Below, in pieces: positions 1-64,000 of a stretch of 64,000 nucleotides of DNA (the stretch's first letter is position 1; every line of letters begins with the position of its first letter). The translations under genes were made by a program, and so were the position numbers. Under the pieces are notes generated by a model that saw nothing but the letters and a program-made list of their open reading frames with translations, made no database searches and was not told the origin of the DNA. The stretch comes from Tetradesmus obliquus (lineage: Eukaryota > Chlorophyta > Chlorophyceae > Sphaeropleales > Scenedesmaceae), in NCBI GenBank assembly GCA_030272155.1, contig CP126191.1:5230501-5294500 (forward strand). The letters are read 5' to 3'.

Positions 1-2036
1 GCTGTTGCACCTCAACGACACTGTGAGGGATGACAGCAACCGCAGCTACAAGGTCACGCGCAGGCTTGGCGAGGGGCAGTTTGCAGAAGTCTGGGAAGTC
101 AGGCTGCCTGGCACTGATCTGCACGTAAGTAGCAGACCAGGCTTGCAGGAAGCGATGCTTTACGCAGCAGCGGTCAACCCTAGCTGCTGTATGCAACAGC
201 TGCAGCAACCAGCGCATCTGCCTTCCGTGTTCCTCTGCATGCAGTGCTAATCGTGCCTGCTGCACCTCTCCTGTGCTGCAGTATGCTCTCAAGCTGGAAA
301 AGCGGAAAGACCGCAACACAGTCAGGGCGGAATACAAGGCAAGCATACTGCTGCAGTAGATTGTACTGTGGGCCGCAGGCAGCAAGCCAGGCGGCCTGCC
401 CTTGAGCAACAGCGTGACACGCAGGAGTGCACTTGGCCAGCAGCAGGTGCAAGTCACAGGCAGTGCTACAGCATCATGTGCAGCGCTGCCAGCTGTTACC
501 CCTGCAGCAGAGGTGCTGCTCTCATGCACATGCCGTGTGGCTTGCAGGTGATGAAGAAGATAGCGCAGTCTGGCGGCTGCAGCCAGGTGGTGGCAGTGGA
601 GGGCTCTGGCATGCACCAGGAGCGCTTCTTCATGCTGCTGCAGGTGGGCAAGGGCTTGCACACAGTGCTAGCTGCACAGTACAGCTTGTGGATAACACAC
701 CTGGTGGTGCAGGGTGGGGGGCAGTTGTGTTCCTGCAAGGCATTGGTGGGCCACACAGCAGCAGTCACAGGCAGCAGGCTGCTGGCGTACGCTTGTTGAC
801 AACAGCAGACAAAGGCCAATGTTGCAGGGCACGCTCTGAAATGCAGCGCGTGACAGCGCACGCTTGCAATGCACCTGACAATGCAGTGTCAGGCGGATGT
901 ATCTTGATATTGACACCCCATCCGGTACCAAGTCATTCACTGAGCACATGGCGCAGCAGTGCAAGGGTGCTCATATCACCGTGCCTGCTGCACAACCGTA
1001 TGTCACTGCAACCTATTGTGCCTTGCACCTGGCACTGCCGTGTGAGCTGCACTGTGCTGCTACCGCCACTCCTTGCTGCTGTGTTAGCTTGCTGGCGAGA
1101 CGCTGTACGATGCGCGCAAGGCGGGGCACGGCAGGCTGGACCTGCCCACTGTGAAGGCAGTGGGGCTGAGCACGCTGAGCGCCATACAGCAGCTGCACGA
1201 GCAGCACATCATCCACAGAGACATCAAGCCCGCCAATTTTGTCATCGACCCGCCGAACGCTGCAGCTGGCAAAGGTGCGCGGCCTGCAGCTGCGGCGTGG
1301 CGGGTGCTTCATCCCTGCTGCTTTGTTGGCTCCAACTGTGTTGTACGCCGCCACTTGTAAGGCTCTATATCATCAGTCCCATGTGCTGCGTGCGGCACCG
1401 CTGCTGGTGTCGCGTAACACGTCTCACGCGGCCGTTGTTGCAATGCGTCCTCAGGTTCGTGGCTGCTCATCGATTTTGGGCTGGCGCGCCGCTACACAGA
1501 CGAGGCAGGCAGCCACCTGCCGCAGCGCAGCGATGCGTCCTTCCGCGGCAGCACCACCTATGCCTCTGTGCATGCGCACAAGGACGAGGACTTGAGCAGG
1601 CGCGATGACCTGTGGTCGTGGCTGTACATGCTGGCGGAGCTGCTGGAGGGTGAGGGGAGGCGGGCTGCGCAGGCTGGCTTGGTGACTTTTGTTTGCCTGG
1701 CACTGTTGTTTGCTGTGCAGTGCTGCTGGCAACTGTTCATGGTCAACTGCTTGGCAAATATTGTGTGTCTTTGGTTCTGGCCTCACCTGTAGCAATGGTG
1801 GTTCCTGTGTGGTTGTATACTGGCCAAAGATCTTTGCTCGTGCTGCTGCCGCCGCTGCTGCTGCTGATCAGGCTGGCTGCCATGGCGGCTGGACAAAGAA
1901 GGCGGCGAGCAGCAGCCCCAGGACCGGGACAAGGACAAGCACTGGGTGCAGCAGCAGAAGGAGCTGTGCATCCAGGACCCTCACAGGCTGTCACGCAGCG
2001 GGCAGCTGCCTGGTGAGGCACACTGCACTGCTGCTG

Positions 2037-2084
<48 letters not shown>

Positions 2085-2582
2085 GCAACTGTCCCCAGCT
2101 GCTGTCTGCAGCCTCGCGTACGTTCAGGCAGTTGTAGGAGCTGCTGCATGATGGTGTTGCAAGCACAGGGCAGCGCACAATGCTGAAAATAGACAGAAAA
2201 TGGCAACGTGCGACAGCTTGGCATTGCAGCAGCTCGATTGGCTTGCGGCTGCTGAAAAGTGCTGCACCTGCATCAGTACGAGACTGTTTCTCATGCTGTG
2301 ACTGCTCCCCTTGCTCGCATGCCTGCAGAGGCTCTGACTGCTATCTCCAAGCACCTAGCAGGCCTCAGTTTTGCAGCTGCGCCAGACTACGATCACCTGC
2401 GGCAGTGCCTGCAGCTGCTGCCAGACCCACAGCCCCAACTGCTTGGCCTGCCAGGGCAGCTGCACCAGCAGCAGCAGCAGCAGCAGCTGGATGAGCAGGG
2501 TCAGGATCGTCAGCAGTGGGCAGCTGTGCAGTATGATCAACAGCAGCAGTTTGTGCAGCAGAGCATAGAAGGAGTGGCGGAT

Positions 2583-2636
<54 letters not shown>

Positions 2637-3377
2637 GCAGGAGGCGTTGCTGCAGCAGTGCCAAATGGGCAGCAGCATGAACAGGTGCAGGCCAGCCCCG
2701 CGTCCCCACTAGGCGAAAACGCACCGCCAGTAGGCGCTGCTGCTAGTGCAGCGGCAGCAGCAGCGGCAGCAGGTGAGACCAGCAGTTGCGCAACTCGTAT
2801 CATAGCTCGTCAGCATGCGTAACACAAATGATTGATTGCGCCTGCGCACGACACTGGATGTATCAGGATGGCACAGGATTAAAAACTTATGCATGACTTG
2901 CCAGTCAGCAGCACAAACCACGCAACGATTAGCAACCTTTGATCTTATACACTCAGGTAGCCAGCATAATGCAGTCCGTGCTTGGTTGGTCATGGATCAG
3001 TTGGCCACAGAAGCACTCTGTTGCTGCTGCTGTTGCCTGTTGCAGGCAAGCGGCCTGCGCCGCGGTCAGCTGCTGACAGTCAGCAGGCAGCCAAACGCAG
3101 GCGCGCGGATGCAGCTCCCGGCAGCCAACCACGCAAGCCTGGCATGTGGGTGATGGCTGCTGCTGCGGTGTGCCTGCCGCCTGTGCTATGCCATTTGATA
3201 TGTACTTGTGTGTATTGACTGCCTGAAATGTATTGACTGCCTGACTAGCTTGCCAAGCAGAAAATCTAGAACAGGTGGCGATGACGGGCATACATGCTGA
3301 ACGGCTGCTTTGCTTTGCGGCGTCACACAGCTCTTATGTGCTCGCTGTACATCGGTGCTGCTTTGTGCAGGTCCGGC

Positions 3378-3415
<38 letters not shown>

Positions 3416-4040
3416 CAACAGCACCCCACAACAAAGTCCTGCAGATGATGCTGGACCTGACGGCAGCAGTCGTGGCCCCAGCAAGCAGCAAGCTGTTCGT
3501 CAGCAAGCAGGCAAAGCAGCAGACGCCCAGCATGGGGCGCAGCGGCAGGTCAGCAGGCAGAGCTCGCAGCGCAGCCGCAGCCGCAGTAGAGAGCGCCAGC
3601 AGCAGCTGCAGCAGCAGGACAAGGGCAGCTCTTGGGACCGCAGCCGTGACAGGGAGGCTGCAGCAGCTGCCAAGGCGCGGCCTGGCTACAGCAGTGGCAG
3701 GCCTGAGGGCGCGGCCAAGCGCCAGGCCTCCACACCAGCAGGCACAGCAGCCGCAGCAGCAGGTGTGGCTGGTGGCAATGCAGATGAAATCACAGACTAT
3801 GTGGCTCGCTTTGATGCAGAGGCAGCACCAGACAGGCAGCATGCTGTGCAGCAGGTTGACCAGCTGCTGACAGCGATGGCCCCGCTGGACTGCCTGGTGG
3901 CCATGGCTAAGGCTGTGCGGCGGCTGAAACAGCAGACGCTGTGCACCGAGCCAGGGTTGGTAGAAGAGGTCTGCAGGAACTTTGCGGCATTTGTGCGTGA
4001 CAGCGGCGACGGCGTGCGCAGCAGTGCAGGCCGCCCATAG
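1..4040 (+). CDS. CK1-family Ser/Thr protein kinase with Gln-rich and SR-like tail (5' partial)
   Basis: Exons read as <1-124, 282-338, 548-643, 1088-1274, 1455-1649, 1872-2012, 2329-2772, 3046-3145 and 3371-4040; all junctions keep frame and 669 residues are visible. No ATG lies in the first exon, so the N-terminus is outside the window. Kinase landmarks appear in order: glycine loop LGEGQF, lysine in YALKLEKRK, HRDIKPANF, IDFGLARRY, then a CK1-style RGSTTYASVHAH activation segment and LPWR. The lack of an APE motif with this segment is the CK1/tau-tubulin-kinase signature. The tail holds a 17-Gln run, a basic cluster (AKRRR) that may be a nuclear signal, a second Gln run, an Arg/Ser-rich stretch and a conserved-looking C-terminus. 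The intron after 338 uses a GC donor (AAG|GCAAGC). The family phosphorylates acidic or primed Ser/Thr sites; the specific substrate is unknown. A nuclear role is inferred only from the basic and SR-like segments. Confidence 0.88.
2040..2083 (+). repeat. CTG microsatellite in a CK1-kinase intron
   Basis: A pure CTG run of 44 bases lies in the intron between exons ending at 2012 and starting at 2329, shortly after the donor. It is not coding; open frames across it are artefacts of the triplet repeat. Confidence 0.95.
2583..2633 (+). repeat. (CAG)17 microsatellite coding for polyGln
   Basis: Seventeen uninterrupted CAG codons lie within exon 7 of the CK1-family kinase and encode a Gln tract in its tail. 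It is one of the longest pure triplet runs in the window. Confidence 0.97.
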
Positions 4041-5708
4041 CAGCATGCGCAGGCACGCTGAGCAAGAAGAGTGAGCCAAGGCGCAGAGTCTGGTGACTGG
4101 CATTGCAGGGTTTTTCTTTGGGAGAGGTTGGGGCAGCGGCCCCTGGGGTCGGGCCGAATCGGGTTTGTGCTGCGAGTGTAATTACACTGTTATAACCAAG
4201 TTGCCAGGCTGGCATGGGTAGCTTTGAAAGAGTCATGGACAACAGTGGCCACTGTTGTCAGTGCCATTAATAAGCAAACGCTCAAGGTTGCTCAACATGA
4301 CTGCCATCACATACAGTGGTGCATGCTACGGTAGGAGTGTCTGTGAGCTTCATTCCAGTTGTGCAGTTGCTGGACTTCCAGTCGCTTTTACTTCAGGTGT
4401 GTTGCAGAGCTGCTGCAGCTTATAAATCACCGCCACACGAGCTTTACGCCGTGAGTGACTGCCAGCCACTGGCTGGCGCTGGCAGCGCTGGCGGATCCAT
4501 TGCACAGGCTCCAAGAGTAAGGACAAAGTCACTTGCCAGATCACCATAATCCCGCATTTGCCTTGCCTACCGCCTTCAACTGTAACCAGCAGGATCATGT
4601 TTTACTTAGTGACCCAGCTGGCCGTAGGCCCCTGAATTGCCTGCCAGACTCATTGGGGGTCACCCAAGTGCCTGCTGACTCAGCACATCAGACATGCGCA
4701 TGGTGCTGCGTGAACCCAATACCGATGTAGGTCAGCATAAAACATTTCAAACACGGAGAAATTGGCAGCCCTCTCGCCAACCGGTGGTGTGAGATTTGTT
4801 GGTCAAACTGTTATTTCCTGTGAGATACTCTATCTTGCCTGGCAATGCCAAAGTATGTCGCACCCGTAAACGGTGGAGCTAAGGCATGTTGAACAGTTTT
4901 GCTTTCATAGTACTTAGACACACAAGAGAGCAGGGAGACCAACGCAGATTTCTTTACCACGCGATATTATATGGATATGGTGTGCCTGGGAACGAATGCC
5001 ACACATATAGGCCGTAGAACACAGTCAAAAACTCCGAGAGCTTGATCAGTGGGCTGGCATTGCGAGAGGAGAGCAGTACTTCAGGGCAGCGCGCACTGGC
5101 GTAAAACCGTTGCTTCAAGAGCTGAAAACAGTGGCTTGAGCAGGTTCGACATATTTTAAATTGGCAGAATAGGTTCATGACGCTGGAAGGGGAGGGAGGC
5201 CGACCAAGGGCACCGCTCGACAGGCTTGCGGTGTGCTTGCTGCCAAAGAAAAGGTGAGTGGTGCTACATATAACTTGTTTATGGCTGGGTGTTTGAAGGT
5301 CGGTCGTGGGTATTGACTTCAGCCAGCAGAAGGTACCATGTGGGTGATCATGTGTCCAGCACAAGGCGTCCCCAAGGTGGACGCCGTCAAGGAAAAAAAC
5401 AGCCACACGCTGACGTTAGATCACTGTATTGAGTCAGTCGTTGCGGTGTACAGTCCAGCCACCTCCGGAGGAGCCACTTTGTCACAAGCAGGTTTGGCGG
5501 GAACCATGAATCGTCCTCTTGCGCATTTGAATGTGTGATCAGGCATCCTCACCTCACATATACGCGTTTATGCTGTAGATATGACTATGCATTGAGCATT
5601 GCTGAGCTTTGCAGCAGGATCAAGTAGAATTAGCAAAGACCACCTCCACTTTTGACGTCAGTGATGTTTTTGTCCACTGCTGAACCTGACAACGACCGAA
5701 AACGTTGA
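4041..5708. other. intergenic region between the two kinase genes
   Basis: The first 150 bases hold the likely 3' end of the CK1 gene. From about 4740 the sequence loses most CAG/CTG runs and becomes more AT-rich, as expected of the promoter and 5' leader of the next kinase gene. A 150-codon reverse-strand frame (4954-5406) starts with GTG, has no recognisable motif and is not called. No RNA gene is visible. Confidence 0.6.
4177..4181 (+). terminator. candidate TGTAA poly(A) signal of the CK1 kinase
   Basis: TGTAA, the usual nuclear poly(A) signal of chlorophyte algae, lies about 137 bases after the stop codon. It is embedded in a perfect 14-base palindrome (4175-4188), so the reverse strand also reads TGTAA. 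Confidence 0.5.
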
Positions 5709-8700
5709 ATGTCGGTTTCCTTCGACAGGCGAGGCCTCGGGTTGCTGCGTTTACTCAAAGCTCCCGGAGCCTTTGACAATCACTCTACAGTCTCGACGCA
5801 ACAACAGCCGCAGCCACGGCCCGCTGCTTCAAACACCATTCGTGAAGCACCGGAAGATGCTTGGCGTGAGAGCCTTGGGAGCCCTGACAGCGTGTCATGC
5901 TGCTCCTGCCCTCACTGCGTGCACAACGGGTGCGGGGCTGACCGCAAGTCGCCGTGTTCTACAGCGAGCAGCTTAGACTGGGAGCTAGAGCTTGGAGATG
6001 AGCAACCGGCGCTTGATGCCAGGAGCCCACATGCGTCACAGCTGCACAGTCAGCAGCATGAGCAGCAGCAGCGAATGCAGGTGCAGCAGGCTCAGGTAGA
6101 ACAGCGCCGCAGGCCGGTGCTGCCGTGCCTACAGCTGCCATGCCTGCAGCCAACAAGCAGCAGCAATTGTGGGGACAGCAGTTCACAAATTAGCAGCCGA
6201 AACAGTCATCCAGACAGCAAGGCCACAGACTGCAGCAGCAGCCCTGATGTGCAGTGCAGTGCAGGCAAGATGCCTGCCGTGGGCCTCAGGCTGCACAGGA
6301 ACAGTGATGGCTCTGTCCAGCAGCGGCCGCAACCACCGCTGCAAGTAGACAGTAGGTGGGGGGGTGAGGCAGACGCAGCAGCTGCCTGCCAACGCATCCA
6401 CTCATCACCTGCGCCATGCGCACGAGACCCCTCAGACGTGTTTGGCCAGCATTCAGCGCCCCTGCCGGCACCACTGCTAGCACCTCCCCCGGCCTTCCAG
6501 CTGGCATCTTTTGCTGCAACAGCAGCAGCAGTCGGCTGCGTCGTCAGTGAGCCGCTGGCTCAGCTGGCGCAGCACAGCCCGGCGGTATCCAACAGCAGCG
6601 CAGCTGGCAGCCCCAGCACTGGGCAGGTTGCTGCGCAGCGCCCTGCGCGTGGCGCCGTGGAGGCCAGCGCAGCAGAGCCATGCAGCTTTGGGCCTACGCA
6701 GCTGCTGGTGGTGTCGCCATTGCTTCCTGCAGGCATGCAGCGCACGCAGTGGAGCTTGAGTGACTTCTGGATCTCCAAGCGGCTGTATAGGGGCTACGCG
6801 TCCAGCGTGTACCATGTGAGTGGCACCTGGCAGCATGCTGTGATTATGTCGTGCAGGTGGCTGGCACTGCAGTGTTCTATGCTTGCTGTGCAGGGCTACC
6901 ATCATTGAGAGACATGCGTAGTCCCATTCACTTTGAAGCCAGCAGGCTACGGGTGCAGGCCCTGACGCGGTCTGTGCTGCGTTTGTCGCCGCGCTGCAGG
7001 CCATTGACCGCCGCAGCAGCCAGCATGTCGCGCTCAAGGTGTACCACACTGGCCGCCTGCACGAGCTCAACCGCTACCAGGTGCTGCGCGAGGTGTACCT
7101 GCATGCACACCTGCAGCACGCCAACATTATCCAGATGTACGCGGCCTTCCAGGTGCGCGGGTGACGCTAGCTGCTCGTGCTGCTGTGGCATGCGCATGGA
7201 CGCTGCTTGCAGGCCTTTAAATGACACGCACACAGTTTGCTGCAAAGAGGGATGCCAGCTTGAATAGTTTCGAGCATACACAGGTGGTTGCTGCACTTTT
7301 TTGTTCATGCCTGCATGCATATGCACACACAGCATCTGCTGTGTTCTTACCGTCATGTCTGCTGCTACTGCTGCTGCTGCTGCTGCAGGAGGGGGAGGAT
7401 GTGGTCATGGTGCTGGAGTATGCTGCCGGTGGCGACCTGTACGGGTTGCTACGCAGGGCAGGCGGGCGGCTGGGCGAGCAGCAGGCCGTGGACCTGGTGC
7501 TGCAGCCGTTCCTGTCTGCGCTGGCCTACATGCACAGCAAGGGCATCGTGCACAGGTGTGGCAGCGCGGCTGCAGCGCCTGTGCTGTCCCTGCTGGCAGC
7601 CGTGTGCTTAGCACCCTGCACAGCTATGCCAGTTTGCAGGGTCAAAACCCCCCTTGGTGGTGCCGCACATACTGAGAGGCTGCTGTGCCTGCACTGCCTG
7701 CAGGGACATCAAGCCCGAGAACATGCTGCTGTCTGCTAATGGCACACTCAAGATCTCCGACTTTGGCCTGGCCATAGACCTCAACCAGGAGCGGGCCGTC
7801 ACACGCGCAGGTGCGCAGCCAGCACGCGACCCCTGGCAGGATACACTGCTGCACATCCTGCTGGTTGCTGGTGGCAGCCCACACACCGACCTGGTTGTTG
7901 TGCATACCTTGTGCTTGCATTGACTTGGGCATGCAGCCAAATCCTACCCAGAGGCTACCTTTGCTGTCAGGCAGTAGGGCCTGACCTTGCTCTCCACTGC
8001 CATAGCAGACACTGCACGCCAAAGTCAACAGCCCCTGTCCCTCATATACTTTGCTTGATGCCATGCCACTCCCATTTTATCACATTCCACATCACTGCCG
8101 TCCACGCGCCCCGCAGGCACGCTGGACTACATGGCGCCCGAGGTGCTGCGCTGCCCCGTGAAGGAGCACCCGCTGGACTTCAAGCACTGCCGCACGCTGC
8201 AGTACAACACCAGCGTGGACGTTTGGGCGGTGGGCGTGCTGGCCTACGAGCTGCTGGTGGGCTTCCCGCCCTTCAGCAGCAGCAGCCCCGGCAACGCGAT
8301 GCACAAGATCATGGCCGCCAACGTGGTCTTCCCGCGCCACATCACGCCCGCGGCGCGCTACTTTGTGAGCGAGGCGCTGCGCAGCCACCCCGGGGAGCGG
8401 CCCACGATCGCGGAGATGTGCGCGAGCGCGTGGCTGAACGGTGGCAAAGCACAGGTGCGTGCGCGGCGGCGGCGTGGTGCTAGTCTTGCTCGCGTGCACC
8501 GAGTAGTGCTGGCCGGAGCAGCCCAGCGCAGCCAGTGGCGGGGCAAGCGCGCGCTGGCGCGGCTAGCTCAAGCTGGTGTGTGTATTTTTCGGGAGTGCAC
8601 ATTGAAGCAAGGATAGCCTGCTGAAACATGGGTTCAGCTCTTACAGTGGCTGATACACTTTGATTTGAGCCTACCTAATGTGTTTATTGCTGGTGCCGCT

Positions 8701-9151
8701 GCTGCAGGCGGTGCATGAGACGCACCACCTGCTGAGCCCCACTGGCGTGCCACTGACGCACCAGGTGCAGGCGGGCCCGGGCTTTGGCGAGGCCGCGTTG
8801 CTGCGCTGCTTCCTGGCGGTGCAGCCGCCTGGCAGTGTGCACCGCGGCGGCTCTGTCTCCTCTGTGCCTGCCACACCTGTGTCGGCCCAGCTGGTGCCTG
8901 AGCTGTCGCTGCCTGTGCCGACCGTGACAAGCCCAGTGGCTGTGTGCAGCGCGACTGTGGCCCCAACTGCAGCTGTGCTGCCATCTGTCGCACTGGCGGC
9001 TGCATTGCCAAGCAGCTGCCCTGTTCAGAATAGGCTTGGGCCAGGTGTGCTCGCCGCCAGCCGCGTCAAGCTGCAGCCTGCTGCAGCAGGAGCGGCGTGC
9101 GCTGGTGTGGTGCAGGCACCCTGCATGGTTCTAAGGTACGACTGCTGCTGA
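5709..9151 (+). CDS. Aurora/CALK-like Ser/Thr protein kinase
   Basis: Exons 5709-6815, 7000-7152, 7389-7555, 7704-7810, 8117-8454 and 8708-9151 join in frame to 771 residues. The start is supported by an in-frame TGA directly before the ATG. About 345 residues of Ser/Gln/Ala-rich leader precede the kinase domain (WSLSDFWISKRL onward). The catalytic Lys is near residue 382 (VALKVY), HRDIKPEN at 475-482, DFG at 495-497, then GTLDYMAPEVL and DVWAVGVLAYELLVGFPPF. The GTLDYMAPE loop and the insertion after MAPEVLRCP resemble Aurora kinases and the algal Aurora-like kinase CALK, which acts in flagellar signalling. A variable 147-residue tail follows. Family assignment is from memory of motifs; a PLK- or NEK-related placement is less likely. 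The CDS could in principle continue, because a GTACGA donor-like string lies just before the stop. Confidence 0.87.
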
Positions 9152-9320
9152 TTTTGCCGCCTGGTTCATTGACAACTAGGCAGCTGTGGTAGGGAGAGGT
9201 TTGGCCGGCCTGTGGCGCTGATAGCACCGCTGAGGCTGAGAGGGAAGCACAATCATGGAGACTGCCGACAGAGCATGAGTGGCTGGTGTTTCTGAGAGAG
9301 CGAGGCATGCCGTTGCATTG

Positions 9321-9346
9321 GCACGATTCAAGAGCACGATTCAAGA
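9321..9346. repeat. 13-bp tandem duplication
   Basis: Two exact head-to-tail copies of GCACGATTCAAGA lie in the gene desert after the Aurora-like kinase gene. Confidence 0.95.
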
Positions 9347-12300
9347 GTGGAAAAGACGACAATTGCGTGCAGGCGGGAGTTTGCGCCTCCACTGAGTGTG
9401 AGTGTTGCCAGGGTTGCAAAAAGGTAACCTGCGTGCGTGCACCAGTGGTGCTGCCATGGGTGCCTTTCATTTTGCATGGTTTGGCATTGTGATTATGATT
9501 CTGACTGTGTCTGTGCTGTGTTGGGACTAGCAGTGCTTGCACATCACTGCTCCAATAGGATCAGCAACGGTGGATTCAGGACACAGTGTTGTCGCGTTGG
9601 GTTATCTATTTGTGTGCGAGGGATGCGTGCTGCCAGCGGTCGTTTTTCTCCTGTCATGCTGTGTGTGTGCATGTGCACATCAAGGGCTTGGGACAAGCAG
9701 GGTGGCTAGACAAGAGTGCTGAAGAGTCGAGCCACCGCATTGCACACATACACGTGACACCTGGGCCATTCAACCCTGGTGCTGTGTGCAGTGCTGACAG
9801 CGCAGCCTGCAGCAGCCAGCATTCGTTGTGCTGCTGTTTAGGTGTGTGCCCAGTGCTGCACAGCCTCTGTGCATTACGATACTGCAGCAGCCTGAAGACA
9901 GAAGTAGGGAGGGGTGTTGATTACGAGCGTCCCTTGAACGCAACTAGAAGTTGACCAGCCTGTATCGGCCATGTGCGCATGTGCCTGGCGGCTGTAGCGC
10001 CCATGGCATTGTATGGGTGGCTGTGCCACAGACAATGTTCCTGTGCTCGTGATTGTCAGACGTGGCGCAGCCAACAGAGTTCAGTGTGTTGTGGTGTGCG
10101 TGGGTGAGTTGCTGTGGTGGGCTGTGGGCTGACGTGGCAGAGGCAATGCATGCAAGCAGGGGCGTGGCCAAATGGCCACCCCACAGCTGTGCGCGGCAGG
10201 CTTGCGGGTGAGCTTGACATACACGTGAGCAACTGCAGCCCCAAGAGTCCTGATGGCTATGTTAAAGGTGTTGTCATTGCAGACGTGCACCTAGCAGCTG
10301 GCAATGGTGTGGCTTCAGCAGGGCCAGCCGTATGGCGAGGTGTGGCAGCAAGCGGGGTGAGCACTTTGCTTGCGTGGCAAGTGTGGTGCCAGAGTGTGGA
10401 GTTGTTGCGTGAGAATTGTGGTGCCAAAGTAAGTGCTGTGCTGGTCTGCAACTACAGCAACACTGTCAGAGCTTCACCAATGATCATGTTTTGGCTGCAG
10501 ATCACAGTAACGCACTATGTGTTGCTGTCCCTGCCTGCCGCTAGCGCACTTGGTTGTTGCGTCAAGGCGGCCTACCACGTCAAATTGGGTACTTAGTCTG
10601 CCATTGTTGATAGTTATACTGCATACCTGCGAGCGCATGTTTAATAGAGCGTGCAATGCCTGTTTTTGATGTGTGGCACTGTTGGCTGTAAGGTCTCCAG
10701 CAAGTGTGTGTACAGCCTTGTCTGCGTGGCCTGCACTGGAGCAGCGCAGGCGCGATGTGTGACCTGCAGCCTGCAAGGCAGTTGCCCGTCACCATTGATG
10801 CCGGGAGAGGATGCCCCTCGTTGTTGTGCTCGTGTGCTTGGGCTGCGCCAGTGCAGCTGAGAGGTGCCGGTGTGCCACCTGGCGTCATCAGAGTTACGAT
10901 TCGGTGTTGTGTTGTGGTTGCTCAAGCTTTGCTGCCCACAGCAGCCTGTTTAAGTGTTGCAGCCACGGCATGGTGCAGCAGCTGTGTACAGGCAGCAAGC
11001 AGCCACAAGTGGCATGCGCTGCAGCCTGCTATGGTGTCAGGGAGGCGCTGCACTTTGCTTCTGGCAAGTGTGGCTTTGAGAGAGTTCAGGTGCTTTATTT
11101 TGGTGTGAGAGTTGTATGTTGACAGCACATCGTTGAGGGCAGGTGCCAGATTGTAGCTGCTAGCGTGTACAAGCCCAGCTGCTGTGGGCTGATTGCTATG
11201 ACTGCATGTTGGCTGTTATCAGACAGGCACCAGCACCACGTGCAGGCATTGATGCCTGCAGCTGCGCGGGGACGTCAGGCCAAAGTTGAGTCGTACCTGT
11301 GCGCTGCTGTCACGTCAGCTGCTTGCTTGCTGTGCATTGTTGACAGCGCTGTGCAGACATACACTCACTCTTTTACAACATATGCTCAGAGGAGGCAAGG
11401 GAAGGCGACTGGTCCCTGCTTACTTGCTTTGTGCTGTACTGCATCCTTTCCAGAGTTGTTTCCTGGTGTCCTTCATGTCCCAGTGCTGCATGTGCCATGT
11501 TTTCAGTCCTGCATTGTGTCTGGCGCAGCTGCGTCGTTCTGTGCTCGGTGTGTGGCGGTGCAGCGAGAGGGTGGTCCGACAGCTCGTACTTGAAGCTGGC
11601 GGTTTGCCCAGCGTGCTGATTGGTTATGTTGTTACTGCAGTTGCAGTTGGTACAAGTGTGACACGCATGCTCTGATGAAGCGCATCTGCAGCTGAACACA
11701 CGCACGTGTTCCTGGGCGCTGGATTGGTTGGGTCATTAAATCGTTTAAGTACTCTCGCTGCTGGCACCTGCTGTGATGTGCAACATTACGTGGGGCACGT
11801 CTGCAAGGCGGCAGCTGTCAGCACATGCATCCAGCGTACCTGGCATGTGCCTCAGCTGCTGCAGCAGGCCACAGCCACGGCCTTGCAGCAGGTGTGTCAG
11901 ACAACCGAGGTGTCGACAGCTTTGTTGCGGTGATTGGTCGCGGCTCACAAGGTCGCCATGCTCTCTGTCTTGCTTGTATGTTTGCTTGTCTGCTTGCTTG
12001 TTTGTTGCTGACCTGCGTTCCCACATGCCGGGGGCATTGCACTGTGATGTGCTCTGGGCTGGCAAGCGAGGCTAGCAGCCGCCAGCAGGGGCAATGCCCC
12101 TGGTGCGCGTCGCCTGCCGCACACGTGCTGCTCACTGCCTGGCATGCACTGCCAGGCTGTATTCAGTGCTTCTACTGCGCTGGAATGTGATAGACACTTT
12201 CGTTGGTGTACTTCTCACCCTCACCCCTCCAATTATTCACAACAGCTGGCTTTCCGCCATTGTCTGCGGCAGCGGTGCTGCGAGTGCCAGTTGTTCTGCA

Positions 12301-13880
12301 CTGCTGCCTTGAGCTTGGCGCAACACTGTGCAGGCACGATGCAGCGTGTTTTGAGCATGTAGCTGTGCTCCGGCACTTGTTGCTACAGCATGCTGTTGTC
12401 GTGTGTCGTTTTGCAGGATTTGAAGTCAACTTGGTGAGGCTTCATGCCTAGCCCAACCCCTTTGCGCTTGGTTCAGCCATCCAAGGGGCTTGCATGGTCG
12501 TGAAGTGTGTGGCTTTTTCTACACCAGGGTGGGCACACACAAATCGACCCTTTCTTGGTGCTACGTGCTAGGTTACTCCTCATAACGCAATGTCTCCAGA
12601 TGTTTTGTGCAGTGCGGGCAGCCGTCAGCCGCGCAACAGCCCTGCATGACAAGAGCTGGCGCTGCGACCTGTGCCCGATGGGTTTGTGCAGTAATAATAT
12701 AGTAATGTATGCCGCGCAGGGATGAAGGCACTGCAAGTGCAAGCTGCCAGGCGTGTAATGATGCCTGTGCCAGCTTTGTCAATCATTTCAGCAGCCTATG
12801 TGCATTCTGTGTCTTGTGTGGCGAGGCATGGGCGAGCCCAGCACTGCGTGGCGCGCGTGCCATGCTAGCCTGGTTGGCTTTTTGATGCAGCACACCTGGG
12901 CCTGGTTTGCAGATGCGCCCTGCAAGCCTACTGGCGGGGTAGTGATACACGACTTGTGGTGATTCACCACCTACAAACCATGGAATTGCTGCTGCTTACA
13001 GCTGTGCAGATGTGTGTGTGTGTGTGTGCTTTGATGGTGGGGTCTGCTTGCATTGTTTGGATGGTCCTGGGGCAGCAGCGCCACGCAGGAAAGCGTAGGC
13101 GGGATCGACATGATGCATCAGAGCACAGCTTGGGCGCAGCACATGACTATTCTTGCATGCATTTCTCGCACGACAAAGTGAGTCGCCACGTTTGCACCCG
13201 GCGGCACTCTGTGGTGCATCTATCATCCGTGTAGTGGCGCTGCATGTGATACCAGCACTTGCACACCATCCCAAGTACTGGCACGTGTGCAACACGCGCA
13301 AAGCAAGGCAGAAGGGGCTCTGGTGCACGTGGCTCAACAGCTGTTGGTTGCATGCCTGGTTGCAGCAGCCAGTTGGGCTGGTGAGCCTGTGGCTTGTAAG
13401 CACGTGTGTTCTCCTTCAGTGGACCTGCTTACCATGCAGCTGCTCAGCTCCATTGGTTTGAGGCGATCTGTCTTTTTGTGTTAGGCCTGCTAAGCAGGCT
13501 GCCGCTGCATACCAATTCGTCTGAGCTGTGCAGGCTGGCTGCTGCTCCCACATACAGCACCTGCGCTGGGCATGAGCAGTGCTCAGCGCAGGCTGCGCAG
13601 TGGGATGTTGGTGGCAGGCCACAGCACCGGCGGTCCTGTGAGTGGTGACCTGCATGGACACGCCGCACACGCACAAGGGAAGCTGTTGGGGCAGGGTCAA
13701 GGGGTCCGACAGCGTGCACACTCGTACTCTTGAGGCTACATCAAGTTACTTCAATGTTGCGCCTCGATGTTGCGCCACCCCACATGCCTTGTGTGTGCTG
13801 TGCGTGCCTGTCTGGCAGGCCTGCTTGCGTGTTGTGTTGCCATTCAGCAGGGCTGCCATCACAAAAGTGGACAGTCGCTG

Positions 13881-13969
13881 TGCATCTGGCAATTGCCTGG
13901 GCACGCAGATATTAGCGTTCCTGCTGTGGCGCAAGAGAGTGCATTTGGCAATTGCCTGGGCACGCAGAT
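13881..13969. repeat. 30-bp direct repeat, period 59
   Basis: A 30-base sequence at 13881-13910 (core TTGCCTGGGCACGCAGAT) recurs at 13940-13969 with a single mismatch. It is a recent local duplication in noncoding DNA. Confidence 0.93.
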
Positions 13970-15010
13970 TGCTGGAGGCAGGCAGGGTCAAGGCCTGATC
14001 CCTGTTGACTTGAATGTGTGTCCACCAGGGCTGTCATCCAAAGGCAGTTGATTGTGTACTGCCTACTATCTGTTTGAGAAGGTACAACATCAGCGGTGGT
14101 GTATGATGCTATGCTTCCTCCAGACAGCGCTGCTGTCTTGAAGCAAGCACACAGCCTTGCTTGAAACTTCTGCATATGAACTGTTTACATATTCTTATCA
14201 ACTGGAAGCAGTTGGTTGGCAGGCTGCGCCTGCTGGCACGCTGAGCATTGCAGCGGCGGCGGCGGCGGCAGGGCCTGAGGCGCGTACGTATGTGTCGGCA
14301 GTTGTCACTGCTGCACCCAAGCCGCAGAAGGGCTTGCCGTGACACACGCTACATGTATTGGATGCGCTGGTGACTCAGGTTGTGACGTGTCTGGTAGTAT
14401 CCTGGATCTGTTGGTGTTATTATCATGATCATGAGGGTGCAGAGCGACGTATTTGCCACCATCGTGGGCCATGCAGTATCACCACACAAGTGCAGTAGTA
14501 CTGCGTGGCATGTCCGGCTCCATTGCTCCGTTGATCATCCTGTTATGGTTGACAGCTGGTTGCCAGCAAGGCTGTGTCTGCGCCGATGCAAAGCTTGTGC
14601 CAGGGGCTGGTCAGCGGGTGGCCTGCAGCGAACTGTCCAAGCCACTTTATGTCCCACCCCCAGCCACTCAACGAGCAGCCGTGATGGCTGCCGTTGCATG
14701 CATGCATGGGCACCTCATCTGTATGCTGCCACGCGTCCGCTGGCAGAGGGTCCCAGCAGCACTGCCCAGGCATTCTGTGCCAGTGCAGCAACTTGCTGCG
14801 CTGGCCAGCGCATCGGTGACGACACGCAGCGCGTTGCTGCCCAGCCTCCACCGACGCAGATTATCATACTATTCTTGCAGTGTTGGCCGCTGCCACCACA
14901 GTGGCAGTTGCGACTGGATCGCGTCAGCCTTGTCGCAGCGTTGCGAGGCGACTGGCAGTCCATTCCTCGGCATGCGTGGCATGTTGTGCAGCACAGGCAG
15001 GCTTGCGCAC

Positions 15011-15050
15011 AGTGTCCCACTGTGTCACACAGTGTCCCACTGTGCCACCT
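15011..15050. repeat. 20-bp tandem repeat with CACTGTG/CACAGTG symmetry
   Basis: Two near-identical 20-base units built around AGTGTCCCACTGTG lie head to tail. Each can fold back on itself through CACAGTG and CACTGTG. Confidence 0.88.
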
Positions 15051-15301
15051 GCCGTTGTTGCAGTGGCTGCAGCCATGGGGTGATGCTCCATGCAGATGTG
15101 CCCAGCACACTGGTGTGGCTCCTGCATTGTTTGTGCTGGTGTGGGGTGCCAGCAGCGTCACCCCAAGGGGACAAGTCTGGCACGAGCTGCGCAGCTGTTG
15201 GTTGTGGTGTACACGGTGAAATAATGTTGTCGCAACTTGCGCATGGTGCATGTTGTCACGATCTGTTCACGATGAACGGCCATTTTTACTGAAGTAACAT
15301 G

Positions 15302-15306
15302 TTACA
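15302..15306 (-). terminator. candidate TGTAA poly(A) signal of the WD40 gene
   Basis: TTACA on the plus strand reads TGTAA on the minus strand. It is the first such signal I found downstream of the WD40 stop (about 1.16 kb away) and coincides with the apparent flip in strand composition near 15300. Confidence 0.35.
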
Positions 15307-16461
15307 ACAAGTCCGCTGCTGTCTAGACAAGAGGAAACATGAGTACCATGATACCACAAGGGCAACAGCAACGTCATCTGCGGCGCTACAATTGCTACAA
15401 TCAAAATGGCAGCTCCTGTCACTGCTCTGCCACTTACCATGGCATGATGCAGGGGCGACAACTTCAGTGCTCTACACGCTACATAAAGCTGTATGCAACC
15501 TTCAGTGCAATTAACAGGCCTAGCACTATGCTATGCTGCACAGTGTACGGCACTATAAGGCAACTGTTGTGCTATGGAAACAGTGTACAAACAGTGAACT
15601 GAACACGCATGCATGTGAGTGGCGGCGGCACTAACACCAACAAGCGCAGCTGCACAGCCATGCTGAAACAGTGGCAGCACTGCTGGATGCAGCACGTAAT
15701 AGACATGCAGGTCAGCCACATGTATGCGGCTAATGCAAAGGCACCGGCCCACCATGGTATGCAATTCTTGGCCTGCTGGAGCGTGTGGTAGCCCTGCCTG
15801 CAAGCATGCACCATAGCCCTGGGGGGTGCAAGCAGTCAAGCTGCTGACGGGCTGGTAGCATCGACACAGCTGCGCCTGCCCAGCCTGCGGTGCACCAGTT
15901 GAGTGCTGCAGCCAACCTGCTGCCAAGAAGCAACGAGTCTGCTGCCACTAGCAAGCCTGGATGCCTGGCCACGTGCAATTGACAGGACTGCAGCATGGCC
16001 CTGCCCCCACGCCAAGAGCGCCGCCATTGTCGTGCACGCACGTGCTTAACCCTTTGCATGCCCCGTCAGCATATCAACAATCAACGGACAACAAAAGGCC
16101 GTTAACACAGTTGCTGCCCCTGCCTGGCTAATGAGAGCGCTGCAACAACACTCCTACACACCTATAGCATGCTATTATACACATTTTCCTTGGGAGTGGA
16201 CGCAGAACCACACCCCACCAATCAGGTGAATCTGGCAGCTGGAGGCATGACGATACTTGCTGCTGCCCCAACCCTGGAATCAGGTAACTAAAAAGCAGCT
16301 TTAATGCGCACAGCACATCACAGCACACCAGACTACATAGAAAACACTATGCCTGACCTCGTGTCTTCAATCCTGCGTGGCCTGTGGATCGTTTGCCGGC
16401 CCCAGCACTTCACGGCTTTGCCTGCAGCTGCAGCAGCCGCCGCATCAAGCGTGCATCACCA

Positions 16462-18135
16462 TCAGACCAGCGGCGCGCGCTGGTACTGCAGCAGGCTGCT
16501 GTACATGCTGTCGCTGATCGCCACAAACAGCGCGGACGCATCCGGGCTGAAGCTAACCCCCGCCACCTCGCCAAACAGGTCGATCTCCTGCACCCTGCTG
16601 AAGCCAGACGCCACGTCATACACGTGCACAAAGTCGGCCGGCTCTGCTGCAGCCAGGCAGCTGCCGTCAGGGCTGAAGCGCAGGGAGCGGATGGCGCCCA
16701 TGCTGCCGCCCAGCACCGCGAGTGGGCTGCTGGGCTGCCGCACATCCCACACGCGTGTGGTGCTGTCCTGGTTGCCTGTGGCCAGCAGCTGGCCGGCTGG
16801 GTGCCACTCCACAGCAAAGGAGAAGTCCCGGTGGCCTTCCAGCTTCATGACCTGAGCAGGACAGTGGCAGGGCGGCAGCGCAGCAGGTAGATGCTTTGTG
16901 AGTGGTGAGATGCGAGCAGAGCAGCAGAGGGGTGCAAGCAGCACGGGGATGGCAGCTGCTGTGCATGCTCAGACAAACAGTGGCAACCCAGAACGAGCGG
17001 CCCGACATGCCAGGCCATTGCATTCCTTGCTTTAAGCCAGCGGTCACATTAGGCCCGCCGTCTCCCGCATCACCAAGCACAACACACGCTCAGCGCCCGA
17101 CAGCTGCTGACGGATTGTCCCTCTCTGTGTGCTGCTTGCTTGCTTGCTTGCTGCCAGCACCCTTACGCAGCACCCCCAGCCCCCACCCCCACTGCACCCC
17201 ACCCCACCTCTCACACAGCGCACTCCCATGCAACTGCAAACTCTCCGTCAGCAGCCGCAGCCACCCACCTCCAGGCCGCTCCTGCAGTCCATGAGCCACG
17301 TCAGCGGGTCATCGCCCACCACAGCCAGCAGCGGCCCACCGCCCAGCCCCGCGCCGTCCGGCCGCGCAGTGGCGTAGTTGACCGCAAAAGGGAAGGCGAG
17401 GCGCTGCCGCGGGCGCATGCCGGCCACGTCAAACAGGCGCACGCAGCAGTCGTTGTTGGAGGTCATCACGCAGCAGCCAAAGCTGCCTGCAGGCGGCAGC
17501 AGGCGTGGCAGCAGCAGTGCGGCAGGAGGGCGGGATGCCAGCAGGCAGAGATGGGTGTCAGGAGGGAGGTGGAGGCAGTTGCAGCCAAGCACGGCAGGGA
17601 AGGAAAAAAGGGTTGACCAAGCTGCAGGAATGCAGGGCTGGGGCGAGGCTGGCATGCTCTTCTTTACTAGCGTCCCGCCCGGAGCAGTAAGAGGCATATG
17701 CAATGCCAGGCTGCACCTGATCCAAAACAGCGGAAACTAACGTCACAGCAGCCCCTTGCATGCACATCTTGCCAGCAATGCTGGTGCGAGGTGCTGCTTG
17801 CGCAAACCAGGCCGCCACTGCCGCCCCTCCACGGCCCTGGCCCGGGCACTCACATGAGTCGAAGATCTCTATGCCATTGGTGATGCCGTTCTCGCTCTGC
17901 GTGACGCGGCAGCTGTGCAGCACCTCGCATGCTGCTGGGCCAGCAGCACCCATCAGCGCCTCATGCTCCTCATGCTGCTGCGGCTGCTGCTGCTGCTGCT
18001 GCGGGTGGTGATGCCGCTGCTGCCCACGCTCCTGCCAGCAGCGCTGTTCTTGCAGTGGTGAAGAGCCGTGTCGATTGGAGGGCCCTACAGGTGGCCCCTG
18101 CTGCTGCTGTCCCCCGCAGCGATGCTGCTGCCAAG

Positions 18136-18167
<32 letters not shown>

Positions 18168-19939
18168 AGCTGCGCGCACTGCTGCTGCTGCTGCTGAGGT
18201 GGTTGCCGCCTAAAGCCTGGCTGCTGCTGCTCCCAGCTCCACACGTACTGCTGCGCTGCTGCTGCGTGGTGCCTGCAGGCAGCCGTCAGCAGCTCAGCAG
18301 CCTGGCAGCTCTGGCTGCACTGGCCCGGCCTGCTGCTGCAGCTGCTGCCTGCAGCTGTCCAAAGCGGCAACTCCTGACAGCTATGCACCCTTTGCTGCTG
18401 CTGCTGCTGGAAGCCTGCAACTGCAGATGCGCCCGCGGCACCCATGCTGCTGCTGCTTCCTTGCCCAGCACCCTGCTGCTGCCGCTGCTGCGCGTCACTC
18501 CCTGGTTGCTCCTCGTCCTCTTCATACTCGCTGTCCTCATCGCCCCAGCAGGCCTCAGGCTCGCGCCGTGCCAGCCGCCCCAGCACCAGCTCCCCGGTGA
18601 AGCCCCCAGCAGCAAGCAGCCCACACGACACAGCCAGCGTGCTCACCTGAACACACACAGCAGCAGCCAGGCCGGCAGCAGCAGCGGCGGCAGCAGCAGC
18701 AGGGGCAGTTAGCGGCTTGCTTGAGATACCAAGGCTGGGGTCCAGCTGCAGCTGCAGCGAGATGCATGCAAGTGACAGCGTGCAGCCGCATACATGGGCA
18801 CCATGACGCAAACAGAAGCCACGCACTCATACAACCTCCACCTGCCACACCTCCTCCCTACATGCTGCAACCTGTATCACCCAGAGCCCGCTCTGCTACA
18901 TATGCTGAACCCAGCAAGCTCTCACACAGCTCCTCCGCAACCTCAGCCCGAGCCGCACACAGCGCACCGCCCGCACCTGCACACGCCCCATGCTGGGCAG
19001 GCGCGGCCCCTTGGGCGCGCCGCGCAGGTCCAGCACATCCTCACAGCGCCGCATTGCGCTGTTCCAGTGCTGCACGCGGTTGTCGTACACCACAAACACG
19101 TCGTGCGCGCTGGCGGCCCACAGCAGGTTGCGCAGCTGGAAGTGCACGATGCTGCTGGGCACGCCGCGCCAGTTGCGCACAAAGCGGTAGCTGGCGCGCT
19201 GGCGCGGCAGCGGGCGCGGCTGCGGCCAGGGCGCAACGAGTTCGGCGCGCACTGCGTCCCAGTCCTCGTCGGGAATGCAGTTCATGTAGTTGCGGTACTG
19301 CTGCAGGCGCTGCTGGCGGTAGCGGTCACGGGTGACCTGGCAGGGTGCGGAGGACGGTGAGGCCGTCAGGCTGCTCAGCATGATGCATGGGAGCAGATTG
19401 TATGTTTGCGGCAGGCTGCGAATGTGGGTGTGCGGAAGTTGCAGAGTCTGCAGCGGCTGAAAAGCGCTGCCCTTTCGCTGGAGGTCTGGCTGCTGATGCA
19501 GCAGGCGCCGCTGGCCAGCTGCTGCTGCAGCTGCTGCTGGACTGAATGCAGGACAGCAACATGTTACTGCGCATGCGTGCCTGTAGGTGCCCCTGGTGCA
19601 TCAACATGCAAGCTGGGAGGCCAGCATGCTTCTGTGAATGCATGTGCTGTACTGCGCATGTGCCAGCTTTGATGGTGTTTTGATGGTGTGCCGCACCTGC
19701 AGCCTGCCCCAAGGGATGCCCTGCAGGTCCCGCCCATCCTCCTCGTGCTGTCGTGCTGTTGTGTCTGCCAGCTCATGTTCATCTTGCAGGAACTCCTCCA
19801 CAGGTTGCTCATCTTCACTGCAGCTGTCGCACTCAGCCAGGCCAGACAGGAAGCCAGAGGGGGCACAGCTGCTGCTGGCCCTGCTGTAGCCACCATCTGC
19901 TGCCTCCTCGCCTGTCAAGTCCACTGCATCGTCCGCCAT
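16462..19939 (-). CDS. WD40-repeat protein of the plant/SPAC2A9.03 family
   Basis: Exons (transcription order) 19939-19697, 19336-18977, 18646-17854, 17486-17269 and 16851-16462 give 667 residues. The protein follows the plant transducin/WD40 family containing Arabidopsis At1g36070 and fission yeast C2A9.03: GRDLQGIPWGRLQ, then VTRDRYRQQRLQQYRNY, IVHFQLRNLLWAASAHDVFV, a SNNDCCVRLFD blade, LEGHRDFSFAVEWHPAG, LATGNQDSTTRVWDVR and AEPADFVHVYDV near the C-terminus. The N-terminus is acidic. Exon 3 carries a Gln/His-rich insert of roughly 170 residues between LVLGRLARREPEAC and VTQSENGITNGIEIFD that plant relatives lack; in a propeller this would be a disordered loop. WDVR motifs suggest a possible CUL4-DDB1 substrate-receptor role, which is inference only. 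The first ATG with an open frame into the conserved block was taken as start. Confidence 0.9.
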
Positions 19940-21772
19940 GCCAATCGGCCCTTGCTAGGCTGATGCAGGGACCCCAGTGCTGTTGCTGCTGCTGTGCTCA
20001 GTGCTAGATGTGAGAGCCCCGCTACGCGCCGAGAGGCAAATCTATGTTTCTGAAAACTTCGTTTGGCGCAACATTCGAGTCGGAACAGCCTACAGATACA
20101 TCACGGTTCAGGCACAGTCCCACGAAAGGATGTGATACACTGTGTATAGCCCGGTTTTGTCATGAAGCAAAACAAATGTTTCACGATCATTCACGGCGTG
20201 CATGCACAGCACCAGTCTGTGAGGTGGTGGGCCTCTGCACCCCGCTGACAACACTGCACAAGCCTGCTGATGTGTCAGCGCCCGAGACTACCGGCTCGTT
20301 TCAGCTGCTACAGATGGGTAACTCGCTGATACAGACTTTGTCGGTGTGGCTCATAAGCCTAAGCTGCAGCACAGCCTGACAAGTACTCCTGCATCAGCTG
20401 AATGTGGGTGCAATCATGGAGCAGCTGTCCGCTGCAATTCATTGTAATCCCCTGGTTTACACCACGAACAAGCTTCAAACTAAAAGCTCTGGGCAGGTCC
20501 AACGCCTCAGCCAGCCTGCAGCCACGCAACATTATGTACCAGCTGCAGCACGCAACATTGGCACAAATTAGCCGCATGCAGGCTCCAAGCAAACTACGCT
20601 ATGGGGCATGCAAACTTGACAGCAGGCATGCAGCGTGCAGTTGTGCGACTTAAATGCTGACGCGTGCAGCTGTGATTTACACGCAAGCATGTATTGTAAT
20701 GAGCAGCAGCGCTGCAACCTCGGCAAGCGGTACCTATAGGTAGGTTGGTAGCTAGCAAAACAGCAAAGTGTGCATGCAGCACACACAACAGCGTATGCAC
20801 ATCATGCCAGCCAGGCCCGCGTGCGACCGGCAAGGGATGCTTGGCACACGGCATGACGCTGGCATGGCGCAGCGCCCAGGCCCGAGTATGCTCAAAGCGG
20901 CTGCCAACAAACACTGCGCCTCCGGAGGATCCTGGCATCGCAGCGCCGCAGCAATTTGATCACACTCCCGCACCAGCCATGGTGTGCATACTGCCACTCC
21001 AGCCGCAACAATGTATCCTGAAATCCTGAAGCCAACAGCAGACAGCCTCATAGGGCTTGGCTGAGCAGGGTTGGTGGGTGCTCGCCACGTCGTTGATGCT
21101 GCCATCACGGCGCCGAGCTCCAACTCTGAGCATTGAAAGACTCCATCAACAAGCCACCGCGAGGCTCGCCGCATGCTAGTATGCCACATCATACACGCTC
21201 TAGTCAATACCCGCCATCCAAATCAATTGTATACGCAACAATGTCGAGCCAGCAAACTGGCACCCCAGGCGCTGCCCTGCGGCAGTCGCAACCCCAGAAC
21301 CCCAAACCACCCACATAGATGGGCGTGGCTTCCATCTATCTCACCCGGCCCCACTTGAGCCACCACTCACTCTCATGCAGGCTGTTTCACTTACAAGACA
21401 GCAGCAACCACAGCTGTCTGATCAAACTGTCAGCCGCCTGCTTTCCTTTCCTTTCTCTGTGCGCCAGCCTAGCACAGCAGCACGCCCCAGTAAGCAGCAC
21501 ATATCGCTGCCACCAGGAGGAGGTATGCCTCTGTGTACAGCCGCAGCCTGTTGCCGCCTGCATGCTGCATACAAGCCATGCACCCAGCAGAACACCATGC
21601 CGCGCCACCGCACAACCACATCACACACAGCAACGTGCAGGCTCAAGGCGATCATGCTCCAAGACATGTCCTGCAGCCGAGTGCCACCTGCCGCCCACCG
21701 ACAACTCCGCCGCAGGCCCGCTCACACAGCAGCACAGCTGAACGCACAGCTGCAGCCGCCGCGTCAATCATC
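19940..21772. other. intergenic: WD40 promoter side and 3' side of the HA-domain gene
   Basis: Both flanking genes are on the minus strand. The part next to 19940 is relatively poor in triplet runs and should hold the WD40 promoter and leader. The part near 21400-21770 is CA-rich, as expected for a minus-strand 3' UTR. I recognise no coding exon or RNA gene in it. Confidence 0.55.
21391..21395 (-). terminator. candidate TGTAA poly(A) signal of the HA-domain gene
   Basis: TTACA on the plus strand, read as TGTAA on the minus strand, lies about 380 bases after the stop codon of the gene ending at 21773. Confidence 0.35.
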
Positions 21773-22876
21773 CTAATCATCCCCATCATCCTCCACAGCC
21801 TGTGCAGCCGCCTCATCCTCGCTGTCGCCGCTGCCGGTGTCAGCCGCCGCGCGCTTCTTGCGGCCGCCGGCCTTGCGGCTGCTTCCGCCGCCACCGCCGC
21901 CGCCCCCTTCCACCTTCTTGCCCTTGGTGCGCGCCAGCAGCGCCTCAAGCTTATCAGCCTGATCACGTGGCAGCTCATTGTGGCCCAGCTTGCGCTGCTG
22001 CTGGCCCATCCAGTAGTGCAGGTGGCGCTCCGCGTCCTCGGGCGCAGTGCGGCGCGGCCGGTGGCCACGCTTGGCCACAAACTCGGCCAGATCAGCGAAG
22101 CGACGCTCCCATGCGTCCGGGCCGGTGGCCTTGCTGCCGCCGCCACCGCCGCCGCCGCCGCCTGCTGCAGCGTTGCTGCTGCGCTTGCGGGCGGCGCCGC
22201 CGGAGGGCGCCTCTGGGGAGCGCTCGGGGGAGGAGATGGGCTCGCCATACCTGGCGGGTGCAGCAGGGCGGTGAGTTAGTTAGGCTGAGTGATGCTGATT
22301 ATGAGTGGTGCTACGACGCATATGCAAGCAGCTGTAGACATCAACTTCTCTCTGAAGCATGTCTGTCTCTGCGGGGCTGCGCAGGCAGCACTGCCACAGT
22401 GCAACACGCCAAAATGCAGGGAAGCGCGATGCTCACACGTCTGCAGGCCAAGGGCAGTTTGCGCTATTGTGACGTGTTGAGCGCAGCGCTGAGGCTAATC
22501 CACACAAGCCATGCAAGCGCACTGCAGCTGACATGCCTGCTGCAGCATTTCCAGACCCAGCAAACATATCACATAGTAGTGTGGCGGTGCATCACAATGC
22601 ACCAGCAGGTTGCCCTTTCAATAAATCAGCAACAGTCGGCAACAGTCAGCTGCTGCTGCTGCTGCTGCTGGCGCGGGGCTCACCTCCTGTACAGGTCTGT
22701 GTTCTCCCTGATCAGCTTCACTGGCTCGCCCGGCTGCTCGCTGCCGTACACGTCAGCCTCAGTGGCTGGCACGCCGTCCTCGTTGCAGCTGTGTATGTGC
22801 AGGGGCGCCTGCAGGCGCTTGGCCATCTCCTCGTACATCAGCACGCGCACGCCGTCCTTGCCGTTGTCGTGGAAGG

Positions 22877-22916
<40 letters not shown>

Positions 22917-23307
22917 GGGCAGGTTGTAAGAAGGGTGCCACCAAGGTTTGAGAGTTGTACTTTGCTGATAATTAGATGCCTGGTTGTGCATGCAAGCAGG
23001 TGCAGTCTGGGTGTGCCTGGGGTGCGATGGCAGGAGAAGCTGGAGCACGCAGGAGAGCAGCAGAGCAGTAGATGCTGCTGCAGCTGCTGTAGATGCAGCG
23101 CCTGCTGTGACCCTGTGTTGCTGAGCTGCCAGCATGTCCATCCCCCAACTGAGACTCCAAGGCTGTGGCATGTGGCAAGCTTGCTGCAAGTAAAGCAATG
23201 CTGGGCTAAGAGCCATGCCAGCAGCACACCTGCACAATCTTCTCTGGCATGGTGTCTGCCAATTCGTCTGAGGAATACCCCAGCAAGTCGAAGAAGTTCT
23301 TTGCCAT
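21773..23307 (-). CDS. small protein with a helicase-associated (HA)-like domain
   Basis: Exons 23307-23230, 22877-22684 and 22250-21773 join in frame to 249 residues. The start has a good context (AAAATGG). The N-terminal 90 residues (MAKNFFDLLGYSSDELADTM and onward) are charged and unrecognised. A Ser/Gly-rich linker with a nine-Gly run follows. Residues about 138-198 (WERRFADLAEFVAKRGHRP, then LHYWMGQQQRKLG) match the helicase-associated pattern: an initial Trp, a Gly-His, a central Trp and a spaced Gln-Arg. The C-terminus is Lys-rich then acidic (DDGDD). HA domains often occur as repeats and bind nucleic acid, but no helicase motor is present here. The first intron carries a long CTG run (coding sense) touching the acceptor. 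It shares an 864-base divergent promoter with the MYND gene. Function unknown; a chromatin or RNA-binding role would be a guess. Confidence 0.8.
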
Positions 23308-24171
23308 TTTGCTGTTGCTGCTGCAGATGTACGGAGCACAGCCGGCGATCTAAAAGCCCTCGTGCGGGAAGCAGTAGACTGCTGCTGCTGCTGTTCCCGA
23401 GCTGCTGTTGTTGTTGCGCGAAACTCTACGCTTCGCGCTTGCTTGCTGTCCGCGTCGATCACGAACACGTGTGTCGCATAGTGTTCCTTAATCGCGTGCT
23501 TCGTGGGTATGGGTGGCCTGGCGTGCTGTCTGCCTTTGCTGCTGTTCAGCTCGCTGCTTGCTGCTCCCTCGGCACTGCCAACGCTGCGCCTCGTAAGGCA
23601 AGCTGAACGTGTTCGCAAGCACTAGGAGCACAACCAAGGCAACAAGGAGGACAAGAAAGGCTGGATCAGCGCGGGCGATGCTGTTCAAAATCGACCACCA
23701 ACCAAAGAGAGGATATCTAGCGCGCTGTGCACAACTTAGATGTATGGTTGGCTGCTGCAGCGATCGCTGCTCATGATCCTGCACGCAGTGTTGTCACCCA
23801 GCAGCGTGTGACAGCAGAACAGCAGAACAGTAGCAGCAATTCATCGCCTCAGTACTATCTGCGTTTTGCTGTCGGGCGCTAACCTAAACTGGCGCGTTTG
23901 AAAACGATTTGCATTGCGCTCCAATCTCGACACATCTGCCTTGTGCGCTGCTGCTGTCAGCAACAGCAGGCTGCCCTATTGATGTGCTTGAATTCCGCAT
24001 TTGCCGGCTTCGTCACCTTGTAGCTTGCTCTGTAACTTCAGTTCAGCGGCTCTGCCTCTGCAACGCTCGACTGCAGCACTTGGCCTCCAGCAGCAGCTGC
24101 TGAGCAGCAGCAGTGGCGGCGGCAGCTGCAGCCAGGCCACTGCCAACCATCAGCAGCACCCCGCAGCAGCC
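23308..24171. promoter_or_regulatory. divergent promoter between HA-domain and MYND genes
   Basis: These 864 bases separate two start codons on opposite strands, so both promoters and 5' leaders must lie here. No TATA box or factor site can be assigned by eye. A reverse-strand frame across 22680-23618 overlaps it but follows no splice-consistent or conserved protein. Confidence 0.6.
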
Positions 24172-25524
24172 ATGACGAGCTTAGACAACAGGCAGTACTT
24201 CCCCTGTTTTGACGAGCTGCCACTGATGGATGAGTACATGGACCCGCAGTACTACCAGGATATTGGCGGTGGCACCATGCTCCCGCTGAAGCACTGGTGC
24301 TACATCGCAGAGATAATGGACGACTCCTTAAGCCATGTGAGCAGCAGCAGCAGCAGTGTTTGGGGCTGGCAACTCAAGCAAGCTGCTGCTTGGAGGCATA
24401 CATGCATGGGGGTTGGCAGCAGCGCTTGCAAACTGCAGGCTGGCCGCAGCTGCAGGCCTGACACAGGGCAGCCGCGCACACAGCAGCCCAAGCAGATGCC
24501 AACACGTCACAGCAGCCACAACAAAAAGCAGTGTGCACCAGCTGTTATGCACCCACTGCAACCCACCTGCTCCCCGTATGCGTCCTCGCTGTGCTGGCAC
24601 TGCTGCTGCTGCTGCATGCAACCGGCACTCCCAGGATCCCTCTCAAACTGCTGCTGCCACCCCACCTCACCTCCCACCTCACTCACCCGCCTCACCCCAC
24701 TGCAGATGCCGGACTTCTTCCACCGCGTGGAGGTGCGCGACCTCACGGGGCACTGCAACAGCGTGCTGTTCAGCCCTGAGCAGGGCCTGGACTACGCCAG
24801 CCTGCGCCGCGGCGCCACGCTGTTCGTGCGCTACGCGGCCAAGGCCTACTTCAGCGACCTCATGACACAGGTGCGGCGATGGGCGCCTGCGGCTGCAGCT
24901 GAGCTGCTGATGGGTCTTACGCACTATGCAGATCTGTACGATGGCAGTTGTCAGGCTGGCTTGGTGCACTGCAGGGTAGCATTGCTGTGCTCTGTCGCGC
25001 TGTTTGAATTTTAGATGAGTTCCGGCAGTTCAACAACAACAATGCAACCTTGCAGCATGTACCAGTTTGCAGCAGCCGCACACTATCAGACAGGCAAAGG
25101 CAGCTTGCTCACTTTCGCAGCAGCCCAGGGCCGCCTCGCTTGCTCCGCCATGTGTTCGTCCGCCAACCTGCTCTAGCTGCGCCTGCCTGCCTGCCTGCTT
25201 GTCTGCCTACCCGCTTGCTGTCATCAGGTCATCAAGGTGGACGACTGCAGCTACGTGAAGGTCATCCCGCGGGGCCTTGACGACCTGCTGCTGCTCAGCC
25301 ACTGGTACTTTGCAGGCAGGGCCGCCTGCAGCGCCTGCAGGGCGCCCCTGGGCGGCGGGCCTGCGGCGCAGTGCAGTGCGTGTGAGGCTGCGCAGTACTG
25401 CAGCGGGCAGTGCATGGTGCGGCACGCTGGGGAGCACGAGCAGCACTGCGGGCTGTGCCGGCAGCTGATGGATGTCATCAATGTGGACATGGACCGCTTC
25501 ATCCAGCCGGTGCCCTTCAGATGA
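24172..25524 (+). CDS. MYND-type zinc-finger protein
   Basis: Exons 24172-24336, 24706-24870 and 25228-25524 (55, 55 and 98 codons plus stop) give 208 residues. The C-terminal part has a complete MYND finger: Cys144, Cys147, Cys159, Cys162, Cys168, Cys172, His180 and Cys184, with the standard spacing C-x3-C-x7-H-x3-C at the end. MYND fingers bind two zinc ions and mediate protein contacts. The N-terminal 110 residues are acidic and aromatic-rich (YFPCFDELPLMDEYMDPQYY) and belong to no family I can name. There is no SET domain, so this is not a SMYD methyltransferase. The same frame stays open upstream of the ATG but without another ATG. Intron 1 begins GTGAGC followed directly by an AGC run. 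Confidence 0.86.
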
Positions 25525-25619
25525 TGAGGTTGCTGACAGGCTGCTGACAGGTTGCTGACATACCTTGCGCTGATGAGGTTGCTGACAGGCTGCTGACAGG
25601 TTGCTGACATAACTTGCGT
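25522..25619. repeat. 49-bp tandem repeat starting at the MYND stop codon
   Basis: Two copies (25522-25570 and 25571-25619) differ at about two positions near the end of the unit. The first three bases of copy 1 are the TGA stop of the MYND gene. Each unit itself contains three GCTGACA sub-repeats. Confidence 0.92.
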
Positions 25620-25964
25620 AAACAAGACATGTTGCTTATGTAGAGAGAAGTTGCGTATGTATTTGTGCGGGGTGTGTGTGTGGGGTATGGTGTGTTAAAA
25701 GTGGGTGAACCAGGCAAGGGGCTGGTTCACGTTGTAGTGAGCCGCTGCGCCTCCTGGCCAATGCCTGTGCAACAGCACCACCGCAAGATGCAGCTGATCG
25801 TGTAGCACTGATAATGCCGACAGCTGCTTTGCTGGTCGTAGCTCAGACTGCAATCTGATTTATTGTTGAGTAATGCTTATTGGGGTACTGCGCATAACGA
25901 TCGGCCAGTTGCCATGCATGCAGTGTATGGTAAACATCGAAGCACAGTTGCAACAGCCAGCCTC

Positions 25965-25967
<3 letters not shown>

Positions 25968-26008
<41 letters not shown>
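25968..26008. repeat. CTG microsatellite
   Basis: A pure CTG run of 41 bases lies in the intergenic region after the MYND gene, outside any called exon. Confidence 0.95.
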
Positions 26009-26415
26009 ATGCAAGGACACCGTACTGCATGCATTGCTGTGCAGTGCTTGTCCAATGGCTTCATTGGACGCAGCATGCTGTGTGTCTTAGCGCACAGTTC
26101 ATGCATCAGGCTTCTGGCGTGCGCAGCCTTTGTTATGCAGCACAGCCACCCGGTGCTGCAGTTGAAACCATGTCTTGTTCTGCCACCGCACATACTGGGC
26201 ACATGCCCTGGATCGAACTGCAGCCTGATGACATGTTGAATTGGTTTGTAAGCATGCCTGCACTGCTGATGTGTTGAAGCCGTCGAACAGCTGGAAGCGC
26301 TGGCATCAGTGTGCACAGTGCCTGCCACCCTGGCATGTTGCTGGCAGAGTCACAGCATGCATCAGGTGCACAGCTGTGCATTACCAGCGTCCTTCGGCGT
26401 CCAGGATTTGTGTGG

Positions 26416-26465
26416 TTCGCAAAAGGACGAATATGAACTTTTTGTACATTCGTCCTTTTGAATCA
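26416..26465. repeat. inverted repeat / hairpin
   Basis: AAAAGGACGAAT (26421-26432) is matched by its exact reverse complement ATTCGTCCTTTT (26448-26459) across a 15-base loop. Pairing can extend imperfectly outward through TTTGTG on the left and CACAAAG on the right. ATTCGTCCT occurs once more near 26754. Confidence 0.85.
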
Positions 26466-26794
26466 CAAAGCAGCTGGCCCAGCAGGCCACTAGTAATGTT
26501 TTGTGCTGGAGTGTTACACGACAGGGGCATTGCTGTATGCAAGCCAGTGTGTACAAGTGGATGCAGAAATCGGCTGGTTGCATCGCAGGCTGCAAGCGGC
26601 CGGCTGTTTTGCTACTATGGTACTGCTGCCAGCGACTGCGCAATGCGCACTGCAGGCATGCCGCATGCAGGGCCTGGACTTCAGGCAGCGGCTACTTGCA
26701 ATGCGTGTTCGCCTGCAATTCTTCATACCACTTGAACATCCATGCGGCATATACATTCGTCCTAATACAATGCTGAGGCACGCGTCCAGGCACT

Positions 26795-26799
26795 TGTAA
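26795..26799 (+). terminator. candidate TGTAA poly(A) signal of the MYND gene
   Basis: TGTAA lies about 1.27 kb after the MYND stop, near where triplet runs typical of VPS36 coding DNA have not yet begun. Assignment is tentative because of the distance. Confidence 0.25.
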
Positions 26800-27101
26800 C
26801 TTCAAATCACGCGGTACAAAAATACGCGGTGGAACAGGCCGCCGGCGGGGCGCCCCGCCCCAGCCAGTACGTAGACGCTGGCAGCTGCTGCAGTAGACGC
26901 GTACACCACATTCAAATTGGTGCTACACGCTCAGCGCCAGCTGCATCTTAGATCAGGGATCGCAATCAGCAGTGCCACTGCAACACACAACGGCACGCAT
27001 GCAGGCTGTCAACGCAACAGCACCACCGCAGCACGGTGCGTACTATGCCGCGTAGTATCCACACACAACTTTGAAACTCATCCTTCTGTCAACAGCAGCA
27101 G

Positions 27102-28337
27102 CTACACGGCCAGCGGCTGCGCTGCCATAAAGAAGTTGGCAAAGAAGCGCAGCCCCTCAGGGCCATCATCACGGCACAGCACGCCACGCGCCTCCGCCAC
27201 CAGCAGCGCCTCGCGCGCCAGTGTCAGCGGCAGGCTCAGCGCGCCACTCACATCTGTTGCTGACAGCGCCGGCCCCAGCTGCACACCAACAGCTGCAGCT
27301 GATGCTGCTGCGTTGCGGTCTCCAGGTGTTGCGCTAGCTTGCTGCTGCTGCTGTTGCTGGGCCTTGTCTTGCAGCAGCCGCTGTATGCTGCTGCAGAGCT
27401 GCGCGTCGCTGAACTGGCTGCCCTGCACCACGATGACGCCGCTGGGGAATTTGCGCACACGCAGCGGCAGGCCCACCTGGCAGCAGCAGCAGCAGCAGCA
27501 GCAGCGCCAGCAGCAGAAGTGCAAGAAGGGAGGGTAAAGCATTGTGTGACAGACACTGCTCACTATCCAGCAAATGGGCCTGCCATTGGCAAGCTTTGCA
27601 GCATGGCTGCAGCAAGCAAGGACACCATCTGCACAGCTCCAAGCAGACCTCCCCGCACTGCACATGCACCGCCTAAGCAGCTGCCAGCAACAGCCCGCTG
27701 TCCACTCAGCACCACCCAAACTCAAGTGCACTCAAAACCATCCCGGGCTACACCAAGTGCCCCCTTTGTACACGTGCTGACACAAAATCTGCAAAATCTG
27801 CAACAAGTCTGCAACACCTTCGTGCTGCGGGCCGCACCTGAGGGAAGGCCTCGCAGGCCTGCAGCAGGTCATCAGGCGACACAAGCTCGCTGCCGCGCGC
27901 GCGGTTGAACAGGCAGTACACATCAGGCAGCATCAGCACGCCCCCGGCACGCGCCAGCGGCGCAGCAAGGAAGTCCGCAAGCTGCCTGCTGAGCTCCTGG
28001 TGGTAGCGTGCACCTGCGGATGCTTTCGTCACAGGGCTGGCGATGCCCATCGCAATCAGCTGCAGCTGCGTGTCAGCATCCAGCAGCAGCTGCTCGCCGC
28101 TGCTGCCGCCACCTTCTGCGGCACTGTTATTGTTATTGTTCGTGTTATTTAACGCGATGCTGCCATCGGGCCCCATGACGCCCCTGAACTTCTCAGCTAG
28201 TGCCACCATGTCAGCAGCCATGGCCATGAGTGCTTCCAAGTCCCTGAATGCAGCAGCCAGGCTGGCACTTGTCGCGCTGCTCTTGGCTGCCTCACGATGC
28301 ATGATGCCCGCCACACCCACCACGCGACTGCCAGGCC

Positions 28338-28380
<43 letters not shown>

Positions 28381-28963
28381 AGTGCTAGGACCCGCACTGC
28401 TGTACCCTGCCGGGCCACTGCTGCTGCTGCTGTTCAACACGCCGCTGCCAGCAGCAGCGGCAGCTGGGGGCCACATGCTGCCTGCTGCAGCACCTGATGA
28501 AGCAGGTGCCCCAACAGCACTCGCAGCTGCCACAGAGCCCAGGCCCCAGCCTGGCAGCGGCGCCTGCTGCTGCTGCTGCTGCCGCATGGCTGCCAGCTGC
28601 TGCAGCTGCTGCAGCTCCTGCCTGCTGACCTGGCTGGGCTCAGGGCCGGCCCAGGGCGCATGAGTGGAGGGGTCAGCGCTGGCAGCCAGGATCCAGTCGA
28701 GTGCGGCCTGCATGTGCTCGCTATGGGTGGCCAGCAGCGCGCGCAGCACCCGTGGACGCGGGAAGCCCTGCATGTGCATGCAGTTGTATGTGTGGTGAGG
28801 TGGGGCAGGTTGGGAGTGAAGCAGGTTGGGAGTAAGCAATTTGGGAGTGAAGCAGCAGCAGCAACACACACTGCAACCATAGGTATACCGTTGCTGCTGT
28901 GTTGAGCGCCAGACAGAGGGAAGGAGTGGTTGCAGGCAGTAGCCACTTCATTCAGCTTGCATG

Positions 28964-29000
<37 letters not shown>

Positions 29001-29237
29001 ATGCTTTGTTAGCCTTCTTCAGTGCTGCCAGGGGGCCCTGCGGCACCCCTCACTTCCCACACTCACCATATCTAGCAGGGCAGACAGCAGCTCCCTGTCA
29101 ACTGCTTGGATTGCTGGCTGCTGCTGCTGCTGCTGCATTGACATCGGGCACTGCTCTGTTGCAGCGGCTGCACCAGGTGGCAACCGCCCCTGCAGGCCAT
29201 CTGCAGGCGAGCTCAGCCTGCCGGCTGCTGCTGAATG

Positions 29238-29279
<42 letters not shown>

Positions 29280-30353
29280 GCCACTTGGTGCGCTGAGCCT
29301 GCCACTGGCTGGGCCAGCCCAAGATGTGCCTTGTGCACCTGCTGGCTGCTGCATCTGCTGCTGCGCAGATTGCTGCTGCTGCTGCTGTCGCTGCTGTTGC
29401 CTCTCTAGCTGCTGCCGCAGCGCCTGCATTGCTGATGTGAGGTGGTCGTTGAATGCGTCTGGCCCCTCGCCCCGGCAGCGCAGCTGCAGGTACCTGAAGG
29501 TGGCACTGTTCTGCACTGCAGGCGGCACCCAGCGGCAAGAAGCAGGACACGGTCAGCACGATGACAGCGCAGGTGGTGGGTCTGTAATTACCAAGCTGAG
29601 AGCATGAAGGCTTGTAGACAGCACAGCCGCATGCAGCTGATGCAGCTGGTGCCGTGCTGCGGAGGAACTGCGTGCCGCTGCCTGCCACTTGCGCCACACG
29701 CGCTCACTGTTGCGTAGAGAGTTGCAGTAAACACACTGTGCCTAGCACGTTGCAACATAATGCCCGCTCACTGTTGCAGGGCTGGCTGCGCAGGTCCACG
29801 TAGACCTTGAGCTCCAGCCGCACTTTAGGGTTCATGAGGTTGAGCCCGTACTGCACGCGCTTGCTGCTGCTGTGGATGCTTTCCAGGGGCAGGCAGCAGG
29901 AGCGGCCAGGCGCAGGCCTGGCGCCGGCATCTATCCATAGCACGCGGTGGCTGGTCACAACAGCGTAGCCATTCTGCAGTCAACAGCAGGGATGGCTGTT
30001 TGAGGTTTAAGCAGCACTTGCGCCGCTGTGCTGTTGGGGCTGAGGTGTGGCACAGCAGAAGCGAACGTGCAGCAGCAGCACCAGCAGCAGTGGTGGTGGC
30101 AGCAGTGCTCGCACCTGGTAGCGGTCAGCTGTCTGGCAGCCCTCCGTGCCTCCTATGCCTTCAAACTCCAAGTCAACCTGGCAGTGACGTTTCGCGGCGC
30201 CATGTGTGAGATCGAGCACATCACAAGCTGCATCAGCAACAGCAGGTGGGGAGGGTGTGCCCCACCCACCTTGTCCAGCAGCAACCTCTCGATCTCGCTG
30301 ACAAGCAGCTGAGGGCGCCCACTGGCCGTTAATGTAACCTTTGGCAGAATCAT
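27102..30353 (-). CDS. VPS36: ESCRT-II subunit VPS36 with an internal UBA-like domain
   Basis: Exons 30353-30270, 30177-30115, 29973-29772, 29515-29067, 28767-27838 and 27476-27102 give 700 residues. Residues 1 to about 150 form the GLUE domain: LTASGRPQLLVSEIERLLL, VDLEFEG, and GYAVVTSHRVLWID match plant VPS36. Residues about 414-700 form the winged-helix EAP30/VPS36 region: VVGVAGIMHREAAKSSATSA, then AFRDLEALMAMAADMVALAE and the LSRQLADFL segment. Between them are Gln and Ala tracts and, at about 257-295, a UBA-like module (RELLSALLDMGFPRPRVLRA, later AALDWIL) whose Met-Gly-Phe loop is split by intron 4. VPS36 binds ubiquitinated cargo and phosphoinositides on endosomes and, with VPS22 and VPS25, recruits ESCRT-III. 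No NZF finger is seen. ATG at 30353 was chosen; the frame runs upstream only to a GTG. Confidence 0.93.
28339..28380 (-). repeat. CAG microsatellite coding for 14 Gln in VPS36
   Basis: Fourteen CTG units on the plus strand are read on the minus strand as a run of Gln codons in exon 5 of VPS36, in the linker before the EAP30 domain. Confidence 0.95.
29239..29277 (-). repeat. triplet run coding for polyAla in VPS36
   Basis: The same GCT/CTG repeat type as elsewhere, but read in the frame that gives about 14 Ala residues in exon 4 of VPS36. It lies in the linker between GLUE and the UBA-like segment. Confidence 0.93.
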
Positions 30354-31214
30354 TGCTGCAGCTGCATCGCAAGTGCTACACACGTTGTAAGCGTGCCCTT
30401 CAGATGTCGCAGTGCACGGAGAGCACGCGGCGTGCGCTCCACGGGAAATCCTGCTTTGAGAGTAGACGTTTGGCGACAGTCAGCTAGTTTGAATGGACGG
30501 CTGATGAGAGTACCCCAAAGGAAGAACCCTACCCGACTACTGTACCTGACAACCCTTGCCCCCAGGACGTGTCATCACGTTCCTGATCGCTCCACACGTG
30601 CTGCAACAGCATCAAGCGCTGTGATGGTGTGTCCAGAATGGCAAGAAGCACACTTTGATGCTGTTAGTGGGCTGTTGTCGACAGCAGACGTCAGAAAAAC
30701 TCTGTTACCTCCAAATGCAGACAGGAACTGCAGCCTGAAAGCAGACACCAATACACCAATACACCAAAGCAGACACCAATACATGACACAGCATACATCA
30801 GCACCAAGGCAATTGGCTGGAACAATCAATAGGTCAACCTGTAACTGCCTTGTGCAGTGTGTCTGGCACTTTCCATAGCTGTGTTGTAAGTGCATGCCTA
30901 CGCCCAGCATAACCACCGGTCCGTACACAACTGAACGCGGCAACAAGAACTTCCATACTCTGACTGTAACACAGTTAATTTGAATGAATCCCAGCTGAAA
31001 TTGCACTGTTTGACGCAAGTGCAGACTGCCAAAATTCAGCAACTGTCACGCTGTCATGCCTAAACCATGGAACCTGACACTACAGACACACTGTCAGCAC
31101 CCGCCGCTACTCCATACACACGCTCCAACACCAGGCCCCACACAGGTGCAGCACCACATGCACGACCCTACACTGTTAGTCACGGCTGCAGCCGTATGCC
31201 CCGCCTGTCCTGTC
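30354..31214. other. VPS36 promoter side and 3' side of the site-1 protease gene
   Basis: Both flanking genes are on the minus strand. The sequence is relatively AT-rich, has almost no triplet runs and shows only a short repeated CAGACACCAATACA motif near 30742-30785. I see no exon or RNA gene. Confidence 0.55.
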
Positions 31215-31485
31215 CTATACATCCAGCGGCGAGGGCGAGCGCCGCCCCACTTGTGCGTAGCCCCACCGCCTGCCCCACTTGCCGCGCCCCGCGCCATTGC
31301 TGCTGCTGCGCATGCTCCACAGCACCACAATGCCTATCACACCCGCAACACAAATGAATGTGGCCAGCGTGACCGCCTGGCTGATGAAGGCGCTGCGCTG
31401 GCCCTGCTGCGCCTGCTCCTGCTCCTTGGCAAAGTGCTGCGCGTGGTGGCCCTGGCCGCCCGCGGCACTGCTGCTGGCCTTGTCG

Positions 31486-31517
<32 letters not shown>

Positions 31518-34500
31518 GTTGGCATCATCTGCCAGCTGCTGCAGCTTCTCTGCCTCCTTCGCTGCCGCCTGCTGCTGCTGCTCCTGCTGCTCTTCAACTG
31601 GCTGCTCAGCCGGTGTGTCCGCTGGCGCAGCTGCAGCTGGCGTATCAGAGCCGCGGCTGGGCTCCTGCTGCTTGTCCTGCTCCTGAGCAGTGGTGCTGGC
31701 GTCGCCACTGGCCGCTGCTGGCGTTTGCTGCTGCTGCTGTGCTGGCTCTTCCTTGGGTTTTGGCTCTTCCTCTGAGCCTCCAGTGGCTGGCTCCTGCTTG
31801 GCCTCCTCCTGCTTAGCTGCAGGCTGCTGCTTGTCCGGCTGCTTGTCTGGCTGCTTGTCCGCCTTATCTGTTTTCTGCTCCTGCTGCTGCTGAGCGGGCG
31901 GCGGCGAGTCAGTCCCCTGGTGCTTCCGCACCTGCGAGTTGCTCACATCCTCCTGCACAGGCTGCTCCTCCTGCTGCTGCGCAGCATCCCCGCTGCCGCT
32001 GCTGCCCGTGCTGGCTGCACTGCTGCCAGCAGCAGCCTTGGGGTGCTTCTGCTTCCAGGCATCGCCGGCAGGGCAGTCTGGCGGCTGCCTAAACTGGCAG
32101 GGTGCGCTCATGTGGCAGGCATGCGGGTGCTGCAGCACCCAGCTGTACTGCGTGAAGTTCACATCTGCGCGGCGCTGCGGTGCTGCGGTGAAGCCTGCTG
32201 CCCTGAAAGGCGCGGCCTGCAGCTTGTCTGCCGGGGTGAGGCCAGCGTCCTTGCCCAGCAGCAGCTGCTGGAACAGCGCCACCAGGAACTCGAAGCAGGG
32301 GCCAGTCTGCGGGCGGACAGCGCAGGGGCAGGGCAAGCAGTCAGGAGGGCGCGCGACAACAGACACAGAAGCAGCCAGCGGGTGCATGACGCAACATTGC
32401 GAGAACCGAGCGCGTACACAGGTGCTGCAGCTGCTCATTTTACACATGCAGTGCTCGATTTCTGCAGGAGGCAGGGGCGATAAGCCCAGGCCAGCAAGCA
32501 CAGCAAGGGTAGCGGCAAAGAAAACAGACTGCATTCTGCAGTTGTTTAGAGCTTCTGCAGCTGCTCTTATCCCCATGCAACATTCAGTGGCTGCTGCTGC
32601 CGCTGCCCGCCCCCGCTCACGTTGTGGCTGCTGTCCAGGCAGTTGGTGTCGCTGAACACCGCCACCTTGCCGCTGCCGCTGGGCGCCACGCCGAATGCCG
32701 CGTAGTTGCCCGGCACGCCCGCGCCCTTGCCCGCCACATCGGTGAGGTGGCTCACGTGCAGGTGGCCGCCCGCAGGGAAGGTCGCGATGTTGGAGCCGTA
32801 CGCAACCTGCACGGCGCGATGCAGCACAGCGCACACAGCCATACCCGTGATGATACCAGGTTGGGTTAAAGATGCTTGCTGACCTGCAGCTGAGCTACAA
32901 AGCTCCCCAGTGCCGTTGATTGCCGTGAAGCCACAGCACACGCTGCTGCTTGACACAGCTGTATGCACACCATTGCTCCCACGCCTGACTCAAACTGACG
33001 ATTTTGCTTGAGAACCCAGCTAACTCTGTTGGATACATAAATAGCATTGCGATCACAACTGTGCAATGCCAGAGCTGCTGTGCATGCAGCTACCGCTCCA
33101 TCCGTTGTGCACCTGCAGCGTGTGCTTGCCCAGGCTGGTGGAGCCCTGCAGGATGCGCTCGCCCAGGCTGATGCCGTGCGGGGCCAGCAGCTCGTTCAGC
33201 GCGGGCACGTTGGACCCGCCCGTGATGGGCGTCCACCAACTGCGAGTGTTGTCGTCAAAAAACTTCATCTGCTTCAGGCTCTCCTCGTGGTACCTGCGTG
33301 CAGCAGCAGCGGTGGCAGTGGCAGCACCATTAGCAGCAGCACTTGAGGCGGCAACGGCAGCACATGCACAGATTGTTATGGGCACGCACACAGCATGCCC
33401 TATGCTGCACTCAGCTTGGCAGCGGAGTGCTCGTGAATCCACACGTGTTTGACTCCCGTCCACCGTGGTGAGGTCTACAAAGGTGAGCCGTCGCTTACAA
33501 GGAAACACGAAGCTGCCTTAGCAACACAGTAATGTATATGCTGGCAGCAGCACCTGCCGCTCTTCCTATCGAGCCACTCACCACTCAGCGAACACCACCA
33601 GAGCCATGCCATGCTCCTTCACCGCCGACGTGAGCGCGGCAACCTCCTCCCTGCAGCAGCAGTGCAGCAGCAGGCGGCATGAGCGCTGGAGGAGAAGACT
33701 CGCAAGATGCTTGACATGCACTGCACCCAGCGCTGCAGCTCCTCCTAAATGGGAAGGGCTTAGCTCCACTCATTGCGCTGCCTGTCGCAATCGTGCACCA
33801 CCATACCCCACCAACCGACACTCTTTTGCACCACTCCTGCTTCAGCGCGGCCCCAACGCCCCAACCATCACCCAGTCATCTTGCACAACGCCCAGCCACA
33901 CACCAACCACACCTCGCCAATTGCCATCCAACCGCCACCCGCCCTGGGGCTTGCTGTCTCAGCTAGAACAGCGATAAAACAATTTTGTCCCCTTGTATCT
34001 ATGACACACCTGGCACGCAAAGCGTTGAAGCAGCCACTCACTTGTACCACTCCTCCTCCGCGTCCAGCACCAGGTAGCCGCCGTAGTTGCGCGGGTCAAA
34101 GCAGCTGGCAGGGCTGGCCAGCAGCTCCACGCTGAAGCCGGCCCCCCGCAGCGCGTCGTAGGCCTCGTGGAAGTTGGTGTAGGGGTGGTCGCCGTGCCAG
34201 TCCAGCACGTCACTCTGCAGGAGACGGGAGGGGTGGGCGGCCGTATGCAGGCGAGAGGCCGACAGAAGCAGGGAATACAGATGTTGGAAGGCAGCAGCGC
34301 AGGTGTGCGGTGTGTGGCTAAGCACCTTCTTGACAAGCTGCTCGTTTGCTGTGTGAACGGTGATGCGCCAAACCTTCTGGAAGCGTCAGTCTGAAGCCTA
34401 ACTCAAGCAGCATGACCCCTGCCGCTGTAAAAACCACAGCGCACCAGAACGCAAACACACCAAGAGCACTCATGCTGCTAGCCGAGCAGGCGCACCTTGA

Positions 34501-35341
34501 TGTCCAAGTTGTCGCGGGGCACGTAGCCAGGCGGGTACTTTATGCTGTGCAGCACGTCCCACACGATGCGCTGCTCACGCGGCGGCGTGGGCTTGATCAC
34601 CGCGCTGAGCGGCACCACCACCTTGCTGCTCTGCGGGTCTTTGCTCTCCGCGCCCAGCTGCCCCGGGCTGGTGATGGTGAAGGTGATGCGGCCGGTGGCA
34701 TTGCCGCTGAACGCCTCGGCAGCAGGGCTCACCTGGCAAAACAAGCACAGCGCAGCAGGACAGAACAGGGTGTTGCAGAGGCTGCGCCGCACAGATGGGC
34801 CCATCAACACATATTGGCAGGCAATCAAAACACCCTGCCGGCACAGCAAACACCCTGCCGGAGTCCCATGTTGGCCTGATCAAGCTGCACAGACACATCC
34901 AAATGGGTAGCGCCCGCCCCACCTGTACATACACCGCCAGGTAGCCCGACCACGGCCACAGCACCTCGCTGTACTGGAACGTCACGTGCAGCATCTTGCC
35001 CCCCTCGTCCAGCCCCTCGTACACGGGAGGCCCCGCAAAGTAGCCCGTGTTGGCCATGCCATTCACCACGGTAGCATTCAGCACCACCGGCAGCGCGTGC
35101 GCGTACAGCGGCTGCTTGCAGTGCGGCCACATGTAGGGGCAGTCTGCCAGGTGGATGGCCGGGGGTATGAGCGAGGCGCGTGGCGTGTAGTTGGCCAGAA
35201 TGGCTTGCGAGGCAGGCAGGTTGATGCGGCCGTTGCCCTGCTCATGCATGTTGAGCTGTGGCAGCCGGAACGCGCCCTCCACCAGGGCCTGCTTCATGGA
35301 GGCGGGGTTGAGCAGCTGGGAGCGTGGACATGGAGTCGCAC

Positions 35342-35376
<35 letters not shown>

Positions 35377-38300
35377 GGCAGGTGTCAGCCTATGTCCTGC
35401 GCAAGCCCACCTCAAGCCAACTGACAAAGCAGAATGCAATCTGGTTATTGTGAGCTGCAACCGCCAACCGTGGCATGATGAGCGCTTGCCGGCATGCCCC
35501 CTCAATGCCGTCCTGCAGCTCGCTGCAGCCGCCAGTGCCGCCTGCCAGCATGCCGCCTGCCGGCACGCAGGAGCTGAGCCGGCTGCCACGAAGCTCGACA
35601 CGGCACATAGTGGTCTGCATATGTCTAGCTGCATCTCTGCAGCTTGCCTGCCTGCACGCTGCTGCTCACCCATCGCCGCTCCTCGGGCAGCGTGCTAGCC
35701 AGCAGGCACACCGCGCCCGCCACCACTGGGCTGGCCACGCTGGTGCCGCTCAGGCTGCGGCAGCCCGTGGTGATCTTGCTGCCGGTGACGTCCTTGGCGT
35801 ACGCCATCACGTCAGGCTTGATGCGCCCTGCGCAGCGCGGTGCACAGCAGCAGCGTTGGGCCAGGCAGGGGAGCATTAACGTGCCGTGCACGAGTCGCAG
35901 GCAAGGAGTACCAAGCACGGGTATGCGGGCCCGGGGGCGAGAAAGCGCTGATGATGTTGCTTGCTGTAAAAAACAGCACCAACAGCAAGCGCAAGCTCTA
36001 CTGGGAGGTGCAGCAACAGCACACCATGACTGCATGCCACATGCTGACTGCCGGCAACGTCCCTCCATCCAGCATAGCAGCCACCACCGCAGCCTGTTTG
36101 CGCACAGCACAGCACAGCACAACAAAGCTCATCACAGCACATCACAGCACATGCTACAACGCTTCCCACACACCCCGCCGCAGCAGCCGCAGCCGCCGCA
36201 CCTGTGCCAGCCGGCAGCTCCCAGGTGGTCATGCCCCTGCTGCTGAACGCCGCGATGTTGTTGTCATTGTCAATGCCGCCAACCCCAATCACGTCCGGCT
36301 GGTCCGCAGGGTTGTTCAGCGTGCCGTAGAGCGGGCCGTCGTTGCCGATGGCGCTGATCATGATGAGGCCGTTGCTGGTCACCTCCCACACCTTCTCCAC
36401 GAATGGCGCGTCCAGGAAGTCCGGGCCGCCGATGGACAGGTTGATCACGTGCAGCTTGCAGGAGATGGCGTAGTTGAACGCGTCCAGGAACCAGCTGGTG
36501 TAGGAGACCTGGTCGTCCGTGAACACCTGCGGATGCGGCACAGCAGCAGCGTGTGCAGGCAGGGGCGCAGCACAGGGCAGTGTTTGTCGGTGAGCGCGGC
36601 GACAGTGCTCTCTGATGTTGGGAGTCTTGGAGCGCTGCGATGAGTGCTGGCAGCTGCAAGACAAGAATCTTGTAGGGCAGACGTTGGCAGGCAGGCAGGC
36701 GGGTGCTGCTGCAGACCCCTGTAATCGACGCACCAAATCCCGCACACAACCACAACCACAACCCCACATGCACACACACACAGCCGCACCTTGAAGGTGT
36801 ACAGCTCCACGTCTGGCGCGAAGCCGGGGCAGGTTGTGTCCTGGCTGCCGATGACGCCTGCCACAAAGCTGCCGTGGCCCAGGCCGTCGCTGAGGCTCTG
36901 TTGGTGCGTCCAGTTGGTGCGCTCCTTGATGTGGCGGATGTGCGGGTGGCCCTCACGGATGCCGGTGTCAAACACGCCCACCTGGGCCGGGGAAGGGGAG
37001 GGAGGGTGCATGCGCAGATGAGGCGTCAACAGCAGTGTGTTATGGTGAGCCGCAGTGCACGACAAGGGCTTATGCAGAGAGCAGGCAGCTTCCTGCAGGG
37101 GGCGGCAGCATGCACGAGCAACTGTTGCTATGCGTGGGCGCCCCTGCCACCTGGGCGAGCGCCGTGCAGCTGCCTCATGCACAAATCTGCGACAAGCGCG
37201 CTCCCGCGTCAATAACCCCATCACTGGCCCTCAAATCAGATCAGAATTACTCAGCAACAGGCCTCGTTTAGCAGTAGCGCCACACACACCTTGATGCCCT
37301 TGCCGCTGTAGCCCTGGTCCCACAGCTTCCCAGCCTCCAGCAGCACAGTCACAGCATCAGCCGCGGCAGTCAGGCTGCGGCCCAGCTTTCGCTGCCCCTG
37401 CTGCTGCCGCTGCTGATCGGCCGCACCACTGCTGCTGCCAAACAAACGCTGCCAGCTGCTGCTCAGCAGGTTGCGCCGCCTGCTGCTCCTGCGCAGCTCC
37501 TCACGGCCCAAGCTGTCCTCCCTGTCAGCTGGGTTGCGCGGGTCTAGACCGATTGTTGGCTTGGTGGTCAGGCGGCCGGGCGGCTTGCTCACAGTCCATA
37601 TGCTGTCTGCATCCTCATCAGCATCAGCAGGTGGGCTGACACCTGAGCTACTGCCAGCAGCAGGTGGCGGGCCTTGATGCTGCTGCTGCTGCTGCTCTGC
37701 TGGCTGCTGCTTGGTTTGCTGCTCTGCATCTGCCAGCAGCGAGCGCTGCAGCTGCCGCCCGAAGTCCGGCTCCTGCTGCATGCGCAACCGCTCCGGCTGT
37801 GTCCGCAATGCTGGATGGTGCTGCTGCTGCTGCTGCTGCTGCACGTTGCTGAATGCTGCCGCCAGCTCGCCCTCTGGCTGCCAGTTGAGCAGGCCGCGGA
37901 TGCGCCTGTCAGGGTGCATGTCACGGAAACCAGACACCTGCTGCAGCGCTGCGCGCAGCACTTGCAGCTGCAGCGGCGCCACCGACAGCAGCGCAAAGTC
38001 CGAGGGGTGCTGCAGTGCTGCCTTGTTAGGGCGCTCCAGCCAGGCCCAGTGCTGCTGCAGGTGCGCGAGTGCCTGCAGGAAACAGCAGGAGCCGGCACGA
38101 AGCACCGCATGTAATGCACCTGCGTAAGCTTAAAAGCCAGTTCCTGCTGCACAGCCATGACAGAGTCTAGGTGAGCAAGCATATGCTAGCGTGCATGCAT
38201 GCTCGTGCAGGGATAGAGGTATATGATGTTTCTTTCTCGCAGGTGCTGTAATCGCGTGATGTGCATGCATGAACGCCACAACCACCGTGTGATATTGCTG

Positions 38301-38803
38301 GTTGCACAACAGACGTGGCACACGCGCCCAGAGTGGGCCTGGCAGAGCATGGCTGTGCTCACCTTTCCCAGTGCCTGCTTATGCTCTGACAGCATCTTGT
38401 ATTCAGCAAAGCGCACAATACACGTCTGCCAGTTGCAGTCCCCGTTGCCTCTGCACTGCTGCTCAGCGCCTTGGCTGTCGCTGCCCGCATTTCTGCTGCC
38501 TTCTGTGCTGCCGCTATGTATCTGCTGAGCTATCATATGCTGTGTGTTGTTGGTTGCTGCTATGCCATTTGCAGACGCTGCCGTGGCAGGTGCCTCTGCT
38601 GCAGGATGCAGCTGTGCTGGGCAGCTGGCACTAGCCAGCCCCATTTGAAGGTCAGCAGCATAGCTGTTCAAAGCCTGCTGTGGACACTGCTGGAGTTGCT
38701 GCTCTTGCTGCTGTTGGGCTGCATGACTGCTGTGGCAGCTGCCAACCGCCAGCTGGGACAGTGCCAACAGCAGGGGCAGCACCAGCATATACCTGTACCG
38801 CAT
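31215..38803 (-). CDS. S1P: site-1 protease (subtilisin-like SKI-1/MBTPS1 homologue)
   Basis: Twelve exons: 38803-38363, 38072-37290, 36981-36790, 36526-36202, 35827-35670, 35315-34923, 34732-34496, 34214-34042, 33650-33582, 33293-33113, 32806-32621 and 32306-31215, totalling 1409 residues. A signal peptide opens the protein ([20 protein letters not shown]). A long Gln-rich propeptide precedes the S8 domain with Asp413 (GVFDTGI), His444 ([10 protein letters not shown]), oxyanion Asn534 (SAIGNDGP) and Ser610 ([10 protein letters not shown]). The conserved S1P C-terminal region follows ([40 protein letters not shown]). A Gln/Glu/Lys-rich luminal stretch of about 200 residues leads to one membrane span near 1356-1378 and a basic cytosolic tail. 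S1P cleaves membrane-bound transcription factors and pro-proteins in the Golgi. The tenth junction was placed at CTGCAG|GTGCAC because it alone keeps frame into exon 11. Confidence 0.95.
35343..35375. repeat. (CAG)11 in an S1P intron
   Basis: Eleven pure CAG units (CTG in the coding sense of S1P) lie in intron 5, about 27 bases upstream of the acceptor of exon 6. Confidence 0.94.
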
Positions 38804-39584
38804 GGCCAGCTGCTGCTGACGTATGCTTATTGGTTTGCCAGCGGCATGCCTAGACTGCTGCAGCCCTGCTGTGCACAGTGCCCTGCATCAGCAAGCAGCA
38901 CAGTTCATATGCAACTTCTGCAACTGCCTGCTGTACCCGACAGCAGTCCTTGAGTGTGCAGACCTTCCCCAGCCCTCTAGGCATGATAGATTAACCAACA
39001 ATATGCGCAGAAATTGCGATTCATAGGCATTACTGCAACAACCAGGCGCAGCACTCACCTCAGGGAGAAGCTCAGAGTGGTTGGCTACTGCTGCTATGTC
39101 ACAGCATCGTAGTTTGTCGCAGATGACGATCAAAACACATAAAACCGAGAGCAAAAGCTTCTGAACAAGGCAGAGCTACAAAACGGTAGAGAGATAGCTT
39201 ATCTGGCTCGTGCTGAGCGCTTGAAGGTCAACACAATGGAGTTTCAATGCTCAAACATTCGTCGTAGTTGCGAAATAGATGCTGAGTTTGGTCGCCAAGG
39301 CGTAAGGCCGCTCAAAAATTAAACCTCCCTCGTTCCTTGTTGTGTTACCTCGCTGCTCATCCGATCGCGCCCAGAGGCATTGATCGCTTACTTGTGAACC
39401 GTAATAGATCTTTAGGAGACTGTATCTTGCCACAGCAGCCAGGCAGCACCTTCCCTCCACACCTCACTACATCGTAGCTCCACAACAACAGCGTCTTGTG
39501 ATACAGTAAAATAACACCGCGGCCTTTTCTGCGGGGCTGCCCTGCAGCTTTGCTCGGCACAGACAGCAGAGAGCAGGTGCAGAC
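38804..39584. promoter_or_regulatory. divergent promoter between S1P and Mago nashi
   Basis: These 781 bases separate the opposite start codons of S1P and the Mago gene, so both promoters lie here. The central part (about 39000-39500) is AT-richer than the flanking genes and free of CAG runs. No specific element can be assigned. Confidence 0.6.
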
Positions 39585-40718
39585 ATGGCAGACAGTCAGT
39601 TCTATCTGCGGTATTATGTAGGCCACACGGGCAAGTACGGGCACGAGTTCCTGGAGTTTGAGTTCCGGCCAGATGGGGAGGTGCGTGGGTGCCCATGGCA
39701 GCTCAGGGCAGCTGATGGGCTGCTACTGCTGCTGCTGAGGCTCAGCAACCCATGCTTGCTCTGCTTGTACAGATGCGCTACAGGAACAACTCAAACTACA
39801 AGAATGACACGGAGATCAGGAAGAAGGCATACGTTTCGCAAGCAGTACTGGACGAGCTGAAGAGGATCATTGAGGATGCAGAGGTGAGGCGCCGCTAGCG
39901 CTGCTGCTGCCGCCGCCGCTGCATGGCGCCGCTGTGCAAGTTGCTGCAGCGCCGTATCACTATGATGCAGCCCTCCCAGCAGCAATGCACAAGCACACGG
40001 CGAGCCTCATGCAGCCTGTGCCCGCCCGCTGCTGCCTGCGTGCATGCAACACGCGCGCGAGCTTAGATCATGAAGGAGGACGACAACAACTGGCCCATGC
40101 CGGACCGAGTGGGCAAGCAGGAGCTGGAGATTAAGATGAACGGCGAGCACATCTGCTTCAACACCACAAAGCTGGGCTCCGTGCTCCAGGTGCAGCAGAG
40201 CAAAGATCCAGACGGGCTCAGAATATTCTACTACCTGGTGCAGGTGCGCGGCAGGCACAGCAGCGGGCAGCGCTGCACAGGACAAAGGCATGTGCTGTGT
40301 GAACATGAGCAGTTGGTTGTGGTCTGTCACAACCTGCTGGTAGCCCTTTTGTTCAACTACGTGTTTTGCACGAGTTGCTGGTGTTGTACGACCTGCTGTG
40401 TGCATCACACTTTAGATGGCAGTGCGGACACAAAGGCAACTTCCTGCATCACGGAGGGCATGCTGCGGCGTGATCCGGGTCCCCTCAGCGCTGAGGAGCG
40501 CCTGTTGCTGCGGTGCAGTTTGCATTGTGTCAAGCATACCTTGCATCTTGACGCGATGCAGTGCTGTCAGAGAATGCACAGACGTGGCTCTGCAGCTGCA
40601 GCCATCCTCTGCCCTGCATGCGCGGCTGTGCTGCTTCGTCCCCGCCCCGCAGGACCTCAAGTGCTTCGTGTTCTCGCTGATCAGCGCACACTTCAAGATC
40701 CAGCCCATCCAGAAGTGA
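39585..40718 (+). CDS. MAGO: Mago nashi, exon junction complex core subunit
   Basis: Exons 39585-39680, 39773-39883, 40067-40243 and 40653-40718 give 149 residues, the normal family length. The sequence is near-invariant: [83 protein letters not shown], ISFxT-like [12 protein letters not shown] and the C-terminus [14 protein letters not shown]. Mago pairs with Y14/RBM8A and clamps eIF4A3 on spliced mRNA about 20-24 bases upstream of exon junctions, affecting export, localisation and decay. The protein has no low-complexity insert, unlike most neighbours, consistent with strong constraint. It shares a divergent promoter with S1P. Confidence 0.98.
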
Positions 40719-41286
40719 GCAGCAGCTGCAGCAGCAGCAGCAGCAGCAGTAGATTGATTGAGCACGCAGCTGGCTGGCGAGGCGGCTGGGGCAGGCAGCC
40801 TGCGCAGCACAGCAGCACTCCAGCTGGGAGGCTGCAGGCGTGTGCAGTCGCAGAGGGCTGGGCTGCCGCAGCAATGCCTGCGCCGCCGCCAGCTGCAGGC
40901 GTGCTCTTGCAGACTTGCCTTGCCGCTTGTGAGAGTTGACGCACTGCGGCACTGCAGCAGTGCGGTTTAGTTCGGAACGTATGGGGTGGCCTGTGGTTGC
41001 CTTGTGCGTGTTATCTTTGTGCGTTGGTTACGAACAGTAGTGGCACAGCTGCTGTTTGATATCGCTTGGTTTCAGCAGCCCCTTCCAGCTGCACTGCTAA
41101 CGTGACAACTGGTCTCTTTGCCAACTGGTTGTGGCACCAAATCAAGTGTGGTGCCTGCGTTAATGACTTGGTTTCTATGCGCACAGCGCTGCTGGGCATG
41201 TCGCTTTGTCTGTTCGCTGTTTGTGTGTTTACTTGTTGCTGTGTTGGTTGTGCACTGGATCTGAGTGGCAGCATGCATGAGCAGTG

Positions 41287-41291
41287 TGTAA
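41287..41291 (+). terminator. candidate TGTAA poly(A) signal of Mago
   Basis: TGTAA about 570 bases after the Mago stop codon on the coding strand, in the convergent intergenic region. Confidence 0.35.
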
Positions 41292-41900
41292 CAAACCAGC
41301 TCCAACTTGAAGTTGCATTTGTGCGTCAGATCACAGTTTGGTTGAATCACGTTACACTCAGCGTAGCAATCCTGACTGGCACTGCAGTTCACCAAGGATG
41401 CAGCTGTCGCCAACATGCATGGCGTGCTGCAATGACAGCGACCCACACAAAAGCCAGGGCAGAGAAGCAATGCGCACGCTACCAAAAAATGAGTGCACGG
41501 TTGACTGCACCGTGCACGGCTGCAGTTCAACTGCTTGGCCAGGACACTTGCCACCAGGCGGCTGCTTACGGGCCAGCATGCTGCTGCTGCTGCTAGCCAT
41601 GTGAGTACTCATTATGCTGCATCTACTTGAAATGATCTACCTGCTTGCACGTTGCACCAATTTTATACTGCTAGCAGCTAGCATGTCTAGAAGACATTCG
41701 ACATAATCAGAACAAATGCTGCTGTGATCAGGCAATAGATAACGCCTTCCGGCAGCAGGGCTCAACCCAAATACACCTCAGCTACAAGTTGCTAACCAGG
41801 CTGGTCACTGACAGCTATGATGTACGCGTAGGCCAGGACATATCCATGCTACCTATGTCTTGTCGCAGCAGCTGCTGCACCACTCGTATAACATCCCACA

Positions 41901-41905
41901 TTACA
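41901..41905 (-). terminator. candidate TGTAA poly(A) signal of MSH6
   Basis: TTACA on the plus strand, read as TGTAA on the minus strand, lies about 92 bases after the MSH6 stop, a typical distance. Confidence 0.5.
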
Positions 41906-41996
41906 TCACAAACAATACAAAACACAATTCTTAGCCATTCTATATGCAGTCACAGCAAGCCATGAGCCATGCCTGCTGCCAGAGCACCACTCCCTA

Positions 41997-44900
41997 TCAC
42001 TTGCACAGCACAGCAGCACGCTGCTGCAGCTCAGCCAGCTGCTGCACCACGCCGCCTGCCGCTGCATCGTCACGAGCCGCACCCTTCAGCTGCTGCAGCT
42101 GGCTGCGCACACTGCCTAGCAGTGCAGCAACCTGCTGCAGCTCCCCTGCGCCTTGCGCAGCTGCAGCAGGCTGGGGCTGCTCTGCTGCTTCAGCATCCAC
42201 CTCCATGGCATCTGGCGCACCTGCTGCTGCTGCTGCTGCTGCTGCTGGCTGCTGACCGCGTGTGGCGAGTGCCTCCCTGCTTGCCGACATGACGCCTGCG
42301 CGGGCCACCACAGAGCCAGGCAGGCCTGCCAGGCGCGCCACATTGGTTCCATAGCTCTTGGGGCACGCGCCTGCGGGTGATGATGCGGCACAAGCACAAG
42401 GCAAGAGAACAGCAGACGGCAGCGCAGCCAGCTGTCAGGCCACATACACACAAGAGTGCTCAGGGTGTCTACATGCTTACATGCTATATGCAAACTCTCT
42501 GTGAACAAGACGTTGGCGAGTAGTCATGGACAGCTCATAGCCGTGACCTATCTTTCGCAGCAGCACGCTGTCAGCATCCGGCACGATACATCGCCAATCG
42601 CCACAAGCAGCCCCGCAGCGCCCACACAGGCAGCATCTACACCAGCCGCACCTGCTGTCAGCTTGTACAGGAAGGTGACCTCTGCCACGCCACCATCAGC
42701 AGGCGCAGCCCTGCTGGTTCCGCCCTCCTCTCCAGCATCCTGCTGCTGCTGCTGCTCTGGCTGCTCCGCCACCGCACAGGCCATGTGCATGATGGCCACC
42801 TGCGGGTCTGCTGCATGCTGCGCCGCCAGCTGGTGGTAGTGCGTGGCAAACAGCCCGCAGCAGCGCGTGCTGTGCGCCAGGTGGTCCAGCACGGCCGCTG
42901 CAATGGCGGCACCTGCACGGCACCAGCAGCACCGCACTGTGAGTTACAGCCCATGACTTCCAGCGTTGCTGTGCATGTGAGACACATCACAGGTTGCCTG
43001 GCCAAGCTCAAGGCACCAACAGCATGTGCAGGAAGCTCAGGGTCACCCACACAGCACAAGCAGCACCCACCAATGCAGCACCACATGGGTGCAACAACAA
43101 GCCACCCTGCCTCCCCACATGCCCATAATCAGTCCCACGCAACCCTGCCCCCTCACCGTCCAGCGTGGCGGTGCCGCGCCCCAGCTCATCCAGCGCCACC
43201 AGGCTCCTGCTGCTGGCCCGGCCCAGCATGGCCGCCGTCTCCGCCATCTCGATGAAGAAGGTGGACTGCCCGGCCAGGATTGCGTCACGCGCGCCCATGC
43301 GCACATAGCAGCCGTCCATGGGGGTCAGCTCCAGGCTGCGCGCAGGCACCATGGCGCCCACCTGCAGTAGCAGCACAAGGCCATGTGTCAGAGCAAGGCA
43401 GCGCCAAATAGGTGGACGGGAGGGCGGGCAAGCAGGTTACTACGCTGAAAGCACATTTACATGAGACGTTCGTCAAGCCTGGTGAGCTGGGTGTCGTTTT
43501 CAGTGCCAGCAACCGCAACATGCGCTCCGCGGCAATCCCCTGCCTTGTAGCATGTGACGCATGCTCCACAGCTACGCCTTCAATTGCAGTGCCGCCCGGT
43601 TGTCGCACTCGCTGGCTGCTGCTGCTGCTGCTGCTGCATGCCGAGGCTCACCTGTGCCAGCACCGCCGCCAGGCACACCTGCCGCAGCAGCGTGGACTTG
43701 CCGCCCATGTTGGGCCCTGTGAGCAGGATGAAGCCGGGCGCATCCCCACCCAGGGCGATGTCATTCGGCACAAAGGAGCCGCAGCCGGTGCTGGCCAGGC
43801 CTGCGGGGTGGCGCAGCTGGCTGGCGCGGAACATGCCGGCACCTGGCCACGCATGATTGATGACAAGCAGAGGCGGCGGCAGCAGCAGGTAAGTCGACGC
43901 CGTCCACAGCCAGTAAACATCATAGATTAATCCTGCAGTGATTGCCAGTGTGCCGCAGTTGTGCTTCAACAACGCCCAGCTGCTTGACCAGCTGCAACAA
44001 TTGTACGCCAGCAGGAAGGACTGCACCCCAGGAAGCTTCACTAAAGCTAGGTGATCACCACAGCAGCATGCATCTCCCCACCCTTGACCCCACAACCCCA
44101 CCCAGGTTCCCGCTCAAAGCTCCCAGCCGCTCACCCTCAGGGCCCGGCGGCAGCAGCTTGGGGCGGCACATCTCGCCGTCAGCCGCCTGTGCTGCACCCG
44201 CCAGCGCCATGAGGCAGTCCAGCACAGCCACAGCCTCAATGGCGGAGCTCCACAGCTCCCCGTGAGACACAAACAGCCGCTCCAGTGCCTGCACAGTCAG
44301 CAGCAACAGCGGCAAGGTCAGCATGGTATGCGAGGGGTGCTCTGCCTGGTAAAGGTTATGGCAGCAACGAACAAGCTGTGCGCGCGCAGGCTGCAAGCCA
44401 AGCTATGCTCACGCATGTGTCTCACATGGCTGTGGGCCACACTTCATGCATTCGGGCGACTGCACAGCACACAGCGACCGTGCAGACCTGTGCTATCTAT
44501 TCTTGCGGCTCATCACACCACATGGTCCCACACCACTGATTGCTCTTGCCTCACGCCCCCACCACCACCCACCCCACTCGCCAGGCTGCTGCTGCTGCTG
44601 CCCACCTGCAGCACGCCTGGTTCTACCGCCTCCACCCCATCCCCACCCCACCACCCTGGCCACACCCAGCGGCACACTGCTGCTGCTGCTGCCGCCCACC
44701 TGCAGCACGCCCGCCTCCACCACCTCCCGCGCCTCCTCCTTGGCCGTCCGTGCCGCCACCAGCCCCTGCAGCTCCTCGCTGCTGTAGCGCTTGAAGCCCT
44801 TCTTCTGGCCCACCAGCAGCAGCACGAGCGGCACGCTGCCGCAGGCCGCCTCGGGCACCTCCAGCACGTGGCTGTCCTTGTTCATGCTCACGTAGGACAC

Positions 44901-47900
44901 GGACCGGCAGTCCAGCTGCTTGCGCACACGTGCCAGGTACGCCTGCAGCGCATAGTATGAGGGCAAGAGGGCACAGCAGGCCGCGTAGTGCACTGGGTGG
45001 TCTGCTGGAGAGCAGCACAGCGAGCTCGCAAGCCCCACAACAACACTCATTACAGTTATCTGCCACCTGTGCTACAGAGATCCAAAGCTGCTTCTAACCA
45101 CGTGCATGCATGCCGCATGCGCGCAAGCCCACCTGCAGGTCCCTGTCTGCCTCCTCCACCGCCGCCTTGGCCGCGTCATAGGCGGGGTCCACGCCCGCCT
45201 TGCTGGGACGCACCACGCCCTGGCGCTCAGCCTCGCCCCACTCCGCAGCAGCCTGCAGCACAGCACAGCACAGCACAAGCGTCGGCAACATGCAACAGCT
45301 GACAACATTCCCAAAGTAGCCAAGGGTGGCTCGCAGCTGCAAAGCACAGGCTGCAACCACAGGCTCTGCCTACTGCATCTTGCACAGTCCCTGCTGCTGA
45401 TCCAAATGTCCTGCAGCCATGCACGCCACGCCATTATGTGCTGTGCACCTCAACCTGGTGCACGCGTGCTGCGCATGTGCTGCCTCACCTGCATGTCTGC
45501 CAGCCGCGCCTTGAAGTCGCTCCAGCGCTCAGGGTCGGCCAGCGCTAACAGCAGCTCGCTGCTCAGCGACAGCTGCAGCAACGCGCAGCCAAAAGGAAGA
45601 ACACAAGGCAGCAACGCATTCAAGGTAAGGGGGTTGCCAGAGATTTGTGTGTGGCAGCATGTTTGTGCGCATGATTGTGTGTGGCATGCATAGCCTGTAG
45701 CACGCTGCAGGCCAGGTGGTCTCCTCAGCATTGACAGCCATCGACCGCACCGCGTTCTGCAGCACAGACTCGCCTTGCATGTGACATGCGCGAGTAGCGC
45801 TACCGCAACATGCCGCCACCTGGCCAAACAGAGTACTGCAATTGCAAACCTGCAGCCAATGTGTCGCACCAAAGCCAACATCATTTTTACCATCCCATAC
45901 ATCAAGCCAGCAAGCCGCAACCCGCGCGCACCTCCCCAAAGGCCGCCAGCGCATCCGCTAGCGCCTGCAGGTCCCGCATTGCGCCCACCAGCACCTTCAC
46001 GCGCCGACGCGCCACATCCTCGTACAGCACCACATGTGCTGCCTCGCGACCAAAGCCGCCGCTGCTGCTGCCACCGCTGCCTGCGCGTCCCACGGATGCG
46101 GCCAGGCGTGCCAAGCAGCGCTCCAGGTCGCTGACGCCTGCCAACGCACGCCGCGCGGAGCCCACTGCGGCGCTGCCTGAGCCCATCAGCTCCTGCAGGG
46201 GAGCCAGGAGCGTGCGGTTGACCCAAGGGGGGCAGAACAGACGACACAGGAGTTGCAGCGCAGGGCTGCTGCGAATGCACATCGCGCAGCCACAGTGCGC
46301 ACAAGGAGCTGCTGCGTGAGGCGTTGTCAATGCCAACAAAACTCAGCAACTCTTCATCACCACAAACACGCACACATGCCCCATTGCTGGGCAACAGCAG
46401 TATTAGTCCAGCATGGGCAGCGCCGCAATCCCAGGTGCAGCGGTAAAGTTCATGAAGGCCGCGCACCTCCACAGCGTCCTGGCGCCGCTCAATGTCCTTG
46501 GTCCTGAACAGCGGCCGGGTGAGCCAGCGCCGCAGCCGCCGCCTGCCGAACGGCGTGGCGCAGTGGTCCAGCAGCCCCAGCAGGCTGCCCTGAGGGCCGC
46601 CCAGCACATTCTCCAGCACCTCCAGGCCCTCCAGGGCAGCGCCGTTGAGCTCCATGGCCACTGGCTCGTCACTGCCGGAGGCCTGCAAACAACATCAATC
46701 AATAATTTGAACAAATACTTAAAAGATTCATATATTGCTATCCATATGAATAATGCAGGCGTGGGTGCAGATGGAGCCTAAAAGAGAAGCAGTATGTCTA
46801 AACACACAAAGCACGCACAGCATAGCACAGCGTGCTATGTCAGCATGCCAGCTCAGCATGCACAGCACAGCATGCCAGCTCAGCATGCACAGCACAGCAT
46901 GCCAGCTCAGCATGCATAGCACAGCATGCATAGCACAGCACGCCCAGCATAGCATGCCAGCACAGCATGCATAGCACTGCACACACATCACAGCACAGCA
47001 CAGCATGCACAACATAGCATGCACAGCATAGCATGCCAGCTCAGCACACACGCAAAGCATGCTCAGCACAACATGCAGCACAGCATGCACAGCGCAGCAT
47101 GCCAGCTCAGCATGCCCAGCACAGCACAGCATAGCACAGCATGCACAGCATAGCATGCACAGCATAGCATGCCCAGCTCAGCATGCACAGCATAGCATGC
47201 ACAGCGCAGCATGCCAGCACAGCACAGCACAGCACAAGACAACGTGCAAAGCATAGCGTGCACCACATAGCATGCCAGCTCAGCATGCACAGCACAGCAT
47301 GCACAGCGCAGCATGCCATCCCAGCATGCACAACATGCCAGCTCAGCATGCACAACACAGCACAGCATAGCACAGCATGCACAGCATAGCATGCACAGCA
47401 TAGCATGCCCAGCTCAGCATGCACAGCACAGCATGCGCAGCGCAGCATGCCAGCACAGCACAACACAACCCAGCATGCACAGCATAGCATGCACAGCATA
47501 ACATGCCAGCTCAGCATGTGCCCTCTCAGCTACCAAATGTAGCAGGACTGAGTATAACGTGTGTGGAAGCGTAATGTAAAAGAAGGTTAGTAAACCAATG
47601 ATAAGCCTGAGGCCCAGCGATAGCTGATATAGGCCGCCTACGTTGCAAGGCACGCGTAGTTCTAACAAGGCGGTACAATGTCACATTGACTGCCGCGTGC
47701 CTCACACGTAGGTGTGAGTCACAAATGTCTAATCATCCACTACATGGATAGTAACAGCTCCTGTTACAGCATGCGCAGCACAGCATGCACAGCGCAGCAT
47801 GCCAGCCCAGCATGCCAGCTCAGCATGCACAGCACAGCATGCCAGCTCAGCATGCACAACACAGCAGGCACAGCACTTTCAGAATAGCATAACAGCACAC

Positions 47901-50900
47901 AACACAGCATGACAACACATCATGATATGACATTGAACCACAGCATGAACAGTACCATTTCTCAGCCGTGCTGTGCACCACGCACCCTCAATGCACACTC
48001 AACACCCATGTGCACACCATCCGCGCCAAGCACTCACCCCTTCGCACAGCGGCTCGAATCTTGCATTGGGCAGCAGCGCAGCATCCAGCATGTTGCTGCT
48101 GAGGAACTGCACCAGCAGCCCAAACGCGCCCAGCCCAGCCTCCGCCACCTTGGCGGCATGCGCATCTGCTGCGGCTGACGCGCTGCCCTGCTGCTGCCCC
48201 GCCTTGTACTGCTGCTGCAGCTGCTCTAGCACTGGGGGCAGCTTGCCCTCAGGGAAGTGAGTGGCCAGGGCCTGCTTGCAAAACAGCATAGGCAATGACA
48301 GGACACAGCAACAGTGTTGATGCCGAGCTCAGGCTGATGTTGGTGTGTCGTTGCCAGCACATGGCATGATGGCTGGCCCACATGTCAAACAGTATCACAG
48401 CTGCAGTGCATACATATGGTAATCTAGCTCGAGAAGACCATCTGTACACCATCACAGCAAAATCAGCACACGGCTGCCAACATCAGTGTCGCCATTCACC
48501 GCTCACCTGCAGCGCCGCCTCTGTGTCAGCGCTGCTGGCTGGCAGCTCGTTCAGTGCGGGCGCGGGCCCCCTGCTGCCGCCGCAGCGCACCAGCCTGCTG
48601 GTGGTGGCGCTCATGGCCCCGCTGCCACGCCGCGGCAGCACCACCTCCACCGGACGCAGCCCAGTCAGCTGCGTGCGCAGCTTCAGCCGCACCTGCAGCA
48701 GCAGCAGCAACAGTGCAGCAGCAACAGCATGCAGGCGTTATATCAGGGGGCAAGGTGGTCTCGTCACTTGCATGGTGCAAAGTGCGAGTGCCAGGACAAC
48801 ATGCACCTTGAGAGGCACAGCTCCACAAAGATGCAGAACAGTTTTGTTTTATGCAGCACGCCGCATGTTTGCCCAGGCTGCAGAGCCGGCCCACCTCATC
48901 GTCCCTCCAGCTGCCCAGCAGCACCTGGCCCGCTGCTGTGTCCAGCGCGCAGGCGCCGATGAAGGGCGCGTCATGCCCGGAGCCGTCAGTCACCTCAACC
49001 ACTGCAGGCACGGCGGCAGCAGCAGCAGTAGGCGTAGCAACTGAGAGTCAGCAGACAACACCAGGAGCAGTGTCATTGTGCCGCGGTCTGCCAAACACGG
49101 CAGCAGCACCGCGCTTCTGCTGCCACTGCTGCTGTTGGTCCAGCTGTCCGGCCCACCTGCCAACAATCCAACCAGAACTGCTGCCACCAACCAATGCTGA
49201 ATCCTGCTACAACACCAATCCACACAGCGCTGCAGGCACAGCGCCGCACCTGCCAGCACGTAGGCAGCGTCGGGGTGCCCCGCCACCATCTCCGGGTCTA
49301 TCAGCGTGCCCCTGCTCAGCACAGCCACGGCCTGGCGCTCCACCACGCTGGCAGCCTTCTGCCCGGGCTTGCGCGCCGAGTTGCGCTGCTTCAGCTGCTC
49401 GGGGGTCTCGGTCTGCGCCCAGTTAGCGAGCAGGGTGCGGCAGTGTACGGCAGGAGATGGTGGGATTGGTGCGGCAGGTAAGGGTTAGGCGGCTTGAACA
49501 TGGTTTTGCTTAGTAACGCAAACAGCAGCAGAGGCATGCAGATTATGTATGCGCGTCAACCCACGTACACTTCGGCAGCTCGATCCTGCTGCCATATCAG
49601 GGAGCAACCAGCATACACATCAGCACAGGGCAGAGGAAGCCTGGAGCAACTGAGTAGCTGGAGCTGCAGCTGAACCGCTCTCACGTGGTAATTTCAGGGC
49701 ACCCTCTACTCAACACAATTACAGGCATAACCCAGCCCAGCCTGCTCACCTGCTCCACCACCACCACGCGGTAGCCTGCGCGCGCCAGCTGCTCAGCCAT
49801 GGCATGGTACGCGGCCTCGGGGAAGCCCGCGTGCGGCTGCTCGCCCTTCATGAAGGACAGCCCCAGCACGTCCACGCCCACAAACGCGTCCATCTCAAAC
49901 ATCTGGACCAGAAAACAGCAGGTGCAGGCAGGTGCCGTGAGAGCAGCGGCAGGAGCGCAGGCAGGGCAGTCAGCAAAAGCACAGCAGCAGCAGTGCAAAG
50001 CGGGTGCTCGGGTTGGGCCGCAGCACGTGGCCTGCTCTGTGGTGCACCCCTGAGTCATGGCATGTTGTGACATCTGAATAGACCAGCCAACTGTCCAGCC
50101 AGCCAACCAATTTCAGCTGCACTGCCTGCTGTGTTGTTACTGCTGCCGCTGCAGCGCTGCCACCACCCACCTCGTAGAACTTGCCCACTTTGAAGAGCAG
50201 CACGCTGTCAAAGTTGGCGGCCTTGAAGTTCCACCACTGCTGCTGCGCCTCCGTCACCTGCAGCCGCACAGAGACCCACTCGAGATGTAAGCAGTCACAT
50301 GTTGAGATGCTTGAGGTGACACTGAACATCACTGAACAGCAGCTGCAGAATGGCCTGTGGACCAGAGGAAGCAGCTGCAGCAGCAGCGGCGGCACAAAGA
50401 CAGCAGCCAGGCAGCCGCACCTTAGCCTGCTTGAACCATGAGGCGGCGTTGGGGATGAGCAGTGTGCGTGGGTTGTACTCCGGGTGGTCAGGGCGGCGGT
50501 TGGCCTGGTCCTTGATCCTGCAGCAGCAGCAGCACAGAGATGCACAGGCCGCAGTCAGCAGTGGTGGCAGAACATGCAGCTCAGCTCAAACTGATGGGGT
50601 GGACACCAGTCCTGGATGCGCAGGTGCACCCAACAACCAGGCAGATCACACAAGATGGCTTGCGCATCCACAGCACGGCACTGTAAGCTGAGCTGAGTGC
50701 ACTCACTCGCCACACTTGTGATTGGCAGCAACAAGCACGCCGCCTGCGCTGATGCTGGTCATCACCAAGCACAGCATAAATTGAACATGCTCGGGATCCT
50801 TCCATGCCTACATGCTATATGCAAACTCTCTGTCAACAGCATGTCAGGCCTGGCCCCTGCCGCACCTGTCAGGGTGCAGGAAGGGGAAGCGCTCAGCCAT

Positions 50901-53605
50901 GCGCGCAGCAAAGCGCGCCGCCTCTGCACCTCCAGAGGCCAGCACGCCCAGCACCATGGACGGCTCTGCGGCAGCAGCAGCAGCAGCAGCAGGCAGCAGG
51001 CAGCAGGCAGCAGTGAGGCTACGGCATCGCACAGCTGCTGTCACGTAACAGTGGCAGCTTTGTGTCGCAACGATGAACAGCGTGCTACCTTCAGCACCAG
51101 CTGCACACATCAGCTGCACACATCAGCTGCACACATCAGCTGCACACATCAGTTTGTGGCACGCAGCACACCGGATCCTAACATATCCATTAGCCACAGC
51201 CCGCAAGCTGGCCAGTTACCTTGGCTTTGCCACACACAAACACCCATCACTCACCAGCCTTAGCGCCCTCTGCCGCAGGCGTCAGGTCCAGCGCACCCTG
51301 CAGCACCGCCTTGGCCCGCGAGTCAGGCGTCAAGCTATCCAGCCGCTGCTGCTGCAGCTGCTCCAGCGCCGCCGCACTCCCACTGCCGCCAGGTAGCGGT
51401 GACGGCGTGGCCCTCTCAACGCCCCTGCTGTCCTTGCTGGCAGTCCTGAACAGCCCCAGCTTGGCAGATGGCGTGCCGCCGTCTCCGCTTGCTGTTGGTG
51501 GCGGCGTGAATCCTGGGAAGCCCTGCTGGGGCGTGGCCTTGGAGCCGCAGCTGAACCTGTCCATGGGGGTGTGGCCTGCAGAGGAGGGCGGCTGCTGCTG
51601 GTGGATGCTGCTGGTGCGGCCGGCTGCTGCCTTGCCGGCTGGCGTGGTGGTGGTGGTGGAGCGCTTGCGGGAGGCGGCCTGGTGAGAGGCGGGCGCGGCA
51701 GCAGGACAAGGTAAAGTGGCTGCTGATGTGAGCGGGGACCGAAACAAGAGCAGCTGCAGCAGCAACGATGGCCGGCGCAGCAGCAGCATCTGCAAGGTGC
51801 GGTGGCATGCACATGATAAGAGCAACAGCGTGCAGGGCTGCAGCATGCATCGCCAGCATCATGTACACCAATCAGCAGCGCCCCTCTCCAGCTGCGTCAG
51901 CGCCTCACCTTGCCGCCTGCACGCTTGCGCTTGCTGCCTGACGCAGCTGCGCTGCCGTCCTCGCCATCCGAGCCTGCAGCATCATCATCGTCATCCTCTG
52001 CTGCCTCCTGCTCCAGGTCCTCCATTGGCTCGTCACTGTCCTCGTCAGCACCAACAGCTGCAGCACAGCACACAGCACGCAGCACAACACAGCAGCCTCA
52101 TCGAGTAACTGGCATCCAGGCGCAATGCTGCACAGCACAATGGGACCATCAGCTGCTATCTCTGCGCTCATGTGGCACACCTCGCCATGCATGCAGCTGC
52201 TACAACTACACCCACGCCATCAACCAAACACACATTCAAGCATGCATCCATCAGCCCCGCCCACCTGAGAAGTCGCTATCACTGTCGCTGCCCTCCTTGG
52301 CATCATCAGCGTCTGCTGCGCCATCATCGCCCTCATCGTCGCTGGCCAGCACAGCCCGTCGCTTGCGCCGCGCTGCTGCTGCTGCTGCGCCAGGGCCGCC
52401 GCTGCTGCCGCGCAGCAGCCTGTGGCGCTCCTGAGCCAGGTCCAGCCACTCCTCATCACCATCGTCATACAGCACTGGCACGACGCAGCAGCAGCAGCAG
52501 CGCAGCATCAGGAGCAGCATCAGCAGCAGTGAAACACAACAGTAGGTGGATCAGACAGTGCGCAGGCAGTAGAATGAGTCGCCTGCACTTCAGCACCTAC
52601 CGCTGCCACCAGGGCAGCAAGTGTGGCGGCCCATGTGCAGGCTCGCGAGCCTCCTGTGGCTGTTGCACTGCTGTGCACGGCCGTAAAGCTGCATGGCAGC
52701 TGCTGCTGGCAGGTCCATGCTCCTCTGACTTGCAGGTGTGTCTGCTATTGCTGCTGCTGCTGCTGCCGCTGCTGCTCACCCCTGTGCTTGGAGTCCTTGT
52801 AGGCCTGGATGCTGCCCTGGTACCAGGCCTTGTCCTTGGGCCAGAACACCTTGAGCCGCCGCCCCACGATGGCCTCGCCAGCGCCGCCCCCGTGGTCCAG
52901 GTCAGCGCCGGGTGCTGCTGCTGCCATCACCTTGCTGGGCAGCGGCGTGGCCTCCTCATGCTGCTGCTGCTGCTGAGCTGGCTGCCTGGTGACAGCAGCA
53001 GCACTGTCCTTGCCGCTGCCAGCTGACTGCTGACCTGAAGCACTGCTGCTGCCCAGGACTGCAGGGGGCTTGCCGGCTGCTGCTGCTGCTGGTGGTGGGG
53101 CTTGCTGCTCAGCTGCAGGCTTGGCAGGGGCCGGGGGGCCTGCAGGCGCGGCAGTGGCAGTGCTGGCGGGTTGCTTGCTGTTCTCCTTGCCACTGGCAGG
53201 GGCAGCTTTGACACCTGGAGGGGCGCGGTGGCAACAGGAGGTGGTCACAAGCAGTGCATGCAGTATGTGATGAAAGTGGCTGGCGCCACCACTCCTGATG
53301 ACTCCTTGCATGGCTGATGACAGACCATGTCGCAGTGCATGGTGAGGTTTTACTGATTCGCTGCTGGTTGTCTGCCATTCCCAGGGCCAACTGCACTGGG
53401 CATGGCCAAGCAAGAGCACGGCGTTGCAAAGCAACCAGCTGTGCCTGTTGCTGCTGCTGCTGCTGCACAGCTAGAGCTGCTGGCACCCACCTGGCTTCTT
53501 GCTAGGGCTAGTCTTTGGCTTAGGCTTTGCGGCAAAGAAAGAAGAAATGCTTTTTTGCTTCATGCCGCTGTTCTGCGGCGTGGCCTTCTCGCTTTGCTTG
53601 CCCAT
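41997..53605 (-). CDS. MSH6: DNA mismatch repair protein MSH6 with PIP box and Tudor domain
   Basis: Twenty-three exons: 53605-53491, 53214-52780, 52474-52265, 52057-51909, 51678-51255, 50965-50866, 50517-50421, 50257-50171, 49902-49750, 49412-49250, 49001-48895, 48692-48507, 48271-48038, 46682-46467, 46192-45932, 45572-45489, 45252-45133, 44942-44700, 44288-44135, 43842-43652, 43361-43157, 42912-42652 and 42370-41997; 1522 residues. Residues 17-23 (QKSISFF) form a PCNA-binding PIP box. A plant-type Tudor domain follows at about 153-196 (VGRRLKVFWPKDKAWYQG, LYDDGDEEWLDL). Mismatch recognition uses Phe537-x-Glu539. The ATPase has Walker A at 1222-1230 (GPNMGGKST), Ser1276 of the signature and Walker B at 1297-1304 (LVALDELG); GACPKSYGTNVARLAGLP begins the last exon. 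MSH6 pairs with MSH2 to recognise base mismatches and small loops. The exon 14/15 boundary is the least certain. Confidence 0.95.
42478..42502. repeat. 25-bp dispersed repeat, copy 1 (MSH6 intron 22)
   Basis: The 25 bases (core ATGCTATATGCAAACTCTCT) are identical to 50809-50833 in another intron of the same gene. Weaker similarity extends about 20 bases to the left. Confidence 0.92.
46800..47520. repeat. GCATGC-based minisatellite with higher-order structure in MSH6 intron 13
   Basis: The block is made of short variants of CAGCATGCACAG and CAGCATGCCAGCT. At its left end three near-identical 27-base units (AGCATGCCAGCTCAGCATGC plus ACAGCAC) are in tandem. Further right, a block of about 106 bases from 47121 recurs from 47357 with few changes, giving a higher-order period of 236 bases. 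Each unit carries the self-complementary hexamer GCATGC. It lies wholly in the 1355-base intron between exons 13 and 14 of MSH6. Confidence 0.95.
47764..47876. repeat. second, smaller block of the same minisatellite
   Basis: After about 240 bases of unrelated sequence, the same GCATGC-containing units resume for roughly 110 bases in the same MSH6 intron and the same orientation. The interruption suggests an insertion into, or partial loss from, a once continuous array. Confidence 0.9.
50809..50833. repeat. 25-bp dispersed repeat, copy 2 (MSH6 intron 6)
   Basis: Exact copy of 42478-42502 in the same orientation, about 32 bases after the donor of intron 6. Confidence 0.92.
51098..51152. repeat. 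13-bp tandem repeat in MSH6 intron 5
   Basis: Four exact copies of CAGCTGCACACAT run head to tail and end in a partial fifth copy (CAG). Confidence 0.95.
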
Positions 53606-54083
53606 TGTTTGAAATTGCTTGAAAACCAGGCGGGATCACAGCAGTCAGCAACGCTCCAATGAGCACGAGAAGATCAATCTTTACAGAAACATTGCTGTTC
53701 TCAGTCTCCGCAGGCAGCAACAATGGCCGAGGTTGCACACACTACACAGGCTCCCGATGCCACTTGTCACAAACCGCTTATAAACAACCATTCGAGTGTA
53801 ATCGACCAACTATTAGCTGGTTAAGCTCGGTTGAGAGGGCAGAGGAGGGAACAGCAACAGAATTCAAACAACCTGTCACTCCAAACCACTGCGCAGCACC
53901 ACGACCAAAGCGTCGATCATGAACTGCAGCGGCGATTTATGACGTGACGATGGTCATTGAAACCTGTATAAGCTGCTGCTGTCAAAGTGCGTGTACACCA
54001 CCAAGCCACAGTACCTATTACATCAGCAGCCTGAGCAGCCTGTGCAGTGGATCTGGTGTGTGCTCGGCTGTTCTGCTGTTTGC
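53606..54083. promoter_or_regulatory. short divergent promoter between MSH6 and the COV-like gene
   Basis: Only 478 bases separate the opposite start codons, so this must act as a bidirectional promoter including both leaders. It is almost free of triplet runs and AT-richer than the genes. No element is assigned. Confidence 0.65.
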
Positions 54084-54949
54084 ATGTCAGCTCAATCACC
54101 GCTGCCGCGAAAGGCGAGCCTGAAGAGCACCAGCATGCCAGCAGATGACAGAGACAGCAGCGGGCCATCCACTAGCTCAGCGCTCAGCCCAGACATAGAG
54201 AAGCAGGCCCTGCTGCTAGAGCGCAGGACCAGCAAAACTATCAGGACAGCTGTGTCTCATGCCCCCAAGGAGGTATGGCATGCACATGTACTGCTACTAT
54301 GGTACCGTCATGTCGGTTACAAGCAGTTGCCGCTGCACTGACATCAACCAGTTCTAGAGCTTCGCCGAGCTCGGTAGCAACACTGGAGCATGCTTGTGGT
54401 TCTTGAGCTTTGGCTGGGGACCATGAAGAAGCCTGTGTGGTGGAACACCACCTATCATGTGCTTCATTCAGTAGCATGCAGTGCTGAGGTGTCCACAGAC
54501 GAGCCAGGTGTCCCCTGGCTTGCTGTTGCTCTGCACTACATTGCCCAGCATGCATTGCACGTCGCCTGCTGCCTGCTGCCTGAAGCACCTTTTCATGCGT
54601 GCAGGCTTTCCACCAACTGGTGCACAGCTGGTTCAGCAGAAAGTTTGCAACTGGCTGGTGAGCTGTGCCAGTGCCCCTGCCTGGGGCGGCAGTCCTGCGT
54701 CTCAGCCTCAGCTGCCTTATGTTAGTCAGGCATGGATGCTGCTGCGCATCATGTGCCAGTGCTAGCTGGGTGCGCGCATTGTTGCTCCTGTCATATCAGG
54801 TCCTGCTAGCCCCCACCAAGTGCAGCGCTGAACCCAGTGTTGCTGCTGCTGGTGTGCCTGTCTGTGTGCAGTGCCATTCTGCTGCCCATAGTGGTCACGT
54901 TCTACATTACGTATCACTTCCTGCAGCTTTTTGATGGCATATTCTCGGT

Positions 54950-54984
<35 letters not shown>

Positions 54985-56762
54985 CGGCAGCATGCGCACT
55001 CACCAGCCCCATCGCCAGCTCGGCAGCGTCATGCATGCCTGAGCAGCATGGTGCCACGACTGGCGTGCTGACACCAGAACCAGCGCTAACGATGATACAG
55101 TTGGCATCACGCTGCAGCGCACCATATGCATGCATTTGACTGCGTTGTCCATGAGAACAGTGTGCATGTAGCACTGCACAGTGTTGTATCCATGAGGGCT
55201 GCTGCCTGGGTCCAGCATGCTGCTGTGCCCTGGTATCTGCGCCCATGTGCCGTGCTGCCTGCTGTTCTGGTGGTGTGCTGCAGCCGCTGTACAAGCACTT
55301 CTTCGGCTTTGAAGTGTTTGGGCTGGGCTTCCTAACTTCAGTGGTGAGCAGCAGCAGCAGCAGCAGCAGCAGCTTTGCTGGGAGCAGGCTGAGCCACATG
55401 GGTCAGCGCCAAAGAAATTGCAGGGCGAAGCAGCTGCTGCACAGCACTGCATTGCTCAACCCAGCCTCTACTGCAGCGTATGCAGTGCGCCTGACCCTTG
55501 CCGTGCAACAGCTGCTGGTGGCCTGCGCCAACACCGCTGCACACTGCTGCGCTGCTTGCGGTTGCCGCCGCAGCTGTTCATCATGTCCACGGGCGTGTTC
55601 ATGAGCAGCTGGCTGGGCAGCAGCGTGCTGAGCCTGGGCGAGGTGCTCATCAAGCGGCTGCCGCTGGTGAAGCACATCTACAGCGCGTCCAAGCAGGTGC
55701 GGCGGCGTGGCGGCGCGTGCAAGGGGCTTGCAGGACGGGCGCTGCGGCAACGGAGGGAACACAGATTGCAGGCTCCAGCTGCGCGGTTGAGTCATGCGGC
55801 AGGCTGCAGGTCTGAGAGCAGCTTGCGCGTCTCAGGATTTTACAGATGCTGGCAAACCAGTAAGTTGCATGTTGCTGAACACGCTTAACTGATGGCCGCT
55901 GCCGTGCTGCTGCTGCTGCTGCTGCCGGCGGTGCTGCTTATGCTGGGTCTTGCAGGTGTCTGGTGCGCTGAACCCTGATGCTGGCGATGGCAAGGCCTTC
56001 CAGGAGGCTGTCATTGTGCGCCACCCGCGGCATGGGGAGTACGCGATAGCCTTCGTCACCGGCCGCACCGTGCTGCAGGTAAGTAGGGAGGAGGCTGCAA
56101 TGGCAGCAGGGTGTGGACAGCAGGCTGGCTATGGACTGTTGGCAGAGCTGATGTGCCAGGCTGTTTGCAGATGCTTGTTGCATTGGTGCAGGGTCCAAAG
56201 TAGATAGACCAACACGAATGATGATAGCATGTCTGCTGCTGCTGCTGCTGAACTGCTGCTGCGCAGACGCACGAAGGTGACATGCGCCTGACGGCTGTGT
56301 TTGTACCAACCAACCACGTGAGTCTCGTTCGCTTTGTGAGCTGCACAACCTCTGGCCTGCCACTTACATGGTGGCCAGTGCAGCGCTGGCATGCATCTTA
56401 TATGGGCAGCCTGCTGCCATTGTACCTGGTCGAATTGCCCAGGTGGTGTACCCTGTTTGTTCCCAGACAGCTGATGATTGATACCATACAGCCCTCGCTC
56501 AATGTGTGTGGTGTTAACCCTCCCTCGACCCCAAAATGGGGCCCAATCATTTGCCTGCTGCTAACACCGAAGGCGCACATGTATTAGCCTTGAGATTTGC
56601 TGCGCTGGCACGCTGCTGCAGGTGTATGTTGGGGACATCTTCCTGCTTGATGACCGCGACATCATCCGCACCAACCTCACGGTGCGCGAGGGCCTGGAGA
56701 TTGTGGTGTCGGTGGGCATGGCGCTGCCCCCCACGCTGTCTGCAATCAGCAGGCGGCTATAG
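54084..56762 (+). CDS. COV/LCV-like membrane protein (DUF502)
   Basis: Exons 54084-54272, 54605-54657, 54872-54947, 55284-55343, 55574-55696, 55956-56078, 56267-56317 and 56622-56762 give 271 residues. It follows plant LIKE-COV proteins closely: CAILLPIVVTFYITYHFLQL (first membrane span, about 81-103), FGFEVFGLGFLTS and LFIMSTGVFMSSWLG (second span, about 116-139), LPLVKHIYSASKQVSGAL, VIVRHPRHGEYAIAFVT, VFVPTNHVYVGDIFLLDDRD and NLTVREGLEIVVSVGMALP. Arabidopsis COV1/LCV proteins act at the Golgi/trans-Golgi network in trafficking; bacterial DUF502 relatives exist. The acceptor at 54871 was preferred over one near 54799 because the latter reads into a stop at once and loses the first span. Introns 3 and 4 begin GTGAGC and run straight into AGC repeats. 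Confidence 0.93.
54951..54983 (+). repeat. AGC run fused to a splice donor (COV intron 3)
   Basis: The donor GTGAGC at 54948 continues without interruption as AGC triplets. A second example starts at the next donor (55344) and runs to about 55373. Confidence 0.94.
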
Positions 56763-57501
56763 CCAGCAGCAGCAGCAGTCACGGATTGTTGTTGCACACA
56801 CCGTGCCTGGGTTGGGCCCGCGTGTGCAGGCCTAGGCTGCTGATGTGGAGCAGTGTGCGCCATTTTTAGGGAGTGCGATGTGTCACCAATTCTTAGGGCT
56901 ATATGCTAGATGCGTTCGACCAGCGTGGTGCCATTGTTGCACAGACAGCTGCATCTGTCTTGGTGTTGTACAGTTGTGGTGCCGCTGACTCAGTGACTCA
57001 CTGTACTCGGAGTACCAGCTGGTGCTGCTGCAGCAGGTAACAGATCAGTTGCTCAACCGGAGGTGCTGCTCTATCACTTCCATAACCTGAGGATCGATGC
57101 TCATATGATTAACTGCGTATGCCACCGTTTGGCACCCTTGTAGTGGCACCCTTGTAGTGCCTACAGCGCTAGAACCCTTGGGCAGGGAGTTGTCACCATG
57201 GGTGCCAGGGTTGGCATGGTTCAAAGCTCATCCTAGTTGGGCAGTGACACTGTGCAGTGAGCAGTTGCTATGCGGCGTTTGTTATGTGATTCACCTGAAT
57301 CAGACATAAAACCGCTAACAGTGCTTGCCAACTTGTTGCGAGACCGGAACAACCCTAGTTGTCGTTTGAAATCAGCAGACGTATGCGCTTACGTCAAACT
57401 GTAGCATTCTTGTAGTTCATATAGTCTGGACATGCGGGGCAGAGTAGACGAGCCGTAGTTACTGAGATGCAGCAGGACTCCACAGGACTACTGCCTCAAG
57501 C
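56763..57501. other. intergenic: 3' side of COV-like gene and promoter of the STPG-like gene
   Basis: Both genes are on the plus strand. The segment is AT-richer than its flanks and has a short direct repeat of GGCACCCTTGTAGTG near 57129-57160. No exon or RNA gene is seen, and I found no TGTAA signal on the plus strand. Confidence 0.55.
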
Positions 57502-60500
57502 ATGAACGCGTTGCTAGAGGTAAGCTGAAACATGCAACTCATCTATAACATAGCTAAAGAATACTACCGGGTGTCCTGACCCCATGTATCCACATGCCCA
57601 GGCACGGCCCAGCACTGCTGCTGCAAAGAGCCGCTTGAGTGTGCTCACAACCTTTGACTCGACAGACAGCAACTCAGCGCTTCACACACACACTCTTACC
57701 AGCAGCACACCAGCAGGCAATGGCACACCAGCAGGAGGGTTGGATGCAGGCAGTGGCGGAACGCAGCTGGCCAGACCCGGACCACCAGGCACGCCCAGCC
57801 GCAGCAGCTATGCCATTGTTGCATCAGAGTTGCTGGCTGCAAGCTCACCCCACACACCGGCCAGGTGAGCTAAAGCCACACTGGCGCCACAGAGCAGCTA
57901 TGAACGTATCATGCTGGTGTCAGTCACCCATTACGTTCCAGCTGCAGTGTCTCCAGCAGCGACCACAGCTGCAGCTGCGTGTGCAGAGGCTATCCGCAAC
58001 GTATAGCACTGGCCTGACAGGAAATGATTGGCAGCATTTACAGCAGCTCCTGCCGTTCCATACACACACACCCTGACACTATGTCATGCTTGCATGCTGC
58101 TACATACTGCAGCCCCAAGCCAGCCAGGGCTGACCGCAGCGGCTTGCTCAACAGTCCTGCAAGCAGCAGCAGCCCCACTGCAGCACAGGTGTTGGGCGCA
58201 GCAGGGGGCGAGTTTGACCGCCTGCTCAGTGGCAAAGTGTCCAGAGCAAGGGCCAGCGTCATTGCGGCACAGCCTGTGAGCTTGGACACGGCAGGGCCAG
58301 CCGCCGCAGCAGCAGCTGACTTGGCAGGGACGCTGGCCAGCAAAAGCAGCACCATCCGTCCTGCAGACAGACCAGCATCACCAGCAGCAGCAGCAGCAGC
58401 AGCAAGTCGGGTGTCTCTAGCTACAGTTGGCTTGCTCGCTGCTCCTGAAGCTGGGCTGCTGCCTGGCAGCCCACTGGCAGATGCAGCAGCAGCAGGCGTA
58501 GCAGCAGCCTTGTTCAGCGGCAACAGCAGCAGCAACAGCACGTCAGGAGCTGGCCGCTCTAGCGTCAGTGGCCGCCCACAACCCCTCCTGCAGCTGCAAC
58601 AACAGCAGCATGGAGTGTCACCTGTTGCTGGTGCGGTGTTGCAGCAGAACACCACAGCTGCTGCAAGGCGCAGCAGTGCTGGAGGGCTGGGTATGGCTGC
58701 AGCCTTGCTGCAGATTGCACCCATGACCCAGCAAGGCAGCAACAGCAAGACAGCAGCAGTAGGGACAGGAGCACAAGGCTACCTTGCTAAGCTTCATGCA
58801 TCTCAGCCTGCTGCTGAACAGAGCAGTGCCACGAGTGCAGGAGCCAGCAGCAGTAGCACTAGGGAAAGAAGCAAGCAGACAGGCAGTGCAGCGTTCAAAA
58901 CAACAAGCAGAGACAAGGTACGTAGCAAGTTCGGGTTGTATACAGTTGCTTGAACATGCATAGTTCAGCTGCAGGGGTGGCCTTACAGGAGAGTGCGTAC
59001 ATGCAGATTGTCGTGGCACAGGCATTGCTTGAGTAATGCTGCTGCTTTTGACAGCCTGCGGCCGGTGTCTGGCGATGCAGGCAAGCCGAGTTGGCAGGGT
59101 GGCAGCCCTATCACCTGATGCGCCGGGCCCAGGGCACTACAGGCCCCAGCACGGTCCCACAGACAAGCACCTGCCAGCAGCACACATAGTGCCAGCAGCC
59201 AGCGGCAGGCCAATCTCGCCAGGCAAATCCGCAACAGCAGCAGCAGCAGCAGTAGCACAGGAGCAGCAGCCACCAGAGCCACATCGACACACTCTCCAGC
59301 AGCACAGGGCAAGCACAGACCTGCCCACCTCAGCAGCAGCAGCAGCAGCAGGCACAATCACACTGCTTGCAACGCGGGGATCGGCTACTGGCACACCTAG
59401 GACAGAGGAGGGTGATGCCGGCAGCCCCCTGGGCCTGCAGCCGCACCGAGTGCATGCCAGGCAGCCGCCCAGGAAAGGCACCTCATCCTTCCAGGCAGTC
59501 AGCAGGGAGCAGCTGCAGCGGCAGCAGCGGCCGGCATCTGCGGGTGCTGCTGGCGGCCCTGGCGGTGCTGCTGCTGACTACTTCAGGGAGGGCTATGACA
59601 GCCTCACACGGCCACGCAGCAGCCGAGGGCCTGTCGCTGTGTGAGTTGCAGGGGAGGGGCTGTTGAGGTTTGAAGCAGGGAGGAGTCGCAGCAGCTGCAG
59701 CGCCGCAGGCCTGGGGTGCTTGCTGCTGACTGAGCATCTTGCCTTGCACTGCACGCGCTGCTGCATATGTCACTGTGTGCTGCTAGCAGGACGACAGCGT
59801 GCACTGCGTGGCATGTGCATGTGCATGCCAGAGCTGGTGCCCAGCCCATGCTCAGCATTCCTGCTAGTATCACAAGCTGCGATGCTGTGTGTTCTGTGTT
59901 GCTGTCTGCTCATGCAGCTTTGACAAGCAGTTGCCGCGGCCGGCCAGTGCTGCCATGTTGGAGTGCAGCAGCCCAGCAGCACTCGGGCCTGGCGCGTACC
60001 ACAGGAGCGGCCAGCTGCCCGCCAGCTACACTGGCGCTGATGTGCCAGCTGGGCACGTCATCAGCAGCGGAGGTGGTGCGCTGGAATTTGATAAGTACTG
60101 CAGCAGGCCAGGCAGCAGCCCAGCTGCAGCAGCGTCAGACGACGATGGTGGTGGGGGCTTGCTGCAGGGTGCAACAGCAGCAGACTGGCCAGGGCTGTGG
60201 GGCTGGGCAGCTGCAGCAGACGGCTGCCCGCACCAGACTGGGCACCTGACAGGCACATTCACATGCGCTGCCGCTGGAGCAGGGCAGCAGCAGGCCGCGG
60301 AGACAGACTGGCAGCAGCAGCAGCAGCACCGAGAAGATTGTGTGCCGCAAAAGCAGCGACCGTCGTCGCGTGATGCGCTTGCTTACGTACGCCGGCAGTT
60401 CCCCACTGACTTAGTTGATCTACAGGAGGCATACGAGGACCGTAGGCCTGCAGCAGCACCAGAACAGCAGCAGCAGATATGGCAGCAGCAGCAACTTCTG

Positions 60501-61010
60501 CAGTTGCGGCAGTTGCGGCCCAAGTCTGGCCATCATCCGCAGCGGCAGGCTGCAGCTAAGCCCCGGCCAGCATCAGCAGTGCTGACACGACCATGTGGAA
60601 GCCTTGGTACCAGCAGCTTCACAGCAGCAGCAGCAGCAGCAGCAGCACATCGGCCTAGAACAGCAGGAGCCACCACTGGCGGCGGCAGCAGCAGCAGACA
60701 AGACGGCATGCTGGGCTTGCAGCAGGTCGGAGCGCTAGGTAGCACGGGCATTGCGCCACGCGTGAAGGGCGGCGCCTGGAGCAGCAACAGCAGGGCAGCA
60801 GCAGCACGTGTCATGCGGGCGATGAGCGTGGGCAGTGTGATACCGCCGGCGTCTGTTGCAGTGCTGCAGCCTGGCACTGAGCTGGCGTATGAGCCCAACC
60901 CTGAGGTGCTTGGGCACATGCACAAGACGCCTGCCTGGTCCATGCCGCCCAATAGAACTGCCACCTCCAAGAAGTGGGCACAGGCGGCGATGAAGGCAGG
61001 GCTGCAGTGA
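57502..61010 (+). CDS. low-complexity protein with STPG-like (PGPGxY) motifs
   Basis: Exons 57502-57519 (only MNALLE), 57602-57864, 58113-58917, 59081-59640 and 59918-61010 join in frame to 912 residues. Most of the protein is Ala/Ser/Gln-rich and disordered. Short conserved-looking islands contain SPDAPGPGHYRPQHGP and SPAALGPGAYHRSGQLP, each followed by a downstream basic or Arg-Pro-Ala-Ser segment, and FDKQLPRPASAA precedes the second. PGPGxY repeats define the sperm-tail PG-rich (STPGR/SHIPPO) family, whose members sit on or inside microtubules of cilia. With only two clear repeats the assignment is tentative. The C-terminus (YEPNPEVLGHMHKTPAWSMP) is the most ordered-looking part. The exon 4 acceptor at 59080 was chosen because the earlier one at about 59054 reads in another frame to an early stop. 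Confidence 0.7.
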
Positions 61011-61500
61011 TTGCTGCTGCTGTGACTGTGCAGCACACAGAACATGCGAATGTTGCGCGAACAGCGTTCAGAGAACGAGGGCCCTAGCTGGTGTTACATC
61101 TGCAAGAGGTTAAGTCTCTGTGTTTGGCTGCACCCACGCACTCCGCAACACAACATTGTAGCAGAACGGCCAGTTGCAACATCGCAAATTAGTCAATTAG
61201 TTGCAACACCCTGTACGCCAGCACAAGCTCAAGTTCTGCCATCGGCCGCCGATGCAAACACGGTGGTTGCATCCACTCAGTTGCAGGGTGAATTGTGCTG
61301 ACGCCATGGCGCACCCAATGAGCCGTTCAGGTGCAGCTACAGTATGCAATCCTGTGGCATTCAGCTGCAGTGCTGGAATAACCTCCACAGCTGGCCACAG
61401 CTTTGCGTAGCTACAGCTATAGCCACAGCTAGCACATGTTTCAACAGCCTGTAGCAGCCCAGCCATGGGCTGATGCCAACCAACCCCTGGTCCGGTGGCA

Positions 61501-61550
61501 AGACTTGCAAGTCTGCAGTGCAAGTCTCCTGAACACAATTGTGTTCAGGA
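61501..61550. repeat. pair of perfect palindromes
   Basis: AGACTTGCAAGTCT (61501-61514) and, 12 bases later, a 24-base palindrome made of TCCTGAACACAA and its exact reverse complement (61527-61550). CAAGTCT from the first palindrome also recurs in the spacer before the second. Confidence 0.95.
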
Positions 61551-62004
61551 TCTGCGAAGCATTACCAACACGTGACAAGCCAAGTGCTTTGTTACACACA
61601 GGTGCACTCACAAGAGCACATGTTGCATCTCAGCAGGCCACATACGCAATACGGCACACAGACACTGCAGACCGCTGCACAGGTACCCGGCCCTTCAAGG
61701 GCCAAGTTGGCCCGTGTCGTGAAAATGGAAGCAAGCAGCTGTGGTTTACGAGGTGTCCACATACAAAAAACGGGAGCACTACACACTTGCATGCTACAGC
61801 ATACAATATACCAAACAGGCGTATGAAAAAACAGGCAGATGTCTCTGAAGATCAAGAATACTCGACACAGATAACAGCTGGCTGCAGCTGCCGCTAGGCT
61901 GAGCCAGGGTTGATGCCACAGCCTTACTAGCAAAGACCCCACCGCTGGTCGACAAAAACACAGCAGTCAAAGGTGACACACACAGAAAAGGAGTTGCAGC
62001 ACAT

Positions 62005-62009
62005 TTACA
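62005..62009 (-). terminator. candidate TGTAA poly(A) signal of the Kir gene
   Basis: TTACA on the plus strand, read as TGTAA on the minus strand, lies about 185 bases after the stop of the Kir gene. Confidence 0.45.
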
Positions 62010-62193
62010 GAACACACACCCAGATGGACAAGTTTGGCCCAACACTGGTAGCAGTAACCAAATGTCAAAAATCACAAACAACCACAAACAACCACAAGAG
62101 TCAACCGCAAGAGTCAACCGCATGTGCGCTCAAGGTGTTGCCCGCATCGCATGCCCTTTCACAGCATAGCATTGCATGGCCTAACGCCCCCAG

Positions 62194-63954
62194 TCATAGA
62201 CTGTGAGAGGTTCCCAGCACGTGCATCTCTATTCCAGTGCCAGCACCAGCAGGGGTTCCGGGCTGTCTACTACTGCCTGCCAGTTTTGCTTCCTGCTGCT
62301 GTGCCTGCTGCTGCGATGTGCGCCGCCGCCGGGGGGAGTCCTGCGAGGCGTGCTGCGAGGACTCTGCTGCTGCTGCTGCTGCCCCATCCGTTGACCGCCA
62401 GTGCTGCCGCGAGCCTGCCGCCTGGCGCTGTGCTGCTGCTGCCTGCTCCTCCTGCAGCAACTGCTGTGCTGCTGCTGTGAGGCTGCTGAAGGTCTGCCGC
62501 CGCATCATGGAGCTGGCCTCGGGCGAGCCTGCACAGGGGCAGCAGCGAGGGCCATACACGCAGCACGCAGCCAGTCAGCCAAGGCGGCAACAACACACAG
62601 CGAGTGGCGACCGATGCAGCAAGGCGCGCGTGGGACCAGCACCCATCAGCCCAGATGGGACCAGCACACATCACTTGCATACTCGCTGTACCGGCTGCTC
62701 AAGTGCTGCCGTGCACAAGCCAGCAACATCCTACGAAGCCCACACGCTGAGCAACAAGCTGCTGCAAACCCATATATCACCGGTGTTATGCGCAGCATCG
62801 CACCCAGGGCTAGCGTGGCGTCAAACTCGCTGAAGTCCAGGCCCAGCTTCTTGCCCTTGAACATCATGTACAGCGTGGCAAAGCGCTCGTTCATGCGCAT
62901 GTCATTGGGATAGTATGAGTGCCGCGCCTGGCAGCAGCAGCAGCAGCGGCAGCGTCAGCTGTCAGCCACAGCACAGCCGAGGAAGATCACCGGCAGTGCG
63001 CTGTAACACCACTACGCCGGCAACACGCATGCAGCGACTCTGCATGGTCAGTTCAACATCTGCCCGCCGCAAGCCACATGACGCCAGCTTGCTGTTGGGG
63101 GTGGCGGCTTGCAGGGCAGGCAGTAGTGCTTAAGCTACAATTGATTGTAGTGCTGCCACTCCAGTGCATGCGTCAGGCAGCCCCACCTGCACGCTGTTGC
63201 TGGTCATGGCATCGATGCCCTCAAAGAAGACCATCACCTCCATCTCCTGCAGCAGCAGGTCATCTGGCAAGTGTGCAGGGCAGCCAAAACAACAACAGCG
63301 CATCTGTTACCAAGGCGTTGTTTGACCGCCTAGAAACAGTCAGAAAATCACCCACAGTGCAGTAGCTGCTAGTTAGTGCACAGAAACACGAGCATCAGCT
63401 AACATGAGACAAAGCGTAGCACTGCTGGACGCACGCGTTTTTCAGCTGCCACTGCACTAGCCAGCCTGCGTTATTCCACATACCTATAGACATGTTCCAC
63501 AGCGGTGAGCCCGGCCTGCAGCAACACAACATGACAGCAATTGCAGCAGCAGCAGCAGCGGCAGCAGCGGCAAGCACAACATAAGCAGGGCGAATGCCCA
63601 AGCCACCTTGCATCACCTCCACAAGCAGCATGCACCCTCCGATCGCAACACACACTGCTGGTGACGCAGCGCTGCATGCCCTGCTGCTCAGCCAGCGCAG
63701 TGCATCAGCCATGATGTGGCTGCACCAATAAGCAAGGCAAGGCTGCAGGCCAGCCAGCAGCGCCCCACCACAAGCAAGGCAGTGAGGCTGCAGGCCAGCC
63801 AGCAGCATCCCACACACCGTATGACGTGCATCATGGTCACCGCCATGCCCAGCCGCAGGTTAGCCATGCTGCTCACGGCGCCCTCCAGCGCCAGCTCCTG
63901 GCACTCAAAGGCAGCCTGGCCGGGGTTGTCGGGCTTGGCCAGCAGGATCTGCAC
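62194..63954 (-). CDS. inward-rectifier K+ channel (Kir), C-terminal cytoplasmic domain (5' partial)
   Basis: Visible exons are 63954-63818, 63515-63484, 63263-63187, 62927-62804 and 62528-62194; all keep frame and give 234 residues. The upstream exons, including the pore, lie beyond base 64000. The order and spacing of motifs follow the immunoglobulin-like Kir cytoplasmic domain: VQILLAKPD (animal Kir VRAQLIKP), MAVTMMHVIRPGSPLWNMS (ITILHEIDEASPLFGIS), LLLQEMEVMVFFEGIDAMT (LETDDFEIVVILEGMVEATA), SNSVQARHSYYPNDM (MTTQARSSYLANEI), ERFATLYMM (HRFEPVLF) and LDFSEFDATLAL (IDYSHFHKTYEV). The tail is Ala/Gln-rich with a basic RRRR cluster. Kir channels are tetrameric K+ channels gated through this domain by phosphoinositides, G proteins or nucleotides. 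One exon is only 32 bases long. The pore signature could not be seen. Confidence 0.8.
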
Positions 63955-64000
63955 CTGCAGCAGCAGCAGCAGCAGCAGGTTGCAGCGACGTTGAGTCTGT

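Follow-up and report, generated by a model that had tools for sequence, protein, structure and literature searches.

The VPS36 gene of the green alga Tetradesmus obliquus carries, in the linker between a GLUE-like domain and the EAP30 core, a UBA domain that sequence comparison confirms as real. VPS36 takes part in membrane sorting and reads ubiquitin tags on its cargo; UBAs are small helical domains, many of which bind ubiquitin. Gained in this linker, the UBA would probably give ESCRT-II, the complex that passes ubiquitinated membrane proteins to the machinery budding them into endosomes, a further and flexibly mounted ubiquitin receptor. If this is true, the part of the complex that reads cargo can be swapped or supplemented, as with the yeast NZF, the animal GLUE and the UBA described here, and ubiquitin reading evolves freely within an assembly that is otherwise fixed. 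The proposal concerns one short domain in one gene and can be tested directly.

How well is the UBA supported? In Pfam the match covers residues 256-301 of the spliced protein, and the curated cut-offs of two families are exceeded, for PF22562 (UBA_7, cut-off 27) with 53.1 bits and an E-value of 3e-14 in the full protein and 59.5 bits in a 67-residue piece, and for PF00627 (UBA, cut-off 22.4) with 22.8 and 28.6 bits, respectively, bearing out the proposal of an earlier note on this DNA that a UBA-type domain spans exons 4 and 5. The NCBIfam library, which is bacterial and archaeal, gave no match. When the 104.66 Mb genome was searched in six frames, the exon 5 half alone was recognized by PF22562 at E 2.4e-8, and PF00627 reached just E 0.16 on this half, below its cut-off. 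A phmmer search of solved sequences with the UBA returned 26 distinct matches at E up to 1, headed by 1whc (6.6e-8; a UBA/UBX protein that we take to be UBXN1), USP5 (1.3e-7), USP13 (1.7e-7), Sts-1/UBASH3B (9.3e-6) and UBAC1 (4.5e-5); toward its end the ranking includes a few weak matches that are not UBAs. Identity amounts to 18 of 47 aligned positions with 1whc and 17 of 40 with 2cpw. Because the alignment with the solved 1whc runs ungapped over 50 residues, we infer the whole three-helix UBA fold. In a single-sequence structure model of the exon 5 half (56 residues, mean pLDDT 71.9, pTM 0.36), helices at residues 271-281 and 283-297 sit where UBA helices 2 and 3 would be expected, lending weak support to this fold; helix 1 is encoded in exon 4 and lies outside the modelled piece.

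Moreover, the domain was scored with a comparison HMM built from 18 other UBAs, namely 11 of the 21 UBA_7 matches of the genome and seven stretches of solved chains, leaving out VPS36 itself and nine partial or poor genome matches. The real 57-residue UBA piece scored 41.5 bits against 11.7 bits for the best shuffle (4619 scored of 5000 made). In the MGF loop Met is found in 17, Gly in all and Phe in 16 of the 18 comparison UBAs, and VPS36 has all three residues, as the earlier note had seen. The helix-3 Trp, present in 13 of the 18, is likewise retained, and the helix-3 Ala and the hydrophobic residues of AALDWIL agree with the same set.

A splice model based on splice signals and homology places the VPS36 gene on the minus strand of the window (the whole 64,000-nucleotide stretch of DNA analyzed here), with a coding span from 30353 to 27102 divided into six exons (30353-30270, 30177-30115, 29973-29772, 29515-29067, 28767-27838 and 27476-27102). 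Joined, the exons give an uninterrupted reading frame of 700 residues, and each of the five introns has GT-AG borders. Exons 1-3 (29772-30353, two introns inside) encode the GLUE-like domain, with the PF11605 match at residues 10-105, and exon 4 continues with what by eye was placed as the last GLUE strand and helix, followed by a Q-/A-rich linker up to the UBA (29100-29515). Exon 4 closes with residues 256-266 (29067-29099), which comprise helix 1 of the UBA and the first residue, Met, of its MGF loop. Residues 267-301 come from the start of exon 5 (28663-28767); they complete the loop with Gly and Phe and contribute the second and third helices (AALDWIL) as well as a weak C-terminal extension. 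A second low-complexity linker, rich in Q, A and S (residues 302-415, 28321-28662), leads to the paired winged-helix EAP30 domain (PF04157; 2zme) at residues 416-680 in exons 5 and 6 (27165-28320), inside which the intron 27477-27837 falls. The UBA is in effect an island of normal complexity flanked by low-complexity Q/A-rich linkers, and the domain order in the spliced protein places it between GLUE and EAP30 as had been claimed. CAG/GCA runs on the minus strand, likely variable in length, occur in exon 4 (29278-29240, 13 units), in the intron splitting the UBA (29000-28968, 11 units) and in exon 5 (28380-28339, 14 units).

The UBA is interrupted by intron 4 (28768-29066, 299 bases), and the question arises whether the two halves are joined at all. 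Exon 4 ends with RELLSALLDM at 29067 before the donor GTGAGT, and exon 5 opens with GFPRPRVLRALL at 28767 behind the acceptor ATGCAG, its start reading GFPRPRVLRALLATHSEHMQAALDWIL as in the earlier note; the join is in phase 0 between Met266 and Gly267. With donors taken from 29215-28865, acceptors from 28955-28615 and a minimum intron length of 60 bases, there are 59 in-frame GT..AG pairs that keep the frame open, and these were compared by UBA score. The junction 29067/28767, which had been proposed before, came out on top with 35.6 bits, followed by one with 25.5 bits, and all others scored at most 19.7 bits. The introns were placed from signals and homology only, and one could imagine that exons 4 and 5 belong to separate transcripts and that a whole UBA is never produced. 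Such an artefact of the gene model is very improbable, as the scoring HMM is blind to splice sites and the best UBA-completing junction still carries the canonical GTGAGT and ATGCAG. Each half is also tied to another part of the protein, helix 1 by the open frame of exon 4 in which the end of GLUE is read too, and helices 2-3 by the exon 5 frame that continues into EAP30. Provided that splicing follows the signals of the intron, the UBA is shown to be in frame with both GLUE and EAP30.

The sequence of its EAP30 domain supports the identification of the gene product as a genuine VPS36 of ESCRT-II, which the earlier note had assumed. In the spliced protein PF04157 matches residues 416-680 with 158 bits (E 3e-46), and the closest solved chain to this part is human VPS36 (2zme chain B, E 3.8e-42), with yeast Vps36 as a weak match (E 0.008). 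Human and yeast VPS36 make up the first four of the 17 solved sequences found with the EAP30 query at E up to 1, and the name VPS22 is absent among these 17; the EAP30 core is nearer to VPS36 than to VPS22. The N-terminal domain gives weaker matches. PF11605 (GLUE) scores 23.3 bits in the spliced protein (E 7.3e-5) against a cut-off of 24.1, and in the genome search 23.8 bits, or 24.1 together with frame neighbors; phmmer found no match between the region and solved GLUE domains. The domain is taken as GLUE because of its position and its EAP30 partner. No zinc-finger family was detected in the full protein in a Pfam scan at E up to 1, and there is no sign of an NZF within GLUE. When the whole protein was searched against the 104.66 Mb assembly, nine matches fell at or below E 0.01. 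Eight belong to this gene and one, on contig C2, covers the UBA only, so no second copy of VPS36 was found. A second weak GLUE-like PF11605 match lies elsewhere in the genome (G000:C9:4413310-4413453, 23.3 bits, below the cut-off).

Several neighboring genes could be recognized in the window. Upstream of VPS36, also on the minus strand, lie exons of the site-1 protease MBTPS1 (34578-38129) with matches to subtilase and to the third Ig-like domain of MBTPS1; a match to its N-terminal domain in the same interval is below the cut-off. The Q-rich open frame at 31218-32894, to which Pfam gave no match, could be the 3' end of the MBTPS1 gene, which would then perhaps reach 31215. Furthermore, Mago nashi was matched in the open frame 40067-40936 on the plus strand and MutS_III in the open frame 45453-46694 on the minus strand.

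What kind of UBA is inserted into VPS36? Its nearest solved relatives belong to a group that passages of PMC6987245 call extended UBA domains and describe by a WxxxH motif, invariant in helix 3, and by some 10 additional residues; according to the same passages K6-linked diubiquitin is a ligand of the extended form of UBXN1 (Kd near 1.4 micromolar), and the short form shows no binding. Helix 3 of the VPS36 UBA reads W-I-L-A-A with Ala replacing His, and WxxxH is therefore absent. The C-terminal extension is marginal, as the score rises from 33.6 bits without the tail to 38.9 bits with it (+5.3) and 98 of 2000 shuffled tails also reach 38.9 bits. Judged by its sequence matches, the VPS36 UBA is a relative of the extended group minus its hallmark. 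A K6-specific extended UBA was considered and dropped on account of the missing WxxxH and the marginal tail test; because the histidine is absent, specificity for K6 chains is not predicted.

The missing histidine and the weak tail, which is equalled by 98 of 2000 shuffled tails, also bear on the question of the binding partner. Some UBAs do not bind ubiquitin. The VPS36 UBA could be folded and contact another protein, or ubiquitin attached to VPS36 itself, in regulation or assembly rather than ubiquitin on cargo, and in principle the retained GLUE-like domain makes a further ubiquitin receptor dispensable. We consider such a non-cargo contact unlikely, since neither the MGF loop nor the Trp of helix 3 is missing and most of the top solved relatives belong to the ubiquitin system. 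The preferred reading is still that of an additional receptor for ubiquitinated cargo. In the lineage of this organism a conserved UBA may even be a dedicated ubiquitin receptor of VPS36 on a flexible arm, a third way after the yeast NZF and the GLUE surface for ESCRT-II to hold ubiquitinated cargo, though this we put forward more tentatively; its chain preference would possibly be unlike that of the UBXN1 type because the helix-3 histidine is missing.

The origin of the domain was sought within the genome. A recent copy from another gene was rejected: none of the 20 other UBA_7 matches of the genome comes near the UBA of VPS36, the top score being 75, where the exon 5 half compared with itself scores 220. 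All 11 paralogues in the comparison HMM lack an intron at the site equivalent to Met-Gly, therefore no shared intron indicates a donor, and none is visible among the UBA_7 matches of the genome. Scans of viral contigs and prokaryote genome contigs for exact short peptide patterns gave 0 confirmed loci, and so supplied no relatives that would show conservation. Together with the Q/A-rich expansions on both sides, this could be read as a sign that selection on the UBA is slight, the domain being a relic or a passenger private to this lineage in a linker tolerant of insertions. Without selection the stretch should decay, however, and here the compared core consensus positions are intact, neither a stop nor a shift interrupts the frame and the score is far above that of the shuffles, making a mere passenger quite improbable.

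Could the UBA make up for a receptor lost elsewhere in the pathway? The same genome has matches over the cut-off for a second, separate EAP30 gene on contig C11, which is taken as VPS22, for VPS25-like exons on contig C6, and for UEV and VPS28. In addition, two joined exons on contig C6 give a match over the cut-off to a GAT domain of the TOL/TOM1 type. VHS gave no Pfam match in the genome, nor did it in the control genomes, and the VHS-like stretch of the TOL/TOM1-like gene is not recognized by Pfam. A UBA compensating for a lost ESCRT-0-like receptor was rejected, as GAT, UEV and VPS28 matches are present and a loss is unsupported. Given the GLUE-like domain and the VPS23, VPS28, VPS25 and TOL/TOM1-like GAT matches, the UBA looks added rather than compensatory. 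The earlier note had regarded a UBA in VPS36 as a third solution beside NZF and GLUE. This is only half right, since the GLUE-like domain, which scores about at the Pfam cut-off, is kept, so that the UBA is more likely an added receptor than a substitute. Addition is also the more likely course because Arabidopsis VPS36 is stated to bind ubiquitin in a passage that mentions no UBA.

The TOL/TOM1-like gene (G000:C6:836000-844000, about 3110-3930) shows a peculiarity of its own. It contains six tandem variants of YKSMLAEVIPSLTEEDL, the start of the second half of the GAT domain, spread over three frames, a pattern that would fit the multiplication of a single exon. The last YKSMLAEVIPSLTEEDL copy and an upstream exon, joined by eye, yield the GAT domain with E 9.2e-11.

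How might the additional domain act? The change would have been the gain of a UBA in the long low-complexity linker between GLUE and the EAP30 core of VPS36. Folded as the usual three-helix bundle, the UBA would use its MGF loop and helix 3 to contact the hydrophobic patch of the ubiquitin that membrane cargo carries, with GLUE serving membrane binding and perhaps ubiquitin binding too, and EAP30 serving the assembly of ESCRT-II. Carried on flexible Q/A-rich arms, the UBA could offer ESCRT-II a further weak ubiquitin contact, and cargo arriving from TOL/TOM1-like proteins and ESCRT-I might in this way be held at higher avidity.

No published report of a UBA in VPS36 was found in passages of the open-licence literature, though it may be recorded elsewhere, for example in supplements or in automatic annotation of algal proteins; such a domain of VPS36 is unmentioned in the passages of PMC11188069, PMC12051064, PMC8394649, PMC4276913, PMC9192718, PMC7253699, PMC9400068, PMC9400066, PMC4028247, PMC7056813 and PMC6015221. 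How does the algal protein compare with known systems? The extended UBAs of UBXN1, USP5, USP13, UBASH3A/B and UBAC1 (PF22562) provide the best solved matches of the VPS36 UBA, which differs from them by the absence of the WxxxH His and by showing a weak trace of the C-terminal extension. UBAP1 is likewise an ESCRT subunit with a ubiquitin-binding domain, in its case a UBA as the name also tells, but it belongs to ESCRT-I and its UBA is distant, the solved chain 4ae4 matching the VPS36 UBA at E 0.08. Review passages describe the ubiquitin-binding domain of this animal subunit as built in. For Arabidopsis VPS36 ubiquitin binding is stated in a review, in a passage without mention of a UBA, and in the part of PMC9400066 that tables Arabidopsis ubiquitin-binding proteins VPS36 is entered with 'VPS36' rather than UBA as its binding prediction. 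This plant ESCRT-II subunit has 440 residues against 700 in algal VPS36. Human VPS36 (EAP45) has the closest solved EAP30 sequence (2zme) and GLUE at the N-terminus, where the algal protein has its GLUE-like domain; its linker is short and not known to contain a UBA, and GLUE is its ubiquitin reader, whereas algal VPS36 carries the linker UBA. Review passages and cited titles agree that animal VPS36 uses GLUE for ubiquitin, and Eap45 is tabled under GLUE in a passage of PMC7056813. Yeast Vps36, as described in passages of PMC11188069 and PMC4276913, contains two NZF fingers in a split PH/GLUE fold, one of them for ubiquitinated cargo. Yeast and algal proteins share the GLUE-EAP30 frame of ESCRT-II, with GLUE-like for GLUE in the alga, and an extra ubiquitin-binding module, predicted as such in the alga, but in yeast this is a zinc finger within the split PH/GLUE fold and in algal VPS36 a UBA in the linker after GLUE.
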